A DNA stretch of 64,000 nucleotides from Bacteroidota bacterium (GTDB lineage Bacteria; Bacteroidota; Bacteroidia; Flavobacteriales_D; Crocinitomicaceae): positions 62,001 to 126,000 of the forward strand of contig JACPUU010000012.1 of NCBI GenBank assembly GCA_016192075.1, written 5' to 3'. Of the stretch, positions 1 through 64,000 are shown in pieces (position 1 is the first letter of the stretch; every line of letters starts with the position of its first letter). Below the pieces are notes generated by a model that worked only from the letters and a program-made list of their open reading frames with translations, searched no databases and was not told where the DNA came from. The translations under genes and the position numbers were made by a program.

Positions 1-191
1 ATCTCTGCCCGAAAGAAGATATCCGTATCAGCTCACAGCTGCAGATTCTTAAAAATGAATTTACCTACACACATTCCTCGCAGTTTGAAAAGAACCGTTA
101 CAGCATTGAAACCAAAGATGTGATGACCGATATTTTTGAGTTTTGGAATTCATTGCACAAAATGAACGTGGTGATTGAAAAAACAGAGTAA
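1..191 (+). CDS. C-terminal fragment of an unidentified protein
   Basis: An open frame runs in from the left edge, with codons beginning at position 3, and stops at TAA 189-191. About 62 residues are visible. They are charged and aromatic and end in HKMNVVIEKTE, with no membrane segment and no motif that I recognise. The codon use looks like that of the neighbouring genes. The gene reads toward gyrB and is separated from it by about 270 bases holding a promoter-like box, so it is probably a separate unit. The function cannot be assigned from this fragment. Confidence 0.6.
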   Translation, partial: LCPKEDIRISSQLQILKNEFTYTHSSQFEKNRYSIETKDVMTDIFEFWNSLHKMNVVIEKTE

Positions 192-408
192 AAAAAACAG
201 GTTCTTCAGCATCATTTTAAGCCATGGTTCAGCGATGCTTTTTCTGAGGCTTTTTGCGGGGTAAATTCAGTCTTTCCAGGGCTTGATTTCAGGGCGTAGC
301 CAATATCCGGCTCATTTTTACCTTTTTAGGCTGATTTTCATGTTAATTATATGTTGAAAACTACCTCGTTTTTTGCTTTTGGAATCCCGTATTTCAGGGC
401 TTAATTTG

Positions 409-416
409 TATCTTTG
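409..416 (+). promoter_or_regulatory. Putative gyrB promoter, -7 box TATCTTTG
   Basis: TATCTTTG matches the Bacteroidota primary-sigma -7 consensus TAnnTTTG exactly and lies 48 bases before the gyrB ATG. No convincing -33 TTG is seen at the normal spacing. The same box precedes many other genes in this window. The rest of the 192-464 gap shows no gene. Confidence 0.45.
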
Positions 417-458
417 TCAGCCTTCGCTAAAGGAGGCGTTTTCAAGCTAAATTTTTAA

Positions 459-2414
<1,956 letters not shown>

Positions 2415-2422
2415 TGAGACTT

Positions 2423-2457
2423 GACTTTTGATCTTTGCGCAGCAAAGATCAAAAGTC
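2423..2457 (+). terminator. Perfect 16-bp hairpin just after gyrB
   Basis: Two 16-base arms (2423-2438 and 2442-2457) are exact reverse complements around a 3-base loop, 8 bases after the gyrB stop. There is no long U tract, so it may act as a weak terminator, an mRNA 3' end stabiliser or a repeat element. A second palindrome follows at 2465. Confidence 0.5.
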
Positions 2458-2464
2458 TTAGTCG

Positions 2465-2482
2465 TTCCGATAGCTATCGGAA
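2465..2482. repeat. 18-bp perfect palindrome TTCCGATAGCTATCGGAA
   Basis: The sequence is its own reverse complement over all 18 bases. From general knowledge, CCGATAGCTATCGG-type palindromes recur between genes in several Bacteroidota genomes. It lies between the gyrB hairpin and a block of direct repeats. Confidence 0.6.
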
Positions 2483-2484
2483 TT

Positions 2485-2660
2485 ATCCCGACCGTAGCGA
2501 AGCGGAGCGTCGGGATCTCATCAAATTTACGCGCGATGACAAATCGAAGTCTGCGTAGCAAAGATCAAAAGTCTTAGTCGAATAAATCCCGACCGCAGCA
2601 AAGCGGAGCGTCGGGATCTCATCAAATTTACGTGCGATGACAAATCGAAGTCTGCGTTAG
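2485..2660. repeat. Two direct repeats of about 75 bp (101-bp offset)
   Basis: Copy A (about 2485-2560) and copy B (about 2586-2661) share nearly all positions. Differences include GTAGCGAAG against GCAGCAAAG. Each copy starts with an inverted pair, ATCCCGAC and GTCGGGAT, that can form a hairpin, and ends with AAATCGAAGTCTGCG. No open frame of note covers them. I read this as non-coding repeat DNA. Confidence 0.7.
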
Positions 2661-2688
2661 CAAAGAAGCAAAATTCCTAGTCTCATTT

Positions 2689-2799
2689 ATCCTTGCCGTA
2701 ACGTAGTGAAGGCAAGGATCTGTTCCATGATTTCGCGTAAGCTCTTATCGAAGTCCACGCAGCAAGGATCTGTTCCATGATTTCGCGTAAGCTCTTATC
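2689..2799. repeat. 38-bp direct repeats with 50-bp period and a hairpin
   Basis: The segment from GCAAGGATCTGTTCC to GCTCTTATC occurs identically at 2712-2749 and 2762-2799. Just before it, ATCCTTGCC (2689-2697) pairs with GGCAAGGAT around 2711-2719. This completes a repeat-rich 0.5 kb gap between gyrB and the next gene. No gene is supported here. Confidence 0.7.
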
Positions 2800-2882
2800 C
2801 TTGCGACGAGCAGCGAATTTGCTTTCACTGAATATAGATTTTCAAAAATTGAATGACGTTATAACAACTTTAATTTAAGTTG

Positions 2883-2940
2883 AAAACCCGGGTCGTTCTG
2901 TTACATATCCTTAGGGATTGTTTTCAGAATCCCGGGTTTT
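2883..2940. terminator. Hairpin between convergent genes gyrB and GNAT
   Basis: AAAACCCGGG (2883-2892) pairs with CCCGGGTTTT (2931-2940), and the 3' side continues as a T run to about 2942. An alternative inner stem, GGGATT with AATCCC (2914-2919 and 2928-2933), would compete with the outer one. It sits between two convergent genes and probably stops transcription arriving from the left. Confidence 0.55.
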
Positions 2941-2947
2941 TTGTTGA

Positions 2948-3457
2948 CTAAAGTCCGGTCGTTGAAAAAAGCCGGAGTTGTTCGGTCTCACCAGGTAATA
3001 GAATTGTACCTTCCGGTTTCATTCCAACTTTCTGCAGCACGGCTATGGATGCCTTATTTTCAGGTAGTGTAATGGCTATAACACGTTTTAAGTGAAGTGT
3101 GTTAAAAGCGTAGGCCAGGCAAGCGTTTGCAATCTCTGTAGCATAGCCTTTTCCGGTAAACTCAGGCAGAAAAGCAAATCCCAGATCCACGTCATCCAGC
3201 CCGGGTCTTTTAATCAATCCACACATACCAACCAACTCACCTGAAGAAATCAATTCAACCGCGCTCAGGCCAAACCCGTTCACACGATAACTTTTCAGCG
3301 GCCCTTGTCTGAGGTAATTTTGCGCATCGGCCAGGGAATGTACATGCCGGTCACCAATGTATTTAAGCCAGCCAGCTGTATTCAAAAGTTTCAGTATAAA
3401 AGAAGTGTCATTTAGTGTAAAGGGTCTTAAAATCAGCCTTTCGGTTTCTGGTTTCAT
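2948..3457 (-). CDS. GNAT acetyltransferase, RimJ/RimL type
   Basis: This is a 169-residue acetyl-CoA-dependent N-acetyltransferase of the Acetyltransf_3 (RimJ/RimL) group. These enzymes modify amino groups of ribosomal proteins, small molecules or antibiotics; the substrate cannot be read from the sequence. The N-terminus ETERLILRPFTLND is the family opening. The acetyl-CoA binding loop is FLPEFTGKGYATEI (Q/RxxGxG/A-like), followed by the usual NxxSxxVLQKVGM segment as NKASIAVLQKVGMKPEG. I chose ATG 3457 because it leaves two residues before the conserved ETERL; an upstream TTG at 3490 would add eleven unlike residues. It is a single gene, divergent from the next one. Confidence 0.85.
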   Translation of the reverse strand: MKPETERLILRPFTLNDTSFILKLLNTAGWLKYIGDRHVHSLADAQNYLRQGPLKSYRVNGFGLSAVELISSGELVGMCGLIKRPGLDDVDLGFAFLPEFTGKGYATEIANACLAYAFNTLHLKRVIAITLPENKASIAVLQKVGMKPEGTILLPGETEQLRLFSTTGL

Positions 3458-3567
3458 TTGGGGTGTATTTGAATTCAGGGCAATGGTCAAAAGTACAATT
3501 TGAACGCTGAATTCTCCGGCTGGCAGGTTTTTTAGCTAAATTTCGGCTTATCACATTCATAAAATCA

Positions 3568-4194
3568 ATGAAAAAAGCATTTTTAATAGCAGCGCTTGGA
3601 ATGGTAGTTGGGGGAACTTGTATGAGCCAACGAAACAATGATGCCCTGGGCGGGGCAATGAATAATACAGAAGATTTTGACGATGCAATGGAGAGCTTCG
3701 AAAGAGGAGGAGCAACCAATGCAGAAGAATATTTTTTTGGTGTTCAGGCAATGGTGGTGATAATTGATGTGAAATTACGGGCAGTTGAGTACCTTGATTC
3801 AATGGATGCTAAACCAGAAGAAATAACATCACATTGTGATGACATGCTTAAGCTGATTAAAAATTGCAAAAAAGCAATGCAGCGGTATGAGGGAAAAGGC
3901 TGGACGATGCAGGATAAATTGCAGGCACTTACCATAGAGTGGGTTGACGCAGTGAAAATGCTGGTAAATAATTATATAAAACCTTTGGCAATTCCCTTCT
4001 CAATTCCTGATAAAGATTGGAAGGACGCTGATTTTGACTTTTACGACAAGTACCTGGCTGCCTATGAGATCTATTTGGAAATAGACAACCGCTGGGTTGA
4101 TTTTCAGTATGAATTCGCTGCTGCAAATGGATTTGAATTGAGTGCTGAAACAATTGACATGGATCCATTGATTAAAGAAGAAGTGGGGCAATAA
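3568..4194 (+). CDS. Secreted or exported protein, tandem paralogue 1 (lipobox lost)
   Basis: The 208-residue protein aligns end to end, without gaps, with the protein of the next gene. Both share ERGGATN/EEGGATN, EEYFFGVQA, YEGKGW, LQALTIEWVDAVK and SRWVDFQYEFA-like blocks. It is acidic and helical in character. The N-terminus MKKAFLIAALGMVVGG is a signal-type stretch. Cys18 is kept, but the residues before it are Gly-Gly-Thr, which is a poor lipobox. It may therefore be cleaved as an ordinary secreted protein or stay anchored. I do not recognise the family with confidence; it may belong to a group of small bacterial surface lipoproteins. A recent gene duplication is the simplest origin. Confidence 0.8.
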   Translation: MKKAFLIAALGMVVGGTCMSQRNNDALGGAMNNTEDFDDAMESFERGGATNAEEYFFGVQAMVVIIDVKLRAVEYLDSMDAKPEEITSHCDDMLKLIKNCKKAMQRYEGKGWTMQDKLQALTIEWVDAVKMLVNNYIKPLAIPFSIPDKDWKDADFDFYDKYLAAYEIYLEIDNRWVDFQYEFAAANGFELSAETIDMDPLIKEEVGQ

Positions 4195-4349
4195 GTTTGC
4201 CGTGGGATTATCAACGTAAACGAATGTATTTGGCACCATTATTCTAAAAGTGCAGTGCCAGTGGCTTAATACACAATTTATCGGCATATTTCAACCATTC
4301 ATCGGAAATTTGTTTAAATTCGGGCCGACTAAATAAAATTTAAAATCAA

Positions 4350-4976
4350 ATGAAAAAATCATTTTTAATGCTGCCGCTTGGTTTGGCCTTTTTGGCTTCA
4401 TGTGGCAATCAGCCTGACAACGAGGCGTTGAATCAGATAATGGAAGACAATACTGATTTTGTAGAGGCCACTGTAAGCTTTGAAGAAGGCGGTGCTACAA
4501 ATGGTGAAGAATATTTCTTTGGTGTGCAGGCTGAAGTGGTTGAAATCGACGTAAAATTACGTGAGGTTGAAAACCTGGACGAAATGGATGCAACCGCTGA
4601 AGAGTTTGGTATTCATTACGACACCATGCTTGTTATGATTGAAGATTGCAAAACAGCAATGAAACAATACGAAGGTAAAGGCTGGCCTAAACAAGATCAA
4701 TTACAGGCGCTTACTATTGAGTGGGTTGATGCTGTAAAAGGATTGGTAAATGATCACCTGAAAGCATTGGCCGCTCCAATGTCAATTCCGGATGATCAGT
4801 GGAAAGACAAAGACCTGGAACTGTATGATGAGTACCTGGTTGCTTATGAAGCATACCTTGAAATAGACAGCCGTTGGGTTGATTTTCAGTATGAATTTGC
4901 AGACGCAAACGGATTTGAATTAAGCGATGAAACAATTGATACAGACGCGCTGATTGAAGAAGATATGGCACAATAA
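4350..4976 (+). CDS. Putative lipoprotein, tandem paralogue 2
   Basis: This 208-residue protein has a signal peptide ending in the clear lipobox LASC (Cys18), so it should be lipid-anchored in the envelope. The mature part is very acidic and contains EEGGATNGEEYFFGVQAEVV, YEGKGWPKQDQ and SRWVDFQYEFADANGFELS. It is a full-length paralogue of the preceding gene at the same orientation, 155 bases downstream, and both upstream regions carry a similar TAAATTYCGG stretch. It is followed by a strong terminator. Function unknown. Confidence 0.85.
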   Translation: MKKSFLMLPLGLAFLASCGNQPDNEALNQIMEDNTDFVEATVSFEEGGATNGEEYFFGVQAEVVEIDVKLREVENLDEMDATAEEFGIHYDTMLVMIEDCKTAMKQYEGKGWPKQDQLQALTIEWVDAVKGLVNDHLKALAAPMSIPDDQWKDKDLELYDEYLVAYEAYLEIDSRWVDFQYEFADANGFELSDETIDTDALIEEDMAQ

Positions 4977-5000
4977 GAAATCTTATTCTTGTCAAAAATA

Positions 5001-5033
5001 AAAAAGCCCCGGAAATTCATTCCGGGGCTTTTT
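5001..5033. terminator. Strong bidirectional terminator
   Basis: Fourteen-base arms (5001-5014 and 5020-5033, core AGCCCCGGAA / TTCCGGGGCT) around a 5-base loop, with T runs on both strands. It serves the lipoprotein gene on the left and the convergent membrane-protein gene on the right. Confidence 0.9.
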
Positions 5034-5037
5034 GTTT

Positions 5038-5601
5038 TTAGTTACGTTTCATGCGCCGGAAACCCACAAAGACCAGAATCATACAAAGAACAAGCCCCAC
5101 CAACGCCGGAATGATAACTGCATTTCCGGAACTACCGGCGTTGTATACGCTCCATATTATCTTGCCGGTTGCCATCAGGGCCATTACACCAAGCCCCATC
5201 CACAGGCTTCTTTTCCAGCAGGCAAGGGCCAGCAGGAAAAATGAAACGGGTACCAGAAGTGTTAACATAATCTTTTGAAAATCCCAGGGAGTGAGAAAAA
5301 GCCAGTCAACTTCAAAGGCCAGAAATTCCTGCACGTTCGGTGCAACCGTTTCGGGAGCATTGAACCAGAACATGCTGGTAAACAAAGCCAGTATGGTTCC
5401 AAAAACACCGCTGTAACTTTGTTTAAAAGCAAAGAAACAAAACGGAATCAGGAACAACGGGCGAATATACCAGCTCCACTGATTCTGATGCCGTTCAAAT
5501 GCCCATGCAACAAACGATTCACTGGTGGCGCAAACACCAAAAAAAACAAGGGTCAAAATTACAAACAAAAGGGCCAGCAGGCGGTCTGTTTTCTGAGTCA
5601 T
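5038..5601 (-). CDS. Integral membrane protein of unknown function
   Basis: The 187 residues contain about five hydrophobic segments: residues 8-27, 47-62, 67-82, 108-130 and 150-180, roughly. The loop before the fourth segment is rich in aromatic residues (FLAFEVDWLFLTPWDFQKIM), and the C-terminus is basic (GFRRMKRN). There are no catalytic motifs. It lies 11 bases downstream of the pyrophosphohydrolase gene on the same strand, so the two are probably cotranscribed. Family not recognised. Confidence 0.75.
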   Translation of the reverse strand: MTQKTDRLLALLFVILTLVFFGVCATSESFVAWAFERHQNQWSWYIRPLFLIPFCFFAFKQSYSGVFGTILALFTSMFWFNAPETVAPNVQEFLAFEVDWLFLTPWDFQKIMLTLLVPVSFFLLALACWKRSLWMGLGVMALMATGKIIWSVYNAGSSGNAVIIPALVGLVLCMILVFVGFRRMKRN

Positions 5602-5612
5602 GAGGTATAATT

Positions 5613-6017
5613 TTAAGCTTCCAGAATTGATTTAATATTGGGTCTGAAATAGAGCTCTGATTTCAGTACTTTTCCATCTTCACGGTAAATAGGGTTACCG
5701 TCTTTGTCCAGTTTACTCATGTTGCTGCGCTGAATTTCTTCAAACACTTCGGTTATTTTATGCTGTAAACCGTGGCGGAGAATGGTTCCGCATAAAATAT
5801 ACAACTGATCGCCCAAAGCATCTGCAATTTCTACAATGTCTGCTTTTTGGGCTGCCTCCAGGTATTCTTCATTTTCTTCACGCATCAGTTTGTAACGCAG
5901 TAAAACCTCATCTTCTGTCAAAGCTGCGGTTGGTACATAGTGATTTTTGATTCCAAAAGCATCGTGAAAGGTCTCTACGTGCTCAATAACCCGTTTAAAC
6001 GTGATCTCTTCGCTCAT
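5613..6017 (-). CDS. MazG/PRA-PH-like nucleotide pyrophosphohydrolase
   Basis: This 134-residue all-alpha protein of the MazG/HisE/dUTPase-2 superfamily probably hydrolyses a nucleoside triphosphate to the monophosphate and pyrophosphate. The acidic metal-binding motifs are visible: MREENEEYLEA (about residues 48-58) and EIADALGDQLYILCGT (about 63-78), the ExxE...ExxD pattern of the superfamily. The N-terminal FHDAFGI matches the 'phosphoribosyl-ATP pyrophosphohydrolase-like' branch. It is not the HisE of histidine synthesis by context, as no his genes are nearby. The exact substrate is uncertain; a house-cleaning role is an inference. Confidence 0.8.
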   Translation of the reverse strand: MSEEITFKRVIEHVETFHDAFGIKNHYVPTAALTEDEVLLRYKLMREENEEYLEAAQKADIVEIADALGDQLYILCGTILRHGLQHKITEVFEEIQRSNMSKLDKDGNPIYREDGKVLKSELYFRPNIKSILEA

Positions 6018-6069
6018 TTTTACTATTTTTGAATAAAGATAATTTAACCATTTTCAAAATCCTGAATCA

Positions 6070-9000
6070 ATGCGCCTGCTTTTACTAACAATCTTTTTGT
6101 CTTGTGGATATCTGGTACACGCGCAGGATTATTATCCGCCAATAGTCAATTATTCTACCCAGCAATATGGTAAAGACCGTAATCCTGAAATCTGGTGCGC
6201 CGTTCAGGATAAACGCGGGGTTATGTATTTTGGAACAGGCAACGGCGTACTTGAATTTGACGGCCAGCAGTGGGATTTTATAACGGTACAAACCGGTGCC
6301 TACGTGCGGGCCATGGCCATTGACAGCAGCGGTGTGGTTTACGTTGGCGGATCAGGTGAATTTGGATACCTGGAACCCGATGAAACCGGTCAGCTGCAGT
6401 TTCAGTCGCTCACCGGCAAACTGATGGAAGAAGATCTTTTCTTTTTTGATATCTGGAAAATTCACGCCACCCGGTCTGAAGTATTTTTTCAAAGCCAGGA
6501 ATCGCTGATTCGCTATGATCTTGCAACCAAAACCACGGCTGTTATTTATCCTGAAAATAGTTATCACCTGAGTTTTATGGCAGCTGGTAACCTTTATGTA
6601 AGAGCACGCCAGGAGGGAATTCAGAAATTTGAAAATGGCAAACCTGAAATTTTACCGGGAACAGAATTATTCAAAGAATATGGCTTGTTTGGTGTTTTTG
6701 AAACAGCTGATGATTCCCTGCTTTTTGTAACGCAGGAACTTGGTTTATGGAAATGGAAAAACGGGGTTATGCGCCAGCTTCCTGAACTGAATTATGCACC
6801 GCTCAACAGTTTTGGTATTGTGGGTTCCATTCGTTTATCTGAAGGCAGTATTGCGTTAAGTACCCTGACAAACGGAGTTATTATTATTGATGAAAACGGA
6901 AAAATCAAGAAACGGATTGACCGGTCCAAAGGCATGCGCTCCAACGAAGTGAAAAGTATTTTTGAAGACCGTGATCAGAATATCTGGGCCATGTTGGGTA
7001 ATGGTATAGCAAAGGTTAATTATCATTCACCTTTGTCTTATTTCAATGAAAAGTCGGGTATTGAAGGCAACGTAGAGGCGGTTATACGCTTCAACAACCG
7101 GCTTTATGTAGGTACATCATTCGGACTTTTTGTACAGAATGGTGCTTCATTTGGCAGTCCTGAATTTGTAAATGCCATGGTAATACGCAACCAGGTTTGG
7201 GATTTTTGTGTGGTAGATGATGAATTATATATTGCTACTTCAGGCGGGGTATACAAAACCCGGGGGTACCATCCTGCGTTGATCAATGCTGAAAATATAA
7301 CGCTGAATTATGCAGATTATAATTTCCAAAAACTCAACGACCATAACGCCAACGTCGTTTATTTTTCAAAAGAATACAATGTATTTGTAATTGCCGGGGC
7401 AGATGGAATTTTTGCCTATGACCGGGCGTTTAAGGAACTCTGGGCATCTGAAAATATTTCTGCCCGTTTTTTAAGTGCAGAAATGGATCCGGAACATAAA
7501 AATGATTTGTGGATTGGTAGTGTTGGGGGCGGGGTATACCGGCTGCGGCTTGGTGCTGAGCAGTATGTGATTGACCAGTATTCATCCATGGATGGTTTGA
7601 ACGATGATCAGCTGGGGAAACCCATTTTATTCAACGACCGCATCATTTTTGGTTCCAGCCAGGGATTATTGTCGTTTACGCATGAAGATGAAATGGTAAA
7701 AGGACTGGCAGATAGTTTAAAACATGACCCGACTTATTATCGCGGCATGTTTCAGGGCGAGCCGTTTTATGATTCTGTTTTTTCAGCCCAGATATTGCTT
7801 GTACAGCAAGACAAAGACCGCACCTGGTTTTGCGCAGATGATAAAATCGGTTATTATGACTACCAGTCAAAGACGTTTATCAATAAACCTTTCTGGGGTA
7901 TCAACTACGGCCGTGTAAATGAGTTTTACCTGGAAGAGAATGGTGTTTTCTGGATTGGCTGTGCAGATGGATTAATCCGCTATGAAAAAAATGATCAGAA
8001 AAAATACCGGTCAACCTTCTATTCCCTGATCCGTGAATTTTCAATTAACCGTGATTCGGTCATCTTTAACGGTACGTTTGCTGATTCTACCGGCATTGTG
8101 CAGTTGGGGCAAAGTGAAGCGAAACACTTTGAATTGTCGTACCAGTTTAATGATGTGTATTTCCGTTTTTCAGCCCCTTATTTTGAAGATGAACATTCAC
8201 CTGAGTTTTCATTTATTCTGGAAGGGCATGACGATGAATGGTCTGAGTGGAGTACAAAAAATGACGCCAATTTTACCAACCTGCATGAAGGGGAGTATAC
8301 CTTCAAAGTAAAAGCGCGTAACATTTACGGTCACATTTCTGAAGAGGCATCGTTTAAATTTACCGTATTGCCTCCCTGGTATCGCACTACCTGGGCGTAT
8401 GTACTTTATGTAGTTGCTTTTATTATTATTTTCTTCATTGGTGTTAAAATAAGTTCGGCCCGTTTGAAACGTCAAAACCAGTGGCTTGAAGGAGTGGTTG
8501 AAGAGCGTACCCGTGAAATCAAGGATAAAAATGAAGTGCTTGAACATCAGAAAAAAGAAATTCAGGACAGTATCAACTATGCCAAACGTATTCAGCTGGC
8601 TATTCTTCCGCTGGAAGATGAAATGAAAAAATGGATGCCCGATTCATTTGTCCTCTTCAGACCAAAAGATGTGGTTTCTGGTGACTTTTACTGGTTTCAG
8701 GAAAAAGACAACAAACTGATTGTTGTGTGCGCAGACTGTACAGGTCACGGCGTGCCGGGTGCGTTTATGAGTATGATTGGGTCTGACAGGCTGAATAATA
8801 TTGTGAATGAGTTGCGGGTGCTTAATCCCGGAACTATTTTGTCTGAATTGAGCCGTGCCATTAAAAAATCACTGAAGCAGGATGGTGAAAAAGGCAGTAC
8901 GCGCGACGGAATGGATGCAGCTATTTGTATGATTGACCTGGCAAAAAAGACCATGATCTATGCCGGTGCAAACCGCCCGCTTTGGATTGTGCAGGACGGG

Positions 9001-9327
9001 CAGGTTGAAGAAATAAAGGCCAATAAAGTTGCTGTAGCCGGCTTTACGCCAGATGACCAGGTGTTTGATGAACATGAAATACCACTCAAACCCGGACTTA
9101 AATTTTACATGACCAGTGATGGCTACGCCGATCAGTTTGGCGGTGAAAAAGGAAAAAAATACATGGTTAAAAACATGAAAGAATTTATTCTGCAGCATTG
9201 TTTTGAAGCTTATTCAAAACAGCGTGACCAGCTTGAAACAGAACTTGTACGCTGGATGGGTGACCATGAACAGATTGATGATGTTTGCGTAATAGGGTTT
9301 GATACCACCACCCTTTTTAAGCAGTAG
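6070..9327 (+). CDS. Membrane sensor with beta-propeller and SpoIIE (PP2C) phosphatase
   Basis: The 1085-residue protein has a signal peptide (about 1-18, ending VHAQ), then a long periplasmic part with repeated two-component-regulator-propeller-like blades (such as EDRDQNIWAMLGNGIAKV and ENGVFWIGCADGLIRY) to about residue 690. A Y_Y_Y domain follows (LEGHDDEWSEWS to YTFKVKARNIYG), then one membrane helix (about 775-797), a coiled coil, and a cytoplasmic SpoIIE phosphatase domain. The metal ligands are seen in SGDFYWF, CADCTGHGVPGAFMS, DGMDAAIC and TSDGYADQFGG. By analogy with RsbU/SiaA it should dephosphorylate an antagonist protein in response to an extracytoplasmic signal. A possible partner kinase is encoded at 12804. 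It is transcribed alone. Confidence 0.9.
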   Translation: MRLLLLTIFLSCGYLVHAQDYYPPIVNYSTQQYGKDRNPEIWCAVQDKRGVMYFGTGNGVLEFDGQQWDFITVQTGAYVRAMAIDSSGVVYVGGSGEFGYLEPDETGQLQFQSLTGKLMEEDLFFFDIWKIHATRSEVFFQSQESLIRYDLATKTTAVIYPENSYHLSFMAAGNLYVRARQEGIQKFENGKPEILPGTELFKEYGLFGVFETADDSLLFVTQELGLWKWKNGVMRQLPELNYAPLNSFGIVGSIRLSEGSIALSTLTNGVIIIDENGKIKKRIDRSKGMRSNEVKSIFEDRDQNIWAMLGNGIAKVNYHSPLSYFNEKSGIEGNVEAVIRFNNRLYVGTSFGLFVQNGASFGSPEFVNAMVIRNQVWDFCVVDDELYIATSGGVYKTRGYHPALINAENITLNYADYNFQKLNDHNANVVYFSKEYNVFVIAGADGIFAYDRAFKELWASENISARFLSAEMDPEHKNDLWIGSVGGGVYRLRLGAEQYVIDQYSSMDGLNDDQLGKPILFNDRIIFGSSQGLLSFTHEDEMVKGLADSLKHDPTYYRGMFQGEPFYDSVFSAQILLVQQDKDRTWFCADDKIGYYDYQSKTFINKPFWGINYGRVNEFYLEENGVFWIGCADGLIRYEKNDQKKYRSTFYSLIREFSINRDSVIFNGTFADSTGIVQLGQSEAKHFELSYQFNDVYFRFSAPYFEDEHSPEFSFILEGHDDEWSEWSTKNDANFTNLHEGEYTFKVKARNIYGHISEEASFKFTVLPPWYRTTWAYVLYVVAFIIIFFIGVKISSARLKRQNQWLEGVVEERTREIKDKNEVLEHQKKEIQDSINYAKRIQLAILPLEDEMKKWMPDSFVLFRPKDVVSGDFYWFQEKDNKLIVVCADCTGHGVPGAFMSMIGSDRLNNIVNELRVLNPGTILSELSRAIKKSLKQDGEKGSTRDGMDAAICMIDLAKKTMIYAGANRPLWIVQDGQVEEIKANKVAVAGFTPDDQVFDEHEIPLKPGLKFYMTSDGYADQFGGEKGKKYMVKNMKEFILQHCFEAYSKQRDQLETELVRWMGDHEQIDDVCVIGFDTTTLFKQ

Positions 9328-9483
9328 TTGCCTTGTCCGATGATTTGATGGGTTGATGCTGTCAATAAGGAGTTGATTTATTAATTCATTGATAATCAGT
9401 TTGTTTTGTTGTCTGATGCGATTTAAGCAGATAAAACAAAAGAAATTACCGGTAATGATTTGGTGAATCTGATTTATTCTTCG

Positions 9484-9491
9484 TAATATTG
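9484..9491 (+). promoter_or_regulatory. Putative rplS promoter, -7 box TAATATTG
   Basis: TAATATTG differs from TAnnTTTG at one base and lies 34 bases before the rplS ATG. The stretch GGAGGGAA further downstream could serve as a ribosome binding site, which is unusual in this window. Confidence 0.35.
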
Positions 9492-9525
9492 CACCCCGAA
9501 TTGGAGGGAATTAAAGATTTTAGTC

Positions 9526-9891
9526 ATGAATAACATTGTAAAAGAAGTACAGACAGAACTATTGGGAACCAGCAAGGTTCCTGCGTTTAAAGCAGGTGCA
9601 ACGGTTACTGTTCACTATAAAATTAAAGAGGGAAACAAAGAGCGTATCCAGCAGTTTCAGGGCGTTGTAATTCAACGTCGTGGTTCAGGATCAACTGAAA
9701 CATTTACTGTTCGTAAAATGTCAGGAAACGTTGGTGTTGAGCGTATTATTCCGGTTTGTTCACCATTTATTGATAAAGTAGAGGTAAACAAAGAAGGAGA
9801 TGTTCGCAGAGCACGTATTTTCTACTTCAGAGAGCGTACAGGTAAATCTGCACGTATCCGTGAAAAACGTCATTTCTCGAAAGAAGGATAG
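9526..9891 (+). CDS. rplS: 50S ribosomal protein L19
   Basis: L19 sits at the 30S-50S interface and helps form intersubunit bridges. The 121 residues contain the family blocks [51 protein letters not shown] and the basic tail [15 protein letters not shown]. The length is normal. In many bacteria rplS follows trmD; here trmD is some 49 kb away at 58813, so that linkage is broken. A terminator follows directly. Confidence 0.97.
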
Positions 9892-9913
9892 CCTTTTTTC
9901 TACAACCATTGAA

Positions 9914-9942
9914 AACCCGGAAGACACCTTCCGGGTTTTTTT
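9914..9942 (+). terminator. rplS terminator
   Basis: AACCCGGAAG (9914-9923) pairs perfectly with CTTCCGGGTT (9928-9937) around a 4-base loop and runs into seven T residues. It lies 22 bases after the rplS stop. Confidence 0.9.
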
Positions 9943-10212
9943 GTTTTCAATCGCTGGAATCATTGGGTTATAACAGCGTGTGATTGAACACGGATGAAAC
10001 TGATCCCAGAGGGTTTCTTCACTCCCTTGTCTCTCTAAGCAAAGCGAAGAAACTACTGCTAAATTTAAACGGCTTCCAGGTTTGTTCTCAAATCTGTGCT
10101 CTAAAGAACCGGGGGAAAAGAGATAGCAAAGAAAAAACGTCAGAAATGCAATTTTTGAACGGATGCGTCCGTGATTTTAGAAATCAGCTAAAGCAAAAAG
10201 CCGGACAGTGAA
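9943..10212. other. Gap without a supported gene
   Basis: Apart from the rplS terminator on its left, this stretch holds degenerate pieces such as GGGTTTCTTC and AGCAAAGCGAAGAAAC that resemble the short repeats seen elsewhere in the window. A 75-codon open frame at 9984-10211 has no start context or protein-like features and I do not call it. Confidence 0.5.
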
Positions 10213-10629
10213 TTAATGTTCTTTCCTGCTAAAATAATAAATGCGGTCTTCACTTACCAGCACCAGAATGTCGCTGTTTTTATGATAATAACTGGTGCAC
10301 TCTTCATACATCAGTAATTCAGAAAATTCTTTGTCGCAGCAAATTTTTGTACACTCGGCATAATACAAAAACCGGATCTGGTTTTTTGCAGGAATGACAT
10401 AACTGTTGCTGCATTTATTAATCTCCAGGTTAAATTTTACCAGTGAGTCTTCACAAAACGTAAGGTCATAACTGAAGTCCGCTTTTTTGCGGACAGGCAA
10501 AATCTCATCACCGGTTAAATTGTCAATAATCTTTACCAGTTCCCAGTTACCAATAAGCAGTGAGTCTTTAATCTGCGCATTTAAAGTCAGAGAGATAAAA
10601 CAGAACAATACCAGGCACCATTTTTTCAT
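10213..10629 (-). CDS. Small secreted protein, lipocalin-like in layout, coupled to the upstream flavoprotein gene
   Basis: From ATG 10629 the protein is 138 residues: a signal peptide MKKWCLVLFCFISLTLNA followed by QIKDSLLIGNWELVKI, an opening (xxGxW) like that of lipocalin-type beta-barrel proteins in Bacteroidota. It then has five to six cysteines (CEDSLVKF, NKCSNSY, ECTKICCDKEF, EECTSYY) and predicted beta strands. Its start codon overlaps the stop of the preceding gene in the four-base ATGA arrangement, which suggests translational coupling and fixes the start. I do not know its role. An upstream in-frame start at 10674 would lie inside the flavoprotein gene and lose the signal peptide position. 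Confidence 0.75.
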   Translation of the reverse strand: MKKWCLVLFCFISLTLNAQIKDSLLIGNWELVKIIDNLTGDEILPVRKKADFSYDLTFCEDSLVKFNLEINKCSNSYVIPAKNQIRFLYYAECTKICCDKEFSELLMYEECTSYYHKNSDILVLVSEDRIYYFSRKEH

Positions 10630-12119
10630 AACCGCTGCAGTGGAGTTTTTACGCCATTTACCAGGCTGTAACAAGCCAGTTTATCTTTAAATACAGATGA
10701 TTTAAAAATAGACCGGTTCAGGAGCATTCGCACACATTCCTGCACGCCTTCAACAATAGAAGGGTGGGGGTGAATCAATTCAGATAATTCGGCAATTCCG
10801 CGGCCGGTTTTGATGAGCAGGGCAACTGCCTGAATAGCACTTGATGCATGTTCACCAACTGCCCGCATGCCCAGAATTTTCATTTCTTCATCGTTGGTGA
10901 CAATGATTTTGAAAAAACCTTCTGTTTTGCGCATGGCAATTGCACGGGTCATAACTGAATAATCCAGCTTCACTATTTTTACAGGCACATTGTGCTCCAG
11001 GCAATATTTTTCATTAATTCCCACAGATGCCACTTCAGGTTCCAGAAACATGATGGTGCAGATGTTGTCATAGGAAAGTCGGTCCTGCTTATTGTCAAAT
11101 ATTTTTTCAATGGCATGGCGTGCCTCAATTTCACCCATGTTAACAAGCATAATACGGCCTGAGCAGTCTCCTACTGCGTAAACGTTTGGAATGTTGGTGC
11201 GTGTATCATCATCACCAATGTGTTTGCCGGTGCGGCCCCGCTTAATTCCCAATTCCTCCATGCCAATGTTCTCAATATTGGGTACGCGGCCAACTGCAAG
11301 CAGTGCTTTTTCAACGCGGATAATCTCCCGTTTTCCGTTAGACTCAATCTCGTATTCAACTTCCCCGTCTACAATATCCATGCGTACCAGCTGGGCACTG
11401 TGGTGAATGGTAACGCCATGTTTTTCGAGGTTGTCTGATACAATTTTGGTGATATCATCGTCTTCAAAAGGCAGTACTTTTTCGGCGCGGTCAATCAGGT
11501 AAACCTTTGTGCGCCCGAAATTGGAAAAAATAGTGGCATATTCGCAGCCAATTACACCTGCGCCAACTACTACCAGGCTTTTGGGGTAGTCATTCATTTC
11601 TTCAATACCATTGCTGGTCATGATAATTTTTTCATCTACCGGTATGCTTGACAACTTGTTGGGCCTGCTGCCGGTAGCCAGTACAATATGATCGGTATCA
11701 ATAAAAATATCTTCGTCGTCGTGCCGGCTTATCTGCACCCGGTTTGGGGTAATCATTTTACCGCGGCCGCGCAGGTATGTAAAAATGTCTTTACGTTCGG
11801 TGGTTAACAGTTTAATGTGGCAGGAATATTGGAATTTGCGCTCAAAAATGGCTTCATCCATCGTTTTACGTACCTCTTCCCATGAAATTTCAAATTTTTT
11901 GCGCCCTACCGAAACAATGGTTTCATTTACGTTTTTGACACGTTGAGCCAGTTCCCACATGGTTTTTGAACTCAAAGCACCATGGTATACTCCGGCGCCG
12001 CCCACTTTGCCCATTTCAATCAGGCAAACCCGCTTTCCAAAATCAATCGCACGCATAGCCGCTGCATAGCCTGCAGGTCCGCCGCCAATTACGACAACAT
12101 CGTATTTGTTATTCTCCAT
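10626..12119 (-). CDS. FAD/NAD(P)-dependent oxidoreductase, lipoamide dehydrogenase-like but without the redox cysteine pair
   Basis: The 497-residue protein has the fold of class I pyridine nucleotide-disulfide oxidoreductases: the FAD-binding motif VVIGGGPAGYAAA (about 9-21), the second Rossmann motif VVVGAGVIGCEYA (about 184-196), the FAD motif NVYAVGDCSG (about 320) and a C-terminal dimerisation domain with HPHPSIVEG, in which the His of the family is kept. Where Lpd has the CxxxxC disulfide, this protein reads GGAGVYHGALSSKTMWE, with no cysteine. It therefore cannot run the dithiol chemistry. A soluble transhydrogenase-like (SthA) role is possible, because SthA also lacks the full pair. 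The next gene is ATGA-coupled. The reaction is not established by sequence. Confidence 0.85.
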   Translation of the reverse strand: MENNKYDVVVIGGGPAGYAAAMRAIDFGKRVCLIEMGKVGGAGVYHGALSSKTMWELAQRVKNVNETIVSVGRKKFEISWEEVRKTMDEAIFERKFQYSCHIKLLTTERKDIFTYLRGRGKMITPNRVQISRHDDEDIFIDTDHIVLATGSRPNKLSSIPVDEKIIMTSNGIEEMNDYPKSLVVVGAGVIGCEYATIFSNFGRTKVYLIDRAEKVLPFEDDDITKIVSDNLEKHGVTIHHSAQLVRMDIVDGEVEYEIESNGKREIIRVEKALLAVGRVPNIENIGMEELGIKRGRTGKHIGDDDTRTNIPNVYAVGDCSGRIMLVNMGEIEARHAIEKIFDNKQDRLSYDNICTIMFLEPEVASVGINEKYCLEHNVPVKIVKLDYSVMTRAIAMRKTEGFFKIIVTNDEEMKILGMRAVGEHASSAIQAVALLIKTGRGIAELSELIHPHPSIVEGVQECVRMLLNRSIFKSSVFKDKLACYSLVNGVKTPLQRL

Positions 12120-12222
12120 CTGTTTTTTTCATTCCGGGAGTTGAAAGTAATAAATATATCTTTACTGCACCATCAACTAAATACAGATTTAGCTCATTAT
12201 TGAGCCAGATGTTTGTCATTGA

Positions 12223-12681
12223 ATGAAACAGAAAGCAAAAAATAAGGGCCGTGATTTGCTCAAGGATTTGCAGCGAATACCTAAAAACCAGTTAGATACT
12301 GTTTTTCATGAGGCGCATGAACGGGTTTTTAAATCATTTGATTGCCTCACCTGTGCTAATTGTTGTAAAACAACGGGTCCGCTGTTTACCAAAACAGATA
12401 TAGAGCGTTTGGCCCGGCTGTTTAAATTAAAGACCACTGAATTTATAAATCAGTATCTGCGTTTGGATGAAGACGGAGACTATGTGCTGAAATCAGTACC
12501 CTGTCCGTTTCTGATGGCTGACAACAAGTGTTTTGTTTATGCTGAGCGACCTATGGCCTGCCGTGAATATCCGCATACAAACCGCAAAAACATGCAACAA
12601 ATTCTTAAACTTACCGTAACAAACAGTGAAATTTGCCCGGCTGTTGAAAAGATTATCAGTCAAATAGTCGTTAAAAAGTGA
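12223..12681 (+). CDS. YkgJ-type cysteine-cluster protein
   Basis: The 152-residue cytoplasmic protein belongs to the YkgJ / UPF0153 family, thought to bind a metal or Fe-S centre through conserved cysteines. Visible ligands are DCLTCANCCKTTGP (CxxCxxCC), PCPFL, NKCFVYAERPMACREYP and a final EICPAV. A basic N-terminal extension of about 40 residues precedes the cluster. The function of the family is still poorly known. It is divergent from the flavoprotein gene, about 100 bases away. Confidence 0.85.
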   Translation: MKQKAKNKGRDLLKDLQRIPKNQLDTVFHEAHERVFKSFDCLTCANCCKTTGPLFTKTDIERLARLFKLKTTEFINQYLRLDEDGDYVLKSVPCPFLMADNKCFVYAERPMACREYPHTNRKNMQQILKLTVTNSEICPAVEKIISQIVVKK

Positions 12682-12803
12682 ACTATAAAACTAATAATTT
12701 GTTAAATTTGAAGTAACCATTTGATTTTTTTGTCGTAAGAATCGGGTAGTTAGTCAATTATTTTTTAACTTTCGGCGTTCAAAGTCGAGAACTAAAACGA
12801 TAG

Positions 12804-13394
12804 ATGTTGCAAAGAAACACAGTAGTCGATAAGTGTAATGCGCGGTTCCAGCAAATCTTTGGCGATTATAATATTAATGCCAATGGGAAAATCATCGTCT
12901 CGCATTTTGGCGAATTCTCACAAGACTTAGTGAATTCACTTTCAACGGGTATTGAAGATACCATGTTGGAATCGGGAGATAAAAAAGGCGTTGTTAAACG
13001 CATGTTCAGCATTTTGGTTGAAGGTCTTCAGAATATCCGCATTCACGGTGAACGTGATGAAGACAATAATCAGATTTCGTTTCTCATTGTTTTACAAACC
13101 GAAGATGAATACAAGGTGACTTTTGGAAATCTGGTTAAATCAGAAAATACCTATAAAATTATTGAACGCATAGATACCCTGAATCAAATGGACCCTGACC
13201 AGGTAAAAGAGCTTTACATGGAGGTGCTTTCAAATGGTATCATGTCTAATAAAGGTGGGGCCGGACTTGGGTTCATCACCATGGCATTAAAAGCCAAAAG
13301 CAAAATCAATTACGAATCACAGGAGGTTTCTGACGCATTGACGTTTTTCTCTGTGAATATTGTTCTTGAGCGCTCCAAAAAAGGAGAAGAGTAG
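12804..13394 (+). CDS. SiaB-type protein kinase (DUF6272), GHKL-like
   Basis: The 196-residue protein resembles the SiaB family, which are small GHKL-fold serine kinases that phosphorylate an STAS-like partner (SiaC) and are opposed by a PP2C phosphatase (SiaA). The N-box-like segment is LVEGLQNIRIHGERDED (about residues 70-86), and the glycine segment is NKGGAGLGFITMALKAKS (about 150-167). The segment before them, VSHFGEFSQDLVNSL, is typical of the family. No siaC-like gene is next to it, but a SpoIIE phosphatase with a large sensor is encoded at 6070. It appears monocistronic. A TAAATTTG box at 12703-12710 may be its promoter. Confidence 0.75.
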   Translation: MLQRNTVVDKCNARFQQIFGDYNINANGKIIVSHFGEFSQDLVNSLSTGIEDTMLESGDKKGVVKRMFSILVEGLQNIRIHGERDEDNNQISFLIVLQTEDEYKVTFGNLVKSENTYKIIERIDTLNQMDPDQVKELYMEVLSNGIMSNKGGAGLGFITMALKAKSKINYESQEVSDALTFFSVNIVLERSKKGEE

Positions 13395-13449
13395 TCCTTC
13401 CTGATTTTAATTTTTTTTTCTGAGCACAGGGGACTGTCACTGTTAGCGT

Positions 13450-14604
13450 TTAAACACTCAGATTTTCGCGTTTCTTTTTCAATACTTTTTCATACAAAGC
13501 CTCATACTGGGGCAGAATGGCTTCCAGCGTAAACTTTTTAGAATGTTCATACGCCTGCTGGCTGAATTTTTCAAGACTTTCAGCACTTGACAAAATGGTT
13601 AGTGCATTTTTAGCCATGTCTTCCACATCTCCAACTTTACTTAAAAAGCCAGAAATGCCCTGCGCATTCACCTCAGGCAAACCGCCTGAATTGGATGAAA
13701 TAACCGGTACCCCAGATGCCAGGGCTTCAAGCGCAGCCAAACCAAAACTTTCTGTTTCAGACGGCAGCAAAAATAAATCAGAGATACACAAAATTTCATC
13801 TGCCGATTGTACGTTGCCAACAAACTCCACATCGGCACAAATGCCCAGCTCCTTGCATTGTTGTTCGGCAGCAAAACGCTCCGGTCCGTCACCGGCGAGA
13901 ATCAGTTTTGCCGGAATTTTTTTACGGATCAGGTCAAAAATACTGACAACATCCTGCAGTCTTTTTACCTTTCTGAAGTTTGAAATGTGTGAGATAATGT
14001 ATTCCCCATTCGGTGCAATGTCTTTTTTTCGTTTGATGTCAGATTCTTTTGGTTCCACACAATAGTTAGAGTGTTCTACAAAATTGGGAATCACCTGAAT
14101 CTCACGGTCAATGGCAAAATGTTTCAGGGTATCATCTTTCAGGCTTTGAGAAACAACAGTTACCGCATCTGAATTATTAATGCTGAATGTAATAACCGGT
14201 TCAAAAGCCGGGTGCCTGCCAACCAGTGTAATATCAGTGCCATGCAGGGTGGTAATGAATGGAATGTATAAGCCGTGTGTCTTTAAAATCTGTTGTGCAA
14301 AATAGGCCGAAGAGGCATGCGGAATGGCATAATGCACATGCAACAAATCAAGCCCTTCATACCGCGTCACATCTACCAGCTTACTGGTAAGCGCCAGTTC
14401 GTAAGGCTGATAATCAAAAAGCGGGTAATTAAAAGGTCTTACTTCATGGTAGCGGATGTTGGGCTGAAAATGATCGAGACGAACAGGGTGGTTGTATGAA
14501 ATGAAGTGAATTTCATGGCCTTTTTTGGCAAGCGCTTTTCCAAGTTCTGTGGCTACAACACCACTTCCTCCAAATGTTGGGTATAATACAATTCCGATTT
14601 TCAT
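13450..14604 (-). CDS. bshA: N-acetyl-alpha-D-glucosaminyl L-malate synthase (bacillithiol synthesis)
   Basis: BshA is a GT4 glycosyltransferase that joins UDP-GlcNAc and L-malate in the first step of bacillithiol synthesis. The 384 residues match the family closely: N-terminal MKIGIVLYPTFGGSGVVATELG, HVHYAIPHASSAYFA, TLHGTDITLVG, and the C-terminal donor-site region LLPSETESFGLAALEALASG followed by GVPVISSNSGGLPEV, with the ExF-GLAALE pattern of GT4 enzymes. The length is normal. It stands alone; bshB and bshC are not in the window. Confidence 0.93.
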   Translation of the reverse strand: MKIGIVLYPTFGGSGVVATELGKALAKKGHEIHFISYNHPVRLDHFQPNIRYHEVRPFNYPLFDYQPYELALTSKLVDVTRYEGLDLLHVHYAIPHASSAYFAQQILKTHGLYIPFITTLHGTDITLVGRHPAFEPVITFSINNSDAVTVVSQSLKDDTLKHFAIDREIQVIPNFVEHSNYCVEPKESDIKRKKDIAPNGEYIISHISNFRKVKRLQDVVSIFDLIRKKIPAKLILAGDGPERFAAEQQCKELGICADVEFVGNVQSADEILCISDLFLLPSETESFGLAALEALASGVPVISSNSGGLPEVNAQGISGFLSKVGDVEDMAKNALTILSSAESLEKFSQQAYEHSKKFTLEAILPQYEALYEKVLKKKRENLSV

Positions 14605-14913
14605 GTATGATTGGGTTCTTTAAAAGTCATGTTGAATAGTCATGCCTGATAATGCAGTCGTTTAACAGCGCTGAATATTTTAAGGTACAAAGTTAAACAT
14701 TGTTGATTCTTCCGCCAGCAGATTTTCAGAACTTATGTTTTTGGTAGAATTGTAAGGCTATACTGTTCGGGGAAGGGCTGTTCAATCTATTTCAGTCAAT
14801 GATTCGCATAATCCTTGGCAGATGTCTCACTCCGTTCGACATGACACGTCCCTGATTATGCTTTTTTACCTTCTTTACGCTTCCCTTTTTTTACCAATAC
14901 CTCTTCGGCCTGA
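14605..14913. other. Gap with promoter box and hairpin repeat
   Basis: Upstream of bshA there is a -7 box TAACTTTG on the minus strand (14688-14695). Further right, GCATAATC (14806-14813) and GATTATGC (14854-14861) form the ends of an inverted repeat enclosing GATGTCTCACTCCGTTCGAC, a motif I associate with short intergenic repeats in this phylum. A T run follows on the plus strand. No gene is supported. Confidence 0.55.
14688..14695 (-). promoter_or_regulatory. Putative bshA promoter, -7 box TAACTTTG
   Basis: Exact match to TAnnTTTG on the minus strand, 84 bases before the bshA start. No clear -33 element is seen. Confidence 0.4.
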
Positions 14914-17892
14914 CTATTTAGCTGCCGAATAAATAGCATCCTGAATAGTGACCCGAATTCCCTCTTTCAGCAGCAGCGGATTTTCAGCAACCGGGTAGCA
15001 CCGGTTACTCAGAAATACATAGACAATTTCATTTTCCGGATCAGCCCAGGCAATGGTACCTGTAAAACCGGTGTGTCCGAAACTGCTGAGTGAAACCTGG
15101 CTGCAGGTTGGCCCGCCATCGAGTGACCTTACCGGTTTATCAAAGCCTGCGCCACGACGGTTGTTATCGTATTTCTGCCAGCGCGTAAAATCTGCCAGTG
15201 TGTCTTTGTTCAGGTAATTGACACCTCCGTAATTACCATCGTTAATGAGCATGTACATGAGTGTTGCCAGGTCCAGTGCATTTGAAAACAAACCGGCGTG
15301 TCCGCCTACACCGCCCAGCATAGCAGCGCCCTGGTCATGCACCGTTCCGTGAATTACCTGCTGCCTGAAAATGGTGTCATTTTCAGTTGGTGTAATACGA
15401 TCTTTCGAAAAGCGATTCAGCGGATTATAGCCCATGGTTGTCAGATTCATTGGCGCATAAAAATTTTCCTGCGCATATTGGTCCAGTGTTTTACCTGTTT
15501 TACGAAAAACAATTTCACGCAGAAAATAATATCCGAGGTCAGAATATTTATAGACCTTTTTATTGAGTGGTGTGGCAATAATGCGATTAAAAATAGCCGT
15601 ATCATAGTGCGCTGAGATGTATAGGTTTTCGGCCACTCTGTGGGTAAAATCTCCGGTTGGAAATGTTTTGTAAAGAGCCGGATCAGGTTTACCGTTTACC
15701 AGTGTTTTGGTGTAAAAGGGAATCCAGTCACGCAGGCCGGCCTGGTGTACCATCATGGAACGGATAATCATGTTCTGGTAAGGCGTTGAGTCCACAATAT
15801 CCGGCAGGTATTTGGTCAGCGGATCATCAATATCAATCAACCCTTCCTGCTGCATTTTGATGACGCAAATAGTTGTTGCTGCAATTTTGGTAATAGAGGC
15901 CAGGTCATAAATGTCTGAATTTTCTACTGCCCTTATTTTGTCATAGGTGTGATAGCCGAATGATTTTTGGTAGAATACGGCACCGTTTTTAATAGCCACA
16001 ATCTGGCAACCCGGGTAAGCCCCCATTTTAATGCCGCCCAGTGCCAGGGTATCAATGCGCTTTAATTTTTCTGAACTGATTCCTATTTCCTCAGGCAATA
16101 CAAACGAAAGCCGGGTAGTGGAGGTATAGGTTAATCCGGTGCCGGCGGGGAAAAATGCGGAACCAGAAACAGGAAGTTTTCCTTTGGGAATAATACCGCC
16201 AAACACCAGTTGCGCAGCCGCCTCATTGGTGAAATCGGTATCCTGGTAGGTCACTACGAATGCTTTGGCCTTGGAAAGATCTCCAAACCGTTCCAGCGCA
16301 TAGGCATTGCCAAACAGTACCCCGGTTACATCTGTCAGTTCACAGAGCTGCTGAAAAATTTCAATGGATTGAATGGTAACCCCAAAGTTTTTTTTAGGAT
16401 CGTTGCTGGTGCGGTGAAAACCCACAATCACTTTGTCAAACTGATCCAGCTTTTCCAGCAACTCATCTTCTTCAGTAGCTGAGAGTGCACGTGGAATCTG
16501 CACTTGCTCAACAGTGGCATAGCGCTGCATAGTTTCAAAAAACAAATTGGTTTTAACACCGCCTATGTTCAGGTACGCCACTTTTAAGGTGTCGGTTCTT
16601 CCAAAAGGCAATTCATTTTCAGGGTTGTGAATCAGGGTTGCAGATTCGCGCGCCAGTTTGCGGTTTAGTACAATGGTCTCGGGTAAATTCAACTGATCAT
16701 AGAGGTTTTGTGTATCAATGGGCTTATAGGTATTAAGGCCGACCCATTCTTTTGCTTTCAGAATTTTCAGGCAGCGCTGATCAATTTCCTGCTGGGTGAT
16801 TTGTCCCTTTTGAATGGCTTCTTTTATTTTAGCTATGGCAACGGGCACATCTTGTGCAAAAAGCAAAACATCATTGCCGGCAAGCACTGCTTTAACATCC
16901 ACCTCACCAGGTTGGTAATACGATGAAACGCCTTGCATATTCAGCGCATCGGTAAAAATGAGTCCCTGAAAACCGAGGGAATCTTTCAGCAAACCGGTCA
17001 CAATTTTGGATGACAGGGTAGAGGCCTGGTTGGGTGTATTGTCCAGCTGGGGGATGTAGAGGTGTGCCACCATCATGCTGGCGAGTCCTTCACCAATAAG
17101 TTCTTTGAACGGGTAGAGTTCGAGCGAATCCAGCCGGGCATAATCATGAGGAATGGTTGGTAAAGACAGGTGTGAGTCCATGTCAGTATCACCGTGTCCG
17201 GGGAAGTGTTTGCCGCAGGCCATCACCTTTTGATCCTGCATGCCTTTCATGTAAGCAATTCCCAACCGGGCAACCCGTTCTTTAATTTCACCAAAAGCCC
17301 TGTTATTGATGACCGGATTTTTAGCGTTGTTGTTTACATCAATGACCGGGGCAAAATTGACATGAATGCCCAATGCTTTGCATTGCAGGGCAATCTGCCG
17401 GCCCATTTCATAAATCAGTTTTTCATCCTGCACTGCGCCAAGCATCATTTGCCGTGGATAAACGGCCGTAGAATCAAGCCGCATGGACAATCCCCATTCC
17501 CCGTCAATGGCAATCATCAGGGGTGTTTTGGCATTTTGCTGGTAATGATTGGTCAGCTTTGCCTGCTGATAAGGCGTACCTTTAAAAAAAATCAGCCCCC
17601 CGATTTTGTAATCGCGCACCAGCTTTGTAATTTCAGTATAATGCGCCTCGTCTTTATTCGAATAGGCAGCAACCATAAAAAGTTGTGCAATGCGTTCATC
17701 CGGGGTGAGGGAATTAAAAACAGAGTCGGCCCAACCCGTTTTTACGCCAAGAAAAGCAGGTGTTTTTGCCGTGTATGCAAAATTGTCAGTGTTTGAAAAG
17801 GCGGTTATACCTGCCGTAAAAAGCAGTATTAAACCGGCTAAAAGTCCTTTAAAACGGGCAAAATGGTTATTTACGAGGGGTCTAAAATTCAT
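14914..17892 (-). CDS. Fusion of GH3 beta-N-acetylhexosaminidase and serine beta-lactamase-like domain
   Basis: From ATG 17892 the protein has 992 residues. A signal peptide (MNFRPLVNNHFARFKGLLAG and following) leads to a GH3 domain with the NagZ-type catalytic loop KHFPGHGDTDMDSH and the nucleophile region FTDALNMQGV, then a GH3 C-terminal domain to about residue 600. The last third is a class C beta-lactamase/esterase-like domain with SITK (SxxK), YSDLGY in the place of YxN, and GHTGFTGT in the place of KTG. This two-part design is known in Bacteroidota and is usually assigned to peptidoglycan turnover in the periplasm. A further-upstream ATG at 18012 would put 40 extra residues before the signal peptide, so I prefer 17892. 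It is divergent from the mutL operon. Confidence 0.9.
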   Translation of the reverse strand: MNFRPLVNNHFARFKGLLAGLILLFTAGITAFSNTDNFAYTAKTPAFLGVKTGWADSVFNSLTPDERIAQLFMVAAYSNKDEAHYTEITKLVRDYKIGGLIFFKGTPYQQAKLTNHYQQNAKTPLMIAIDGEWGLSMRLDSTAVYPRQMMLGAVQDEKLIYEMGRQIALQCKALGIHVNFAPVIDVNNNAKNPVINNRAFGEIKERVARLGIAYMKGMQDQKVMACGKHFPGHGDTDMDSHLSLPTIPHDYARLDSLELYPFKELIGEGLASMMVAHLYIPQLDNTPNQASTLSSKIVTGLLKDSLGFQGLIFTDALNMQGVSSYYQPGEVDVKAVLAGNDVLLFAQDVPVAIAKIKEAIQKGQITQQEIDQRCLKILKAKEWVGLNTYKPIDTQNLYDQLNLPETIVLNRKLARESATLIHNPENELPFGRTDTLKVAYLNIGGVKTNLFFETMQRYATVEQVQIPRALSATEEDELLEKLDQFDKVIVGFHRTSNDPKKNFGVTIQSIEIFQQLCELTDVTGVLFGNAYALERFGDLSKAKAFVVTYQDTDFTNEAAAQLVFGGIIPKGKLPVSGSAFFPAGTGLTYTSTTRLSFVLPEEIGISSEKLKRIDTLALGGIKMGAYPGCQIVAIKNGAVFYQKSFGYHTYDKIRAVENSDIYDLASITKIAATTICVIKMQQEGLIDIDDPLTKYLPDIVDSTPYQNMIIRSMMVHQAGLRDWIPFYTKTLVNGKPDPALYKTFPTGDFTHRVAENLYISAHYDTAIFNRIIATPLNKKVYKYSDLGYYFLREIVFRKTGKTLDQYAQENFYAPMNLTTMGYNPLNRFSKDRITPTENDTIFRQQVIHGTVHDQGAAMLGGVGGHAGLFSNALDLATLMYMLINDGNYGGVNYLNKDTLADFTRWQKYDNNRRGAGFDKPVRSLDGGPTCSQVSLSSFGHTGFTGTIAWADPENEIVYVFLSNRCYPVAENPLLLKEGIRVTIQDAIYSAAK

Positions 17893-18031
17893 GTGTTTCT
17901 GGCTCTCCCGAACGAAAGTACTGTTATGCTCAAGCATAAATCTTGCCACGGCATAAGATTTGTTCACATCTGATAGTGGATTGGGGAAAAATAGGCCTGG
18001 TTGATTCAACATGGAATGAAGGTAATCTGCG

Positions 18032-18039
18032 TATATTTG
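18032..18039 (+). promoter_or_regulatory. Putative promoter of the mutL operon, -7 box TATATTTG
   Basis: Exact TAnnTTTG match 41 bases before the first gene of the operon. Confidence 0.4.
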
Positions 18040-18079
18040 TCTTACAAGCCTGATTTATTATTTGCGTAATAGCTGACTG

Positions 18080-18409
18080 ATGAAACTATCCAAATTTTCG
18101 ATATTTAAATTACCGAACACGTATAAGCGTTTTGACTATACCCCGCGTCATTTTGATCCGGATCAGGAAGAGCGTGACAAACGCCGCAAGCAATTGGATG
18201 CTGAGCGTGAGATAGGAGTTGGTAAAGGTTCAAAAACCATTAGTTTCAGAGGTGGCCTGCGTCAAAGCCGGCCGGCGTATAAATCTGAGGCAATCCGGTC
18301 AAACCTGCGTATTCTTATGATTCTTGGTATACTCGTTATCGCCGTTTATTATTTGTTTCAGAGGTATCATATTTTGGACTCGTTAACGACGGGAGCCGTA
18401 AATCAGTAG
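18080..18409 (+). CDS. Small conserved membrane protein upstream of mutL
   Basis: The 109-residue protein has a basic, charged N-terminal half (KRFDYTPRHFDPDQEERDKR) and one membrane helix near the C-terminus (about residues 77-95, LRILMILGILVIAVYYL). Proteins of this type lie just upstream of mutL in many Flavobacteriales genomes and are sometimes labelled 'riboflavin synthase subunit beta' without support. The mutL start lies only 3 bases after its stop, so it is in the same operon. Function unknown. Confidence 0.8.
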   Translation: MKLSKFSIFKLPNTYKRFDYTPRHFDPDQEERDKRRKQLDAEREIGVGKGSKTISFRGGLRQSRPAYKSEAIRSNLRILMILGILVIAVYYLFQRYHILDSLTTGAVNQ

Positions 18410-18412
18410 CAC

Positions 18413-20311
18413 GTGTCTGACATTATTAAGTTATTGCCTGATCACATTGCGAACCAAATCGCAGCAGGTGAAGTGGTTCAACGGCCGGCTTCAGTTGTGA
18501 AGGAATTGATGGAAAATTCCATTGACGCCGGCGCTACTAAAATTAACCTGATTGTAAAAGACGGCGGCCGCACCTTAATTCAGCTTATTGACAACGGGTC
18601 GGGAATGTCAGAAACAGATGCCCGCATGTCATTTGAGCGTCACGCAACCAGCAAAATTTCGTCTGCGGATGATTTGTTTCGTTTACAAACAAAGGGATTC
18701 AGGGGTGAGGCACTGGCATCTATTGCTGCTATTGCGCACGTGTCGCTGAAAACCAAATTGCATGATGCTGAACTGGGCACTGAAATTCTGATTGAAGGTT
18801 CCAGAATTACATCTCAAAATGCAGTCAGCACCGCGAACGGAACATCTATTGCCGTTAAAAATTTATTCTACAACGTACCGGCGCGCCGCAACTTTTTAGG
18901 AAAAGATACAACCGAATACCAGAAAATTCTGGAGGAGTTTTTGCGCATTGCCCTGGTTCATTACGACCTTGATTTTTCATTTCACCACAACGGAGATGAG
19001 GTGTATGTTTTACCTGCAGTAAAATCGCTCCGGCTGAGAATTGTTGGCATTTACGGACCGAGATTTAATGAACGGCTGGTGCCGGTGAGTGAAGAAACGG
19101 ATATTGTTAAAATTACCGGATTCGTAACCAAACCTGATACTGAACGTGCATCAAACGACCGCTGTTTTTTCTTTGTGAACAACCGCTATTTCAAAGACCG
19201 CTATTTTAATCACGCTGTTATGGCAGCGTATGACGGTATGATTCCATCCGGTAAATATCCGCCGTACTTTTTGTATTTTGAGGTGCCAACACAGTCTATT
19301 GATGTCAATGTGCACCCTACCAAAACAGAAATCAAGTTTGAAGAAAGCCAGTTCATATACCAGATTCTGCGCAGTTCGGTAAAACAGGCACTTGGCCAGC
19401 ACAACATTGTCTCTACACTTGATTTTGAGCAGGAAACCAGCTTCAATATACCCATGCTGAAAAAAGGGGAAACAGTAAAGATTCCTGAAATAAAAGTGAA
19501 TCCTGATTTTAACCCGTTTCACACCACACCTAACCGCGAAGATAAAAATACCCATCTGTCCGACGGACAGGCATCGGCTATTCAGTCACAGGGTTTTGCC
19601 AAATTAAAACCCAGTAAAGAAGACTGGGAGAATTTTTACGGGGAGTCTAAAAATCAGCATTCAGAGGCTGACAGTGAAGATGAAGATTCAGAAACTCCGC
19701 AGCAGGTTACCATTTCATCATCGCTGCATGAAGATCTGTCTGCCGGACAGGAAGGAAAGAAAAAGCCGTTCCAGGTCAACGACAAATACATTCTCACCTC
19801 AGTCAAAAACGGTTTCATGCTCATTGATCAATACCGCGCTCATTGCCGGATTCTGTTTGATGAGATGATGGCAAAAATTACCGACGGAAATGTGAAATCA
19901 CAACAATTGCTTTTCCCTGAAGAACTGATAATTGATAAAACAGAAAAAGTGTTCTGGCAGCAATTATTTTCGACCTTACAGGCAGTTGGATTTGATTTGC
20001 AGCTGGAAGGTGATGCCGTTAAAATTCTGGCGGTACCGGTTGAACTGAAAGACAAAAATCCACAGCGCGTATTGACTGACCTGATGGATGAATACCGCCA
20101 TTCAGAACAAACCACGCTTGATTTTCAGGCCCGCATTGTAGCCGGTGTTGCATCGGCCATGGCCATAAAAGGCGGCACCCGGCTGAACAGTGAAGAAATG
20201 CTTTACATTGTAGATGCCTTGTTTGCATCAACCTCACCGCAGGTTTCTCCAAAAGGGAAAAAAATTATAGAAACAATTACCATAGACGAATTAACAAAAC
20301 GATTTAACTGA
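18413..20311 (+). CDS. mutL: DNA mismatch repair protein MutL
   Basis: MutL couples MutS mismatch recognition to strand removal. The 632-residue protein has the N-terminal GHKL ATPase (IAAGEVVQRPASVVKELMEN with SIDAGAT, DNGSGM, GFRGEALASIA) and the transducer end VNVHPTKTEIKF. A low-complexity acidic linker (about residues 400-440) leads to the dimerisation domain. Its endonuclease motif is degenerate: DQYRAHCRILFDE replaces DQHAxxE-type residues, and the C-terminal CxHGRP motif is absent. Translation starts at a GTG (18413), 3 bases after the previous stop, and the next gene overlaps the stop by one base. The three downstream genes follow with tight spacing. Confidence 0.96.
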   Translation: MSDIIKLLPDHIANQIAAGEVVQRPASVVKELMENSIDAGATKINLIVKDGGRTLIQLIDNGSGMSETDARMSFERHATSKISSADDLFRLQTKGFRGEALASIAAIAHVSLKTKLHDAELGTEILIEGSRITSQNAVSTANGTSIAVKNLFYNVPARRNFLGKDTTEYQKILEEFLRIALVHYDLDFSFHHNGDEVYVLPAVKSLRLRIVGIYGPRFNERLVPVSEETDIVKITGFVTKPDTERASNDRCFFFVNNRYFKDRYFNHAVMAAYDGMIPSGKYPPYFLYFEVPTQSIDVNVHPTKTEIKFEESQFIYQILRSSVKQALGQHNIVSTLDFEQETSFNIPMLKKGETVKIPEIKVNPDFNPFHTTPNREDKNTHLSDGQASAIQSQGFAKLKPSKEDWENFYGESKNQHSEADSEDEDSETPQQVTISSSLHEDLSAGQEGKKKPFQVNDKYILTSVKNGFMLIDQYRAHCRILFDEMMAKITDGNVKSQQLLFPEELIIDKTEKVFWQQLFSTLQAVGFDLQLEGDAVKILAVPVELKDKNPQRVLTDLMDEYRHSEQTTLDFQARIVAGVASAMAIKGGTRLNSEEMLYIVDALFASTSPQVSPKGKKIIETITIDELTKRFN

Positions 20312-21009
20312 TGTTCGGATCAATGTTCTCCAATATGCCCAATGTGGTCAAAAATCTGCTGATTATTAATTTGCTTTTTTTCCTGGCAACCATTGTGATG
20401 GAACGAAACGGAGTTTTCCTGATTTCGGAATTGGGACTGTTTTATCCTGATTCTCCCAATTTCAAACCGTATCAACTGGTGACTCATTTTTTCATGCATG
20501 GCGGAATTGCACATATTTTCTTCAACATGTTCTCACTGGTTATGCTTGGTTCACACCTTGAGCGCCTTTGGGGACCAAAACGCTTTTTACTGTTCTATTT
20601 CATTACAGCACTGGGCGCTGCTTTTCTGCACATGCTGGTTCAGGGCATTGAGTTGTACCAGCTTTCAGGGTCTTTTTTTCCACTCAAAAATGAGGTTTCA
20701 GTTCAATCGATCGATGCATTCAGAATAATGATGATTGATTCAATACCTACTGTTGGTGCCTCCGGCGCTATTTACGGTTTGATCATGGCCTTTGCATTAT
20801 TATTTCCGAATACTGAATTTATGTTACTTTTTCCACCTATTCCCATTAAAGCAAAGTGGCTGGCCTTGTTATTGGGTTTGTATGCGCTGTACAGTGGGTA
20901 CCAAAACGCACAAGGCGATTCGGTGGCACACTTTGCGCATTTAGGAGGCATGTTGTTTGGTTTTATTCTTATCAAAATCTGGCAGCGTGATAAAACACGA
21001 TTTTATTGA
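20311..21009 (+). CDS. Rhomboid-family intramembrane serine protease 1
   Basis: The 232-residue membrane protein has about six helices. The HFFMHGGIAHIFFNMFS segment gives the oxyanion His and Asn, GASGAIYGL carries the catalytic Ser, and HFAHLGGMLFG carries the catalytic His. Rhomboids cleave membrane helices of substrate proteins; the substrates here are unknown. It overlaps the mutL stop codon by one base (TGATG) and is followed within 2 bases by a second rhomboid, so all three should be cotranslated. Confidence 0.93.
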   Translation: MFGSMFSNMPNVVKNLLIINLLFFLATIVMERNGVFLISELGLFYPDSPNFKPYQLVTHFFMHGGIAHIFFNMFSLVMLGSHLERLWGPKRFLLFYFITALGAAFLHMLVQGIELYQLSGSFFPLKNEVSVQSIDAFRIMMIDSIPTVGASGAIYGLIMAFALLFPNTEFMLLFPPIPIKAKWLALLLGLYALYSGYQNAQGDSVAHFAHLGGMLFGFILIKIWQRDKTRFY

Positions 21010-21011
21010 TT

Positions 21012-21938
21012 ATGCAGCAGCAAAACGTATTTCAATATCTTAAAAATTCGCTGAGGCGTTCCGGCATACTGGGCAAATTATTGCTGGTGAATACAGTTGT
21101 TTTCCTGGTGATGCTGATTCTTCGGATTGTATCCTACTTATTTGTGCAGGACGGAATTCTGGACAGTGTACTGATTTACCTGGTTGCTCCCGGTGATCCA
21201 TCACTTCTGATCTACACACCGTGGTCTGTTTTAACTTACATGTTCACGCATTATGAAGTGCCGCATTATTTCTTTAACATGCTGGTATTCTTTTTTACCG
21301 GTATTATCTTTCTGCAGCATTTCAGTGAAAAAAGGTTGTTGAGTACTTACATTCTGGGCGGACTCACCGGGTATGTTGTTCACGTAGCTTCGTATTATGT
21401 TTTTCCGGTTTTTGCGGCTGAAGGTGCTGGTCCGGTGCTGGGCGCTTCTGCTTCCATTATGGCTGTATTCACAGCAATTGCATTTCATCGTCCGGCACTT
21501 CGTGTAATGCTTTTTGGGGTGGTACCTGTTCCCATTTTTGTTATTGCTGCTCTCTATATTGTAACAGATTTAATGGGTATAGCTGAACCAGCCGTTGAAG
21601 GGCAGGCACGTATTGCTCATTTTGCACACCTGGGCGGTGTACTTTTTGGTGCAATTTCAATTATTGGTGTTAGTTCACCCGGGCATTTCATGAACAAAGT
21701 GGATCGGTTTTTCAGCTGGTTTAAAGCACCCAAAATTTCATTCAAACGCAAGCCAAAAATGAAAGTTCACCAGGGTGGTACACAAACCCGTAACATGACG
21801 GACGAAGAATTTAACTACAATAAAAAACTCCGGCAAGAACGCCTGGATGCGATTCTCGATAAAATTGGAAAAAAAGGATACGAAGGGCTGACAAAAGAAG
21901 AAAAAGATTTTTTGTTTAATGAAAGCCAGCGAAAATAG
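21012..21938 (+). CDS. Rhomboid-family intramembrane serine protease 2, with C-terminal tail
   Basis: The 308-residue protein repeats the rhomboid pattern: HYEVPHYFFNMLVFF, GASASIMAVF with the catalytic Ser, and HFAHLGGVLFG with the catalytic His. A soluble tail of about 70 residues follows (EEFNYNKKLRQERLDAILDK, a DUF6576-like segment). I start at ATG 21012, since the earlier TTG at 21006 overlaps the preceding stop without need. The end overlaps the next gene by 20 bases. Both proteases are distinct in sequence, so this is an old duplication rather than a recent one. Confidence 0.92.
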   Translation: MQQQNVFQYLKNSLRRSGILGKLLLVNTVVFLVMLILRIVSYLFVQDGILDSVLIYLVAPGDPSLLIYTPWSVLTYMFTHYEVPHYFFNMLVFFFTGIIFLQHFSEKRLLSTYILGGLTGYVVHVASYYVFPVFAAEGAGPVLGASASIMAVFTAIAFHRPALRVMLFGVVPVPIFVIAALYIVTDLMGIAEPAVEGQARIAHFAHLGGVLFGAISIIGVSSPGHFMNKVDRFFSWFKAPKISFKRKPKMKVHQGGTQTRNMTDEEFNYNKKLRQERLDAILDKIGKKGYEGLTKEEKDFLFNESQRK

Positions 21939-23031
21939 CAACCGTCCGGGTATTGTGCTGCGGCTGTTACTCTGGCTTAATATCCTGGTGTCTTGTGCCA
22001 TGCTAGGGGCTTACCTTGGGACTCATGTATCGCCGCAATCGTTTGTCTATTTTGCATTCCTGGGTTTGTCTTATCCAATCTGGCTTATTCTGACCTGCTG
22101 TTTTTTGATCTTCTGGTTTTTTACCAGGCGCACCTGGATGCTGATTCCGGCACTTACATTGCTGATCGGGTTTAATCATTTGCGGCACTTTTTTGCCATT
22201 ACCTTAATTCAGCCTGAACTGTTGCAGCCGGTTAAAGTAATGTCGTTTAACGTAAAAATTTTTAACCTGTACGACCTCGAACATCGCGTAGAAAAACGCA
22301 ACGGTGTTTTTTCGTTTTTGAAAGCAGAAAATCCGGGCATTATTTGTTTCCAGGAATTCTACCACCAGGAAGGGGGAACAGGTTTTGTAACGCGCGATAG
22401 CATGACAGACTTGCTGGATATGAACTATTACCATGAGCGCTACACGCACGAAATGACCGATAAAAAATACTTTGGTGTAGCTACTTTTTCAAAATACCCG
22501 ATTGTAAACAAGGGTGAAATTCCGTTTTCAAATGACAAGAATAATTTTTGCATTTATTCCGACATTTTGGTTAATGGTGATACACTGAGGGTATTTAACG
22601 CACACATTGGTTCAATTCGTTTTCAGCAGGAAGATTACCAGGTTTTTGATGAAAATGCACCTGAAGATGTTTACGTTGATACAGACGATGAAGAGCGCAT
22701 TTTGAAACGACTGAAAATAGCTTTTGAAAAACGCGCCCTGCAGGCAGAAACCATAGCCGCAGAAATTGAAAAATCACCTTACCCCGTTATTTTTTGCGGT
22801 GATTTGAATGATACCCCCGTTTCATACTGTTACCGTCAATTCAACCAGTTTCTGAATGATGCGTTTGTGGAGTCTGGCAATGGAACGGGAGCCAGTTACA
22901 TTGGTGAAATGCCATCAAACCGGATTGATTATATTTTTCATTCACCTGAAATTGTGAGTTCCGGCTTTACAACACATGATGTCAGTTTTTCTGACCACAG
23001 GCCGGTTTCGTGCGAGATTGATTTACCTTAG
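21919..23031 (+). CDS. Endonuclease/exonuclease/phosphatase-family membrane protein
   Basis: The 370-residue protein begins with about three membrane helices (to residue 85) and ends with an EEP-fold domain. Its catalytic blocks are VMSFNVKIFN, IICFQEFYHQ, FCGDLNDTPVSY and SNRIDYIFHS followed by SDHRPVSCEI. EEP enzymes cleave phosphodiesters or phosphoesters in nucleic acids or lipids; the substrate here is unknown. It overlaps the second rhomboid gene. In other Flavobacteriales genomes this order (mutL, rhomboid, rhomboid, EEP) is conserved. Confidence 0.88.
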   Translation: MKASENSNRPGIVLRLLLWLNILVSCAMLGAYLGTHVSPQSFVYFAFLGLSYPIWLILTCCFLIFWFFTRRTWMLIPALTLLIGFNHLRHFFAITLIQPELLQPVKVMSFNVKIFNLYDLEHRVEKRNGVFSFLKAENPGIICFQEFYHQEGGTGFVTRDSMTDLLDMNYYHERYTHEMTDKKYFGVATFSKYPIVNKGEIPFSNDKNNFCIYSDILVNGDTLRVFNAHIGSIRFQQEDYQVFDENAPEDVYVDTDDEERILKRLKIAFEKRALQAETIAAEIEKSPYPVIFCGDLNDTPVSYCYRQFNQFLNDAFVESGNGTGASYIGEMPSNRIDYIFHSPEIVSSGFTTHDVSFSDHRPVSCEIDLP

Positions 23032-23083
23032 TACAGACAACTTTTAACTAACACGGACGTTTAACACTATATAATCTGAATTT

Positions 23084-23482
23084 ATGAGAGTTTTTCTTTT
23101 TTTGATCTTAATCATAACCGGTGCCGGTACAATTGCACAATCACAATCAACACCCTGCACCGGATTACCGGTAGCGGTACCTGAGACACCCGCTGTTTGT
23201 GAAACTACCGATCTGGTAAAGTATTTTGAAATCCGCATTTCAGAAAAACTGAAAAAGGGCACGCATTCAGCCGTCTATAAACTGGTTGTGGATTGTAACG
23301 GATCAGTTACGCAGGCGGCTTATCAGCGCGGAACTTTTTCGTCCGAAGATCAGGTAAGTTATCAGCGTGAACTGATGTCACTGACCTGGAAACCTGCCAG
23401 CGGAAAATCGAAAGCGGTTTCAAGTATTGTTTTTGTAACGCTTGAAATTGTGAATGGAAAATTTACTGTTGTTGTACAGTAA
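23084..23482 (+). CDS. Small secreted protein of unknown function
   Basis: The 132-residue protein has a signal peptide (MRVFLFLILIITGAGTIAQS) and a mature part of alternating strands, with three cysteines (TPCTG, PAVCE, VDCNG). VYKLVVDCNGSVTQAAYQRG resembles the strand pattern of TonB C-terminal-like domains, but no proline-rich linker is seen. It lies 52 bases after the EEP gene on the same strand and may be the last gene of that operon. Confidence 0.65.
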   Translation: MRVFLFLILIITGAGTIAQSQSTPCTGLPVAVPETPAVCETTDLVKYFEIRISEKLKKGTHSAVYKLVVDCNGSVTQAAYQRGTFSSEDQVSYQRELMSLTWKPASGKSKAVSSIVFVTLEIVNGKFTVVVQ

Positions 23483-23529
23483 TTTTTGCTCAGTCTTTAG
23501 AGGTAGCTTAAATTCAACTTTAGTTCCAA

Positions 23530-23640
23530 CGTATTTTCCCGCAGATTAGCGCAGAAAAGATGCGCGGATGTCTGCAGATTTTAACCGGGATTGACATTGA
23601 ATCCGCGAAAATCTGCGAGTTTAAATCTGCGTAGACTTAG
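23530..23640. repeat. Degenerate intergenic repeat with CTGCG/ATCTGCG words
   Basis: The gap between 23483 and 23672 carries repeated words such as GCAGATTAGCGCAG, GCGGATGTCTGCAGATTTT, ATCCGCGAAAATCTGCG and AAATCTGCG. Related words occur at 42450-42535 and 46500-46625. This looks like a dispersed, decaying non-coding repeat. No open frame is supported. Confidence 0.6.
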
Positions 23641-23672
23641 CAGGAAATATAGCCGTACAGGTTTACAGACTC

Positions 23673-24443
23673 TTAGTTAAACTCAACCGCATTCAGAATC
23701 AGCCCAGAAGAAGGCCCAATGTGCCTTACCGGAACATCGCTTGAACCGGAAAGCGTCTCTTTCAGATCAGCCAGGGTTGATTCTCCTTTCCCCAAACTGA
23801 TTAATTGCCCCATCATCAGTCGGACCTGGTAACGCAAAAAACCGTTTGATTTTACCCGGAAAAAGTACGTTTGCTCCGGAAAGAAGTTTGCCGTAAATAA
23901 CGTATTCGGTATAATTTCACACACATCAATCGTTCGTATAAAATTCTGCCCGGGTTTAGGTTCTGCACAATACCTTCTGAAATCATGAGTGCCTGCAAAA
24001 TATGCAGCTCCGGTGCGCATCAGGTCCAGGTCCAGCGTTTCATCAATACTCATTACCTGGGCAGCGCAAAAGGGGTTATTCTTTTGTCCGTGCGTAAACA
24101 AATACAAATATTCTTTTGCTTTTGCAGCGTGTATAATATTGAATTCGCTGGTGGTTTTTTCAATTTTCAGTGCGCGTATGTCGTTGGGTAAGTTTTTGTT
24201 GAAACGCGGCAGAAAAGCAGTAGCATCGATGTCTTCGTCTGTAAACAATTCAAAGACGTAGTGATTGGCAGATACTTTTGCATCCGTTCGGCTGCAGCCA
24301 AGCGTTTTAAAGTGGTTGTGCTGAAACAGAAACTCAAAAGTTTTTTCAACCATTGCCTGAACCGTTTTGTAACCGGGTTGTTTCAGCCATCCGTGATAGC
24401 GAAATCCCAGGAACTGGATGTGGAAGAGGTAGTGGTTTTTCAT
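23673..24443 (-). CDS. truA: tRNA pseudouridine synthase A
   Basis: TruA converts uridines 38-40 in the anticodon arm of tRNAs to pseudouridine. The 256 residues contain the catalytic aspartate in GCSRTDAKVSA (D near residue 54), the N-terminal FLGFRYHGWLKQPGYKTVQ and the C-terminal FRVKSNGFLRYQVRLMMG. The length is normal. It is followed downstream on the same strand by its own gap and appears monocistronic. Confidence 0.95.
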   Translation of the reverse strand: MKNHYLFHIQFLGFRYHGWLKQPGYKTVQAMVEKTFEFLFQHNHFKTLGCSRTDAKVSANHYVFELFTDEDIDATAFLPRFNKNLPNDIRALKIEKTTSEFNIIHAAKAKEYLYLFTHGQKNNPFCAAQVMSIDETLDLDLMRTGAAYFAGTHDFRRYCAEPKPGQNFIRTIDVCEIIPNTLFTANFFPEQTYFFRVKSNGFLRYQVRLMMGQLISLGKGESTLADLKETLSGSSDVPVRHIGPSSGLILNAVEFN

Positions 24444-24610
24444 GTGTGCCTTTCAGTGATCAGTGGTGAAAAAATGAATAGTTGAATGTAAAATAATAAA
24501 CGCCCAATGTAAAATGACAAACGAATTTACCGGATTTTACATTTACTAGTTATCATTTGATATTTATTATTATCGGCTGGTTGCTGCGGGCGAGTTTCTT
24601 TATTTTTTTT

Positions 24611-24630
24611 GGGCGAATGAATATTCGCCC
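24611..24630 (+). repeat. REP-like palindrome, copy 1
   Basis: GGGCGAAT and ATTCGCCC form a perfect 8-bp stem around the loop GAAT. Preceded by a T run. Confidence 0.8.
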
Positions 24631-24715
24631 TTACTGCCTTCTATCTTTTGTTCTTGTTTTCTGTCTTTTGTAGGTGTCTTTCGTTCTCGTTCACTTTTCT
24701 TTCCAGTTTGTGTAA

Positions 24716-24735
24716 GGGCGAATATTCATTCGCCC
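24716..24735 (-). repeat. REP-like palindrome, copy 2 (inverted)
   Basis: Reverse complement of copy 1, ending one base before the transposase stop codon at 24737. Confidence 0.8.
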
Positions 24736-24736
24736 A

Positions 24737-25300
24737 TTACTTACTATTTTTATAATTTTTAATATTGTTTCGGATGTAGTTTCTGACCATAATAAAATGG
24801 CCATAATCTTTAATTATTTCTTCGTAATAATCGCGTTGAAATAATTTGGTCGGTTTTCCGGTTTTCTTTTTGTAGTCTGAAGTTACCCCAAATTTGAATC
24901 CTCTGATAATGGCACCTATTGTTTTTGAAGGAGATTTGAAATTTGTATCTGTTTGGTCAATAAAATTCTCTTTCCAGCTTCTCATTTGAAAAATACTTTC
25001 TATATCCGCTGAATCAGAATTGAGTTCATCTCCTTTTATTTCAATGATTCCATGTATATGATCTGGTAGAATTACAAATTCAAGTAGCCGTACATTCGGA
25101 TAATATTCTTGTATTTGAAACCATCTTTCGTGAACCATTTTTCCAAGTTCAGACAAGTTCATTTTTCCGTCTGAGATTTCTCCCAACAAAGGGTTTCTGT
25201 CTTTGACGATGTTAGTGACAAAGTAGAATCCAGGTTTAGAGTAATCATATCCATCCAGCCGAATAGATCTACGATGGTGAAAAAGAGGATCGTAACTCAT
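24737..25300 (-). CDS. REP-associated tyrosine transposase (RAYT)
   Basis: The 187-residue protein is of the TnpA_REP / Y1_Tnp HUH group, related to IS200/IS605 transposases. It contains the opening RRSIRLDGYDYSKPGFYFVT, the HUH motif in VILPDHIHGIIEI (HIH), and the end RDYYEEIIKDYGHFIMVRNY, which carries the likely catalytic Tyr region. RAYTs nick and mobilise short palindromes rather than full insertion sequences. It is flanked by three such palindromes. The length and reading frame look intact. Its base composition is more AT-rich than its neighbours', which would fit acquisition from elsewhere, though I could not compute this. Confidence 0.9.
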   Translation of the reverse strand: MSYDPLFHHRRSIRLDGYDYSKPGFYFVTNIVKDRNPLLGEISDGKMNLSELGKMVHERWFQIQEYYPNVRLLEFVILPDHIHGIIEIKGDELNSDSADIESIFQMRSWKENFIDQTDTNFKSPSKTIGAIIRGFKFGVTSDYKKKTGKPTKLFQRDYYEEIIKDYGHFIMVRNYIRNNIKNYKNSK

Positions 25301-25335
25301 AATCTCTGTTGTATTCGAAGTTTACGGTTGGTTGG

Positions 25336-25355
25336 GGGCGAATGAATATTCGCCC
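25336..25355 (+). repeat. REP-like palindrome, copy 3
   Basis: Same 20-mer and orientation as copy 1, followed by the shared 46-base extension. Confidence 0.8.
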
Positions 25356-25413
25356 GTACCGTTTTCTATCTTTTGTTCTTATTTTCTGCCTTTTGTGGGT
25401 GGATGAATTCTCC

Positions 25414-26958
25414 TTACCAATCAATCGGAAAATAGTCTTTCAGAAATTTACCATTCCAGTGTTTGCCGGTGTTGATTCCATCAAACAGCGGATCACAGAC
25501 CCGGGCGGCGCCGTCTACAATATCAAGCGGCGGTTGAAAGTCGTGTATGTCTTGCTTGTGCTTGGATAATTCAACCGGGTCTTCATCGGTTACCCAGCCG
25601 GTATCAACGGCGTTCATAAAAATACCTTCTTCACCCAGGCTTGATGCGGCCGTATGTGTCATCATATTCAAAGCGGCCTTGGCCATGTTGGTGTGTGGAT
25701 GCCGGTCGGCTTTTTTGAAACGGTGAAACTTACCTTCCATGGCCGAGACGTTGATGATGTGTTTTTTGCCGGTGTAGTCTTTTTTCATCAGATCAAGCAG
25801 GCGGTTGATCAATACAAATGGGGCAACTGCATTTACCAGTTGCACTTCAATCATTTCAGCCGTTTCTATTTCACCCAGTTTGAGTCTCCAGCTGTTTGTT
25901 TTTCGCAAGTCAACCTGTTGTAAATCGGCGTCGAGTTTTCCTTCGGGGAAAACTTCTTTTGTGTCCAGTGAGTTGTCAAATTTGTATGGAATCTGCGATA
26001 ACAGTGCTGATGCGCGGATACCAATCCCAGGTTCCACGCCATGCCAGGTAACTGCCAGTGAATTATTCGCATCGGTTCCAATGGCGCCAAAACCTCTCAG
26101 ATCATTGACACATTCTTTGTGGCTCGATAGTAAAAGTTGTGCCTCGCGGGAATGATTTTCAAACGGTAAATTTTCCATTTCCATCAGGTGAGAATAAAAC
26201 CCGGAAGGTCTTCTCACCGTTTGCGCGGCATTATTTATGATAATGTCCAGCCGGTTGTAGTTTTGCTTAAAATAGCTGGCAAAAAGTTCAACACTGGGAA
26301 TGTGTCTCAGATCAAGTCCATGAATTTTTAGCCGGTGGCCCCAGTCTTTAAAATCTTCTTCTTTTGAAAACCGTATGGCCGAATCTGCGGGAAAACGCGT
26401 TGTGGCAACTACTGTAGCGCCGGCACGTAACAGCATTAGCGTGGCGTGATAGCCTATTTTTAAACGGGACCCGGTGATCAGTGCAACCTGTCCTTTGAGA
26501 TCAGCAGTTTGAAAGCGTTTGATGTAGTTAAGATCACTGCATTTTTCACACATACTGTCATAGAAGTGATGCAGTTCATTGTATTCTGCTTTGCAGACAT
26601 AACAGTTGCGGGGTGAAGATAAAATGCGTTTTTCTTTTTTCTCCTGCAGCGTTTCGCCGGGCAATTGTTTGGGTGCTTCAAAAATGGCATTTTCACGTGC
26701 TTTTCGGATTGCCGCTTTGGCGCGTTCTTTTTTGTCGCTGAGAATGTTGGCTTGTTTTCGGGTGAATTTAACCGCCTTGTTCCGCTTTTTAATTTCTTTT
26801 TTGTCTGGCCGTGAAAGCTGACCTGCGGCTTTCATCAGGGCAACACGCTGTTCGGGAGAAAGCTGTGTGAGCTGATCACCGTTTTGCTGCAGAAATTCAA
26901 GCAGTGAAATGGCCGAATTAATTTCGTCGGCGTTTAATTTTCGTGAGTCGTCTGACAT
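25414..26958 (-). CDS. SDR-fold protein with N-terminal zinc finger and altered catalytic Tyr
   Basis: The 514-residue protein has a charged N-terminal part (about 1-115), a four-cysteine finger (C119, C122, C137, C140 in CYVC...CEKC) and a short-chain dehydrogenase domain from about residue 150. The cofactor motif TGSRLKIG (162-169), the structural INNAA (241-245) and the active-site Ser (S405 in NVSAMEG) are present. The Tyr of YxxxK is replaced: the segment reads HTNMAKAAL, with Thr423 where Tyr is expected and Lys427 kept. The domain is longer than a normal SDR, with an insertion between about 255 and 370. The substrate is unknown. The gene stands alone, with a -7 box at 27005. Confidence 0.82.
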
Positions 26959-27004
26959 GGTGCGAAATCAAAAATTAGTTCGATCAAGGAACTGAATTAG
27001 AGTG

Positions 27005-27012
27005 CAAAATTA
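27005..27012 (-). promoter_or_regulatory. Putative SDR gene promoter, -7 box TAATTTTG
   Basis: Exact TAnnTTTG match on the minus strand, 47 bases before the SDR gene start. Confidence 0.35.
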
Positions 27013-27144
27013 GCGCAATTATCGGGATTTGTAAACAAATCGGGCTCTGGATTTATCCTGACAGCCACCGGGACTGTTTCTTCGCTAAGCGAATAACCGA
27101 TGGAGGGATTTTGACTGAAGAGGTTGGGCCTTTCGTAACTGAGT

Positions 27145-27786
27145 TTAATTATTGATGAAGTAGGAAGTTAGTTCCTTCGTTTCACTAGGAGTATTAAGAT
27201 ACCATTTCGTCGTAATTTGTTTGACAATTCCCACATCTTTGGCATAATATATTGTATCCCAACTGACATCATGCCATTGATGATCCGAACCGTATGTCTC
27301 CCTATGTTCTGTGAAGGCCAGAATATCATAGTAAATACCGGATTGGGTAATTAAAGAGTCTTTTGATTCATAAAATGTCCTCCAGCTTCTCCCGTAGCCT
27401 TCTGAAAATAATGAGCCATCTGAGATGGTTGGAAAGAGTTTGACCTCATATTCCCCGGTTTTATTGTGGTAATCATCATAACTGACAATCGTATCTCCAT
27501 AAATAAGATACCCTTCCATTTTTGGAACAAAATCACGATTTTTAATAATAGATGGACAACCATCCGCATTCGTAGGGCCAGATTCAGTGGTAGTATATTC
27601 AAACCAATTCGGTTCAATTTCTAAAATAGAATTGTCAGAATATTGCCACCATGAACCGGGATATGCGGGAAAATACTGGTGGGGGCTGATGGTATCGCCT
27701 CCTACAATAGAAATGTTAACCAACGTACAATCCTTTCTACAAGATGTAAAGACAATAATGATTGAAATAACTATGCAGATTCTCAT
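27145..27786 (-). CDS. Putative lipoprotein of unknown function
   Basis: From ATG 27786 the protein has 213 residues. The signal peptide MRICIVISIIIVFTSC ends in a Cys with Phe-Thr-Ser before it, which is an acceptable Bacteroidota lipobox. The mature part is rich in Tyr and Trp (PAYPGSWWQYSDNSILEIE, SWDTIYYAKDVGIVKQITT) and probably all beta. The last phrase resembles the 'yakgvGlVk' segment of secreted beta-sheet proteins. A TTG at 27795 is a less likely start. No neighbour suggests its role. Confidence 0.7.
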   Translation of the reverse strand: MRICIVISIIIVFTSCRKDCTLVNISIVGGDTISPHQYFPAYPGSWWQYSDNSILEIEPNWFEYTTTESGPTNADGCPSIIKNRDFVPKMEGYLIYGDTIVSYDDYHNKTGEYEVKLFPTISDGSLFSEGYGRSWRTFYESKDSLITQSGIYYDILAFTEHRETYGSDHQWHDVSWDTIYYAKDVGIVKQITTKWYLNTPSETKELTSYFINN

Positions 27787-27994
27787 CAACTTCAAAACGT
27801 AATTTATTTGATAACCGTTGGTTGCTTTAGTATCGGCTATATAGGATCAGAAAAGCCACGCTAAAACAGACTAAAAAAACAATAGCGCTGTTTAGTCTGT
27901 TAATCAATCTTGGATTTTCACAAAAAGGTTCGTCACAAAAAAACTTTAAAAAAGTTCCCGCTGGCAGTCGGAGTTGGGTTTACAATTTTGAGTA

Positions 27995-29896
27995 TTAATC
28001 TTCAGCCAGCACAATGATATAATCATCGGGTGCAAAGGTCACGGTTTTTGATTTATCCGGATTCATGTATACACCAAAGTCATTTTCTGATTGCTGTGCT
28101 TGTGATGAAATGCGGTATCCGAAAGCCGTTTCGTTGATTTGTGCGGCGCTTTCAGCTACGGTATAAAAATTCATTGGAACACCGGTTTTTACATAACGGC
28201 TAACCGGCTTCAGGTAAATTTCAGATCCTTCTGCTTCAAAAAGTACATCGTATACTTTTTTTAGGTCTTTGTTTTCACTCAGCTGGCTAAGCATTAAACT
28301 AATCAGGTTGTCGCTGACAATAAAATCATCGGCTTTGGCAACAACACCCAGTTCGCGGTTTTGAATATCCAGCATTTCAGATACAATGGCGTAATCTTTA
28401 TTGTGCTGCTCACTGAAATTGCGCAGGTGGAGCAGGCATATCAGTGTTTTTGCATCACTTTCCTGCACATCAATGTGGGTATAGCTGAGCAGAATGATGT
28501 GATCGTAAATTTCTGTTTTCAAATTAACCAGCGTTCTACGGTCATTGATATCGCCTTCTTTATACGTGAGTGACTGGCGTTTTAGACTTGCCTTCAGATC
28601 GTCAAGGTCATCCTGAATGTCAATACCTTCAGCCATAATTAATACTTCTGATCCCTTAGCTACATAATTGTCCAGTTCTTCAATGATTCTTTTTCCTTTT
28701 TCATTCCATCCGAGAATCAGTGTCCGTTCAATAACCGGTTCTTTTTCTGTGTCACGGTGAAAGGCATCTGCTGTGATTTTGTAATCTGTTTTGTTGCTCA
28801 AAACCACCGTGTCGTCGTCTTCAGAAATGGCAATAACCTGGTCACCTTTCTGCAATTTATAATCCATCGGCGGGTTAATCAGTACAGAAGCTTCTTTGGT
28901 AAATACGCCCAAAACAGAAGAAGTCTCATACATCATAATGGATTCTTTATAGGTTTTTCCAACCAGGTTTGGTTCATCTGAAAAATAAATTTCATCTCCT
29001 TCAAACTGCAGCAGGTCACTATACACTACACTTAAACCTGATTGGCGGCAGGTTTGTGCAGTGATGCGCGAAATCAGGTCTGATGAAAGTACAAAAATGG
29101 TTTCATCGTTTCCAACCAGTTCAGCGGCCTCCATGTTTTTCGGATCTTTCAATTCGGCAACAATGTGGTATGGTTCTTTCCGGCGGTTTTTTCCGTTGGT
29201 AATGGCAAGCACAGATTTGATCACATAAGTATCTGTATTTTCTTCTTCACCGGCCAGTACAATGATAGAACGGGCTTCATTTGGATTGACCACGTTGATG
29301 GATGCCGAAGAAAGCGGGGAACCGCTGCGTACAATAATTTTGGTGTTTTTGGTATTGGTGATGCGCTGACGGATTTCATCATCCATCTCTTCTTTATCAC
29401 GATTTGCCAGAATAACAATGCTTGGTTTTTTCTGATTTGAATTGGCTTCAATTACTTCTGTAAGAATGGAAAATATTTTTTCAGACCATCCCAGAATCAG
29501 GGTGTGGTTTGATTCCAGCACTTTTGACTTTCCTTTTTTGAGTTCACTTAATTTGCCGTCAATACCGGATGAAATAGTACCAATTAAAATTGACAGTAAA
29601 AAGAGTGACCCAAGCGTTGCAACAAAGCGGACAGCTCTGAACTCCCATCCCTGGTCGCCTGCCATAGCACCCTGATCCAATGTGGACATCAGAATCTGCC
29701 AGGCACCTTCAATAAACCCAAGGTCTTCCTGCGCGTCAGGCGCTCCCTTAATACCTGCAATGGCAATGATAATACCTAAAATCACCACTACAAAAAGCGA
29801 TGCAATGGCCAGCCATTTGATAACGCCCATAGGGCCTGATGACATGGTGTTTTCGAAGTAGTAACGAATTCGTGCTTTTAAGCTGTGCTTTGCCAT
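27995..29896 (-). CDS. CASTOR/POLLUX-type ion channel with RCK domains
   Basis: The 633-residue protein resembles bacterial relatives of the plant CASTOR/POLLUX (DMI1) cation channels. The N-terminus SLKARIRYYFENTMSSGPMG is typical, followed by a helix (about residues 30-55), a pore-like region (GAWQILMSTLDQGAMAGD) and another helix (RFVATLGSLFLLSILIGTIS). Two TrkA-N/RCK-type nucleotide-binding halves follow, LILGWSEKIFSILTEV and LILGWNEKGKRIIEEL. From ATG 29896 the start agrees with the family; TTG 29926 would add ten residues. The ion and ligand are not evident. The gene appears monocistronic. Confidence 0.87.
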   Translation of the reverse strand: MAKHSLKARIRYYFENTMSSGPMGVIKWLAIASLFVVVILGIIIAIAGIKGAPDAQEDLGFIEGAWQILMSTLDQGAMAGDQGWEFRAVRFVATLGSLFLLSILIGTISSGIDGKLSELKKGKSKVLESNHTLILGWSEKIFSILTEVIEANSNQKKPSIVILANRDKEEMDDEIRQRITNTKNTKIIVRSGSPLSSASINVVNPNEARSIIVLAGEEENTDTYVIKSVLAITNGKNRRKEPYHIVAELKDPKNMEAAELVGNDETIFVLSSDLISRITAQTCRQSGLSVVYSDLLQFEGDEIYFSDEPNLVGKTYKESIMMYETSSVLGVFTKEASVLINPPMDYKLQKGDQVIAISEDDDTVVLSNKTDYKITADAFHRDTEKEPVIERTLILGWNEKGKRIIEELDNYVAKGSEVLIMAEGIDIQDDLDDLKASLKRQSLTYKEGDINDRRTLVNLKTEIYDHIILLSYTHIDVQESDAKTLICLLHLRNFSEQHNKDYAIVSEMLDIQNRELGVVAKADDFIVSDNLISLMLSQLSENKDLKKVYDVLFEAEGSEIYLKPVSRYVKTGVPMNFYTVAESAAQINETAFGYRISSQAQQSENDFGVYMNPDKSKTVTFAPDDYIIVLAED

Positions 29897-29982
29897 TTGC
29901 GCTGGTTTTAAATTGAAGGACTCCAAATTTGGGATTTTTTATCCGAAAAAACCAAGGAAAGCAGGAATTAAATACCGGGAAG

Positions 29983-32406
29983 CTAGAATTTTATGGAATA
30001 CTGAAAGACAATGGTCCGCATTTGTTCAATTTTCAGCGGGCGCAGGGAATAGGTTCTGTTCAGAATGTTTTTACCGATTACGGCAAATTTATGTTCCACT
30101 TTCTTTCCAATGGCATACGAAATGCGCAGGTCATGAATAAAATTACCGGTATTGTGTTCTTTGTAAAAATCATTGAAATAAATGGGCTGAAGCGTACCGC
30201 CTGTATTTTGTGTAACGTTTTCAAAATCTGAAATGGCTTTGTCCAGGTTTTCCATTTTACTGAAATATTTAATGGTGTAGCCCATTGAAAAACCGTAGAA
30301 GCTAAATTCAAGGTCAGCCTTAAAGGTATGTTTGAACCGATACTTCAAAACGTTGGTGAGTGTATCCTGGCTGGTGTTTCTGAAACTGTATTCGGTAGGG
30401 CTGAACGGATTGTAATCTTTTGCAAAAACCAGGTCCGGTTCAAGTGTTATGGGGTTGATATAATTATATCCAACCATGGTTACAAAGTTGAAATGTTTGC
30501 CAATTTTTCCGCCGCCATTCAGGGTCACATCAAAGCCGGTAACCTGTGAACGGCCGGTGTTCAGAAATTTGAATCCCGCCAGCGGATCACCGGCCATAAA
30601 GTCAGGACTCGGGTCCCAGAAACCAAACAGGTATTCAATGGTGTTCTGGTACTGTTGTATAAAAGCGGCTACATCCAATTGAGCCATGTATTTTCCAATT
30701 TTGAATCCCTGGTTAACACCAACTTCGGCATTCCAGCTTTCTTCCGGTTTCAGGTCGGGGTTTTCATACACCCCAAAAGAACCAACCGCAGTTCGGATAT
30801 ACCGCTCAGTAATGGTTGGAAAACGATACCCCTGCCCATACGATGCACGCAAAAAAGTGGCTTGTCCCAGTTTTAAATTAAAGCCGGCTCTGAAAATTGG
30901 ATTCCATGCTGTAATGGTATCATTCAACTGGTAATATTCACCGCGTGCGCCAATGGAAAAATTGAGCACATCGAGTAATTTTTTCTGAATCTCAGCATAA
31001 CCGCTCAGGTTGTATGAATAGTTGGTAGAATCACCGGTGCTGCCGCCATACATGTTTGCTTTGGAGTCAATATACTGCGTTGAAACACCACCAATAAAAT
31101 CAAACGATTTTTCTTTGAGAAAATTAAATTCTTTTTTGAATTGATAATCGGCATAATAAACAGCAGCCTGGTTTGATTGATTCATGGACATTTCATTATC
31201 CGTAAAAAGATAGCGCATTTTTAAACTGTGTTTTACACCGATTTTTGAACTGAAACTGATGAAAGGATCAACGTTGTAAATAGTCTGGATCTGCTGAAGT
31301 ACAGCGCCCGGATATGCTCTGAAAATTCCGGTGGAATCATCAAGCCAGGCCAGCACCATGTTGGTTTGATGATACATGAAATTACCGTTAATTCCATACT
31401 GCAATCCTTTATAGCGGGTTGACCGCTGGCGCAGATTAAAATTGATCCGGTATTTGCTGCTGCGCATTTGTTCGTTCGTATATTCTTCGGTAATTGTATC
31501 CACCACTTCGGGTCCTTTAACGGGTCCGCCAATATATCCGTGATCCCAGTTCATGTTACCGCCAATTACGAGGTCTGTATTTTTTTTGATAATGCGGCTG
31601 TGCAGAAAATTGACGCCATGGATATAGGGATAATCTGTACCCCACCATGCTGCTGAATCGGCCGGAGCGGAGTAGAAGCCTGAATAAACATTGATTTTGG
31701 TCATGGGTTTGTCTTTGGGATAGGCAGTGCGAATGTGAATGGCTCCGCTCAAAGCCGATGATCCTGACAACACCGATGAGGCACCTTTGGTCACCTCAAT
31801 CTGCTCAATATTTTCAACGGGTACAAATCCCCATTCGGGTCTTCCGGCATCGCCTGAAAGAATGGGCATGTCATCAACCAACACAGCAACTTTGCTGCCA
31901 ACACCAAATGTAAAACCGCTGCCGCCGCGTATTTGCGGTTCACCGTCCATAATATTCAAACCGGGTGTCTGATCCAGAATGGTTTCAATGCTGCGCGTAT
32001 TTTTATTGTCTATGATGCTGGGTTTAATCACCTGCATGGAAAAAGTAAGTTCTTCAATCGGCTGATCAAATTTGCCAACCACCACATCTACTTTACCAAG
32101 TGTTTTTGAAAACAGTTCAATAACCAACACTTCATTTTCGCCCTTTGCCAATTCTACCATCACGGTGTCATTCTGCATTCCGGTGAATTTAAAAATGAGT
32201 TCGTGCGTACCTTCTTCCAGGTCCAGTTCAAATTTACCGTCCACATCTGTTACAGCACCAATGGACGGATCTTTTTTCAGAATAATATAGGCACCAATCA
32301 GCGGCTCTTTGGTAATACCATCCACCACGGTTCCGCTCACGCGTGATTGAGCGAAAGACAAAGCAGACGTAAAAAAAAGACAGGTTAAAACAAGTGTCCG
32401 TAGCAT
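29983..32406 (-). CDS. TonB-dependent outer membrane receptor
   Basis: The 807-residue protein has a signal peptide (MLRTLVLTCLFFTSALSFAQ), a carboxypeptidase-regulatory-like domain (VSGTVVDGITKEPLIGAYII, about 22-105), a plug domain (IIDNKNTRSIETILDQTPGL, RGGSGFTFGVGSKVAVLVDD) and a long beta-barrel ending in Phe (RTIVFQYSIKF). It should import a large or scarce ligand across the outer membrane using TonB energy; the ligand cannot be told. There is no adjacent SusD gene, so it is not a typical polysaccharide locus. It is downstream of the T9SS protein gene but separated from it by a terminator. Confidence 0.93.
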   Translation of the reverse strand: MLRTLVLTCLFFTSALSFAQSRVSGTVVDGITKEPLIGAYIILKKDPSIGAVTDVDGKFELDLEEGTHELIFKFTGMQNDTVMVELAKGENEVLVIELFSKTLGKVDVVVGKFDQPIEELTFSMQVIKPSIIDNKNTRSIETILDQTPGLNIMDGEPQIRGGSGFTFGVGSKVAVLVDDMPILSGDAGRPEWGFVPVENIEQIEVTKGASSVLSGSSALSGAIHIRTAYPKDKPMTKINVYSGFYSAPADSAAWWGTDYPYIHGVNFLHSRIIKKNTDLVIGGNMNWDHGYIGGPVKGPEVVDTITEEYTNEQMRSSKYRINFNLRQRSTRYKGLQYGINGNFMYHQTNMVLAWLDDSTGIFRAYPGAVLQQIQTIYNVDPFISFSSKIGVKHSLKMRYLFTDNEMSMNQSNQAAVYYADYQFKKEFNFLKEKSFDFIGGVSTQYIDSKANMYGGSTGDSTNYSYNLSGYAEIQKKLLDVLNFSIGARGEYYQLNDTITAWNPIFRAGFNLKLGQATFLRASYGQGYRFPTITERYIRTAVGSFGVYENPDLKPEESWNAEVGVNQGFKIGKYMAQLDVAAFIQQYQNTIEYLFGFWDPSPDFMAGDPLAGFKFLNTGRSQVTGFDVTLNGGGKIGKHFNFVTMVGYNYINPITLEPDLVFAKDYNPFSPTEYSFRNTSQDTLTNVLKYRFKHTFKADLEFSFYGFSMGYTIKYFSKMENLDKAISDFENVTQNTGGTLQPIYFNDFYKEHNTGNFIHDLRISYAIGKKVEHKFAVIGKNILNRTYSLRPLKIEQMRTIVFQYSIKF

Positions 32407-32410
32407 AAGT

Positions 32411-32455
32411 TAAAAAACAAAAAAAGCTATTCGCTCAACCGAACGAATAGCTTTT
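32411..32455 (-). terminator. Terminator after the T9SS cargo gene
   Basis: AAAAGCTATTCG (32422-32433) pairs perfectly with CGAATAGCTTTT (32444-32455). Read on the minus strand the hairpin is followed by a T run (plus-strand A run from about 32412). It lies 12 bases after the stop of the upstream gene and before the TonB-dependent receptor start. Confidence 0.85.
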
Positions 32456-32467
32456 GAAGAAAGTGAA

Positions 32468-33973
32468 TTACAGGTTAATTTTTCCGGTGATGATTTTGTC
32501 TCCGGTAACAACATGGTAAACAAAAACACCTTTTGCATCAATGCTGTGCAGCGTGTTTTCTTCAGTCAGTGCAGATGAATAAATAAGTTTACCATCCAGT
32601 GAAAAGAGTGAAAAGGTGCTGTTTGATTGAATGTCAGACATGCGAAGCGACAGCGCGTTTCCATTGTTGTAAAGGTTGAATTGGATATGCTCTTCATCAA
32701 TGCCGGCTGCTGACGGAACCATAATTGTTACTTCATTTGATATTTGCACATCACCTGAAAAATCACTCTGGCAAATCACATAATAAGTGCCAACTGCATT
32801 GAAATTTGGTGTGTATGTAAGGCCTGTAACGGGTGTAGTAAACGGTGCATAACCTGATCCGGAAGTGACAGAAAACAGCCATTCACGGGAGCTTGCAGCT
32901 GCCGGAGATTCAGTAGCAGTCATCAGGGTGCCGTTTTGACCAACCAGGAGTGTTTGCGGTGCAGAAGGAGATATGGTTACTGAATTGGCTCCCGGATCTG
33001 TTACTACAATTTCAACCTCGTTTGAGGTAATTATCTCCGTTCCGAAATCAACGTCACAAACCACGTAATAAATTCCGGCAGCGGCAAAATTAGGGGTATA
33101 GGTTGTGCCGGTTTCAGGCACACCAAAAGAAACATAACCGCTGCCTGAGGTGGTTGAATATTTCCATTCCTGGGTAACTGGTGTAACTACTGCTGCGTTA
33201 GGTGTTGCATTAACGGTAAGTGTGGTACCATTTACCCCCATATTGATATTTTGTGAAGCAGGTGGTGTAACTGAAACAAGGTTTGGATTGTAAATCAGTT
33301 CAAGATCATCAATCCACATCTGGCTTCCGGCAACGGCAATGGTACTGTCACCGGCAGAAAGTACAACAAGTATATATTCCGGTAAACTGGTGTTGTAATA
33401 CTCAAACGGAACTGAAAAGCGAATCCATGTTGATGCTGATGTGGTGGTTACATCATAACGCGCACGTGATACCCAATGTGCCTCAGGGTAATTGGCTGCA
33501 GGCAGTTGGCCTACCGGTGGGTCCTGGTGGGTGATAACTTCTACTTTGCCTTTGTCTGCACCGGATGGGCTGTATCTGAACCAGCCAACTAGGCTATCCG
33601 GACGATCTGTAAAGGTGGTATTCCACTGCGGATCGGTAGTGTTTGTATAAACGTATCCGAGGTCAGGGTCAAAGTCAGCATGAACCAGGCCATTGGTTAA
33701 AAGGCCATTGGCAACTACACCAAATGAACTTACATTCAGCAGGCGGATGCAGCGTGCACCTGAGTGCGGGTTGGTTGCTTCCTGAAAAGCCACAACAGGT
33801 GCCAGTGAAGCAAGCGCATCTGCAGTTTTGAGTGAGCTCCATTCAACAGGTTCATCTTCAGCACCAGTCACATTTTCCCAGGCTCCTTCAAATCCCGGAT
33901 TTTCCAATTGCGTTTGTGAAATGCCTGAAGCAGACAGTGCAGCAACAAATGATAGAAGTAAAATTTTTCTCAT
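32468..33973 (-). CDS. Secreted protein with two Ig-like repeats and T9SS type A sorting domain
   Basis: The 501-residue protein has a signal peptide (MRKILLLSFVAALSASGISQ), an N-terminal domain that resembles carbohydrate-binding PCMD-type modules (about 20-230, with NPHSGARCIRLLN and SQMWIDDLELIYN), and two tandem Ig-like repeats of about 95 residues sharing WKYSTTSGSGY/WLFSVTSGSGY and TYTPNFAAAGIYYVVC / TYTPNFNAVGTYYVIC. It ends in a T9SS sorting domain (LSLRMSDIQSNSTFSLFSLD to TGKINL). It should be exported by T9SS and attached to, or released from, the cell surface. Binding target unknown. Confidence 0.88.
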   Translation of the reverse strand: MRKILLLSFVAALSASGISQTQLENPGFEGAWENVTGAEDEPVEWSSLKTADALASLAPVVAFQEATNPHSGARCIRLLNVSSFGVVANGLLTNGLVHADFDPDLGYVYTNTTDPQWNTTFTDRPDSLVGWFRYSPSGADKGKVEVITHQDPPVGQLPAANYPEAHWVSRARYDVTTTSASTWIRFSVPFEYYNTSLPEYILVVLSAGDSTIAVAGSQMWIDDLELIYNPNLVSVTPPASQNINMGVNGTTLTVNATPNAAVVTPVTQEWKYSTTSGSGYVSFGVPETGTTYTPNFAAAGIYYVVCDVDFGTEIITSNEVEIVVTDPGANSVTISPSAPQTLLVGQNGTLMTATESPAAASSREWLFSVTSGSGYAPFTTPVTGLTYTPNFNAVGTYYVICQSDFSGDVQISNEVTIMVPSAAGIDEEHIQFNLYNNGNALSLRMSDIQSNSTFSLFSLDGKLIYSSALTEENTLHSIDAKGVFVYHVVTGDKIITGKINL

Positions 33974-34065
33974 AGCGTTTTGCTTTTAGGTGACTCAAAA
34001 ATAAGGATTCTTTTGAAAATGCAATGGAGACAACTTGTTTACGACAGTCGCAAATAGACAGAAAA

Positions 34066-34674
34066 TCAGCCGTTAACCTTTTCTCTCAGGGCTTTCATGG
34101 TGTTAAACGGGTTGTCAACAATAAACAGGTTGATGATCCATGCCGGAATACTGCCACCGGGATCACTGAGATACTGGTAATGAACCACCGTTTGTTCTCC
34201 TTTGGAAGTGAGTTTCCAGAACCCTTTGCCTTTGGTCATGCGCACAAAACCATTTTGTTTGCTTTTGTATTTTTCACAAACAGTCATGTTAATGAGTGTC
34301 GTTTTTTCTTCTTTGTTATGAGTAACCTCAAAATGGCACTCACCGTCACGATCGTCTGACGGCCAGGGAATATCGAGCTGGGAATAGCAGTAGAATTCTT
34401 TTTCACTGACTACTTTGCAAACCTCTGAGTGCAGAAGGTCAGGATACCAGTTGGTGTAGCCGGCAACATCAATGAGTGTTTCATAAATGATATACCGTTT
34501 CACATTCATTATGGTAATGACTTTGAATTCTTCAATGTCCCAGCCGTCTACCTGGCGGGTGTATACACGAATACCATCTTCGTCTTTGGCGGGTGCCCAG
34601 TCTGTGTCAGCAAATGACGGGGTGCCGTAAAACGAAACAAAACAGAGTCCGGTGAAAAAAAGTAATCGCATCAT
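34066..34674 (-). CDS. START/SRPBCC-fold exported protein
   Basis: The 202-residue protein begins with a signal peptide (MMRLLFFTGLCFVSFYGTPSFA) and continues DTDWAPAKDEDGIRVYTRQV, the opening of START-like domains in bacteria. WYPDLLHSEVCKVVSEKEFYCYSQ and MTKGKGFWKLT fit the same helix-grip fold, which binds lipids or other hydrophobic ligands. Its start overlaps the RNase H stop codon by four bases (ATGA), so the two are translationally coupled although their roles seem unrelated. Confidence 0.82.
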   Translation of the reverse strand: MMRLLFFTGLCFVSFYGTPSFADTDWAPAKDEDGIRVYTRQVDGWDIEEFKVITIMNVKRYIIYETLIDVAGYTNWYPDLLHSEVCKVVSEKEFYCYSQLDIPWPSDDRDGECHFEVTHNKEEKTTLINMTVCEKYKSKQNGFVRMTKGKGFWKLTSKGEQTVVHYQYLSDPGGSIPAWIINLFIVDNPFNTMKALREKVNG

Positions 34675-35483
34675 TTTCTTCCAAAGTCGGCAGGGATTTC
34701 ACCCCAGGCCTTTGTTTCCCATTTAACGATTTTATTGCGGTATACGTTTGTTTTTAACCAATTTTCAGCGCGCTGAATCAGATTTGCCACCTCGGGTGAG
34801 GGTGTTTTTTTTGTAAAGCATTTTTTTTGACGAATCCAGCTCATGGCAATTTTTGAATCGGTATAAATCATCATTTGCTTCAACTTTTCATCACGCTGCT
34901 GCCCGAGGTATGCCAAGGCATGCACCAGCGCCAGAAATTCACCAATATTATTCGACCCCTTTTTATACGGACCAGCTTTGAAAACCTGTTCTCCGCTAAA
35001 CGTCCATACTCCCTGGTATTCCATATCGCCTTTGCCGTTACAGGCTGCATCTACAGCCAGGCTGATTTCAACAGGATCCCCGATTTTGGCACGCAGGGCT
35101 TCATCCAGATCTTTGGTTTTTTTGAAGCTTCCGTCCCGGTAATTGGCGGGGCCATCCTGAAACGCTTTTTCGGCAAGTTGTTTGCTGCCAAAGGTTTTAT
35201 AAAGCGGTTTGCCAAATCCGGCAATTGATTTATGCGCATCATTCCAGTTGTCAAACACACCGGGTTTATGTCCGTGCCAAACCACGTAGAAATATTTTTT
35301 TTTAGGTTCGTTTGCTACCGTATCGGGGTTTTTGAAGGCGATCCGCGCCTCTTCAACTGAACTGAATGATTTGAATTTAGCGTCAGGATACCCCTTTATT
35401 TCGCGCTGACAGTTCTCCCAGGAATCATAAATACCCGGTTGGTGTCCCTGCCAGACTACGTAATATTTCTTTTGTTTGGACAT
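34671..35483 (-). CDS. Ribonuclease H with two viroplasmin domains
   Basis: The 270-residue protein begins with two tandem viroplasmin-like (RNase HI N-terminal, RNA/DNA hybrid-binding) domains: YYVVWQGHQPGIYDSWENCQ (about 7-50) and FYVVWHGHKPGVFDNWNDAH (about 65-107). An RNase HI catalytic domain follows, with the carboxylates D145 (AVDAACNG), E182 (NIGEFLAL), D209 (YTDSKIAMSW) and D266 (IPADFGRK). It should degrade RNA in RNA-DNA hybrids. Most bacterial versions have one viroplasmin domain, so the duplication is unusual. The gene heads a two-gene unit. Confidence 0.9.
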   Translation of the reverse strand: MSKQKKYYVVWQGHQPGIYDSWENCQREIKGYPDAKFKSFSSVEEARIAFKNPDTVANEPKKKYFYVVWHGHKPGVFDNWNDAHKSIAGFGKPLYKTFGSKQLAEKAFQDGPANYRDGSFKKTKDLDEALRAKIGDPVEISLAVDAACNGKGDMEYQGVWTFSGEQVFKAGPYKKGSNNIGEFLALVHALAYLGQQRDEKLKQMMIYTDSKIAMSWIRQKKCFTKKTPSPEVANLIQRAENWLKTNVYRNKIVKWETKAWGEIPADFGRK

Positions 35484-35496
35484 AGTATGAATAAGG

Positions 35497-35504
35497 CAAA
35501 GTTA
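35497..35504 (-). promoter_or_regulatory. Putative promoter of the RNase H unit, -7 box TAACTTTG
   Basis: Exact TAnnTTTG match on the minus strand, 14 bases before the RNase H start, implying a very short leader. Confidence 0.4.
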
Positions 35505-35601
35505 GGTAAAATCCGGTGAGCTGAAAAGGTTCCTGACCACGGAGAGCGTACTTCGGGGGTTGAATTTTAGTTTTGATTATCAAATAGTTATGTTGTAGAA
35601 T

Positions 35602-35639
35602 AACGTTAGGAAACAAAAAATATAAAAAACGTTTCCGTT
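35602..35639. promoter_or_regulatory. Candidate TetR operator (imperfect palindrome)
   Basis: GGAAAC (35609-35614) and GTTTCC (35631-35636) form an inverted repeat, extended outward by AACG and CGTT at offset positions. It lies just upstream of the tetR promoter box and start codon, where an autoregulating TetR protein would bind. The 16-base AT-rich spacer is longer than in classic tet operators. Confidence 0.4.
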
Positions 35640-35653
35640 GTAAAAAATGTATC

Positions 35654-35661
35654 TATCTTTG
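35654..35661 (+). promoter_or_regulatory. Putative tetR operon promoter, -7 box TATCTTTG
   Basis: Exact TAnnTTTG match only 4 bases before the tetR ATG (35666), so transcription would begin at or very near the start codon and the message could be leaderless. Confidence 0.45.
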
Positions 35662-35665
35662 CCGC

Positions 35666-36283
35666 ATGGATCCAAAAAAAAGGGAACTGATTATCCAGGC
35701 AACAGCCATCTATCTGAAGTATGGAATCAAAAGTGTGACCATGGATGAAATGGCCAGGCAACTGGGTATTTCCAAAAAAACCCTTTATACCTATGTGGCT
35801 GATAAAAATGAATTGGTAGAGCAATGCGTTTTGTTGGAACATGAAGGGGAAGTATGCAAGATTGGAGACATTAACAAACAAAATGAAAACGCCATTGATG
35901 AGATTTTAGCCATCAGCCGGTTTGTTGCCGGTGAGCTTAAAAAAATTCATCCGTCTATCTTTTTTGACCTGGCCAAATACCACCCCAATGCGCTCAAAAT
36001 AATGAATAGCCATAAACGTGATTTTGTGAGAGGCTGTGTCATTGATAATTTGCAGCGGGGCATTAAACAGGGGCTTTACCGCTCAGGTTTAAATGTTGAA
36101 GTTGTTGCCACCATTTACCTGGCAACCATTGATCACATTATGCTGGGTGATCTTTTTCCGCAGTCAGACACTAGTCTTGACACTATTTACAAAGAATTTT
36201 TCCGCTACCACATTAAGGGAATAGCGAGTGCAAGCGGCCTCGAATATTTACATGAATTAATTAAAAATGATGAAAACTTTTAG
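35666..36283 (+). CDS. TetR/AcrR-family transcriptional regulator
   Basis: The 205-residue protein has an N-terminal helix-turn-helix (about residues 15-60) with the recognition part MDEMARQLGISKKTLYTYVA and DKNELVEQCV, and a helical ligand-binding C-terminal domain. As first gene of a four-gene efflux operon it is probably a local repressor released by a pump substrate. The gene overlaps the next start by 17 bases. Its promoter and a candidate operator lie directly upstream. Confidence 0.92.
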   Translation: MDPKKRELIIQATAIYLKYGIKSVTMDEMARQLGISKKTLYTYVADKNELVEQCVLLEHEGEVCKIGDINKQNENAIDEILAISRFVAGELKKIHPSIFFDLAKYHPNALKIMNSHKRDFVRGCVIDNLQRGIKQGLYRSGLNVEVVATIYLATIDHIMLGDLFPQSDTSLDTIYKEFFRYHIKGIASASGLEYLHELIKNDENF

Positions 36284-37613
36284 TCCGGGCCTTACGCTCG
36301 CAGCTTTGTTTCTGTTGCACACTGCCGGTTTTGCACAGGATCAGTCTTCTTTTTCATTAGCCGAAGCAGAAGAATACGGAGTGATCAATAATCAGAAAAT
36401 GAAAAACTCACTGCTTGATCTGGAGATTGCAGAAAAAAAAATATGGGAAACCACTGCGATAGGTTTACCGCAGGTGAGTGCGTCCGGTAGTTTTCAAAAT
36501 CTGCTGGATATTCCAACATCAGTAGTAGATGCCTCTCTTTTTAACCCCAATGCAGCAGAGGGTGAGGTAATGACATTTCAAATGGGACAAAAATACAGCA
36601 GCGCCGTTACGCTTAATGTTTCCCAGTTGATTTTTGATGGTTCATACCTGATTGGGCTGCAGTTTGCAAAATTCTACGGTCAAATGGCTGAAACGGCTAT
36701 TTCAAATACCAAAAACCAGATCAAAGCCATGGTGCGTGAGGCATACTACAATGTGCTGGTTGCAGATAAAAATCTTTCACTCGTAGATTCTGTCATGGTA
36801 AATACAGAAAAAATGTGGGGAGAAGTAAAAATTCTGCAAAAAAACGGAATGATTAAAATGGAAGAAGTCAACCAGCTCGAGCTTGCTTATAACCGTATGC
36901 TGGCAACACGTCAAAACGCACAGCGGCAAACTGAAATTGCACGTAACCTGCTGAAGCTTCAAATGGGCTATGACCTGGATAAAAGCATTTCACTGACAGA
37001 AACATTTGATGCGGTTTTAAAATCAATAGAACAGGCAAACCCGGTTATGCAGGAATTTAATATGGCCAATAATCAGAATTATATTTTGCTTGATCAGCAG
37101 CGGCAATTAGATGAATACAGCCTTCAGAATGAAAGGGCAAAATACCTGCCCTCAGTTGGTGCCTTTTTTACCCATTCTCAAAATGCTTACCGTAATGAGT
37201 TTGATTTTTTTGCAGATAAACCCTGGTACCCCACAACCGTTTGGGGAATTTCACTCAATGTTCCCATTGCAAGCAGCGGTCAGCGTTTAATGCGTGTGCA
37301 GCAGGCTGAGATTAAGCTGGAACAGGATTTAAACAACATTACCGGGCTTGAGCAAACACTTCAGTTTCAGGAAATGCAGCTCAAAGCCGGATTTGAAAAT
37401 GCGTATCAGCTGATGAAAATTGAGCAAATGAACATTGACCTGGCAACGCTTATTTATAACAATGAAGTAAAACGTAAAGATATCGGAGTGGGATCAGGTA
37501 TGATGCTCACACAACTTCAAACACAGCTGCTCACTGCCCAGGGAAATTACATCGGAGCCGTGATGCAAATGCTTTCTTATAAAATTCAACTTGATAAATT
37601 ATACAATCAATAA
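36267..37613 (+). CDS. TolC-family outer membrane efflux protein
   Basis: The 448-residue protein has a signal peptide (MMKTFSPGLTLAALFLLHTA and GFAQ) and the alpha-helical repeats of outer membrane efflux proteins: SFSLAEAEEYGVINNQKMKN at the start, and a second repeat QIKAMVREAYYNVLVADKNL. It should form the outer membrane duct for the RND pump encoded two genes downstream. It overlaps tetR by 17 bases, and the adaptor follows after 22 bases. Confidence 0.93.
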   Translation: MMKTFSPGLTLAALFLLHTAGFAQDQSSFSLAEAEEYGVINNQKMKNSLLDLEIAEKKIWETTAIGLPQVSASGSFQNLLDIPTSVVDASLFNPNAAEGEVMTFQMGQKYSSAVTLNVSQLIFDGSYLIGLQFAKFYGQMAETAISNTKNQIKAMVREAYYNVLVADKNLSLVDSVMVNTEKMWGEVKILQKNGMIKMEEVNQLELAYNRMLATRQNAQRQTEIARNLLKLQMGYDLDKSISLTETFDAVLKSIEQANPVMQEFNMANNQNYILLDQQRQLDEYSLQNERAKYLPSVGAFFTHSQNAYRNEFDFFADKPWYPTTVWGISLNVPIASSGQRLMRVQQAEIKLEQDLNNITGLEQTLQFQEMQLKAGFENAYQLMKIEQMNIDLATLIYNNEVKRKDIGVGSGMMLTQLQTQLLTAQGNYIGAVMQMLSYKIQLDKLYNQ

Positions 37614-37635
37614 CCCGCCTAATCCATATCCAATA

Positions 37636-38775
37636 ATGAAAACAAGACTATTTATAGCAACCGCTTTTGCTGCCTTCATACTGGCTGCTTGCGGCGGAGA
37701 AGAAAAAAAATCAGATGCGCTTTCGCAGCTCATTGCAAAGCGTGATTCCCTGAAAAATGAACTTAACCTGATCAATGACCAGATTGCGCTGCTTGATACA
37801 TCAGGTGCTGATCTTACCCCAATGGTAAGTGCAACCGTTGTGGAGCAAAAAGATTTTGTGCATAAGGTAGAAGTGCAGGGCGCTGTTGAAACAGATGAGA
37901 ATGTATTGCTGACGGCTGAATCGCAGGGCGTCATTCGTGTCATTCATGTGCGTGAAGGACAAAAAGTATCACAGGGACAAGCACTGATGACCATTGATTC
38001 AGAGATTCTGGCATCAACCATTAATGAAGTTGAAACATCACTTGAGATGGCTGAGTACATGTTTGAAAAACAGCAGAAATTAATGGATGAAGGTGTGGGT
38101 GTAGAGATCGAATACGAGCAGGCAAAAAATCAGAAAAAATCGCTTGAACAAAAACTGAAAACCATGCGTTCACAGCAGGGAAAAACAGTTGTGCGTGCAC
38201 CTTTCGGCGGTGTGGTAGATGAAATTATGGTAAGCCTGGGCGACATGGCTTCACCCATGAATCCACTGCTGCGTATTGTCAACAACAAAAACATCACCAT
38301 TGCGGCAAGCCTTGCTGAAAATCTGCTGGCCAACGTTAACCTGGGTACTGCTGTTGAACTGGTCATTCCGGCTATGAATGATACAACCATTCAGGGGGTG
38401 GTAAGCTATAAAGGGAATTTTATTGATCCTGTAAACAGAACATTTAAAATTCAGGTAGCTATTAAAAACAACGCACTGTTAATGGCAAATATGCTTGCCA
38501 AAGTAAACGTGGTCGATTATACCTGCAAAGATGCCCTGGTTGTTAATTCAGAGGCCGTTCTTCAGGATACCAAAAACAACAACTACGTCTACAAACTGAA
38601 AAAAGGAGAAGGGGAGTTATACGTGCTGGAGAAAGTGCTGGTAAAAGTAGAAAAAACATACAGCGGCGAATCATGTATCGTTCCGCTAACCGCAGGCGCG
38701 CTGGTTGCCGGTGATCAGATTGTACTTTCAGGTGCTAAAGGAGTAACTGAATCAGACAGGGTGAAACTTCAATAA
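37636..38775 (+). CDS. RND efflux periplasmic adaptor lipoprotein
   Basis: From ATG 37636 the protein has 379 residues: a lipoprotein signal with the lipobox LAAC (Cys19), a short coiled coil (SLKNELNLINDQIALLD), a biotinyl-lipoyl-like half motif (GVIRVIHVREGQKVSQGQAL), an alpha-hairpin (about 125-175), and a second half motif (TVVRAPFGGVVDEIMVSLGD) with a beta-barrel domain. It links the inner membrane pump to the TolC-like duct. The lipid anchor is usual for such adaptors. An in-frame upstream start at 37591 lies inside the previous gene and would lose the signal sequence. Confidence 0.93.
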   Translation: MKTRLFIATAFAAFILAACGGEEKKSDALSQLIAKRDSLKNELNLINDQIALLDTSGADLTPMVSATVVEQKDFVHKVEVQGAVETDENVLLTAESQGVIRVIHVREGQKVSQGQALMTIDSEILASTINEVETSLEMAEYMFEKQQKLMDEGVGVEIEYEQAKNQKKSLEQKLKTMRSQQGKTVVRAPFGGVVDEIMVSLGDMASPMNPLLRIVNNKNITIAASLAENLLANVNLGTAVELVIPAMNDTTIQGVVSYKGNFIDPVNRTFKIQVAIKNNALLMANMLAKVNVVDYTCKDALVVNSEAVLQDTKNNNYVYKLKKGEGELYVLEKVLVKVEKTYSGESCIVPLTAGALVAGDQIVLSGAKGVTESDRVKLQ

Positions 38776-38784
38776 GAAAACGTC

Positions 38785-41700
38785 ATGCAGCAGAGTAATA
38801 TTGAAAACCAAAAAGAATTTGGTATCACTACATGGGCGGTAAATAACCGCAAAACGGTGTACCTCATATCCTTCCTCATTTTTATTATGGGGCTGGGAGC
38901 TTACCAGAGCATGCCTAACGAAAGTTTTCCCGAATTGCAGATTCCGGAGATTTACGTGGGTGTTGCATACCCTGGTAACTCGCCTGAAATTATTGCCGAA
39001 AAAATTACAGACCCGATTGAAAAAGAATTGAATTCTGTAAAAAATGTGGATGAAATTTCTTCCACATCAATTGATGGGTATGCTTCAATTCGCGTAAAAT
39101 TTGACTTCAAAGTAACACCGAAGCAGGCTTTGCAGGAAGTGAAAGATGCGGTTGATAAAGCACGCACCAACAAAGATTTTCCAAATGACCTGCCGGTAGA
39201 ACCAAATATTTTTGAGATGGACATGTCTGAAATGCCCATTCTCAATGTCAACCTCTCATCGGCTACACACTCCATTTCTCAATTGAATGAGTATGCTGAG
39301 CTGCTTGAAGACATGATTGAGGAAATTGAAGAAATCAGCGGTGTTGACATTCGCGGAACGCAGGAACGTGAAATGATTATTGAAGTTGATCCTAAAAAAG
39401 CAGAAGGGGTAGACGTTTCATTTGGTGACATTCAGGCAGCCATTCAGCAGGAAAACATGACCATGTCAGGTGGTGAATACCTGGATGGTTCAACCAAACG
39501 TACCGTAAAAATTGAAGGTGAATTTAAAAATGCAGAAGAAATCGGCAATGTAATTGTCAAGCAGGAAGATTATAAAGCAGTATACCTGCGTGATGTTGCA
39601 GATGTTCATTTTGGTGATGCAGATACCACATCGTATGCCCGTGAACGTGGCAAAACGGTAGTTATGCTGGATGTAAAAAAACGAAGCGGACAGAACCTGC
39701 TTACTGCGTCCGCTAAAATTCATGAATTGCTGAAAGATGTCCGTGAGAAAAATCTGATACCTGAAAGCGTCAATATTTCAGTAACCAATGACCAGTCAGA
39801 CAAAACCATTGACATGGTATCTAACCTGGAGAACTCTATTATTTTTGGTATCATTCTCGTAGTAGGTATTCTGCTTTTCTTCCTGGGGGTGCGTAACTCA
39901 CTTTTTGTTGGTATTGCAATTCCAATGTCTATGCTGATGTCATTCCTGATTCTGGATGCAATGGGTGTTACCCTGAATACCATGGTGCTTTTCTCCCTGG
40001 TACTGGCCCTGGGTATGTTGGTTGATAACGGAATTGTGGTGGTTGAAAACGTACAGCGATTGATGGAAGAAGGGGTAGATTCATTTACAGCAGCCCGCAA
40101 AGGAGTGGGTGAAATTGCCTGGCCTATTATATCATCTACTGCAACTACCGTTGCCGCATTTATACCGTTGGCATTCTGGCCGGGTATTATGGGTGAATTT
40201 ATGCAGTACCTTCCGTTAACACTGATTATTGTATTGAGCTCATCGCTCTTTGTGGCGTTGGTTGTTAACCCGGTGATGACGGCCATGTGGATGCGCATTG
40301 GCAAACCTGAAGTGAATAAAAAAAGAACCAATATTTCCAGCGGTATTTTTGTAACACTGGGGCTTTTGCTGATTCCGGTTTCAACACTTTGGAGTAATAT
40401 TTTTATTACCTGCGGTGTCTTGATTTTTTCTACGGTTTACTTTTTAAACCCGTGGGCTGATAAATTCATGAACGGTTTTTTGCCCAAACTTGAGAATTTT
40501 TACGAACGTATTATTCGTTATGCCCTGGCTGGAAAAAGGCCGCAGTATTTCTTTTTTGGAACCATAGGGTTGTTCTTTTTCTCGTTTGTTATTCTGGGGC
40601 TGTTTACACCAAAAGTGTTGTTCTTTCCTGAAAACCAGCCGAACTATGTGAATATTTTTATTCAGCACCCGATTGGAACGGATATTAAGGTAACCAACAA
40701 AACAACGCTTGAAGTAGAGCGTATTCTGACAGAAGAAATTCTGGAACCCTACCTGGCCGATTCGGTAGACAAACCAGTCAAAGAATGGATCATTCAATCG
40801 GTCATTGCACAGGTTGGTGATGGTACCAGTGACCCCAACCAGGGGCCGGTAATGGGCAATACACCGCACAAAGGCCGTATTACGGTAAACTTTGCAGAGT
40901 TTAAATACCGTGGTAAAGATCCGCGTACAAATAAAACGTACAGCACCAGTAAAATCATGGAAGAAATTTCAGAAGGTTTGAAAGGCAGATTTCCGGCAGA
41001 TGTTCAGGTTTCAGTAGATAAAAACAACGAGGGTCCGCCTACCGAACCGCCTATCAATATTGAAGTGAGTGGTGAAGTAGGGTATGATCAGCTGATTGAG
41101 GAAGCGGAGAAAATCCGTTTATTTCTGGATCGTAAAAACGTGAACGGTGTTGAAAAACTAAAACTTGATGTTGAAACCGGAAAACCGGAATTACCAATTG
41201 TCATTGACCGTGAAAAAGCGCGTTTGTTCAATACATCAACCGGACAAATTGCGATGGCTATCCGCACAGCGTTATTTGGTTCAGACATTTCAACCTATAA
41301 ACTGGGAGATGAAACCTATGACATTACCGTGCGGTTTAACAATGAGAACCGGAATAACATTGATGAGTTATTGAATCAACGTTTGATTTTCCGGAACAAC
41401 AAAGGGCAGATGCTGCGTATTCCAATTCGCTCTCTTGTAAAAGAACCGGAACCAACCAACACGTACAGTGCCGTTGTGCATAAAGACATGATTCCGGTTG
41501 TTACCGTTTATTCAAATGTTTCAGAAGGAGCAAATGCCAACGAAGTAGTGGCTGAAATGAAAGAAGTGTACAAAGACTATGAGTCAGAGTTTGGTTTGCC
41601 AAAAGGGGTAGAAGTGAACTTTACCGGTGAGCAGGAAGAGCAGGCGAAAGAAATGGCTTTTTTATCAAAAGCACTTTTGGTTGCCATGTTCCTGGTATTG

Positions 41701-42288
41701 CTGATTATTGTAGCCCAGTTTAATGCCTTTACCTCACCGGTGGTTATTATGTTCGCAACACTCTTCAGTTTCATTGGTGTGTTGCTGGGTGAAGTTATTT
41801 TCCAGATGGATTTTGTGATTATTATGACCATGATCGGGATTATTTCACTGGCCGGGGTTGTGGTAAACAATGCCATTGTATTGATTGATTATACCAATTT
41901 GCTGCGGCAGCGTAAACGGCAGGAACTTGGTTTAACCGAATATGAATTACTGCCGATGGATGAAGTTATCAAAGCTACGGTTGAAGCAGGCAAAACCCGG
42001 TTGCGCCCCGTACTGCTGACAGCTATTACAACGGTATTGGGACTGATTCCGCTGGCAACGGGATTCAACATTGACTTTTTTACACTGTATACCGATTACA
42101 ATCCAAACATGTATTTCGGCGGTGACAATACCATGTTCTTCGGGCCTATGTCATGGACCATTATTTTTGGTCTCACATTTGCCACGTTCCTGACCCTGGT
42201 AATTACTCCTTCCATGTACCTTGTTTTCTACCGATTCAAACTCTGGATTTATAAAAAATTCAACATGAAAATGCGCACAGACATTTAA
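38785..42288 (+). CDS. RND-family efflux permease (AcrB/HAE1-like)
   Basis: The 1167-residue inner membrane transporter is driven by the proton gradient. It has the twelve-helix RND layout with two large periplasmic loops. The first helix is followed by MPNESFPELQIPEIYVGVAY and PGNSPE; helix 4 carries GMLVDNGIVVVENVQRLM, in which the second Asp of the AcrB pair DD is Asn. The C-terminal half repeats the pattern at GVVVNNAIVLIDYTNLLRQR and ends before a basic tail. It is somewhat longer than AcrB (1049), partly from insertions near residues 530-600 and 1090-1120. The substrates are unknown. A terminator follows. Confidence 0.95.
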   Translation: MQQSNIENQKEFGITTWAVNNRKTVYLISFLIFIMGLGAYQSMPNESFPELQIPEIYVGVAYPGNSPEIIAEKITDPIEKELNSVKNVDEISSTSIDGYASIRVKFDFKVTPKQALQEVKDAVDKARTNKDFPNDLPVEPNIFEMDMSEMPILNVNLSSATHSISQLNEYAELLEDMIEEIEEISGVDIRGTQEREMIIEVDPKKAEGVDVSFGDIQAAIQQENMTMSGGEYLDGSTKRTVKIEGEFKNAEEIGNVIVKQEDYKAVYLRDVADVHFGDADTTSYARERGKTVVMLDVKKRSGQNLLTASAKIHELLKDVREKNLIPESVNISVTNDQSDKTIDMVSNLENSIIFGIILVVGILLFFLGVRNSLFVGIAIPMSMLMSFLILDAMGVTLNTMVLFSLVLALGMLVDNGIVVVENVQRLMEEGVDSFTAARKGVGEIAWPIISSTATTVAAFIPLAFWPGIMGEFMQYLPLTLIIVLSSSLFVALVVNPVMTAMWMRIGKPEVNKKRTNISSGIFVTLGLLLIPVSTLWSNIFITCGVLIFSTVYFLNPWADKFMNGFLPKLENFYERIIRYALAGKRPQYFFFGTIGLFFFSFVILGLFTPKVLFFPENQPNYVNIFIQHPIGTDIKVTNKTTLEVERILTEEILEPYLADSVDKPVKEWIIQSVIAQVGDGTSDPNQGPVMGNTPHKGRITVNFAEFKYRGKDPRTNKTYSTSKIMEEISEGLKGRFPADVQVSVDKNNEGPPTEPPINIEVSGEVGYDQLIEEAEKIRLFLDRKNVNGVEKLKLDVETGKPELPIVIDREKARLFNTSTGQIAMAIRTALFGSDISTYKLGDETYDITVRFNNENRNNIDELLNQRLIFRNNKGQMLRIPIRSLVKEPEPTNTYSAVVHKDMIPVVTVYSNVSEGANANEVVAEMKEVYKDYESEFGLPKGVEVNFTGEQEEQAKEMAFLSKALLVAMFLVLLIIVAQFNAFTSPVVIMFATLFSFIGVLLGEVIFQMDFVIIMTMIGIISLAGVVVNNAIVLIDYTNLLRQRKRQELGLTEYELLPMDEVIKATVEAGKTRLRPVLLTAITTVLGLIPLATGFNIDFFTLYTDYNPNMYFGGDNTMFFGPMSWTIIFGLTFATFLTLVITPSMYLVFYRFKLWIYKKFNMKMRTDI

Positions 42289-42311
42289 CAGAGTTCTTTT
42301 TAAATTAGCAC

Positions 42312-42348
42312 AAAAAGGGTCATCCGCCTCAGGCAGATGGCCTTTTTT
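42312..42348 (+). terminator. Terminator after the efflux operon
   Basis: The arms around AAAAAGGGTCATCCGCCT and AGGCAGATGGCCTTTTTT pair with two G-U wobbles and end in six T residues, 24 bases after the RND stop. Confidence 0.8.
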
Positions 42349-42722
42349 GATTTTTGTACCGAACGGTTACCGGAAAGGTTGTTTAAGGAAGCCTTTGCTT
42401 CTAAGTAACTGTTTAAGTTTGATTTTTTGATCAAAAAACTTACCGCAGAGAATTTGCAGAGGTCTGTGCAGAGACCCGCTGAGATTGTTTTCTCTGGTTA
42501 CCTCCGTGCCTACCCGGCGGCCCTCAGCGGTTAAGAAATTAGTTATCATCAATGCGACCGTGTTTTTTTATCGCCTGCTGAGTTGTCTGTGTCAAAATGC
42601 TATCTGTAAATCAGCGGGGAATCCCCGGTATCGAATTGGCACCCTGATTCATTTTGAGGTCGCAATGCCCGCGTTGATCAAAACAATCTTTGTATCTTGC
42701 ATGGTTTTTTAAGAGAATAACT
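42349..42722. other. Gap with decayed intergenic repeat
   Basis: It holds words such as ACCGCAGAGAATTTGCAGAGG, shortened here to their core CCGCAGAG and TGCAGAGG, and CCTCAGCGGTTAAGAAA. These resemble the repeat at 23530 and 46500. No gene is supported. Confidence 0.5.
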
Positions 42723-43409
42723 ATGACAAATACGAACATCACGCATAAAGATTGGAATGAGATACGGACAAACGACAGTTGGGCCATTTTTAAAATAATG
42801 GCTGAGTTTGTTGAGGGGTATGAGAAAATGGCGCGTATTGGTCCGTGCATTTCGGTGTTCGGGTCAGCCCGAACTGACCGTGAAAGCCCATATTACAAAG
42901 GCGCTATGGAAACGTCTAAACTGCTGGTTGAATCAGGATACGGTGTAATCACCGGCGGCGGCCCCGGAATCATGGAAGCCGGAAATTTAGGTGCAAAAAT
43001 GGGCGAGGGAAAATCGGTTGGTTTAAATATCCGGTTACCCTTTGAACAGTCATGCAATGAGTTTGTGAATCACCCTGTAAATTTTGACTACTTCTTTGTA
43101 CGCAAAGTTATGTTTGTAAAGTACTCACAAGGGTTTATCGTTTTTCCGGGTGGTTTTGGAACCATGGATGAGTTGTTTGAAGGATTAACCCTCATGCAGA
43201 CTAAAAAAATAGACATGCGCCCTGTTATCCTGTTTGGTACCAAATACTGGAGCGGTATGGTAAAGTGGATTGAAGAAATTATGCTTGGCTCTGAGGGCAA
43301 TATCAACCTCAAGGACATGGACTTTCTGAAAATGACAGATGATCCGAAAGAAGCGGTAAAACACATGAATGATTTTTACAAATCACACCCGCTCAGACCA
43401 AACTTCTGA
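42723..43409 (+). CDS. LOG-family protein (TIGR00730-type)
   Basis: From ATG 42723 the protein has 228 residues. The LOG family Rossmann fold is shown by ISVFGSARTDRESPYYKGA, YGVITGGGPGIMEAGNLGA and the PGGFGTMDELFEGLT active-site motif (PGGxGTxxE). Proteins of this family hydrolyse nucleoside 5'-monophosphates to the base and ribose phosphate, and in some organisms activate cytokinins; older databases call them lysine decarboxylases wrongly. A TTG at 42690 would extend the protein without need. Single gene with a terminator at its end. Confidence 0.9.
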   Translation: MTNTNITHKDWNEIRTNDSWAIFKIMAEFVEGYEKMARIGPCISVFGSARTDRESPYYKGAMETSKLLVESGYGVITGGGPGIMEAGNLGAKMGEGKSVGLNIRLPFEQSCNEFVNHPVNFDYFFVRKVMFVKYSQGFIVFPGGFGTMDELFEGLTLMQTKKIDMRPVILFGTKYWSGMVKWIEEIMLGSEGNINLKDMDFLKMTDDPKEAVKHMNDFYKSHPLRPNF

Positions 43410-43413
43410 TACT

Positions 43414-43443
43414 AAAAAAGGCTGCACAACGCAGCCTTTTTTT
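43414..43443. terminator. Terminator between convergent LOG and lipoprotein genes
   Basis: AAAAAAGGCTGC pairs with GCAGCCTTTTTT around a 5-base loop, with T runs on both strands. Confidence 0.88.
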
Positions 43444-43466
43444 ATGTTCTTATTTTTAACTGATCG

Positions 43467-44528
43467 TTACGGGCAGTAATAGGATTCAGCCACATCTGCC
43501 GGATTACTGGAGCAGAACAGTTTGGTGCCGGTATATTGCCCGTGACACAATTCTTTGCGTGATGCCTTATTCAGATCAAAACCAGCTACATCAAGTACTA
43601 CGCGGCTTGAAAATAAACCAAGCCCGCCATTGATATTGGTATATTCAGGCTGAACCTGGGCAATACTGGTAACCGGTGTGGTTACGTCCAGGTATTGATC
43701 AAGCTCTTCATGCGCAACTGTAACGCGCAGGTCAATCCCGTCCAGTTTTCGTTTTACAACATTGGGATCATCCGGCACAACGGCTGCAACCCATTGGTAA
43801 AAATCAAGGCCGCCAAAACTCGCTGTCTGGGCACTGGGTTGATCCGGGTTACTTTGATAAACATCCCCGTCGTTGCGGGTTTGTGAAAAACTTTGAGTGC
43901 TGTTGTCAGCGTAATATTCAGTCCACCGCATGGTGTATTTATAACTGTAGCGCATGCCATGCAATCCTTCATATACCGTAAAGGCCCATATTTTGTAATC
44001 CTGTGCATCAACAACGGTATTGGCCGCAAACGCAATTTCACCCAGCATGTAAACGCTGTTTGATAAAGCAAAGCCTTTGATGAGGCTTGTTCTTGAATTT
44101 ATCGTGTGTGCCCCTTCGTTCAAATCAGCAACCAGTTCATATTCGGCAGAAGAGTCCAGGTCATTGGCATAGAAAACATATACTTTTTGTTCGGGGGCGT
44201 AGAAAATACCTGAGGTATCTTTGTTGGTGATGATGGAATCATGCAATTGCCAGCTGCGCCCGGTTTCAGCACCGTCTTTGTATTCAATAACCTGTGCATC
44301 AACTGAGGTAAAGTAGTTTGAATCAGCTTCCTGTGCGTATACCAGGTTATCACCATCACCCATGTAGGCTTTGGTTATTTTAATGATGTGTACATCTTTG
44401 GTATGATCCAGCAGCCCGAAAACCACCGGGGTAATTTCGTAATCGCCGTTCAGGCTGAAGTCTGTCTCGCACGACGACCATAAAAGCGGCAGGGCAAGAA
44501 AGGCAAGGGGACCAAATTTTTTTAACAT
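43467..44528 (-). CDS. Lipoprotein resembling the DUF4249 family
   Basis: From ATG 44528 the protein has 353 residues and a lipoprotein signal (MLKKFGPLAFLALPLLWSSC, Cys20). After it comes ETDFSLNGDYEITPVVFGLL, then KDVHIIKITKAYMGDGDNL, a layout that matches DUF4249 lipoproteins, which often accompany TonB-dependent receptors. The C-terminal part holds three more cysteines (RKELCHGQY, LFCSSNPADV, SYYCP). There is no TonB receptor next to it. An earlier ATG at 44591 would put 21 residues before the signal peptide. Function unknown. Confidence 0.7.
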   Translation of the reverse strand: MLKKFGPLAFLALPLLWSSCETDFSLNGDYEITPVVFGLLDHTKDVHIIKITKAYMGDGDNLVYAQEADSNYFTSVDAQVIEYKDGAETGRSWQLHDSIITNKDTSGIFYAPEQKVYVFYANDLDSSAEYELVADLNEGAHTINSRTSLIKGFALSNSVYMLGEIAFAANTVVDAQDYKIWAFTVYEGLHGMRYSYKYTMRWTEYYADNSTQSFSQTRNDGDVYQSNPDQPSAQTASFGGLDFYQWVAAVVPDDPNVVKRKLDGIDLRVTVAHEELDQYLDVTTPVTSIAQVQPEYTNINGGLGLFSSRVVLDVAGFDLNKASRKELCHGQYTGTKLFCSSNPADVAESYYCP

Positions 44529-44623
44529 GTTCTTTAAATAGATGAACAAAAATAACGATTTATCTGATACCGGGGCTAACCGCTTAATCAATCAAAACGA
44601 CCGTTTAAGGCTGAAAGGGCGGT

Positions 44624-45559
44624 TTAATCAGGCACTGTTTTCAGGTGGCGTTCACTCTTTTCAGGATAAACATCTGCCAGGGTAATCAGGATTCCCGTTT
44701 CTTCAACACCACCAAAATCAAGATTTTTTGCTGTTCCAAAAGATTTCATGGTAGGGGAAAGCTGCATGTAATTACTAATCAGGGGCGGCACATTTTCATC
44801 ACGCTCACGGCAGTATTTTTGAAGAATTTTGAATCCCTCTTTAAAATCAAGCCCCTTGACCAGTTCAACAATCTCATGCGTTTCAACCGATGTGTAAATG
44901 GGGTTAATGGGGGTTACCAGTTTTTCTTTATCGGGAAAATAGGTTTTCATAAAACCTAAAACGGCCCGTTTGGCCTGCTCGTTATACGATGAATACATGG
45001 TTACTTTTCCAAAAAAGTATTTCATGTGCGGGTGCTGCAATACAATAGCCCCCAGTCCGTCCCACAGGTTGTCGAGTGCAAAAAGTCCTTTACGCGGATT
45101 AATGGAGGGTTGAAACAGCGGGTTAATCCATGATCTTCCCAATTCAATGGCATAGGGCATGTAATTTTTCAGAAACGTGTCTGAAAAGTGAAAATAATGA
45201 GATGTTGACAGGTGGTGCGCTCCATTGGCACCAATTTTAGCACAATCAATAAACCGGTATCCACCCATGATTTCATCATCTTCAGGTGAATAGACAACCA
45301 ACTGCTCGTAACAGATTTCGGCCGTATCGTGTTCATCAATGTCAATGGGTTGACCAGTTCCGCCGCCGGCAAGGGCAAAAGTAAGTTCACGCAGCCTGCC
45401 TATTTCACGCATCACATTGGGGGCATTGTGATGATTGACAATATAAATGAGATTTTTGATCTTGTTCGTCTTACGGACAAAACGTTCAGGAGTAAGTTCT
45501 GCTTTCAGCAAAGCCCGGTCTATCGGCGGAATGATATAGTCTAAATTAATGTCTGACAT
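44624..45559 (-). CDS. glsB: Glycine-lipid N-acyltransferase GlsB-like (GNAT fold)
   Basis: The 311-residue protein resembles the GNAT-related N-acyltransferases that make lyso-ornithine or, in Bacteroidota, lyso-glycine lipid by adding a 3-hydroxyacyl chain to the amino acid. Visible features are IGRLRELTFALAGGGTGQPI, YSPEDDEIMGGYRFIDCA, ELGRSWINPLFQPSIN and KGLFALDNLWDGLGAIVLQH. The gene lies 11 bases after the O-acyltransferase gene on the same strand, as glsA and glsB do in Bacteroides. The pairing and the phylum are the basis for glycine rather than ornithine. Acts at the cytoplasmic membrane. Confidence 0.75.
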   Translation of the reverse strand: MSDINLDYIIPPIDRALLKAELTPERFVRKTNKIKNLIYIVNHHNAPNVMREIGRLRELTFALAGGGTGQPIDIDEHDTAEICYEQLVVYSPEDDEIMGGYRFIDCAKIGANGAHHLSTSHYFHFSDTFLKNYMPYAIELGRSWINPLFQPSINPRKGLFALDNLWDGLGAIVLQHPHMKYFFGKVTMYSSYNEQAKRAVLGFMKTYFPDKEKLVTPINPIYTSVETHEIVELVKGLDFKEGFKILQKYCRERDENVPPLISNYMQLSPTMKSFGTAKNLDFGGVEETGILITLADVYPEKSERHLKTVPD

Positions 45560-45570
45560 GTTTAGTTGAA

Positions 45571-46380
45571 TTAACGCATTTCATACACTTTTGCTTTTAC
45601 CCACTCAGCCCATTCAGGGTCTGATTTGGATTTGTCAAACGCAGCATGCGGTATGGGTTTTCCAAATTTAACGGTGATTGTTTTATTTCGTTGCTGAAAA
45701 AGTTCATCTACCAGGTATAACATTTCAATGTTGGCCTTGATTCCTATAAATTTACGAAAATTAGCCAAACCGTAAAACCAATTACTCAACCTGCCGTCAA
45801 TATACACCGGAATCACATCACGCCGGAATTTTTTGGAGCGCGTTACAAAGGTTTTTTTCCATTCCAGGTCTTCTACTTTTCCTTTCTTTTTGCGGCTTAC
45901 CAGCCCTGCCGGAAAGACAAAGACGGCCTGCTCTGATTCAAAGAGTTTATTCAGATCTTCCAGTGATTCTTTGGTATTGGTGCCGTGTTTGTTTACCCCT
46001 ACAAACATGCCTTTCAGGCTGTTAATGTTCAGCAAAATGTCGTTGACAACAAATTTGATATCTGGTCTTACGAAGTGTGCTTCCTGAACAATGGCCAGCG
46101 CATCAAAGCCACCCAGCGGATGGTTGCAGGCAAAAATTGCTCCCCCGGTTTTGGGAATATTTTCGAGTCCTTCAACGGCTACTTTAATTTGAAAACGTTC
46201 AATGATGTTGACACAGAAATCATACCCGTAATTGTCTTTATTGGCTTCAATGCCTGCGTTAACTTCATCTTCATGTAAGATGCGCTTCAGGTAGCGCAGT
46301 ACAAAACGCGGCATCCATTTCAGCAAACGCGGATTTTTGTCTGCAATGATTTTTTCAATATCAATGAATTTTTCTGCCAT
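45571..46380 (-). CDS. glsA: Glycine-lipid O-acyltransferase GlsA-like (PlsC family)
   Basis: The 269-residue protein is a lysophospholipid-acyltransferase-fold enzyme with the catalytic HxxxxD motif in ACNHPLGGFDALAI, and PAGLVSRKKKGKVEDLEWK further on as the second motif. It would add the second acyl chain to the lyso-glycine lipid made by the downstream gene product. Both genes are 11 bases apart and should be one operon with a -7 box at 46395-46402 (TATCTTTG). It could instead act on phosphatidate, but the neighbour speaks for lipid amino acids. Confidence 0.75.
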   Translation of the reverse strand: MAEKFIDIEKIIADKNPRLLKWMPRFVLRYLKRILHEDEVNAGIEANKDNYGYDFCVNIIERFQIKVAVEGLENIPKTGGAIFACNHPLGGFDALAIVQEAHFVRPDIKFVVNDILLNINSLKGMFVGVNKHGTNTKESLEDLNKLFESEQAVFVFPAGLVSRKKKGKVEDLEWKKTFVTRSKKFRRDVIPVYIDGRLSNWFYGLANFRKFIGIKANIEMLYLVDELFQQRNKTITVKFGKPIPHAAFDKSKSDPEWAEWVKAKVYEMR

Positions 46381-46394
46381 CTTTTTGCGTCTTT

Positions 46395-46402
46395 CAAAGA
46401 TA
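46395..46402 (-). promoter_or_regulatory. Putative glsAB promoter, -7 box TATCTTTG
   Basis: Exact TAnnTTTG match on the minus strand, 15 bases before the first gene of the pair. Confidence 0.4.
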
Positions 46403-46499
46403 AGGGCAAATTAGGATTGTAAAAAATTATTGTAATGGAAGATTTGATAGTGGAATGTTGAAAAGATTTAAAATTTGGCTAATAAACAAGGCTTGATGG

Positions 46500-46625
46500 T
46501 TGGGTTTTTTCCTGCGGATTAGCGCGGATTTAAAAAGGCACAGATCACCGCAAATTTTAAAAGAACCTGAAGTGTAGGTAAAAAAAATCAGCGCGATCAG
46601 CGAAATTTTTCAGCGAATTCTGCGG
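46500..46625. repeat. Degenerate intergenic repeat
   Basis: Words such as CTGCGGATTAGCGCGGATTT, GATCACCGCAAATTTT and AATCAGCGCGATCAGCG resemble those at 23530 and 42450. The 275-base gap has no supported gene. Confidence 0.55.
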
Positions 46626-46655
46626 GGAATAAAAAAGGCCAAAGATATTTTGTTC

Positions 46656-48284
46656 TTACCCCAAAAAAGGATACCGGTAATCAGTCGGTGACACAAATGT
46701 TTCTTTGATAGTTCTTGCTGAAACCCAGCGAATCAGGTTCAGGTAAGATCCCGCTTTATCATTGGTTCCTGAAGCACGCGCTCCGCCGAAAGGTTGTTGA
46801 CCTACAACAGCACCTGTTGGTTTGTCATTGATGTAGAAATTACCGGCAGAATTTTCCAGTTTTTTGCTGGCCAGGTTAATGGCATACCGATCCTGTGAAT
46901 AAACCGCTCCGGTTAAAGCATATTCCGATGTTTTATCCAATAATTCCAAAGCCTCTTCAAACTTGTCAGCCTCGTACACATAAATGGTCATCACCGGCCC
47001 GAAAATTTCTTCACACATGGTTCTGAAATTAGGATTGGTTGTAACAATCACGGTTGGTTCAATGAAATATCCTTTGGATTTGTCATAGGTACCGCCGGCA
47101 ACAATTTTAGCATCGTCACGCTTTTTAGCGTAATCAATGAATTCTGCAATTTTATCAAATGCTTTTTCTGAAATCACGGCATTGATAAAGTTTCCAAAAT
47201 CTTCAGGTGATCCCATTTTGAATGATTTCACATCAGCTACCACGCGATCAATAATTTCCTGCGCAATGTTTGATGGCAAATAGGCACGTGAAGCAGCAGA
47301 GCATTTTTGCCCCTGGAATTCAAAAGCCCCTCTTGAAATGGCGGTTGCCACTTGTGCCGGAACAGATGATTTGTGTGCAATGATAAAATCTTTTCCCCCG
47401 GTCTCACCCACCACGCGCGGGTATGATTTATAGAGGTCAATGTTTTTGCCAATTTCTTTCCAGATGTTTTTGAAGACACCTGTTGAACCGGTAAAATGAA
47501 TTCCTGCAAAATCAGGATGTTTGAAAATAACGTCTCCGGCAGTTTGACCGCTGACAGTAATCATGTTTATAACACCATCCGGCAAACCTGCTTCTTTGAA
47601 AATTTCCATGATAATCTGCGCCGAATAGATTTGTGTTTCGGCCGGTTTCCAGACTACTACATTGCCCATTAAAGCCGGTGCTGCGCTGAGGTTAGCGGCA
47701 ATAGATGTAAAGTTAAACGGTGTCAGTGCAAAAATAAATCCTTCCAGTGGACGGTATTCAAGACGGTTCCACATGCCCGGATTTGATCCCGGTTGATCAT
47801 GGTAAATCTGTTGTGCATAGGCCACATTGAATCTGAAAAAGTCAATCAATTCGCAAGCGGCATCAATTTCAGCCTGCATGGAATTTTTGGATTGTGCCAG
47901 CATGGTTGCCGCATTCATTTTATCACGGTATGGTCCGGCCAGCAAATCAGCTGCTTTTAAAAATACCGCAGCCCGGTGTTCCCAGGGCAGATCAGCCCAG
48001 GCTTGTCTTGCCGCAAGGGCGGCATTAATTGCTTCTGTAACGTGTTTTGCCTCACCGTAATTGTAAAATCCCAAAACGTGCTGGTGGTCATGCGGTGGTG
48101 ACATTTTGCGTTTGTCACCGGTGCGTACCTCTTCACTGCCAATATACATAGGTACATCAATGTGTGCCTGGCTGTAGAGTTCTTTGTATTTTGCTAACAG
48201 GCTGGTTCTTTCAGCTGAATTTGGAGCATAGGCTTTAACGGGTTCGTTTGCCGGAACCGGAACTTTGTAAATGGCGTTTGGCAT
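46656..48284 (-). CDS. pruA: 1-pyrroline-5-carboxylate (L-glutamate gamma-semialdehyde) dehydrogenase
   Basis: PruA oxidises glutamate semialdehyde, made from proline, to glutamate with NAD+. The 542-residue protein has the aldehyde dehydrogenase marks: VVGETGGKDFIIAH with the catalytic Glu, FEFQGQKCSAASRAYLP with the catalytic Cys, and NFYINDKPTGAVVGQQPFGG near the end. The long N-terminus (AYAPNSAERTSLLAKYKELY) fits the stand-alone mitochondrial-type P5C dehydrogenases. putA-type proline dehydrogenase is not adjacent. A -7 box TACTTTTG lies upstream. Confidence 0.95.
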   Translation of the reverse strand: MPNAIYKVPVPANEPVKAYAPNSAERTSLLAKYKELYSQAHIDVPMYIGSEEVRTGDKRKMSPPHDHQHVLGFYNYGEAKHVTEAINAALAARQAWADLPWEHRAAVFLKAADLLAGPYRDKMNAATMLAQSKNSMQAEIDAACELIDFFRFNVAYAQQIYHDQPGSNPGMWNRLEYRPLEGFIFALTPFNFTSIAANLSAAPALMGNVVVWKPAETQIYSAQIIMEIFKEAGLPDGVINMITVSGQTAGDVIFKHPDFAGIHFTGSTGVFKNIWKEIGKNIDLYKSYPRVVGETGGKDFIIAHKSSVPAQVATAISRGAFEFQGQKCSAASRAYLPSNIAQEIIDRVVADVKSFKMGSPEDFGNFINAVISEKAFDKIAEFIDYAKKRDDAKIVAGGTYDKSKGYFIEPTVIVTTNPNFRTMCEEIFGPVMTIYVYEADKFEEALELLDKTSEYALTGAVYSQDRYAINLASKKLENSAGNFYINDKPTGAVVGQQPFGGARASGTNDKAGSYLNLIRWVSARTIKETFVSPTDYRYPFLG

Positions 48285-48305
48285 AGATTTCAGATTTATC
48301 TATGT

Positions 48306-48313
48306 CAAAAGTA
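48306..48313 (-). promoter_or_regulatory. Putative pruA promoter, -7 box TACTTTTG
   Basis: Exact TAnnTTTG match on the minus strand, 22 bases before the pruA ATG. Confidence 0.4.
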
Positions 48314-48354
48314 ACTAAAAAAAATAAGCGGAAATGTGACAGAAGGTACCGGAC

Positions 48355-48741
48355 CTAATTCAATTTAAGTTTGGCTACCAGTTCAAAGCGCGGAACTTCA
48401 ACTTTAAAGCGTTCTTTGGTATCAAGACGCTCAAAAATATAATACCCCTTCATGTAACCGATTTCAGAGTGCAGATCACAGCCTGATACGTAAACATGTT
48501 TCTGGCCGGGCATTAAAACGGGTTGTTCACCCACAACACCTTCACCCTGAACTTCGCGTGATGGGTTCAATGAATCAAAGATGAACCAGAAACGCGATTT
48601 TAACTGAACATCAAAAGGGTTCTTATTTTCAATCACAATACGGTAATTGAAAAAGAACAACTCATTTTCAACATTGGAAAGATCTTTTCTGTAAAGACTT
48701 TCAACGCTGATTTTTACACCGGATGTTAATGCTGTAGTCAT
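48355..48741 (-). CDS. apaG: ApaG-domain protein
   Basis: From ATG 48741 the protein has 128 residues, the usual ApaG length. The family blocks are NELFFFNYRIVIENKNPFDV, LKSRFWFIFDS, GEGVVGEQPVLMPGQKHVYV and MKGYYIFE. The ApaG fold is a fibronectin-like beta sandwich; the protein has been linked to Co2+/Mg2+ efflux in enterobacteria, but its molecular role is unclear. A further-upstream start at 48798 adds 19 unlike residues. The -7 box at 48747-48754 lies so close that the later start is the only possible one from that promoter. Confidence 0.9.
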   Translation of the reverse strand: MTTALTSGVKISVESLYRKDLSNVENELFFFNYRIVIENKNPFDVQLKSRFWFIFDSLNPSREVQGEGVVGEQPVLMPGQKHVYVSGCDLHSEIGYMKGYYIFERLDTKERFKVEVPRFELVAKLKLN

Positions 48742-48746
48742 CGTTG

Positions 48747-48754
48747 CAAATTTA
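48747..48754 (-). promoter_or_regulatory. Putative apaG promoter, -7 box TAAATTTG
   Basis: Exact TAnnTTTG match on the minus strand, 5 bases before the chosen apaG ATG; the message would be almost leaderless. Confidence 0.4.
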
Positions 48755-48978
48755 GTGAAAGACTGCGTGATAAAAGTAAATCTGATCAGAGTTCTCATTC
48801 ATAATAACGCACAAGGTCCGGTTTTAGTTGGTAAAACAGTATGTTAAATTTTACTAACGTTTGTATTCTGGACCGTGTTTCCAAACGCGAATGTCAGAAA
48901 ATGAACGGTTTATATTCTGTTTCAACCGGCTTTTTGCTTGTATAAGGTGTTGATAAACCGTTTACCGGCCGGTTTGGG

Positions 48979-50079
48979 TTATGGATCAACAATTACCAGT
49001 TTAACCAGCTCTGTTTTTTGGTTTTCGTATGTTAGCTGAAGAATATAAAAACCACTGTCCAGCTTATCCCGCTGCAGTTTAATCTCATGCCCGGTTATGG
49101 TAGCTGTTATTTTTACCATGGCGCCTGACATATCATAGAGTGTTAAGGTCACATTTTCAGGGTTGATTTCTGAATAAAGGGTTACTTCTGTTGAAAATGG
49201 GTTTGGATAAATCCGGGTTATTGCATTCGGGGTTTCAGCTATTGCTAATGTTCCGTTGTAACACTGCAGGTAATTTACAAGAATAGAGTCTTTATAGGCA
49301 GCACTTGAAGGCAGTTGAAAGCCATTGTGGTCAAGTGCCGGATCCTGGATAAAAATGTCTACAACAGCGCCAAGTTGCTGCAACCAGTTTTGTGTATTGG
49401 TCATGCCGGGACAGCCCGATTGTTCAGGGTTAGGGTCCAGTCCGCCGCAAAATAAATTCCAGCGTTTGCCTGCAAAAAAGGATGAGCCGTAAACATCATG
49501 CATAATATCTGAATACAACGGGTAAAGTGTATCTGCTGAACCAGCATTGGACATAGTAGTACAGAAATAATTGTTACCGCTTTGAATGTCATTAAAAATA
49601 ACAGCATACGTTCTGGCAGAGCCGCGGCTGAAGCCATGAAGCAATGCCTTTCCGGATGGGTAACTGATGTTGGTTAACGCAGAATCAAGGTAACTGTAAA
49701 TGGTGTCGTCGGGAAAATAATCGTAAGGCGCGGTGAGGTTTGGGCGGTACCATTGTAATGCAATAATGCCGCACCCATGCAGTTGTGCCTGTGAATGCCA
49801 GCTGTAAAATTCATGAAAAGCGTAACCTTCTGACCCATGGAGAGAAACAATAACCGGCATTAAATCAGGTGTTGGCCCGGCAGGAAACCATTGTACATAA
49901 AAAGAATTTCCGTCCGGTGTGGCAATAATGTTGGCCCCATTGTCTATGGCGTACTGAACAATGAGCGGATCTTGTGCATAAGCTGAATCATAAAGCGCCT
50001 GGGCATTGGGCGGTAACTGGGCAACCAGGTTCAGTACCTGAAAATTCAGAATAATAAAAAGTGTGATAGCTAATTTCAT
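48979..50079 (-). CDS. Secreted alpha/beta-hydrolase-like protein with T9SS sorting domain
   Basis: The 366-residue protein has a signal peptide (about 1-20, ending NLVAQ), a hydrolase-like domain with VSLHGSEGYAFHEFYSW near residue 80, the nucleophile elbow LLHGFSRGSARTYAV (GxSxG) near residue 150 and DHNGFQLPS near the end, which offers a possible catalytic His. The last 75 residues are a T9SS type A sorting domain (ITRIYPNPFSTEVTLYS to LVKLVIVDP). It is likely a surface or secreted esterase or peptidase; the substrate is unknown. Confidence 0.85.
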   Translation of the reverse strand: MKLAITLFIILNFQVLNLVAQLPPNAQALYDSAYAQDPLIVQYAIDNGANIIATPDGNSFYVQWFPAGPTPDLMPVIVSLHGSEGYAFHEFYSWHSQAQLHGCGIIALQWYRPNLTAPYDYFPDDTIYSYLDSALTNISYPSGKALLHGFSRGSARTYAVIFNDIQSGNNYFCTTMSNAGSADTLYPLYSDIMHDVYGSSFFAGKRWNLFCGGLDPNPEQSGCPGMTNTQNWLQQLGAVVDIFIQDPALDHNGFQLPSSAAYKDSILVNYLQCYNGTLAIAETPNAITRIYPNPFSTEVTLYSEINPENVTLTLYDMSGAMVKITATITGHEIKLQRDKLDSGFYILQLTYENQKTELVKLVIVDP

Positions 50080-50160
50080 AGAGGTCAGGTATTTTTTTGT
50101 TAGACCGTGAAACCGGTTAATGGTTTAAATCAATGTTTGCTGATACAACTAAGTATACCG

Positions 50161-51090
50161 TCAACCCTGAAGATACGCAAAATATTCCATCCCCCAGGCT
50201 ACTCCCAGGTGTGCAATGAGTCCGCCAAAAATATTGCGCGACTGAAAAGCCAATATGCCCAGAATGTAGCCACCGAAAATGGAACTGATGGTTTCACCCG
50301 CCGGTTTTCCAAAATGTAAAAAGGCATACATCACCACCATTGGAATCAAAACATCTTTGCCTGCGAACCGTGATAGTGCAACTACTAAAAAGCCTCTGAA
50401 AAATAATTCAACCGATATAAAACTAAAGCCATAACAGAGTTCATAAAGTCCTGCTGTTTTCCACTGATCGGTTTGCAAAAAACGGTATTCATAATAATCA
50501 CGGTAGGTGGGGTATGTCTCCAGAAAATCAGGTCTGAAAGAAGCTATATAAATCAGCGGAATCATGCATAAAATAAGCCACAGATAGCTGCTGACGCGTG
50601 CGCCGTTTAAGCGGAGTCCGTAAAATTCAGGTCTGAAATAACCGACAGTGTAATATAGGATATACAGCGGCACAATGATAGTAAAAAGGCTTGAAAGATT
50701 ACCCACCAGTGAACGTGCCCATTTTAATACGTAGGGGTTTTCAGGCATAAGCGGACTTGCAACATCTGTCAGAAAATAACTGCTGTTGAGTGCCAGAAAG
50801 ACAATACCAACCAAACCAAAAACAATAAATTTCAGGTTGTAAATGGGTTTGTTTCCGGCTTTAAAAAAAGAGACGATGAGAATGGCAGAAATAAAAGCAA
50901 AGGCATAAAAACAAGCCAGGTACAAAATGTAAACGGGCTGATATTTATAATTCTGCTGCAGGGTATCATACCAGTCAAACCAATAATTCAACGTAATGGT
51001 AACTGCCAGAAAAAGGGCTGCAACAAGGTGAGGGGCCCATTTAAAATCAGCCTCAAAATAGGTACGGATGTATTTGAAAAAAATGCCCAC
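50161..51090 (-). CDS. CPBP-type (Abi/CAAX) intramembrane protease homologue
   Basis: From the GTG at 51090 the protein has 309 residues with about eight membrane helices. The CPBP motifs are partly present: VELFFRGF where EExxxR is expected, so the first Glu is Val; MYAFLHFGKP with the FxxxH His; and GGLIAHLGVAWG with the second His. Its start lies one base after the stop of the ABC permease gene, so it is translationally linked to that exporter. An earlier in-frame start at 51186 would read through the end of the permease gene and add 32 non-homologous residues. Activity is uncertain because of the altered motif. Confidence 0.83.
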   Translation of the reverse strand: MGIFFKYIRTYFEADFKWAPHLVAALFLAVTITLNYWFDWYDTLQQNYKYQPVYILYLACFYAFAFISAILIVSFFKAGNKPIYNLKFIVFGLVGIVFLALNSSYFLTDVASPLMPENPYVLKWARSLVGNLSSLFTIIVPLYILYYTVGYFRPEFYGLRLNGARVSSYLWLILCMIPLIYIASFRPDFLETYPTYRDYYEYRFLQTDQWKTAGLYELCYGFSFISVELFFRGFLVVALSRFAGKDVLIPMVVMYAFLHFGKPAGETISSIFGGYILGILAFQSRNIFGGLIAHLGVAWGMEYFAYLQG

Positions 51091-51091
51091 G

Positions 51092-52273
51092 TCAGCGCAG
51101 TACCATCGATTCTTTGCCAAACTGCCGCCATGAAATAAAGATAGACAGCGCGGCCAGCAAAATAAGGCTGGTAAAGGTAATGGCAATTAATACCATATCG
51201 GCATTGCCGGCAATAATTGCTTTGGTGGCCAAAACTACATTCACAATTGGAATAAAAGCCGTTGTATAATCAAGTTCAACACCCGGGAAAAAGCCCGTCA
51301 TGGCTGGCAAAACCATCAGAATATTCAATGGGGTGAGAATGCTTTGTGCTTCTTTGAATGAACGCGAATAAACAGAGATGGGAATCATTACACCGGCAAA
51401 AAAGAATGCCAGCGGAATCAATAATACATAAAGTGTAAGTATCAGTTGCGGGGTCAGAATGTCGTTGATCATTTGCATTAAACCGCTGTCCATATCTAGC
51501 ATGTTCAGGCTGATGAATAAGCCAACCAGCGCAACGCTTGCAGAAAGAAGCCCCATACTGGTTACCACAATCATTTTTCCGATCAGAATCTGGGTGCGGT
51601 TTACCGGCGATGTCAGCAATGTTTCAATAGTGCCGCGTTCTTTTTCACCGGCAAACAAATCAATAGCAGGCAGCATACAGCCCATAAAAAGAAATGCCAT
51701 AAAAATATAGGGCAGCATACCTCCGGCGTATTTGCCTATTACTTCTTTCGGGTCAGAGGTGTTAATTTCGACATCTTGTGTAGGGTCAATAAAGGCATAG
51801 GTCTGGCCAATGCTTTTCATCCGGTTGTCAACCATCAGCGAATCTTCACGTTTCAAAAGTGTCTGAAAGCGCTCAAAATCTTCGTAGTCAGCCTGCCGGA
51901 AATAAAGTACCCGGCTGCCATTTTTGCCCGCCAGAACATCTGAATCAAAGGTAGAATTGTACGCCAAGCCCAAATCCATTTTTCCCGATTTAACTTCTGC
52001 GTGGAGTAATGCTGAGTCCTGGTATTCAACAAACGTATAGTTCGGTACGGTGCTCATACGGTCAATACCGGTGCGTGATTGCCCGTGGAGAACATAGCCC
52101 ACCGTCAGTACTTTTTCAGCCAGTTTCTGAGATTGTGATGATTGAATGCGTGTCACAATATTCATGATCAGTGGAAAAACCAAAAGTGGTATCAAAATCA
52201 TCCGGATCATGGTTCTGCGATCGCGCAGCATATCCAGGAATTCTTTTTTGGCAATAATCAGTATCTTTTTCAT
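51092..52273 (-). CDS. ABC-2-type exporter permease (NatB-like)
   Basis: From ATG 52273 the protein has 393 residues. It has one N-terminal helix, a periplasmic domain of about 150 residues, and five or so C-terminal helices, with the ABC-2 mark AGEKERGTIETLLTSPVNRT at about residue 210. NatB of Bacillus exports sodium with NatA; the substrate here is not certain. The gene follows the ATPase gene after one base and is followed by the CPBP gene. MLTKRN at 52291 is an alternative start that overlaps the ATPase gene. Confidence 0.9.
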   Translation of the reverse strand: MKKILIIAKKEFLDMLRDRRTMIRMILIPLLVFPLIMNIVTRIQSSQSQKLAEKVLTVGYVLHGQSRTGIDRMSTVPNYTFVEYQDSALLHAEVKSGKMDLGLAYNSTFDSDVLAGKNGSRVLYFRQADYEDFERFQTLLKREDSLMVDNRMKSIGQTYAFIDPTQDVEINTSDPKEVIGKYAGGMLPYIFMAFLFMGCMLPAIDLFAGEKERGTIETLLTSPVNRTQILIGKMIVVTSMGLLSASVALVGLFISLNMLDMDSGLMQMINDILTPQLILTLYVLLIPLAFFFAGVMIPISVYSRSFKEAQSILTPLNILMVLPAMTGFFPGVELDYTTAFIPIVNVVLATKAIIAGNADMVLIAITFTSLILLAALSIFISWRQFGKESMVLR

Positions 52274-52274
52274 G

Positions 52275-53036
52275 TTACGCTTCGTTAACAATTCGTATAA
52301 ATTCTCCGGTGAGTGTTTCTGCTTTCATCTGGTTTCTGAAAGCGTTCATGGTATCGTTGTAAAGCAGTTTTCCTTTGGTTATAATGGCTAAATCATCACA
52401 CAACAAATCTACTTCTGTCAGAATGTGTGATGAAAAAATAACAGTTTTGTTTTGCTCCCTGCAATTGCGTATCAGTGTTATGATATTTTCAGCAGTGATT
52501 ACATCCAGTCCGGATGTGGGCTCATCAAATACAACTACTTCGGGGTCATGAATCATGGTGCGGGTAATAGACACTTTTTGTTTCATGCCGGTTGACAGCT
52601 GACCAATTTTTTTAGACTTGAAATGATGCATGTCCAGCAGGGTATAATACTGTTCTTTCCGCCTTTCGAAATCAGCTTTTGAAACGTCATTGAGATCAGC
52701 AAAATATTTTAAAACTTCATCGGGTGTTAACCGTTCATAGAGTCCGGTAGAACCAGTTAAAAAGCCAATTTTTTTGCGGGCCTCATTGGGTTTTTTGGCT
52801 ACATCAATTCCGCAAATTTCAATTTTACCCCGGGTTGGCTGAATCATGGTAGAAATCATTCGCAGGGTAGTTGTTTTTCCGGCGCCGTTTGGTCCAAGCA
52901 ATGAAAAAATACGACCGGGTTTACACTCAAATGAAACATCGTCTACAGCACGGTAAATAGCTTCGCTGGTGCCATTTTCCTGCTGCTGTTTGCGGTTGAG
53001 TTTAAATTCTTTAAAAAGTCCTTCTACTTTAATCAT
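52275..53036 (-). CDS. ABC transporter ATP-binding protein (NatA-like)
   Basis: From ATG 53036 the protein has 253 residues: Walker A GPNGAGKTTTLRMI, the signature LSTGMKQKVSITR, Walker B VVFDEPTSGLD, and the switch His in IFSSHIL. It pairs with the permease downstream to form an exporter, with the CPBP protein as a possible accessory or processing factor. The MNHQPIC start at 53057 is less likely, since family members begin at MIKVEGL. Confidence 0.93.
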   Translation of the reverse strand: MIKVEGLFKEFKLNRKQQQENGTSEAIYRAVDDVSFECKPGRIFSLLGPNGAGKTTTLRMISTMIQPTRGKIEICGIDVAKKPNEARKKIGFLTGSTGLYERLTPDEVLKYFADLNDVSKADFERRKEQYYTLLDMHHFKSKKIGQLSTGMKQKVSITRTMIHDPEVVVFDEPTSGLDVITAENIITLIRNCREQNKTVIFSSHILTEVDLLCDDLAIITKGKLLYNDTMNAFRNQMKAETLTGEFIRIVNEA

Positions 53037-53115
53037 ACATATGGGTTGGTGATTCAAAGCTACGGTTTTGGCGGTAAATTCCGGTAATCCCCAATCGGGT
53101 AATCGGTGACTGGCA

Positions 53116-53151
53116 GTTCAGGGTCGGTAATTGGAGGTTCAGGGTCGGTAA
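53116..53151. repeat. Two 15-bp direct repeats
   Basis: GTTCAGGGTCGGTAA occurs at 53116-53130 and 53137-53151 in the gap before the next gene. Nearby GGTAATC words extend the pattern weakly. Only two copies, so it is not a CRISPR. Confidence 0.6.
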
Positions 53152-53230
53152 CCATAAAATTAAAAGGTCATTTTCAGCGATTTAATTTTTCATGTATGGA
53201 ATTTAGTAGGTTTGTGCATCTGATGTTTAA

Positions 53231-54553
53231 ATGAAATTAGCTGTATTCATCGTTTCTGTTTTTACCTGCCAGGCTTTGTTCGCGCAGTCGTATGTGATAT
53301 CCGGAAAGTTAACCAGTCCGGATGGATACCCCGTATCAAATGCCCGGGTGTATTTTCAGAAAAATGCAGATTACCGTGTGCGAACTGATAAACAAGGGCA
53401 GTTTTACATAACCTACCAGGCCGGCGAATATGATTCACTGCGGTTTGAACATGTGGCTTACCAGTCTGAGTCGTATTTTATTGGCAAAAAAGCAGAGAAG
53501 CGTGCGCTGGCTGACACGATTTACATCAGAATGACGCTTTCAGACAAGGTACTTGCCAGTATTGACATTGTAGCCACCGAGAAACCGGATACACTTTTTG
53601 GAACGCAGGATTACAGTGTGGAAGATTTTGAATTTGACAAAAACGGAAACCTGGTTTTGCTGACCTATGAAAAAAATATGCAAAGCGGCAGCGTGCTCAA
53701 ATTAATTGGTGCAGATGATGAAGTGCTGGATAATTTTTACATAGCCGAAGAGGCGGTTGAACTGCAAACAGATTTCAGAAATAACATTCACCTGGTAACA
53801 GAAGAAAAAGTTTACCTCGTTACAATCCAGTCTCAGCGGTTTGAAGTTTACCTTGAAGACCGTGATTATTTTTTCAGGTATGTGGTGCCCGTAATTGACA
53901 CTATTGGGCAGAACATCTATTTCTCAAATTATTCTGATCTGTATCCGGCGTTCGATTATTTTGAATTTAACCGCGCAGATTCGGTTTATACCTGCTTGCT
54001 GAAAATTGAAGATCCGCTGATGATGGAATTGTACCGGTCAGAATTTAAGTATGTCGACGTGCGCACCAAACTATGGGCACACCAGAAGCAGCTTGAAACC
54101 GGCATTGACAAAGAAATTTGGGTAGGTGCAACGGTATTTACCAACTCGGTTTATTACACACCGTTGTATGCGCCGCTTTTCAAAATAGGGTCAGACAGTA
54201 TTCTGGTATTTGATCATTATGCTGATCAGATGGTTTTGTACCGCCCCGGTGTGGGTAAGGTTGACAGCGTAGCCATTAATTATCACAAAGATGCGCGCAA
54301 ATCAGGCTGGGAGCAGCCGCTGATCCAGGATGAAAAAAACGGAAAGGTATATGCCATGTTCAGCAGGGCCGGCTATACCTATTTGCATGAAATTAACCTG
54401 CAGGATGGTTCTATTAACCGTTCATTCAAACTCTATTATAAATATGTAGAGCGAATTAAGATTGTAAACGATGAGGTGTTTTACGTGTATCGTCCGTTTG
54501 AATCAGTACAGAAAAAGTATATTTACCGTGAACATTTACCCGCTGCATTATGA
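53231..54553 (+). CDS. Secreted protein with carboxypeptidase-regulatory-like N-terminal domain
   Basis: The 440-residue protein has a signal peptide (MKLAVFIVSVFTCQALFAQ), a regulatory-like beta sandwich (YVISGKLTSPDGYPVSNARV to DTIYIRMTLSDKVL, about 20-105), and then repeated beta segments that could form a propeller (FEFDKNGNLVLLTYEKN, DFRNNIHLVTEEKVYLVTI, QDEKNGKVYAMFSRAGYTYL). There is no barrel, so it is not itself a TonB receptor. It overlaps the next gene by four bases. Function unknown; a surface or periplasmic role is likely. Confidence 0.78.
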   Translation: MKLAVFIVSVFTCQALFAQSYVISGKLTSPDGYPVSNARVYFQKNADYRVRTDKQGQFYITYQAGEYDSLRFEHVAYQSESYFIGKKAEKRALADTIYIRMTLSDKVLASIDIVATEKPDTLFGTQDYSVEDFEFDKNGNLVLLTYEKNMQSGSVLKLIGADDEVLDNFYIAEEAVELQTDFRNNIHLVTEEKVYLVTIQSQRFEVYLEDRDYFFRYVVPVIDTIGQNIYFSNYSDLYPAFDYFEFNRADSVYTCLLKIEDPLMMELYRSEFKYVDVRTKLWAHQKQLETGIDKEIWVGATVFTNSVYYTPLYAPLFKIGSDSILVFDHYADQMVLYRPGVGKVDSVAINYHKDARKSGWEQPLIQDEKNGKVYAMFSRAGYTYLHEINLQDGSINRSFKLYYKYVERIKIVNDEVFYVYRPFESVQKKYIYREHLPAAL

Positions 54554-55038
54554 AAAAAGTGAGCTTATTACTCATGCTGTTATTGCTGACATTTGTATCA
54601 AACGCGCAAAAGTTTGATGATTATGAAGACATCAAACTGAAGTCTGATGATGATTTTTATGCCACCGAAGACAAAGTAATAGAATGCAGCAGTTATATTT
54701 TAACCTGTAAGCTTGAGGACCCCAGCCAGTCACGCAAAAATGCAGTTAATTTTCTGCTTCGCTGGGCCATGAGTGCACCCTATGATTTTGTTATTGAGGG
54801 CTGGGCTGCTTCAATGATGAAAAAAAACAGTGAGTTTTTGACACTTCAGCTGGCAGCGCTGGTTAAGTTTCAGTTAGAAAACAAAGAAGCATCTGCCGGT
54901 GAAATTCAGCTGGGAGCAGCAACATTGGTGTATAATTACATTAAAGATCCGCAGTTCAGGATTGAACAAAAAGGATATATCAAAAAGTTTGTTGCAGCAG
55001 GTGACGCCGGAACGCTGGCAGAATTTATCAGCGAATAA
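54550..55038 (+). CDS. Small secreted protein coupled to the preceding gene
   Basis: The 162-residue protein has a signal peptide (MKKVSLLLMLLLLTFVSNA) and a helical mature part (SQSRKNAVNFLLRWAMSAPY, AALVKFQLENKEASAGEIQL). Its ATG overlaps the preceding stop (ATGA), so the pair should be cotranslated. No family is recognised. Confidence 0.75.
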   Translation: MKKVSLLLMLLLLTFVSNAQKFDDYEDIKLKSDDDFYATEDKVIECSSYILTCKLEDPSQSRKNAVNFLLRWAMSAPYDFVIEGWAASMMKKNSEFLTLQLAALVKFQLENKEASAGEIQLGAATLVYNYIKDPQFRIEQKGYIKKFVAAGDAGTLAEFISE

Positions 55039-55047
55039 CAGACGGTA

Positions 55048-56157
55048 TCAATTCCGCCGTTTTTTTGTTTTTTTTACCCGCTCACCGGTAACGGCTGATC
55101 GCGGACCTTTCAACCGGTGTACAAATTTGAACTGGTGTTGTTTTCCACTTTGACCGGCTTTGCGGTTCTTGTCTTTGTCGTTTACGTTTTCAATTGGTGC
55201 AACAGCATTGGTTCCGCTGCCAGCCGGTGCATCCGGATCAACCGGGTTGGTCCAGGTATCATCTACTTCACGGTAGGCCACATCGCCGTCATCTGTTGGA
55301 ATGTATTGGCGTACGGTTTCATTGGGATCATTGTAGGCAATAATATCTTCTACATACACCCAAATTCCGTTTTCCCATTTGTATCCGTCATAGGTCATGT
55401 CGGGTATGTAGTAATCGTAAATACCTTCCAGTTGGGGTGTTTCCGGCACCAGGTGATCAAAAACAATGGCACCCAGGTTGTCATTTACCCGCAATGAAAT
55501 AATGGCTTTTTCAGAATACTCAAAGAAAACCCGGCGAAGCAGGTGTGCTGATCCGGGCCCTTCCTGGAAAAGCGGATAGCCCATGCGCAGCGATTTGCCC
55601 TTGAAATAAAAAACGTCCAGCAATTTCCGGTTGGTGGCATTATCATTTCCATTATAACCAAAAATAGTATACAGTGTTTTGTTGCCTTTTTTTACCGGAA
55701 CAATGTTGTAATACAAAGCGCCGTACCAATGATCAGCTGTCAGTGTCTGTTCAGGCCGGGGCGTAATTGTAAGCCGGTCTTCAGCCAGTTGAATAATCGT
55801 GTTTTCATTGGCATTATCTGGTTTTACCAGGAAACAGAAATGGCTGTGCATGCCAAATTCATCTTCCACATTCCAGTTAAAAAGTCTGAAGGCGCCATCG
55901 GGAGCTGAAATGGTAGACATGGTTGTCCAGGCCGCAAACGGATAATTCATGACACCGGGATATACGAGCAGGTTTTTAAGCTCTTCCTGCAGATCCATGT
56001 TAATCATTTCACGTTCCATATCTGTCTCCGCTTTTCGCAGATCGGTGAGAATAACATTGATTTCAGCTTCTTTCCGGATCAGGAACGTATCGTTCTCAAC
56101 TCCTTTGCCAAAAGCCAGGAGCGGGAAAAAAAATACAATGATTCCGGTTACTTTCAT
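55048..56157 (-). CDS. Exported protein of unknown function
   Basis: From ATG 56157 the protein has 369 residues: a signal peptide (MKVTGIIVFFFPLLAFGKG), a short helix (KEAEINVILTDLRKAETDME), a beta-rich central region that describes strands such as LYYNIVPVKKGNKTLYTIFG, and a basic C-terminal tail (VTGERVKKTKKRRN). The tail is unusual for an exported protein and could bind DNA, RNA or the cell wall. An earlier start at 56223 would add 22 residues before the signal. Its end is convergent with the preceding gene, 9 bases away. Confidence 0.75.
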   Translation of the reverse strand: MKVTGIIVFFFPLLAFGKGVENDTFLIRKEAEINVILTDLRKAETDMEREMINMDLQEELKNLLVYPGVMNYPFAAWTTMSTISAPDGAFRLFNWNVEDEFGMHSHFCFLVKPDNANENTIIQLAEDRLTITPRPEQTLTADHWYGALYYNIVPVKKGNKTLYTIFGYNGNDNATNRKLLDVFYFKGKSLRMGYPLFQEGPGSAHLLRRVFFEYSEKAIISLRVNDNLGAIVFDHLVPETPQLEGIYDYYIPDMTYDGYKWENGIWVYVEDIIAYNDPNETVRQYIPTDDGDVAYREVDDTWTNPVDPDAPAGSGTNAVAPIENVNDKDKNRKAGQSGKQHQFKFVHRLKGPRSAVTGERVKKTKKRRN

Positions 56158-56336
56158 AGTCAGATAACGCAGGTTGTTGAAAATGTCACAGTCAAAGTTA
56201 CGAAAATTATACCAAATGGCCATTTTTCAATGCTTTGACACGCTTGTTTTACGTTGAAAAGCAGTTATTGTTGCACAGGTGAATAAAACAGGCGGGCTCA
56301 GTTTGTAAAATCGGTGAACAGATTCCGCTTTAATCG

Positions 56337-56344
56337 TAAATTTG
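56337..56344 (+). promoter_or_regulatory. Putative nadA promoter, -7 box TAAATTTG
   Basis: Exact TAnnTTTG match 22 bases before the nadA ATG. Confidence 0.4.
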
Positions 56345-56366
56345 TACTCCCTTTATTCCGGACTAT

Positions 56367-57362
56367 ATGGAACTAGAAGAAGCAAAAAAAAACTTACAGA
56401 AAACAGGTTACCTGGATCTTAAAATTCCTGCCGGTATTGACCTGGTGGCAGAGATTAAAAAGCTGAAGACTGAAAAAAACGCGGTGATACTGGCACATTA
56501 TTATCAGGATGCCGCTATTCAGGATGTAGCTGACTATGTGGGTGACAGCCTGGGTTTATCGCAACAGGCGGCCAAAGTAAATGCAGACATGATTGTTTTT
56601 GCCGGTGTGCATTTTATGGCAGAAACGGCCAAAATTCTGAATCCCACCAAAAAGGTTGTATTGCCTGATCTGAAAGCCGGCTGTTCGCTTGCAGATTCAT
56701 GCCCGGCAGAAAAATTCAGGCCTTTTCGTGAGGCGCATCCAAACCACCTGGTGGTAACGTACATCAATTGTTCGGCTGAAATCAAGGCACTGAGTGATTT
56801 GGTTTGTACATCATCCAACGCTGAAAAAATTGTTGAATCAATACCTAAAGACACGCCCATTATTTTTGCGCCTGATAAAAACCTGGGCAAATACATTATG
56901 TCTAAAACCGGCCGTGATATGCTGCTTTGGGATGGTGCCTGCATTGTGCACGAGGCGTTCTCCATTGATAAAATTCTGGACCTGCATAAAAAGCATCCGC
57001 ATGCTGAGATTATTGCGCACCCTGAATCAGAAACACACGTTCTCAAAGTAGCCAGTTACATTGGTTCTACCTCTGGCTTGATTGAGTATGTGAAAAAGAG
57101 TGACTGCAATGAATTTATTGTTGCTACGGAAGCAGGAATTCTTCATAAAATGAAAAAAGAAGTGCCGGATAAGAATTTGATTCCGGCACCCATCTATCAG
57201 AATGTAACATGTGCCTGTTCTGAGTGTCCGTACATGAAACTGAACAGCCTTGAAAAGCTTTACCTGTGTATGAAGTATGAGTTACCTGCCATTGAGGTTC
57301 CTGAAGAAATCCGTAAACGGGCATTGCTACCCATTGAGCGCATGCTTGAAATATCAAAGTAG
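56367..57362 (+). CDS. nadA: Quinolinate synthase A
   Basis: NadA condenses iminoaspartate and dihydroxyacetone phosphate to quinolinate in NAD synthesis, using a 4Fe-4S cluster. The 331-residue protein contains [20 protein letters not shown] and GDSLGLSQ near the start, [14 protein letters not shown] with a cluster-type Cys, and [20 protein letters not shown] near the end. The length fits the shorter NadA form. menA follows after 73 bases. nadB and nadC are not in the window. Confidence 0.95.
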
Positions 57363-57435
57363 AATCTGAAAGACAAGCCTCCGGGCAAATAGAAATAGAA
57401 TGCCCAGTCAGGGTATTCAAGTTGAAGTTTAACCT

Positions 57436-58371
57436 ATGATAAAACCCTGGATCAAAGCCTTTCGGTTAAGAACGCTGCCTCTTTCGTTCAGCAATATTCT
57501 GCTGGGAAGTGCTGTTGCCTATTCCATGTTGACCAACCATCCGGACAGTAGTTTGGTTTTCAGCTGGCCGGTATTTGGGTTAACACTGCTGACAACCCTT
57601 TTACTGCAAATTCTTTCAAACCTGGCCAATGATTACGGCGATTCAAAAAAGGGTGCTGACAATGAAAACCGCATTGGTCCGCCGCGGGCCATTCAAAGCG
57701 GAGAAATAACCGCACAGGCAATGTTGCGCGCCATCATTGTGGTTTCAGTACTTTGCCTGGTTTCAGGCCTGGTGCTTTTATACAGCGCTTTTGCAGCTCT
57801 TTTTACCTGGACTTTTATAGTTTTTTTTGTTTTGGGAATAGCCTCCATTGCGGCGGCTATTAAGTATACTGTTGGCAAAGGAGCCTACGGTTATTCTGGT
57901 TTAGGTGATTTGTTTGTGTTTGTTTTTTTTGGGCTGGTAGGGGTTATGGGCTCATTTTACCTGCAGGTGAAAGAATTTAACCTGGTTGTATTAACTCCCG
58001 CCATAACGATGGGTTGTTTTAGTGTTGCGGTATTAAACCTGAATAACATGCGCGATCGGTTAAATGATCAGGCCGTTGGGAAAAATACGCTGGCTGTAAA
58101 ACTGGGCGCAAAAGGGGCTAAAATTTATCACGGAATGCTCTTTGCCGTAGCATACCTTATTTTTCCGGTACCGCTGTTGCTGTTCAGTAACTCCTGGCTT
58201 CCAGCACTTGCCGTGGTTCCGGTTGGAGCAATTCACGCATTACACCTGGTTAAGGTGAGCCGGGTTGAGAATCCAAAAGCATTTGACCCTGAGTTGAAAA
58301 AGGTGGCCCTGTCGGCCTTTCTTTTCTCCCTGCTTATCTGGGTTTCCGTATTATTAGACGGAAATTTTTAA
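57436..58371 (+). CDS. menA: 1,4-dihydroxy-2-naphthoate prenyltransferase
   Basis: MenA attaches a polyprenyl chain to dihydroxynaphthoate in menaquinone synthesis. The 311-residue membrane protein has about nine helices, the first Asp-rich motif NLANDYGDSKKGADNENR (NDxxD type) and the second NNMRDRLNDQAVGKNTLAVK. The start MIKPWIKAFRLRTLPLSFSN is typical of the family. It shares the orientation of nadA and of the next two genes, though these are not known to be functionally linked. Confidence 0.93.
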   Translation: MIKPWIKAFRLRTLPLSFSNILLGSAVAYSMLTNHPDSSLVFSWPVFGLTLLTTLLLQILSNLANDYGDSKKGADNENRIGPPRAIQSGEITAQAMLRAIIVVSVLCLVSGLVLLYSAFAALFTWTFIVFFVLGIASIAAAIKYTVGKGAYGYSGLGDLFVFVFFGLVGVMGSFYLQVKEFNLVVLTPAITMGCFSVAVLNLNNMRDRLNDQAVGKNTLAVKLGAKGAKIYHGMLFAVAYLIFPVPLLLFSNSWLPALAVVPVGAIHALHLVKVSRVENPKAFDPELKKVALSAFLFSLLIWVSVLLDGNF

Positions 58372-58396
58372 CTTTAGGCACTCAAAACTCATCCAC

Positions 58397-58807
58397 ATGA
58401 AGTATTTAGCAGGCTTGATTTTTATCAGTTTGTCGTTTACCGGACGCTGTGATTTTGCAAATTATTTTGAGATTAAACTCAATCAGAAAAGTGTGTATCA
58501 TTCAGGTCAGTCAGCTGATCAGAAACTTATGCTTGAACGTGATTCGCTGAAAGAAGAAGACCTGATTGAAATTAACTATTTTCAATGCGGCGGTTCCCCG
58601 ATAGGTGATTTTGAATTACACATTCAGGTAGCCAACACCTCCACAGATCTTACGTTTATAAATAACGAGCCAAAATTTACCCTGAACATGGGCTGGCTCA
58701 CTCAATTTGCAAACAAGGCTGTGACCATCTATTTTCATGAAATCAAAACTTACAAGGGGCAGGAAAACCGCTCTGTTGTAAAGGTTGCAGATCTCTTTAT
58801 TTCCTGA
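58397..58807 (+). CDS. Small secreted protein of unknown function
   Basis: The 136-residue protein has a signal peptide ([18 protein letters not shown]) and a mature part of beta strands ([39 protein letters not shown]). It lies 25 bases after menA and 5 bases before trmD, so it is in the same run of genes. No family recognised. Confidence 0.7.
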
Positions 58808-58812
58808 TTGGT

Positions 58813-59490
58813 TTGCGTATCGACATTCTGACCATACTGCCGCAGCTTTTGGACGGACCGTTCAGGGACTCTATTATGAAACGTGCGCAGGAAAAAGGCC
58901 TGGTTGAAATACACCTGCACAACATTCGTGATTATTCTACCCATAAACAAAAAAGTGTAGACGATTACCAATATGGCGGAGGGGCAGGTATGGTCATGAC
59001 CATTCAACCCATTGCAGATTGTATTGAAAAACTAAAAGCTGAAAGACCTTACGACGAAATTATTTACATGACACCGGATGGTGAATTGCTGAAGCAGACA
59101 GTTTGCAATGAACTATCTTTAAAACAAAACCTCATTATTTTGTGCGGGCACTATAAAGGTGTTGATCAGCGCGTGCGCGATTTGTTTATTACCCGTGAAA
59201 TTTCAATAGGCTCGTATGTTTTATCAGGCGGGGAATTAGGTGCTGCCGTTTTGGTTGATTCCATTGTCCGTTTATTGCCGGGGGTACTCAGTGATGAAAC
59301 TTCAGCACTGACAGATTCTTTTCAGGATAACCTGCTGGCACCACCGGTTTATACACGGCCGGAAGAATACAAAGGACTCAAAGTGCCGGATATTCTGCTT
59401 TCAGGTCACACTGAAAAAATTGACGAGTGGCGGGCTGAACAAAGCCTAAAACGCACGCAGGAAAGGCGGCCGGATTTATTGCGTGATTAA
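58813..59490 (+). CDS. trmD: tRNA (guanine-N1)-methyltransferase
   Basis: TrmD methylates G37 of tRNAs with S-adenosylmethionine and prevents frameshifts. The 225-residue protein has the SPOUT-fold knot: [32 protein letters not shown] and [18 protein letters not shown]. The likely start is a TTG (58813), since [11 protein letters not shown] matches the family start and no ATG is near; this is unusual. The stop codon overlaps the stop of the convergent next gene. The usual linkage to rplS is lost. Confidence 0.95.
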
Positions 59491-59882
59491 GAAAGCGTAA
59501 ACACAACAGGTAGTGTATACCGCACACGTACTTTTTTGCCCCGCATGGTTCCGGGTTTCCAGGCAGGCATTAGTTTAACCACCCGCACCGCTTCAGCATC
59601 CAGCAGGGCATTGGCCCCACGGCGTACAATTACATTGGTGACACTTCCATCTTTTTCAACAACAAACTGAACATACACTTTTCCCTGAATTCCTTTTTCC
59701 TTGGCCTCAGCCGGGTATTTGATGTTTTTCTTAATGAAATCGTCCAATGCATCTGCTCCGCCAATAAATTCCGGCATAATTTCAGGCATGTCATAAATCA
59801 TTTCCTGCTTAACGGTATCTGTCTGTGAAAATCCAAAGAATCCGGTAGTGGTGAGAACTATTAGTGCAATTAACTTTTTCAT
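59487..59882 (-). CDS. Exported TonB C-terminal-domain protein
   Basis: The 131-residue protein has a signal peptide ([20 protein letters not shown]) and a TonB C-terminal domain ([47 protein letters not shown]). It lacks the N-terminal membrane anchor and proline-rich arm of TonB, so it is a periplasmic stand-alone domain rather than an energy transducer. Such proteins are common in Bacteroidota. The stop codon overlaps that of trmD. Confidence 0.85.
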
Positions 59883-60058
59883 ACCATTCTGCTGTGAGGT
59901 TTGACTAATTTAATAAATTCATTTCACATACGTTCATTTGAAGGCATGCAATATAGCCCGGTTGTTTAGTCAACGGAAGGTTCCATGTCCCGTACTGATT
60001 TGTTTTCATGCTAATTATCATTAACTTTGGAGTAGGTGTAATCCATAAAGCAGGCATC

Positions 60059-60709
60059 ATGTTTTTTTTCAGAACGCTTCCGTTTTTTTCTTCGCTGGTT
60101 CTCATCTGGAGCCTTGCCGGATGTAAAAAAGATCCCATTCAGTATACATTTAAGGGAACAGTAACCGAGTCTGTTAACGGATCTACGTTGTCCGATGTGG
60201 CAGTAGAGGTTTCGCAGCGGGTTTATAACGGCAGTGTGGCCAGTGCTTATTTTAATACTGCCGGTACTGCCACTACAGGTGCAGATGGTGCGTATGAAAT
60301 TATCTTTGACCGCGAAAAAGTATTTGAATTCAAAGTAGCAATGTCCCGTTCAGGGTATTTTGATGTGGCTGAAATTATTGGTTCTGCAGATGTTACAACG
60401 GATGATCCCAATGTGGTTGATTATGCCATGGAACCAAAAGCATGGCTGACATTTCACCTGAAAAATATTGGCGGCTTAACAACCGATGAGTTTACGATGA
60501 TTCATTATAATTTCAGAACGGGATGCAGCGGATGCACGACCAACAATTATTTTTATTATACCGGTATTGTCGATTCAACATTTACCATTACAACCACGGG
60601 TGGGGTTTATGCAAAATACAGTTATAAAAATCCGGGTGGTTCACTGTACCAGAATGATTCAGCTTATATGACACCGTTTGACACGGTGCTTGTAAACATT
60701 AACTATTAA
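60059..60709 (+). CDS. Putative lipoprotein with a carboxypeptidase-regulatory-like domain
   Basis: From ATG 60059 the protein has 216 residues and a lipobox LAGC (Cys22). The mature part opens with YTFKGTVTESVNGSTLSDVA and TGADGAYEIIFDREKVFEFK, a regulatory-like beta sandwich, then GLTTDEFTMIHYNFRTGCSG with a CSGC pair (RTGCSGCTT). The upstream ATG at 60008 is less likely because the signal peptide begins at 60059. It ends convergent with, and overlapping by 11 bases, the next gene. Function unknown. Confidence 0.75.
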   Translation: MFFFRTLPFFSSLVLIWSLAGCKKDPIQYTFKGTVTESVNGSTLSDVAVEVSQRVYNGSVASAYFNTAGTATTGADGAYEIIFDREKVFEFKVAMSRSGYFDVAEIIGSADVTTDDPNVVDYAMEPKAWLTFHLKNIGGLTTDEFTMIHYNFRTGCSGCTTNNYFYYTGIVDSTFTITTTGGVYAKYSYKNPGGSLYQNDSAYMTPFDTVLVNINY

Positions 60710-61100
60710 CCGGTTTTTGGTTTTTTTGTTTGGGCCTGAACAGGGGCTGAATGAAATAGAAAATCAGTCCGCCGGTAAAATACATGCACACATCCAGCCA
60801 GTCTGCCGTATAAATTGCTGATTTTTTTGGAAGCATCCATTCAAAAATCAACGCATATTCCAGGCAAATCAAACCAATCAACCACAGTTTAAGTTCAATT
60901 GTTGCGTTTTTTTTGATAACCCGTACAAACGCAAGACAGATCATTAGTACAACCGGTATGCAAAGCAGATCAGTCACCTGGCCGTTCAGCCAATCAGGCA
61001 TAGCAAACTCAATCCGGCGCAAATAGCGAATCAGGCTGTAAAGTACAATACAGCCAATAAAAACCGGGTGTAAAAATATGTTGGTTAGCCGGGCGACCAT
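60699..61100 (-). CDS. Small integral membrane protein
   Basis: The 133-residue protein has about four membrane helices (ranges near 8-24, 43-60, 69-86, 100-118) and a basic tail (RPKQKNQKPVNS). Similar proteins in other Bacteroidota are sometimes labelled 'magnesium citrate secondary transporter', with little support. It overlaps the upstream zinc-ribbon gene by 16 bases, so both are cotranscribed. Confidence 0.75.
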   Translation of the reverse strand: MVARLTNIFLHPVFIGCIVLYSLIRYLRRIEFAMPDWLNGQVTDLLCIPVVLMICLAFVRVIKKNATIELKLWLIGLICLEYALIFEWMLPKKSAIYTADWLDVCMYFTGGLIFYFIQPLFRPKQKNQKPVNS

Positions 61101-61375
61101 GCAACCATATAAGCAAAAAAGGAGGCTATGGCAAAAACGATCACGGCAACCGAATAAATGACATAAAACAAGGCGCGCACCACAAAATAGCGTGAGTGTT
61201 TTGCTTTGTCCAGAAGGATATCCAATTTGGGTCTGGGTTTAGCCGCTTCCAGGGCAGCGCGTTTAGCGTCTTCTTGTTTTATTATTTCATCTGGTGCAAG
61301 GGCTGCACCACAGTTTTTGCAGAATTTTTCGTCGTTGTTCCAGGTAGAACATTTCAGACACTTTCGTTCAATCAT
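61085..61375 (-). CDS. Zinc-ribbon membrane protein
   Basis: From ATG 61375 the protein has 96 residues: an N-terminal zinc ribbon with CLKCSTWNNDEKFCKNCG (CxxC...CxxC), a charged linker, and one or two membrane helices near the C-terminus (FYVIYSVAVIVFAIASFFAYMV). It probably binds a metal ion and lies in the membrane; the role is unknown. A TTG at 61381 is an alternative start. The gene overlaps the next one. Confidence 0.78.
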   Translation of the reverse strand: MIERKCLKCSTWNNDEKFCKNCGAALAPDEIIKQEDAKRAALEAAKPRPKLDILLDKAKHSRYFVVRALFYVIYSVAVIVFAIASFFAYMVAWSPG

Positions 61376-61387
61376 ATTCAAATACCA

Positions 61388-61424
61388 AAAAAAAAGCCCT
61401 TTCGTTTTACCGAAAGGGCTTTAT
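61388..61424 (-). terminator. Terminator after the cold-shock gene
   Basis: AAAGCCCTTTCG pairs with CGAAAGGGCTTT. Read on the minus strand it is followed by a run of T residues. It lies between the cold-shock protein gene and the zinc-ribbon gene. Confidence 0.88.
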
Positions 61425-61442
61425 GTCAAACTATGAATTTCA

Positions 61443-61634
61443 TTATGCCAGTTTCACATTTACGGCGTTGACTCCTTTTTTGCCGTCCTGAAGTTCGAAT
61501 GTTACTGATTCACCTTCGCGTACTTCGTCTACAAGTCCTGAAATGTGAACAAAATGTTCTTTTTTAGACTCGTCATCAACTATGAATCCGTATCCTTTGG
61601 ACTCATTGAAAAATTTTACTTTACCTGTTGCCAT
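61443..61634 (-). CDS. Cold-shock protein (CspA family)
   Basis: The 63-residue protein is a cold-shock domain with RNP1 and RNP2 motifs in KGYGFIVDDES and HFVHISGL. It binds single-stranded RNA or DNA and may act as an RNA chaperone. Length and charge are typical. A -7 box TACCTTTG lies 18 bases before the start, and no long 5' leader of the kind found in enterobacterial cspA is possible from it. Confidence 0.95.
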   Translation of the reverse strand: MATGKVKFFNESKGYGFIVDDESKKEHFVHISGLVDEVREGESVTFELQDGKKGVNAVNVKLA

Positions 61635-61652
61635 TTAATTAAATAATTTGCG

Positions 61653-61660
61653 CAAAGGTA
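61653..61660 (-). promoter_or_regulatory. Putative csp promoter, -7 box TACCTTTG
   Basis: Exact TAnnTTTG match on the minus strand, 18 bases before the csp ATG. Confidence 0.45.
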
Positions 61661-61977
61661 GACAGAAGATTTGGATTTTATCCTCAGCCCCGGAATTAAT
61701 TCATGGGCGGATGGGTGAGAAGGCATAAATTTTTCCTAACGTAATGGTGGGTACGCGTTTCGCTTCACTTAGCAGGACAGCGTTGCTTTGTCAGACTGAA
61801 CAACGGGTCGCCACAACCATCTCTTTCTCCTCGTAATTCTTCAGGAATTTTTTCTTTGCGTCTGTTCTTTTGTTACCGTTCCGCTGCGCACCCGCGGGGG
61901 GCTAATAAACCGTTTAAATTTTAGCATGGCTTCTTCGCTGTGCTCAGAAGGACAAGGGCATCAGTTTGTAAGTCCGT

Positions 61978-62022
61978 GGGTTAGGTGTGTTATGCGCCAA
62001 CGGCGCATAACACACCTAACCC
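61978..62022. repeat. Perfect inverted repeat, 21-bp arms, 3-bp loop
   Basis: Arms 61978-61998 and 62002-62022 are exact reverse complements; the central part reads GTTATGCGCC AAC GGCGCATAAC. It is nested within the larger inverted repeat spanning about 61929-62078. Confidence 0.9.
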
Positions 62023-62207
62023 CATTTATTTCTTTGGGGCCCTTGTCTTTCTGAGCGGAGTGTAACGGAGCGAAGAAACCCTCCAAACTCAACACTTGGT
62101 AAGTTAGTGTATTTAAACAGTTTCGAACCTTTTGCGCGGCAAAAACTAAAAGAAACATTGCGTAAAACAACAGGCAGATCCTGCCTTCCGCTGCGCTCCA
62201 GTCAGGA

Positions 62208-62254
62208 TTTTATGGCTCTAAGCTTTTGCGCGGCAAAAACTAAGAGCCATAAAA
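62208..62254. repeat. Near-perfect hairpin, 22-bp arms
   Basis: Arms 62208-62229 and 62233-62254 (TTTTATGGCTCT... and ...AGAGCCATAAAA) pair with two mismatches around a 3-base loop. The inner part contains the repeated word TTTTGCGCGGCAAAA. Confidence 0.8.
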
Positions 62255-62284
62255 AAAAGAGGCCACCTCCTCAGGTGACCTCTA
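62251..62284 (-). terminator. Terminator downstream of lpxH
   Basis: On the minus strand GAGGTCACCTGAGGAGGTGG with its continuation CCTC forms a hairpin with one mismatch, followed by eight T residues. It lies about 135 bases beyond the lpxH stop. Confidence 0.7.
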
Positions 62285-62418
62285 ACCCTTAACCTGTAAT
62301 CGTATAATTGATCCGTTTACACCTAATTTAACGGGAGGTGTTTCAAAAGGTTTCATAAAAACAATCAGAATAATCGTTTTAATATGATAATCAGATGTTT
62401 ATCAATATTTTTTTTTTT

Positions 62419-63183
62419 CTACAAGGATGCCTTTGGGGTGTAATTGCGAATGAGTTCCAGCTTTTCTCCGTCAAATACGGCATAACTGAAATACCTGATC
62501 CAGTCACCGGTGTTAATGTATTTGGCATTACCCGGGAGGTCAAACGCAATGGGCAGGTGCCGGTGACCAAAAACAAAGTAGTCAAAATGAGAATCTTTCA
62601 GTTTGGTTTTACAATATTGAATCAGCATTTCTTTTTCTTCACCATAGAATTTGGCATCGTCATCACCTGTTGCTATGCGGCTTTTGCGTGAAAAGAAATT
62701 GGCCAGCCCAATTCCAAAGTTGGGGTGAAACCGGGCAAAAAGCCATTGACAAAGGCGGTTTCGGAATACTTTTTTAATGAACTTATAACCGTGATCGCCA
62801 GGGCCAAGACCATCTCCATGCCCTATAAAAAACGTTTTTCCATCAAACTCACGGACAATTTCAGTGCGATGCATTTGTACGCCCAGCTCTTTTGGGATAT
62901 AATCAAAAATCCACATGTCGTGATTACCGATAAACCAGTGAACCGGAATTCCGCTGTCGGTTATTTCGGCAATTTTACCCTGTAATCGTACAAAACCTTT
63001 TGGAATAGCACGTTTGTATTCAAACCAGAAATCAAAGACATCTCCCAGCAAAAAAATCTCTTTTGCATCATGACGCATTTCTTCAAGCCATTGAACGACT
63101 TTTTTTTCACGCTCCAGGGAGGCCTCATAAGATGGAGCCCCGAGGTGAAAATCAGAAATAAAATAGATTTTCTTTTTTGTCAT
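62419..63183 (-). CDS. lpxH: UDP-2,3-diacylglucosamine diphosphatase
   Basis: LpxH hydrolyses UDP-2,3-diacylglucosamine to lipid X and UMP in lipid A synthesis. The 254-residue calcineurin-like phosphoesterase has the metal motifs ISDFHLG, LLGDVFDFWFEY, WFIGNHDMW, FFIGHGDGLGPGD and FVFGHRHLPI. The length is typical. It lies 11 bases after the thioredoxin-like gene, so the two are probably cotranscribed. Confidence 0.9.
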   Translation of the reverse strand: MTKKKIYFISDFHLGAPSYEASLEREKKVVQWLEEMRHDAKEIFLLGDVFDFWFEYKRAIPKGFVRLQGKIAEITDSGIPVHWFIGNHDMWIFDYIPKELGVQMHRTEIVREFDGKTFFIGHGDGLGPGDHGYKFIKKVFRNRLCQWLFARFHPNFGIGLANFFSRKSRIATGDDDAKFYGEEKEMLIQYCKTKLKDSHFDYFVFGHRHLPIAFDLPGNAKYINTGDWIRYFSYAVFDGEKLELIRNYTPKASL

Positions 63184-63194
63184 GCATGAATCTG

Positions 63195-64000
63195 CTAATG
63201 ACCAAAGATACGAGACAGCTGGTTTTGAAGTTCCACTCCCCGCACATTGGTAGCAATAATTTTGCCTTCAGCATCAATGAGTACGGTAAACGGAATGCTC
63301 TTAACACCATAATCCATAGCTGCAGCACATTGCCAGCCCCTGAGGTCTGACACATGGTTTGGCCAGATCAGTCCGTCTGCTTCAATTGCTGCTTTCCATT
63401 TGGCGGCATCGGTTGATTTATCCAATGAAACGCTGAAAACTTCAAAACCGTCAGCATTGTATTTTTTATACATCGCCACCACGTTTGGATTTTCACGCCG
63501 GCATGGGCCGCACCACGACGCCCAGAAATCAATCAGTACCACTTTTCCTTTCAGATCAGATAAACGCAATGTATCTCCGTTCACACCCGGCAATGCTATT
63601 TCTTTAGCCGGATTACCGGGTTGTAAAAATGCTTTGGCTTCACGTTCACGTTGTAATTGTGCACCGTGCGTCACCGCATTTTGGACAGACGGTGAGGTAG
63701 GAAATGCCAGCGCAAGTAAATCAATCACGCCTTTGTACAAGTCCCATTCTTTTTCAGGATCAATAGCACTGAGTGTTACAATAAGTGCTGCTGATCGCTG
63801 ATAGGTGCTGATGAATGCATTGCGGTATCCGTAAAACAATTCTGCTTTTGGTTTAAAAACGGCATCTACCTCGGCCTGTTTGGTGGGGTCTGCCATAATC
63901 ACATTGCGTAGTGAATCTTCAAAACTTTTGAAATCATAAAACTGACGCAGAAATTCATTCATAGCTACCGACTGCGGTGAATTGATAATGCTTGAAAACT
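63195..64000 (-). CDS. TlpA-family thioredoxin-like protein (cut by window end)
   Basis: The frame is open to the right edge with no stop, so the N-terminus is missing from the window. About 268 residues are seen. The C-terminal 140 form an AhpC/TSA-TlpA domain with FWASWCGPCRRENPNV (CGPC active site), DKSTDAAKWKAAIE and the cis-Pro segment GVKSIPFTVLIDAEGKI. The helical N-terminal part (FYDFKSFEDSLRNVIMADPT) resembles the region before the thioredoxin domain in exported Bacteroidota thiol-disulfide proteins. It is expected to be periplasmic and to reduce or isomerise disulfides. Confidence 0.85.
   Translation of the reverse strand, partial: FSSIINSPQSVAMNEFLRQFYDFKSFEDSLRNVIMADPTKQAEVDAVFKPKAELFYGYRNAFISTYQRSAALIVTLSAIDPEKEWDLYKGVIDLLALAFPTSPSVQNAVTHGAQLQREREAKAFLQPGNPAKEIALPGVNGDTLRLSDLKGKVVLIDFWASWCGPCRRENPNVVAMYKKYNADGFEVFSVSLDKSTDAAKWKAAIEADGLIWPNHVSDLRGWQCAAAMDYGVKSIPFTVLIDAEGKIIATNVRGVELQNQLSRIFGH

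Follow-up and report, generated by a model that had tools for sequence, protein, structure and literature searches.

A widespread protein family with a predicted SDR fold, fixed threonine and lysine substitutions, a cysteine quartet and a basic helical arm

The gene at positions 25414..26958 (minus strand) of the window, by which we mean the whole 64,000-nucleotide stretch of DNA analyzed, encodes a member of a real, conserved and widespread family. Its members combine a predicted SDR fold, fixed threonine and lysine substitutions, a cysteine quartet and a basic helical arm. We tentatively regard the protein as an NADP(H)-binding SDR-fold enzyme using a proton donor other than the classical tyrosine. 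With threonine fixed in place of tyrosine in many phyla, together with two histidines and an altered glycine loop, the family represents a natural test of a tyrosine-less SDR. Furthermore, genes for RNA helicases or RNA modification sometimes adjoin the SDR gene, a hint of an RNA-linked redox protein that has so far gone unrecognized. Among the papers listed in our literature search, no title names such a family, and its motif strings matched no paper.

Domain organization

The open reading frame starts with ATG and spans 514 amino acids: a basic helical N terminus, a CxxC-x14-CxxC finger and an SDR-fold domain with an insert. All features given here lie on the minus strand. Based on the model and on the charge over the aligned rows, the helical arm comprises residues 1 to 115 (26614..26958). 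The model and the alignment place a putative treble-clef-like finger, with the invariant Cys119, Cys122, Cys137 and Cys140, at residues 116 to 148 (26515..26613). Pfam and structure matches delimit the SDR Rossmann-fold domain to residues 151 to 508 (25435..26508).

Within this domain, the alignment locates the altered glycine motif TGSRLKIG (residues 162 to 169; 26452..26475), the NNAG-equivalent motif (residues 241 to 250, beginning with INNAA at 241 to 245; 26209..26238), the insert separating the NNA motif from the Asn376 helix (residues 251 to 355; 25894..26208) and Ser405 (25744..25746). HPHTNMAK (residues 420 to 427; 25678..25701) holds His420, Thr423 and Lys427; its K-7 and K-4 positions are named with reference to an excerpt of PMC9260719. 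A preliminary description of this DNA had reported INNAA, Ser405, HTNMAKAAL with Thr423, and the four cysteines ahead of the SDR domain, and we found all of them at these residues of the 514-amino-acid frame. The large insertion that it had noted after the NNA motif is also borne out, Asn243 and Asn376 being 133 residues apart. Across the family, the stretch aligned to residues 251 to 354 varies from 63 to 128 residues and has a negative mean net charge; it is directly followed by a conserved NSW (residues 355 to 357).

Distribution of the family

Scanning genome contigs with the window protein retrieved 174 related stretches. The best 80 of these reach 64 to 73% identity in their best segment, nearly all spanning most of the protein, and we therefore rule out a mis-translated or decayed gene, an artifact to which we assign a negligible probability. 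Titles among these 80 comprise Bacteroidota, Bacteriovorax- and Bdellovibrio-like bacteria, Scalindua, a Spirochaete, Calditrichota and a Proteobacterium; misbinning is possible because many relatives are MAGs. Four plasmid records (Streptomyces twice, Deinococcus and Tsukamurella), three of which were read, contain relatives with about 42% identity over 75 to 80% of the protein.

In our genome samples, whose phylum names were taken from the title of each sample's central genome, the family was found in 14 of the 198 genomes of the window's phylum (E up to 1e-40). At E up to 1e-30, it was present in 26 of 144 genomes from the phylum of a Bdellovibrio-like genome (G198), 35 of 199 from that of a Scalindua genome (G199) and 4 of 247 from that of a Proteobacterium (G202). 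The distribution is patchy. One of the 14 genomes of the window's phylum, G088, has a divergent copy (C2:533185-533802; 42% identity over residues 64 to 266); it shares its genus code with G029, whose copy has the typical form.

We built a quick tree, without bootstrap, from 65 of the 145 aligned rows. Its 8 phylum labels require 9 changes, the minimum possible being 7, so the rows cluster largely by phylum. The Spirochaete row falls inside Bacteroidota, Calditrichota groups with Planctomycetota, and distant rows have long branches. This tree allows some horizontal transfer without demonstrating much of it. A Lutibacter contig (L080) has two family copies, at 3111-4664 and 7810-9357, with a 931-amino-acid frame in between, and these copies fall in separate parts of the tree.

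Some frames of the Planctomycetota sample reach 600 to 1158 codons. In five such genes that were read (L105 and L171 being the same gene, and the longest frames, G410 and G479, being left out), the additional sequence precedes the conserved arm and looks by eye like open-frame read-through rather than a fused domain. A phage gene was rejected since none of 50,697 phage records matched at E up to 1e-10 and none of 11 pattern matches in viral contigs encodes a relative, and a defence gene since no PADLOC family matched at E up to 0.01.

Conservation of key residues

The alignment comprised 145 distinct rows (150 before identical ones were removed) with eight phylum labels. Because two rows are half-gene fragments of one genome, each key column holds 144 letters, and these rows, being related, do not amount to 144 independent tests. 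Invariant in all 144 are the four cysteines; Thr162, Gly163, Arg165, Lys167, Gly169, Arg188 and Asn243; Asn376, His420, His422, Thr423 and Lys427; and Asp452-Thr453-Gly454-Trp455 and Glu459. Residue 405 is Ser in 121 rows and Thr in 23. The lowest identity to the window protein among the aligned rows was 37 to 40%. Thr423 and the Cys quartet, to which the preliminary description had drawn attention, are hence conserved in every lettered row, down to 37% identity, which speaks against a chance pattern.

We then looked for a tyrosine that might take over the acid role. Tyrosine is conserved at 95% or more only at positions 120, 133, 255 and 509. None of these lies between Ser405 and Lys427. The refuting check proposed in the preliminary description did not overturn it, since homologues retain both Thr and the Cys quartet. 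A tyrosine such as Tyr509, near the C terminus, could still reach the active site.

SDR fold and cofactor loop

In Pfam, the window protein matched PF00106 (1.9e-16, over the cut-off; best stretch 157 to 251) and PF13561 (1e-13; best stretch 362 to 459), and the insert sits between the two pieces. These are general SDR models, and no specific Pfam name was returned for the protein. Among the NCBIfam matches listed (25 of 174), every score was far below its cut-off. An AF2 model of the whole protein, made from 55 rows, had a mean pLDDT of 76 and a pTM of 0.75, with stretches below 50 that include residues 292 to 308, 331 to 339, 341 to 363, 408 to 419 and 457 to 460. Among the 50 structure matches listed for residues 151 to 508, known SDRs aligned over 218 to 245 residues with Z scores of 21.6 to 23.0 and rmsd of 2.6 to 3.6. 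They include tropinone reductase I, FabG and sulfoquinovose dehydrogenase, several of them solved with NADP(H), and the first Foldseek row for the SDR domain was at 1.9e-09. Residues 151 to 508 are thus predicted by the model to adopt an SDR Rossmann-type fold.

TGSRLKIG, which the preliminary description had given as a kept Rossmann motif, is indeed present, but the loop is not intact: in all 144 rows Lys167 takes the place of the middle Gly of TGxxxGxG, the first and third Gly being retained. Arg165, equally fixed, stands two residues before it. The lysine had been passed over in that description. With Arg188 right after strand 2, and Arg165 and Lys167 in the loop, the protein would be expected to prefer NADP over NAD.

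Active site

In the SDR alignments shown, Lys427 falls on the Lys of YxxxK, while Asn376 and Ser405 match the helix Asn and the Ser of SDRs, respectively. Thr423 falls on the catalytic Tyr in the first alignment of one set, and small gaps shift this spot by at least one residue in others, so its assignment rests on the K-4 spacing. With this basis, we agree with the earlier placement of Thr423 in the catalytic Tyr position. The statement accompanying it, that Tyr is nearly invariant in active SDRs, was too strong. Mitochondrial dienoyl-CoA reductase, for instance, has Ser at K-4. FabI-type SDRs use Yx6K according to an excerpt of PMC9260719. That excerpt gives Yx2(x)Mx3K as the motif of FabI-type enoyl reductases and Yx6K (Yx2Mx3K) for E. 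coli FabI, which puts Tyr at K-7 and Met at K-4 (PMC9260719). Our family reads H420-x2-T423-x3-K427, that is, the FabI register with His replacing Tyr. Neither the classical YxxxK Tyr nor the FabI Tyr is present in any of the 144 rows, Thr occupying K-4 and His420 occupying K-7 throughout. The Asn, Ser and Lys of the classical tetrad are all represented, by Asn376, Ser/Thr405 and Lys427.

We infer from the sequence that the displaced acid is probably a histidine. It could be His420, at the FabI-type K-7 position, or His422, and Thr423 would fill the hydroxyl slot. Hydride transfer would be retained, and the insert may shape the substrate site. Both readings offered in the preliminary description, a substitute acid or a regulatory or RNA/DNA-linked protein, are compatible with these results. 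The geometry of the acid is unproved, as the loop beside His420 (residues 408 to 419) was modeled with a pLDDT below 50.

N-terminal arm and finger

Over 143 rows, net charge averages +8.4 (range, 1 to 14) in the stretch aligned to residues 50 to 118, and +5.5 in the whole part before Cys119. A model of the front part (residues 1 to 155, 45 rows; mean pLDDT 82, pTM 0.54) is helical up to about residue 107, followed by strands at 111 to 118 and 125 to 129 and by a helix at 138 to 147. One Cys pair lies in the inter-strand turn and the other at the helix start, which we read as a treble-clef-like plan in this model. The quartet would be expected to hold zinc, and the basic arm and the finger may dock the enzyme on nucleic acid or on a ribonucleoprotein.

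Searching the PDB with the fold of the front part gave 60 matches at E up to 10 and none at or below 0.001. The best, at E 0.64, was a ribosome chain, and one VIA row had a Z score of 2.6. Many of these non-significant rows are small chains of ribosome entries, which we take, by name and length, to be uS14/eS29. Eukaryotic uS14 has an x14 spacing, in agreement with the CxxC-x14-CxxC of the finger. A profile search of the PDB with the front part gave three matches up to E 10, the best at 0.97 and none convincing. As none of them is named uS14, we keep homology of the finger to uS14 as a lead only. In Pfam, residues 1 to 155 of the window protein had a single hit, CFC, at 10.8 bits (cut-off, 23.2). 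Among the families listed (25 of 48) for the front parts of 45 members at E up to 1, CFC appeared in 19 members (best, 0.04), Rad50_zn_hook in 6 (best, 0.0026) and HypA in 5 (best, 0.00081).

Neighboring genes across family loci

We surveyed the neighbors at 135 family loci and the window. The anchor was detected in 129 loci and the window, corresponding to 131 anchor genes because L080 holds two. The 20 control loci lay on the same contigs (40 kb away, start to start, in 19 and about 31 kb in one) and came from Bdellovibrionota- and Planctomycetota-sample genomes only. Neighborhoods were mostly variable. A helicase cluster was found in 15 of the 135 family loci versus none of the 20 controls, a difference that is not significant (p 0.22), and the stretch read contains no helicase in the other 120. 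This cluster also takes in RecQ-type DNA helicases (L036 and L169). Among 256 directly adjacent open reading frames, helicases (9) were the commonest cluster shared between phyla, a larger one of 15 being limited to Bacteroidota titles. An ABC-ATPase-like cluster (named by eye) occurred in 26 loci, one of them a control, more than the 15 of the helicases, and was never adjacent.

Helicase frames numbered 21 among 1,397 neighbors versus 4.2 expected at a density of 0.3% (Poisson, 4e-09, or 5e-07 at 0.4%), with related loci treated as independent, several helicases sitting in one locus and the helicase family picked after the neighbors had been seen. The density of 0.3 to 0.4% derives from five genomes of 3.1 to 4.7 Mb, each with 8 to 12 PF00270 genes, assuming about one gene per kb; four of these five had been chosen for carrying the SDR-helicase pair.

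A co-directional DEAD-box helicase lies upstream of the SDR gene at 23 bp in L025, 8 bp in L051, 44 bp in L080 and 15 bp in L180 (distances from open reading frame calls, earliest start, stop codon excluded). This represents 4 of the 131 genes, and 4 of the 29 with a co-directional upstream neighbor within 60 bp. L180 belongs to the Planctomycetota sample, and the other three have Maribacter, Mesonia and Lutibacter titles, respectively. Counting these three as one event leaves 2 of 29, with a chance of about 0.003 at 0.3% density before correction for multiple families. Three of the four helicases (L051, L080 and L180), from two phyla, carry a DbpA RNA-binding domain, which was also found in more distant helicases of L004, L034 and L182. 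In L034 (83-8616), a DbpA-domain helicase, a cold-shock domain protein and a second DEAD helicase surround the SDR gene, together with a short protein that clusters with a DEAD-like one of L084.

Other recurrent neighbors were MsrB-like, DoxX-like and truncated-globin-like proteins (all named by eye) and VF530 (PF09905). The small truncated-globin-like protein adjoins the gene on the opposite strand in L014, L017, L019, L024, L027 and L037. VF530 adjoins it in five loci (L021, L030 and the Scalindua loci L070, L073 and L076), and is present in 13 of the 14 Bacteroidota genomes with the family versus 56 of the 184 without it. Within genus g8, VF530 is present in G021, G025, G057 and G084, none of which has an SDR match. 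We rejected VF530 as a partner: relatedness accounts for much of the co-occurrence, which weighs little because VF530 is common in the lineages holding the SDR gene.

Genes around the window copy

Downstream of the SDR gene, on the same strand, lies a gene resembling REP-associated tyrosine transposases (24737-25300, minus strand), both family matches of which, NF047646 included, are below their cut-offs. It is followed by a TruA-like pseudouridine synthase gene (23673..24443, minus strand), which reaches 125.8 bits with TIGR00071 (cut-off, 142.85) and keeps the RTD motif. This gene is a paralogue, since a further TruA with 26% identity to it is encoded in the genome. In L064, a relative of the paralogue meets the 3' end of the SDR gene or, depending on which start it uses, overlaps it slightly, by a few bases; in L049, the distance is 4.7 kb and the relative is on the opposite strand. 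At E up to 1e-40, the paralogue occurs in 11 of the 198 Bacteroidota-sample genomes, the window's included, and 4 of these 11 are among the 14 SDR-carrying genomes, counting the window's and the divergent G088 (Fisher p 0.004, kinship ignored). The two genes are about 670 kb apart in G029 and about 170 kb apart in G182, and lie on separate contigs in G088, which makes the link weak; we did not retain the paralogue as more than a possible partner. On the other side, at 27995-29926 (minus strand), the window encodes a Castor/Pollux-type ion channel protein with an RCK-like domain.

Alternative explanations

A stand-alone small-molecule reductase, with a purely structural finger and with RNA-related neighbors owed to common regulation under stress or cold, or to chance, is rather unlikely in our view. 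It would account for the variable neighborhoods and for the recurrence of MsrB-like, DoxX-like, globin-like and VF530 neighbors. The ABC-ATPase-like cluster, found in more loci than the helicases, and the cold-shock domain protein within the helicase cluster of L034 also speak for it. However, the four cysteines vary no more than the catalytic core, residues 50 to 118 stay basic, and two phyla have DbpA-type helicases directly upstream of the gene. Less probable still is a non-catalytic scaffold or sensor that binds NADP(H) and has RNA or DNA as its target, comparable to the SDR subunit of human mitochondrial RNase P. The missing Tyr at the catalytic place, the altered glycine loop and the basic front end with its Cys quartet would all fit such a role. 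Yet Asn376, Ser/Thr405, Lys427 and the two histidines are retained in an active-site motif without drift, and a dead scaffold would not obviously need the first three to be kept together.

These observations leave an NADP(H)-binding enzyme with a displaced proton donor as our preferred, tentative reading. A more specific proposal, which we consider improbable at present, is a ribosome- or RNA-linked oxidoreductase whose basic arm and finger would bring the SDR domain to RNA. It would work with DbpA-type helicases (in some lineages also with a second TruA-like protein) and, with a histidine in a FabI-like register, carry out a previously undescribed NADPH-dependent reduction on RNA or on a ribosomal factor. 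Charge, finger plan and gene neighbors suggest the RNA theme, none of them being decisive alone. If this link were true, the family would bring a redox enzyme into RNA or ribosome biology, one for which we know of no described counterpart.

Comparison with known systems

The family shares with classical SDRs (PF00106/PF13561: FabG, tropinone reductase and gluconate 5-dehydrogenase) the Rossmann fold, the opening TG and the final Gly of the loop, an NNA motif and three tetrad residues (Asn, Ser/Thr and Lys). It differs from them by Thr for Tyr, by Lys for the second Gly, by an insert of about 100 residues and by the N-terminal arm and finger. Mitochondrial 2,4-dienoyl-CoA reductase has a Ser at K-4, similar to our family in placing a small hydroxyl residue there, and its acid is a Tyr elsewhere; we know of no finger of this kind in it. 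The peroxisomal dienoyl-CoA reductase 4fc6 was among our structure matches. SDR5C1/MRPP2 retains the classical Tyr and is not known to have a zinc finger, and in both respects it differs from the family. The likeness lies in its work with RNA, as an SDR of human mitochondrial RNase P, described in an excerpt of PMC10602865. Like the family, FabI-type reductases (Yx6K) carry a proton-capable side chain at K-7, and their K-4 residue is not a Tyr. The family departs from them in having His for Tyr, and its closest sequence matches are classical SDRs. Finally, the family keeps Ser/Thr405 at the position where InhA has F149, as given in the excerpt of PMC9260719.
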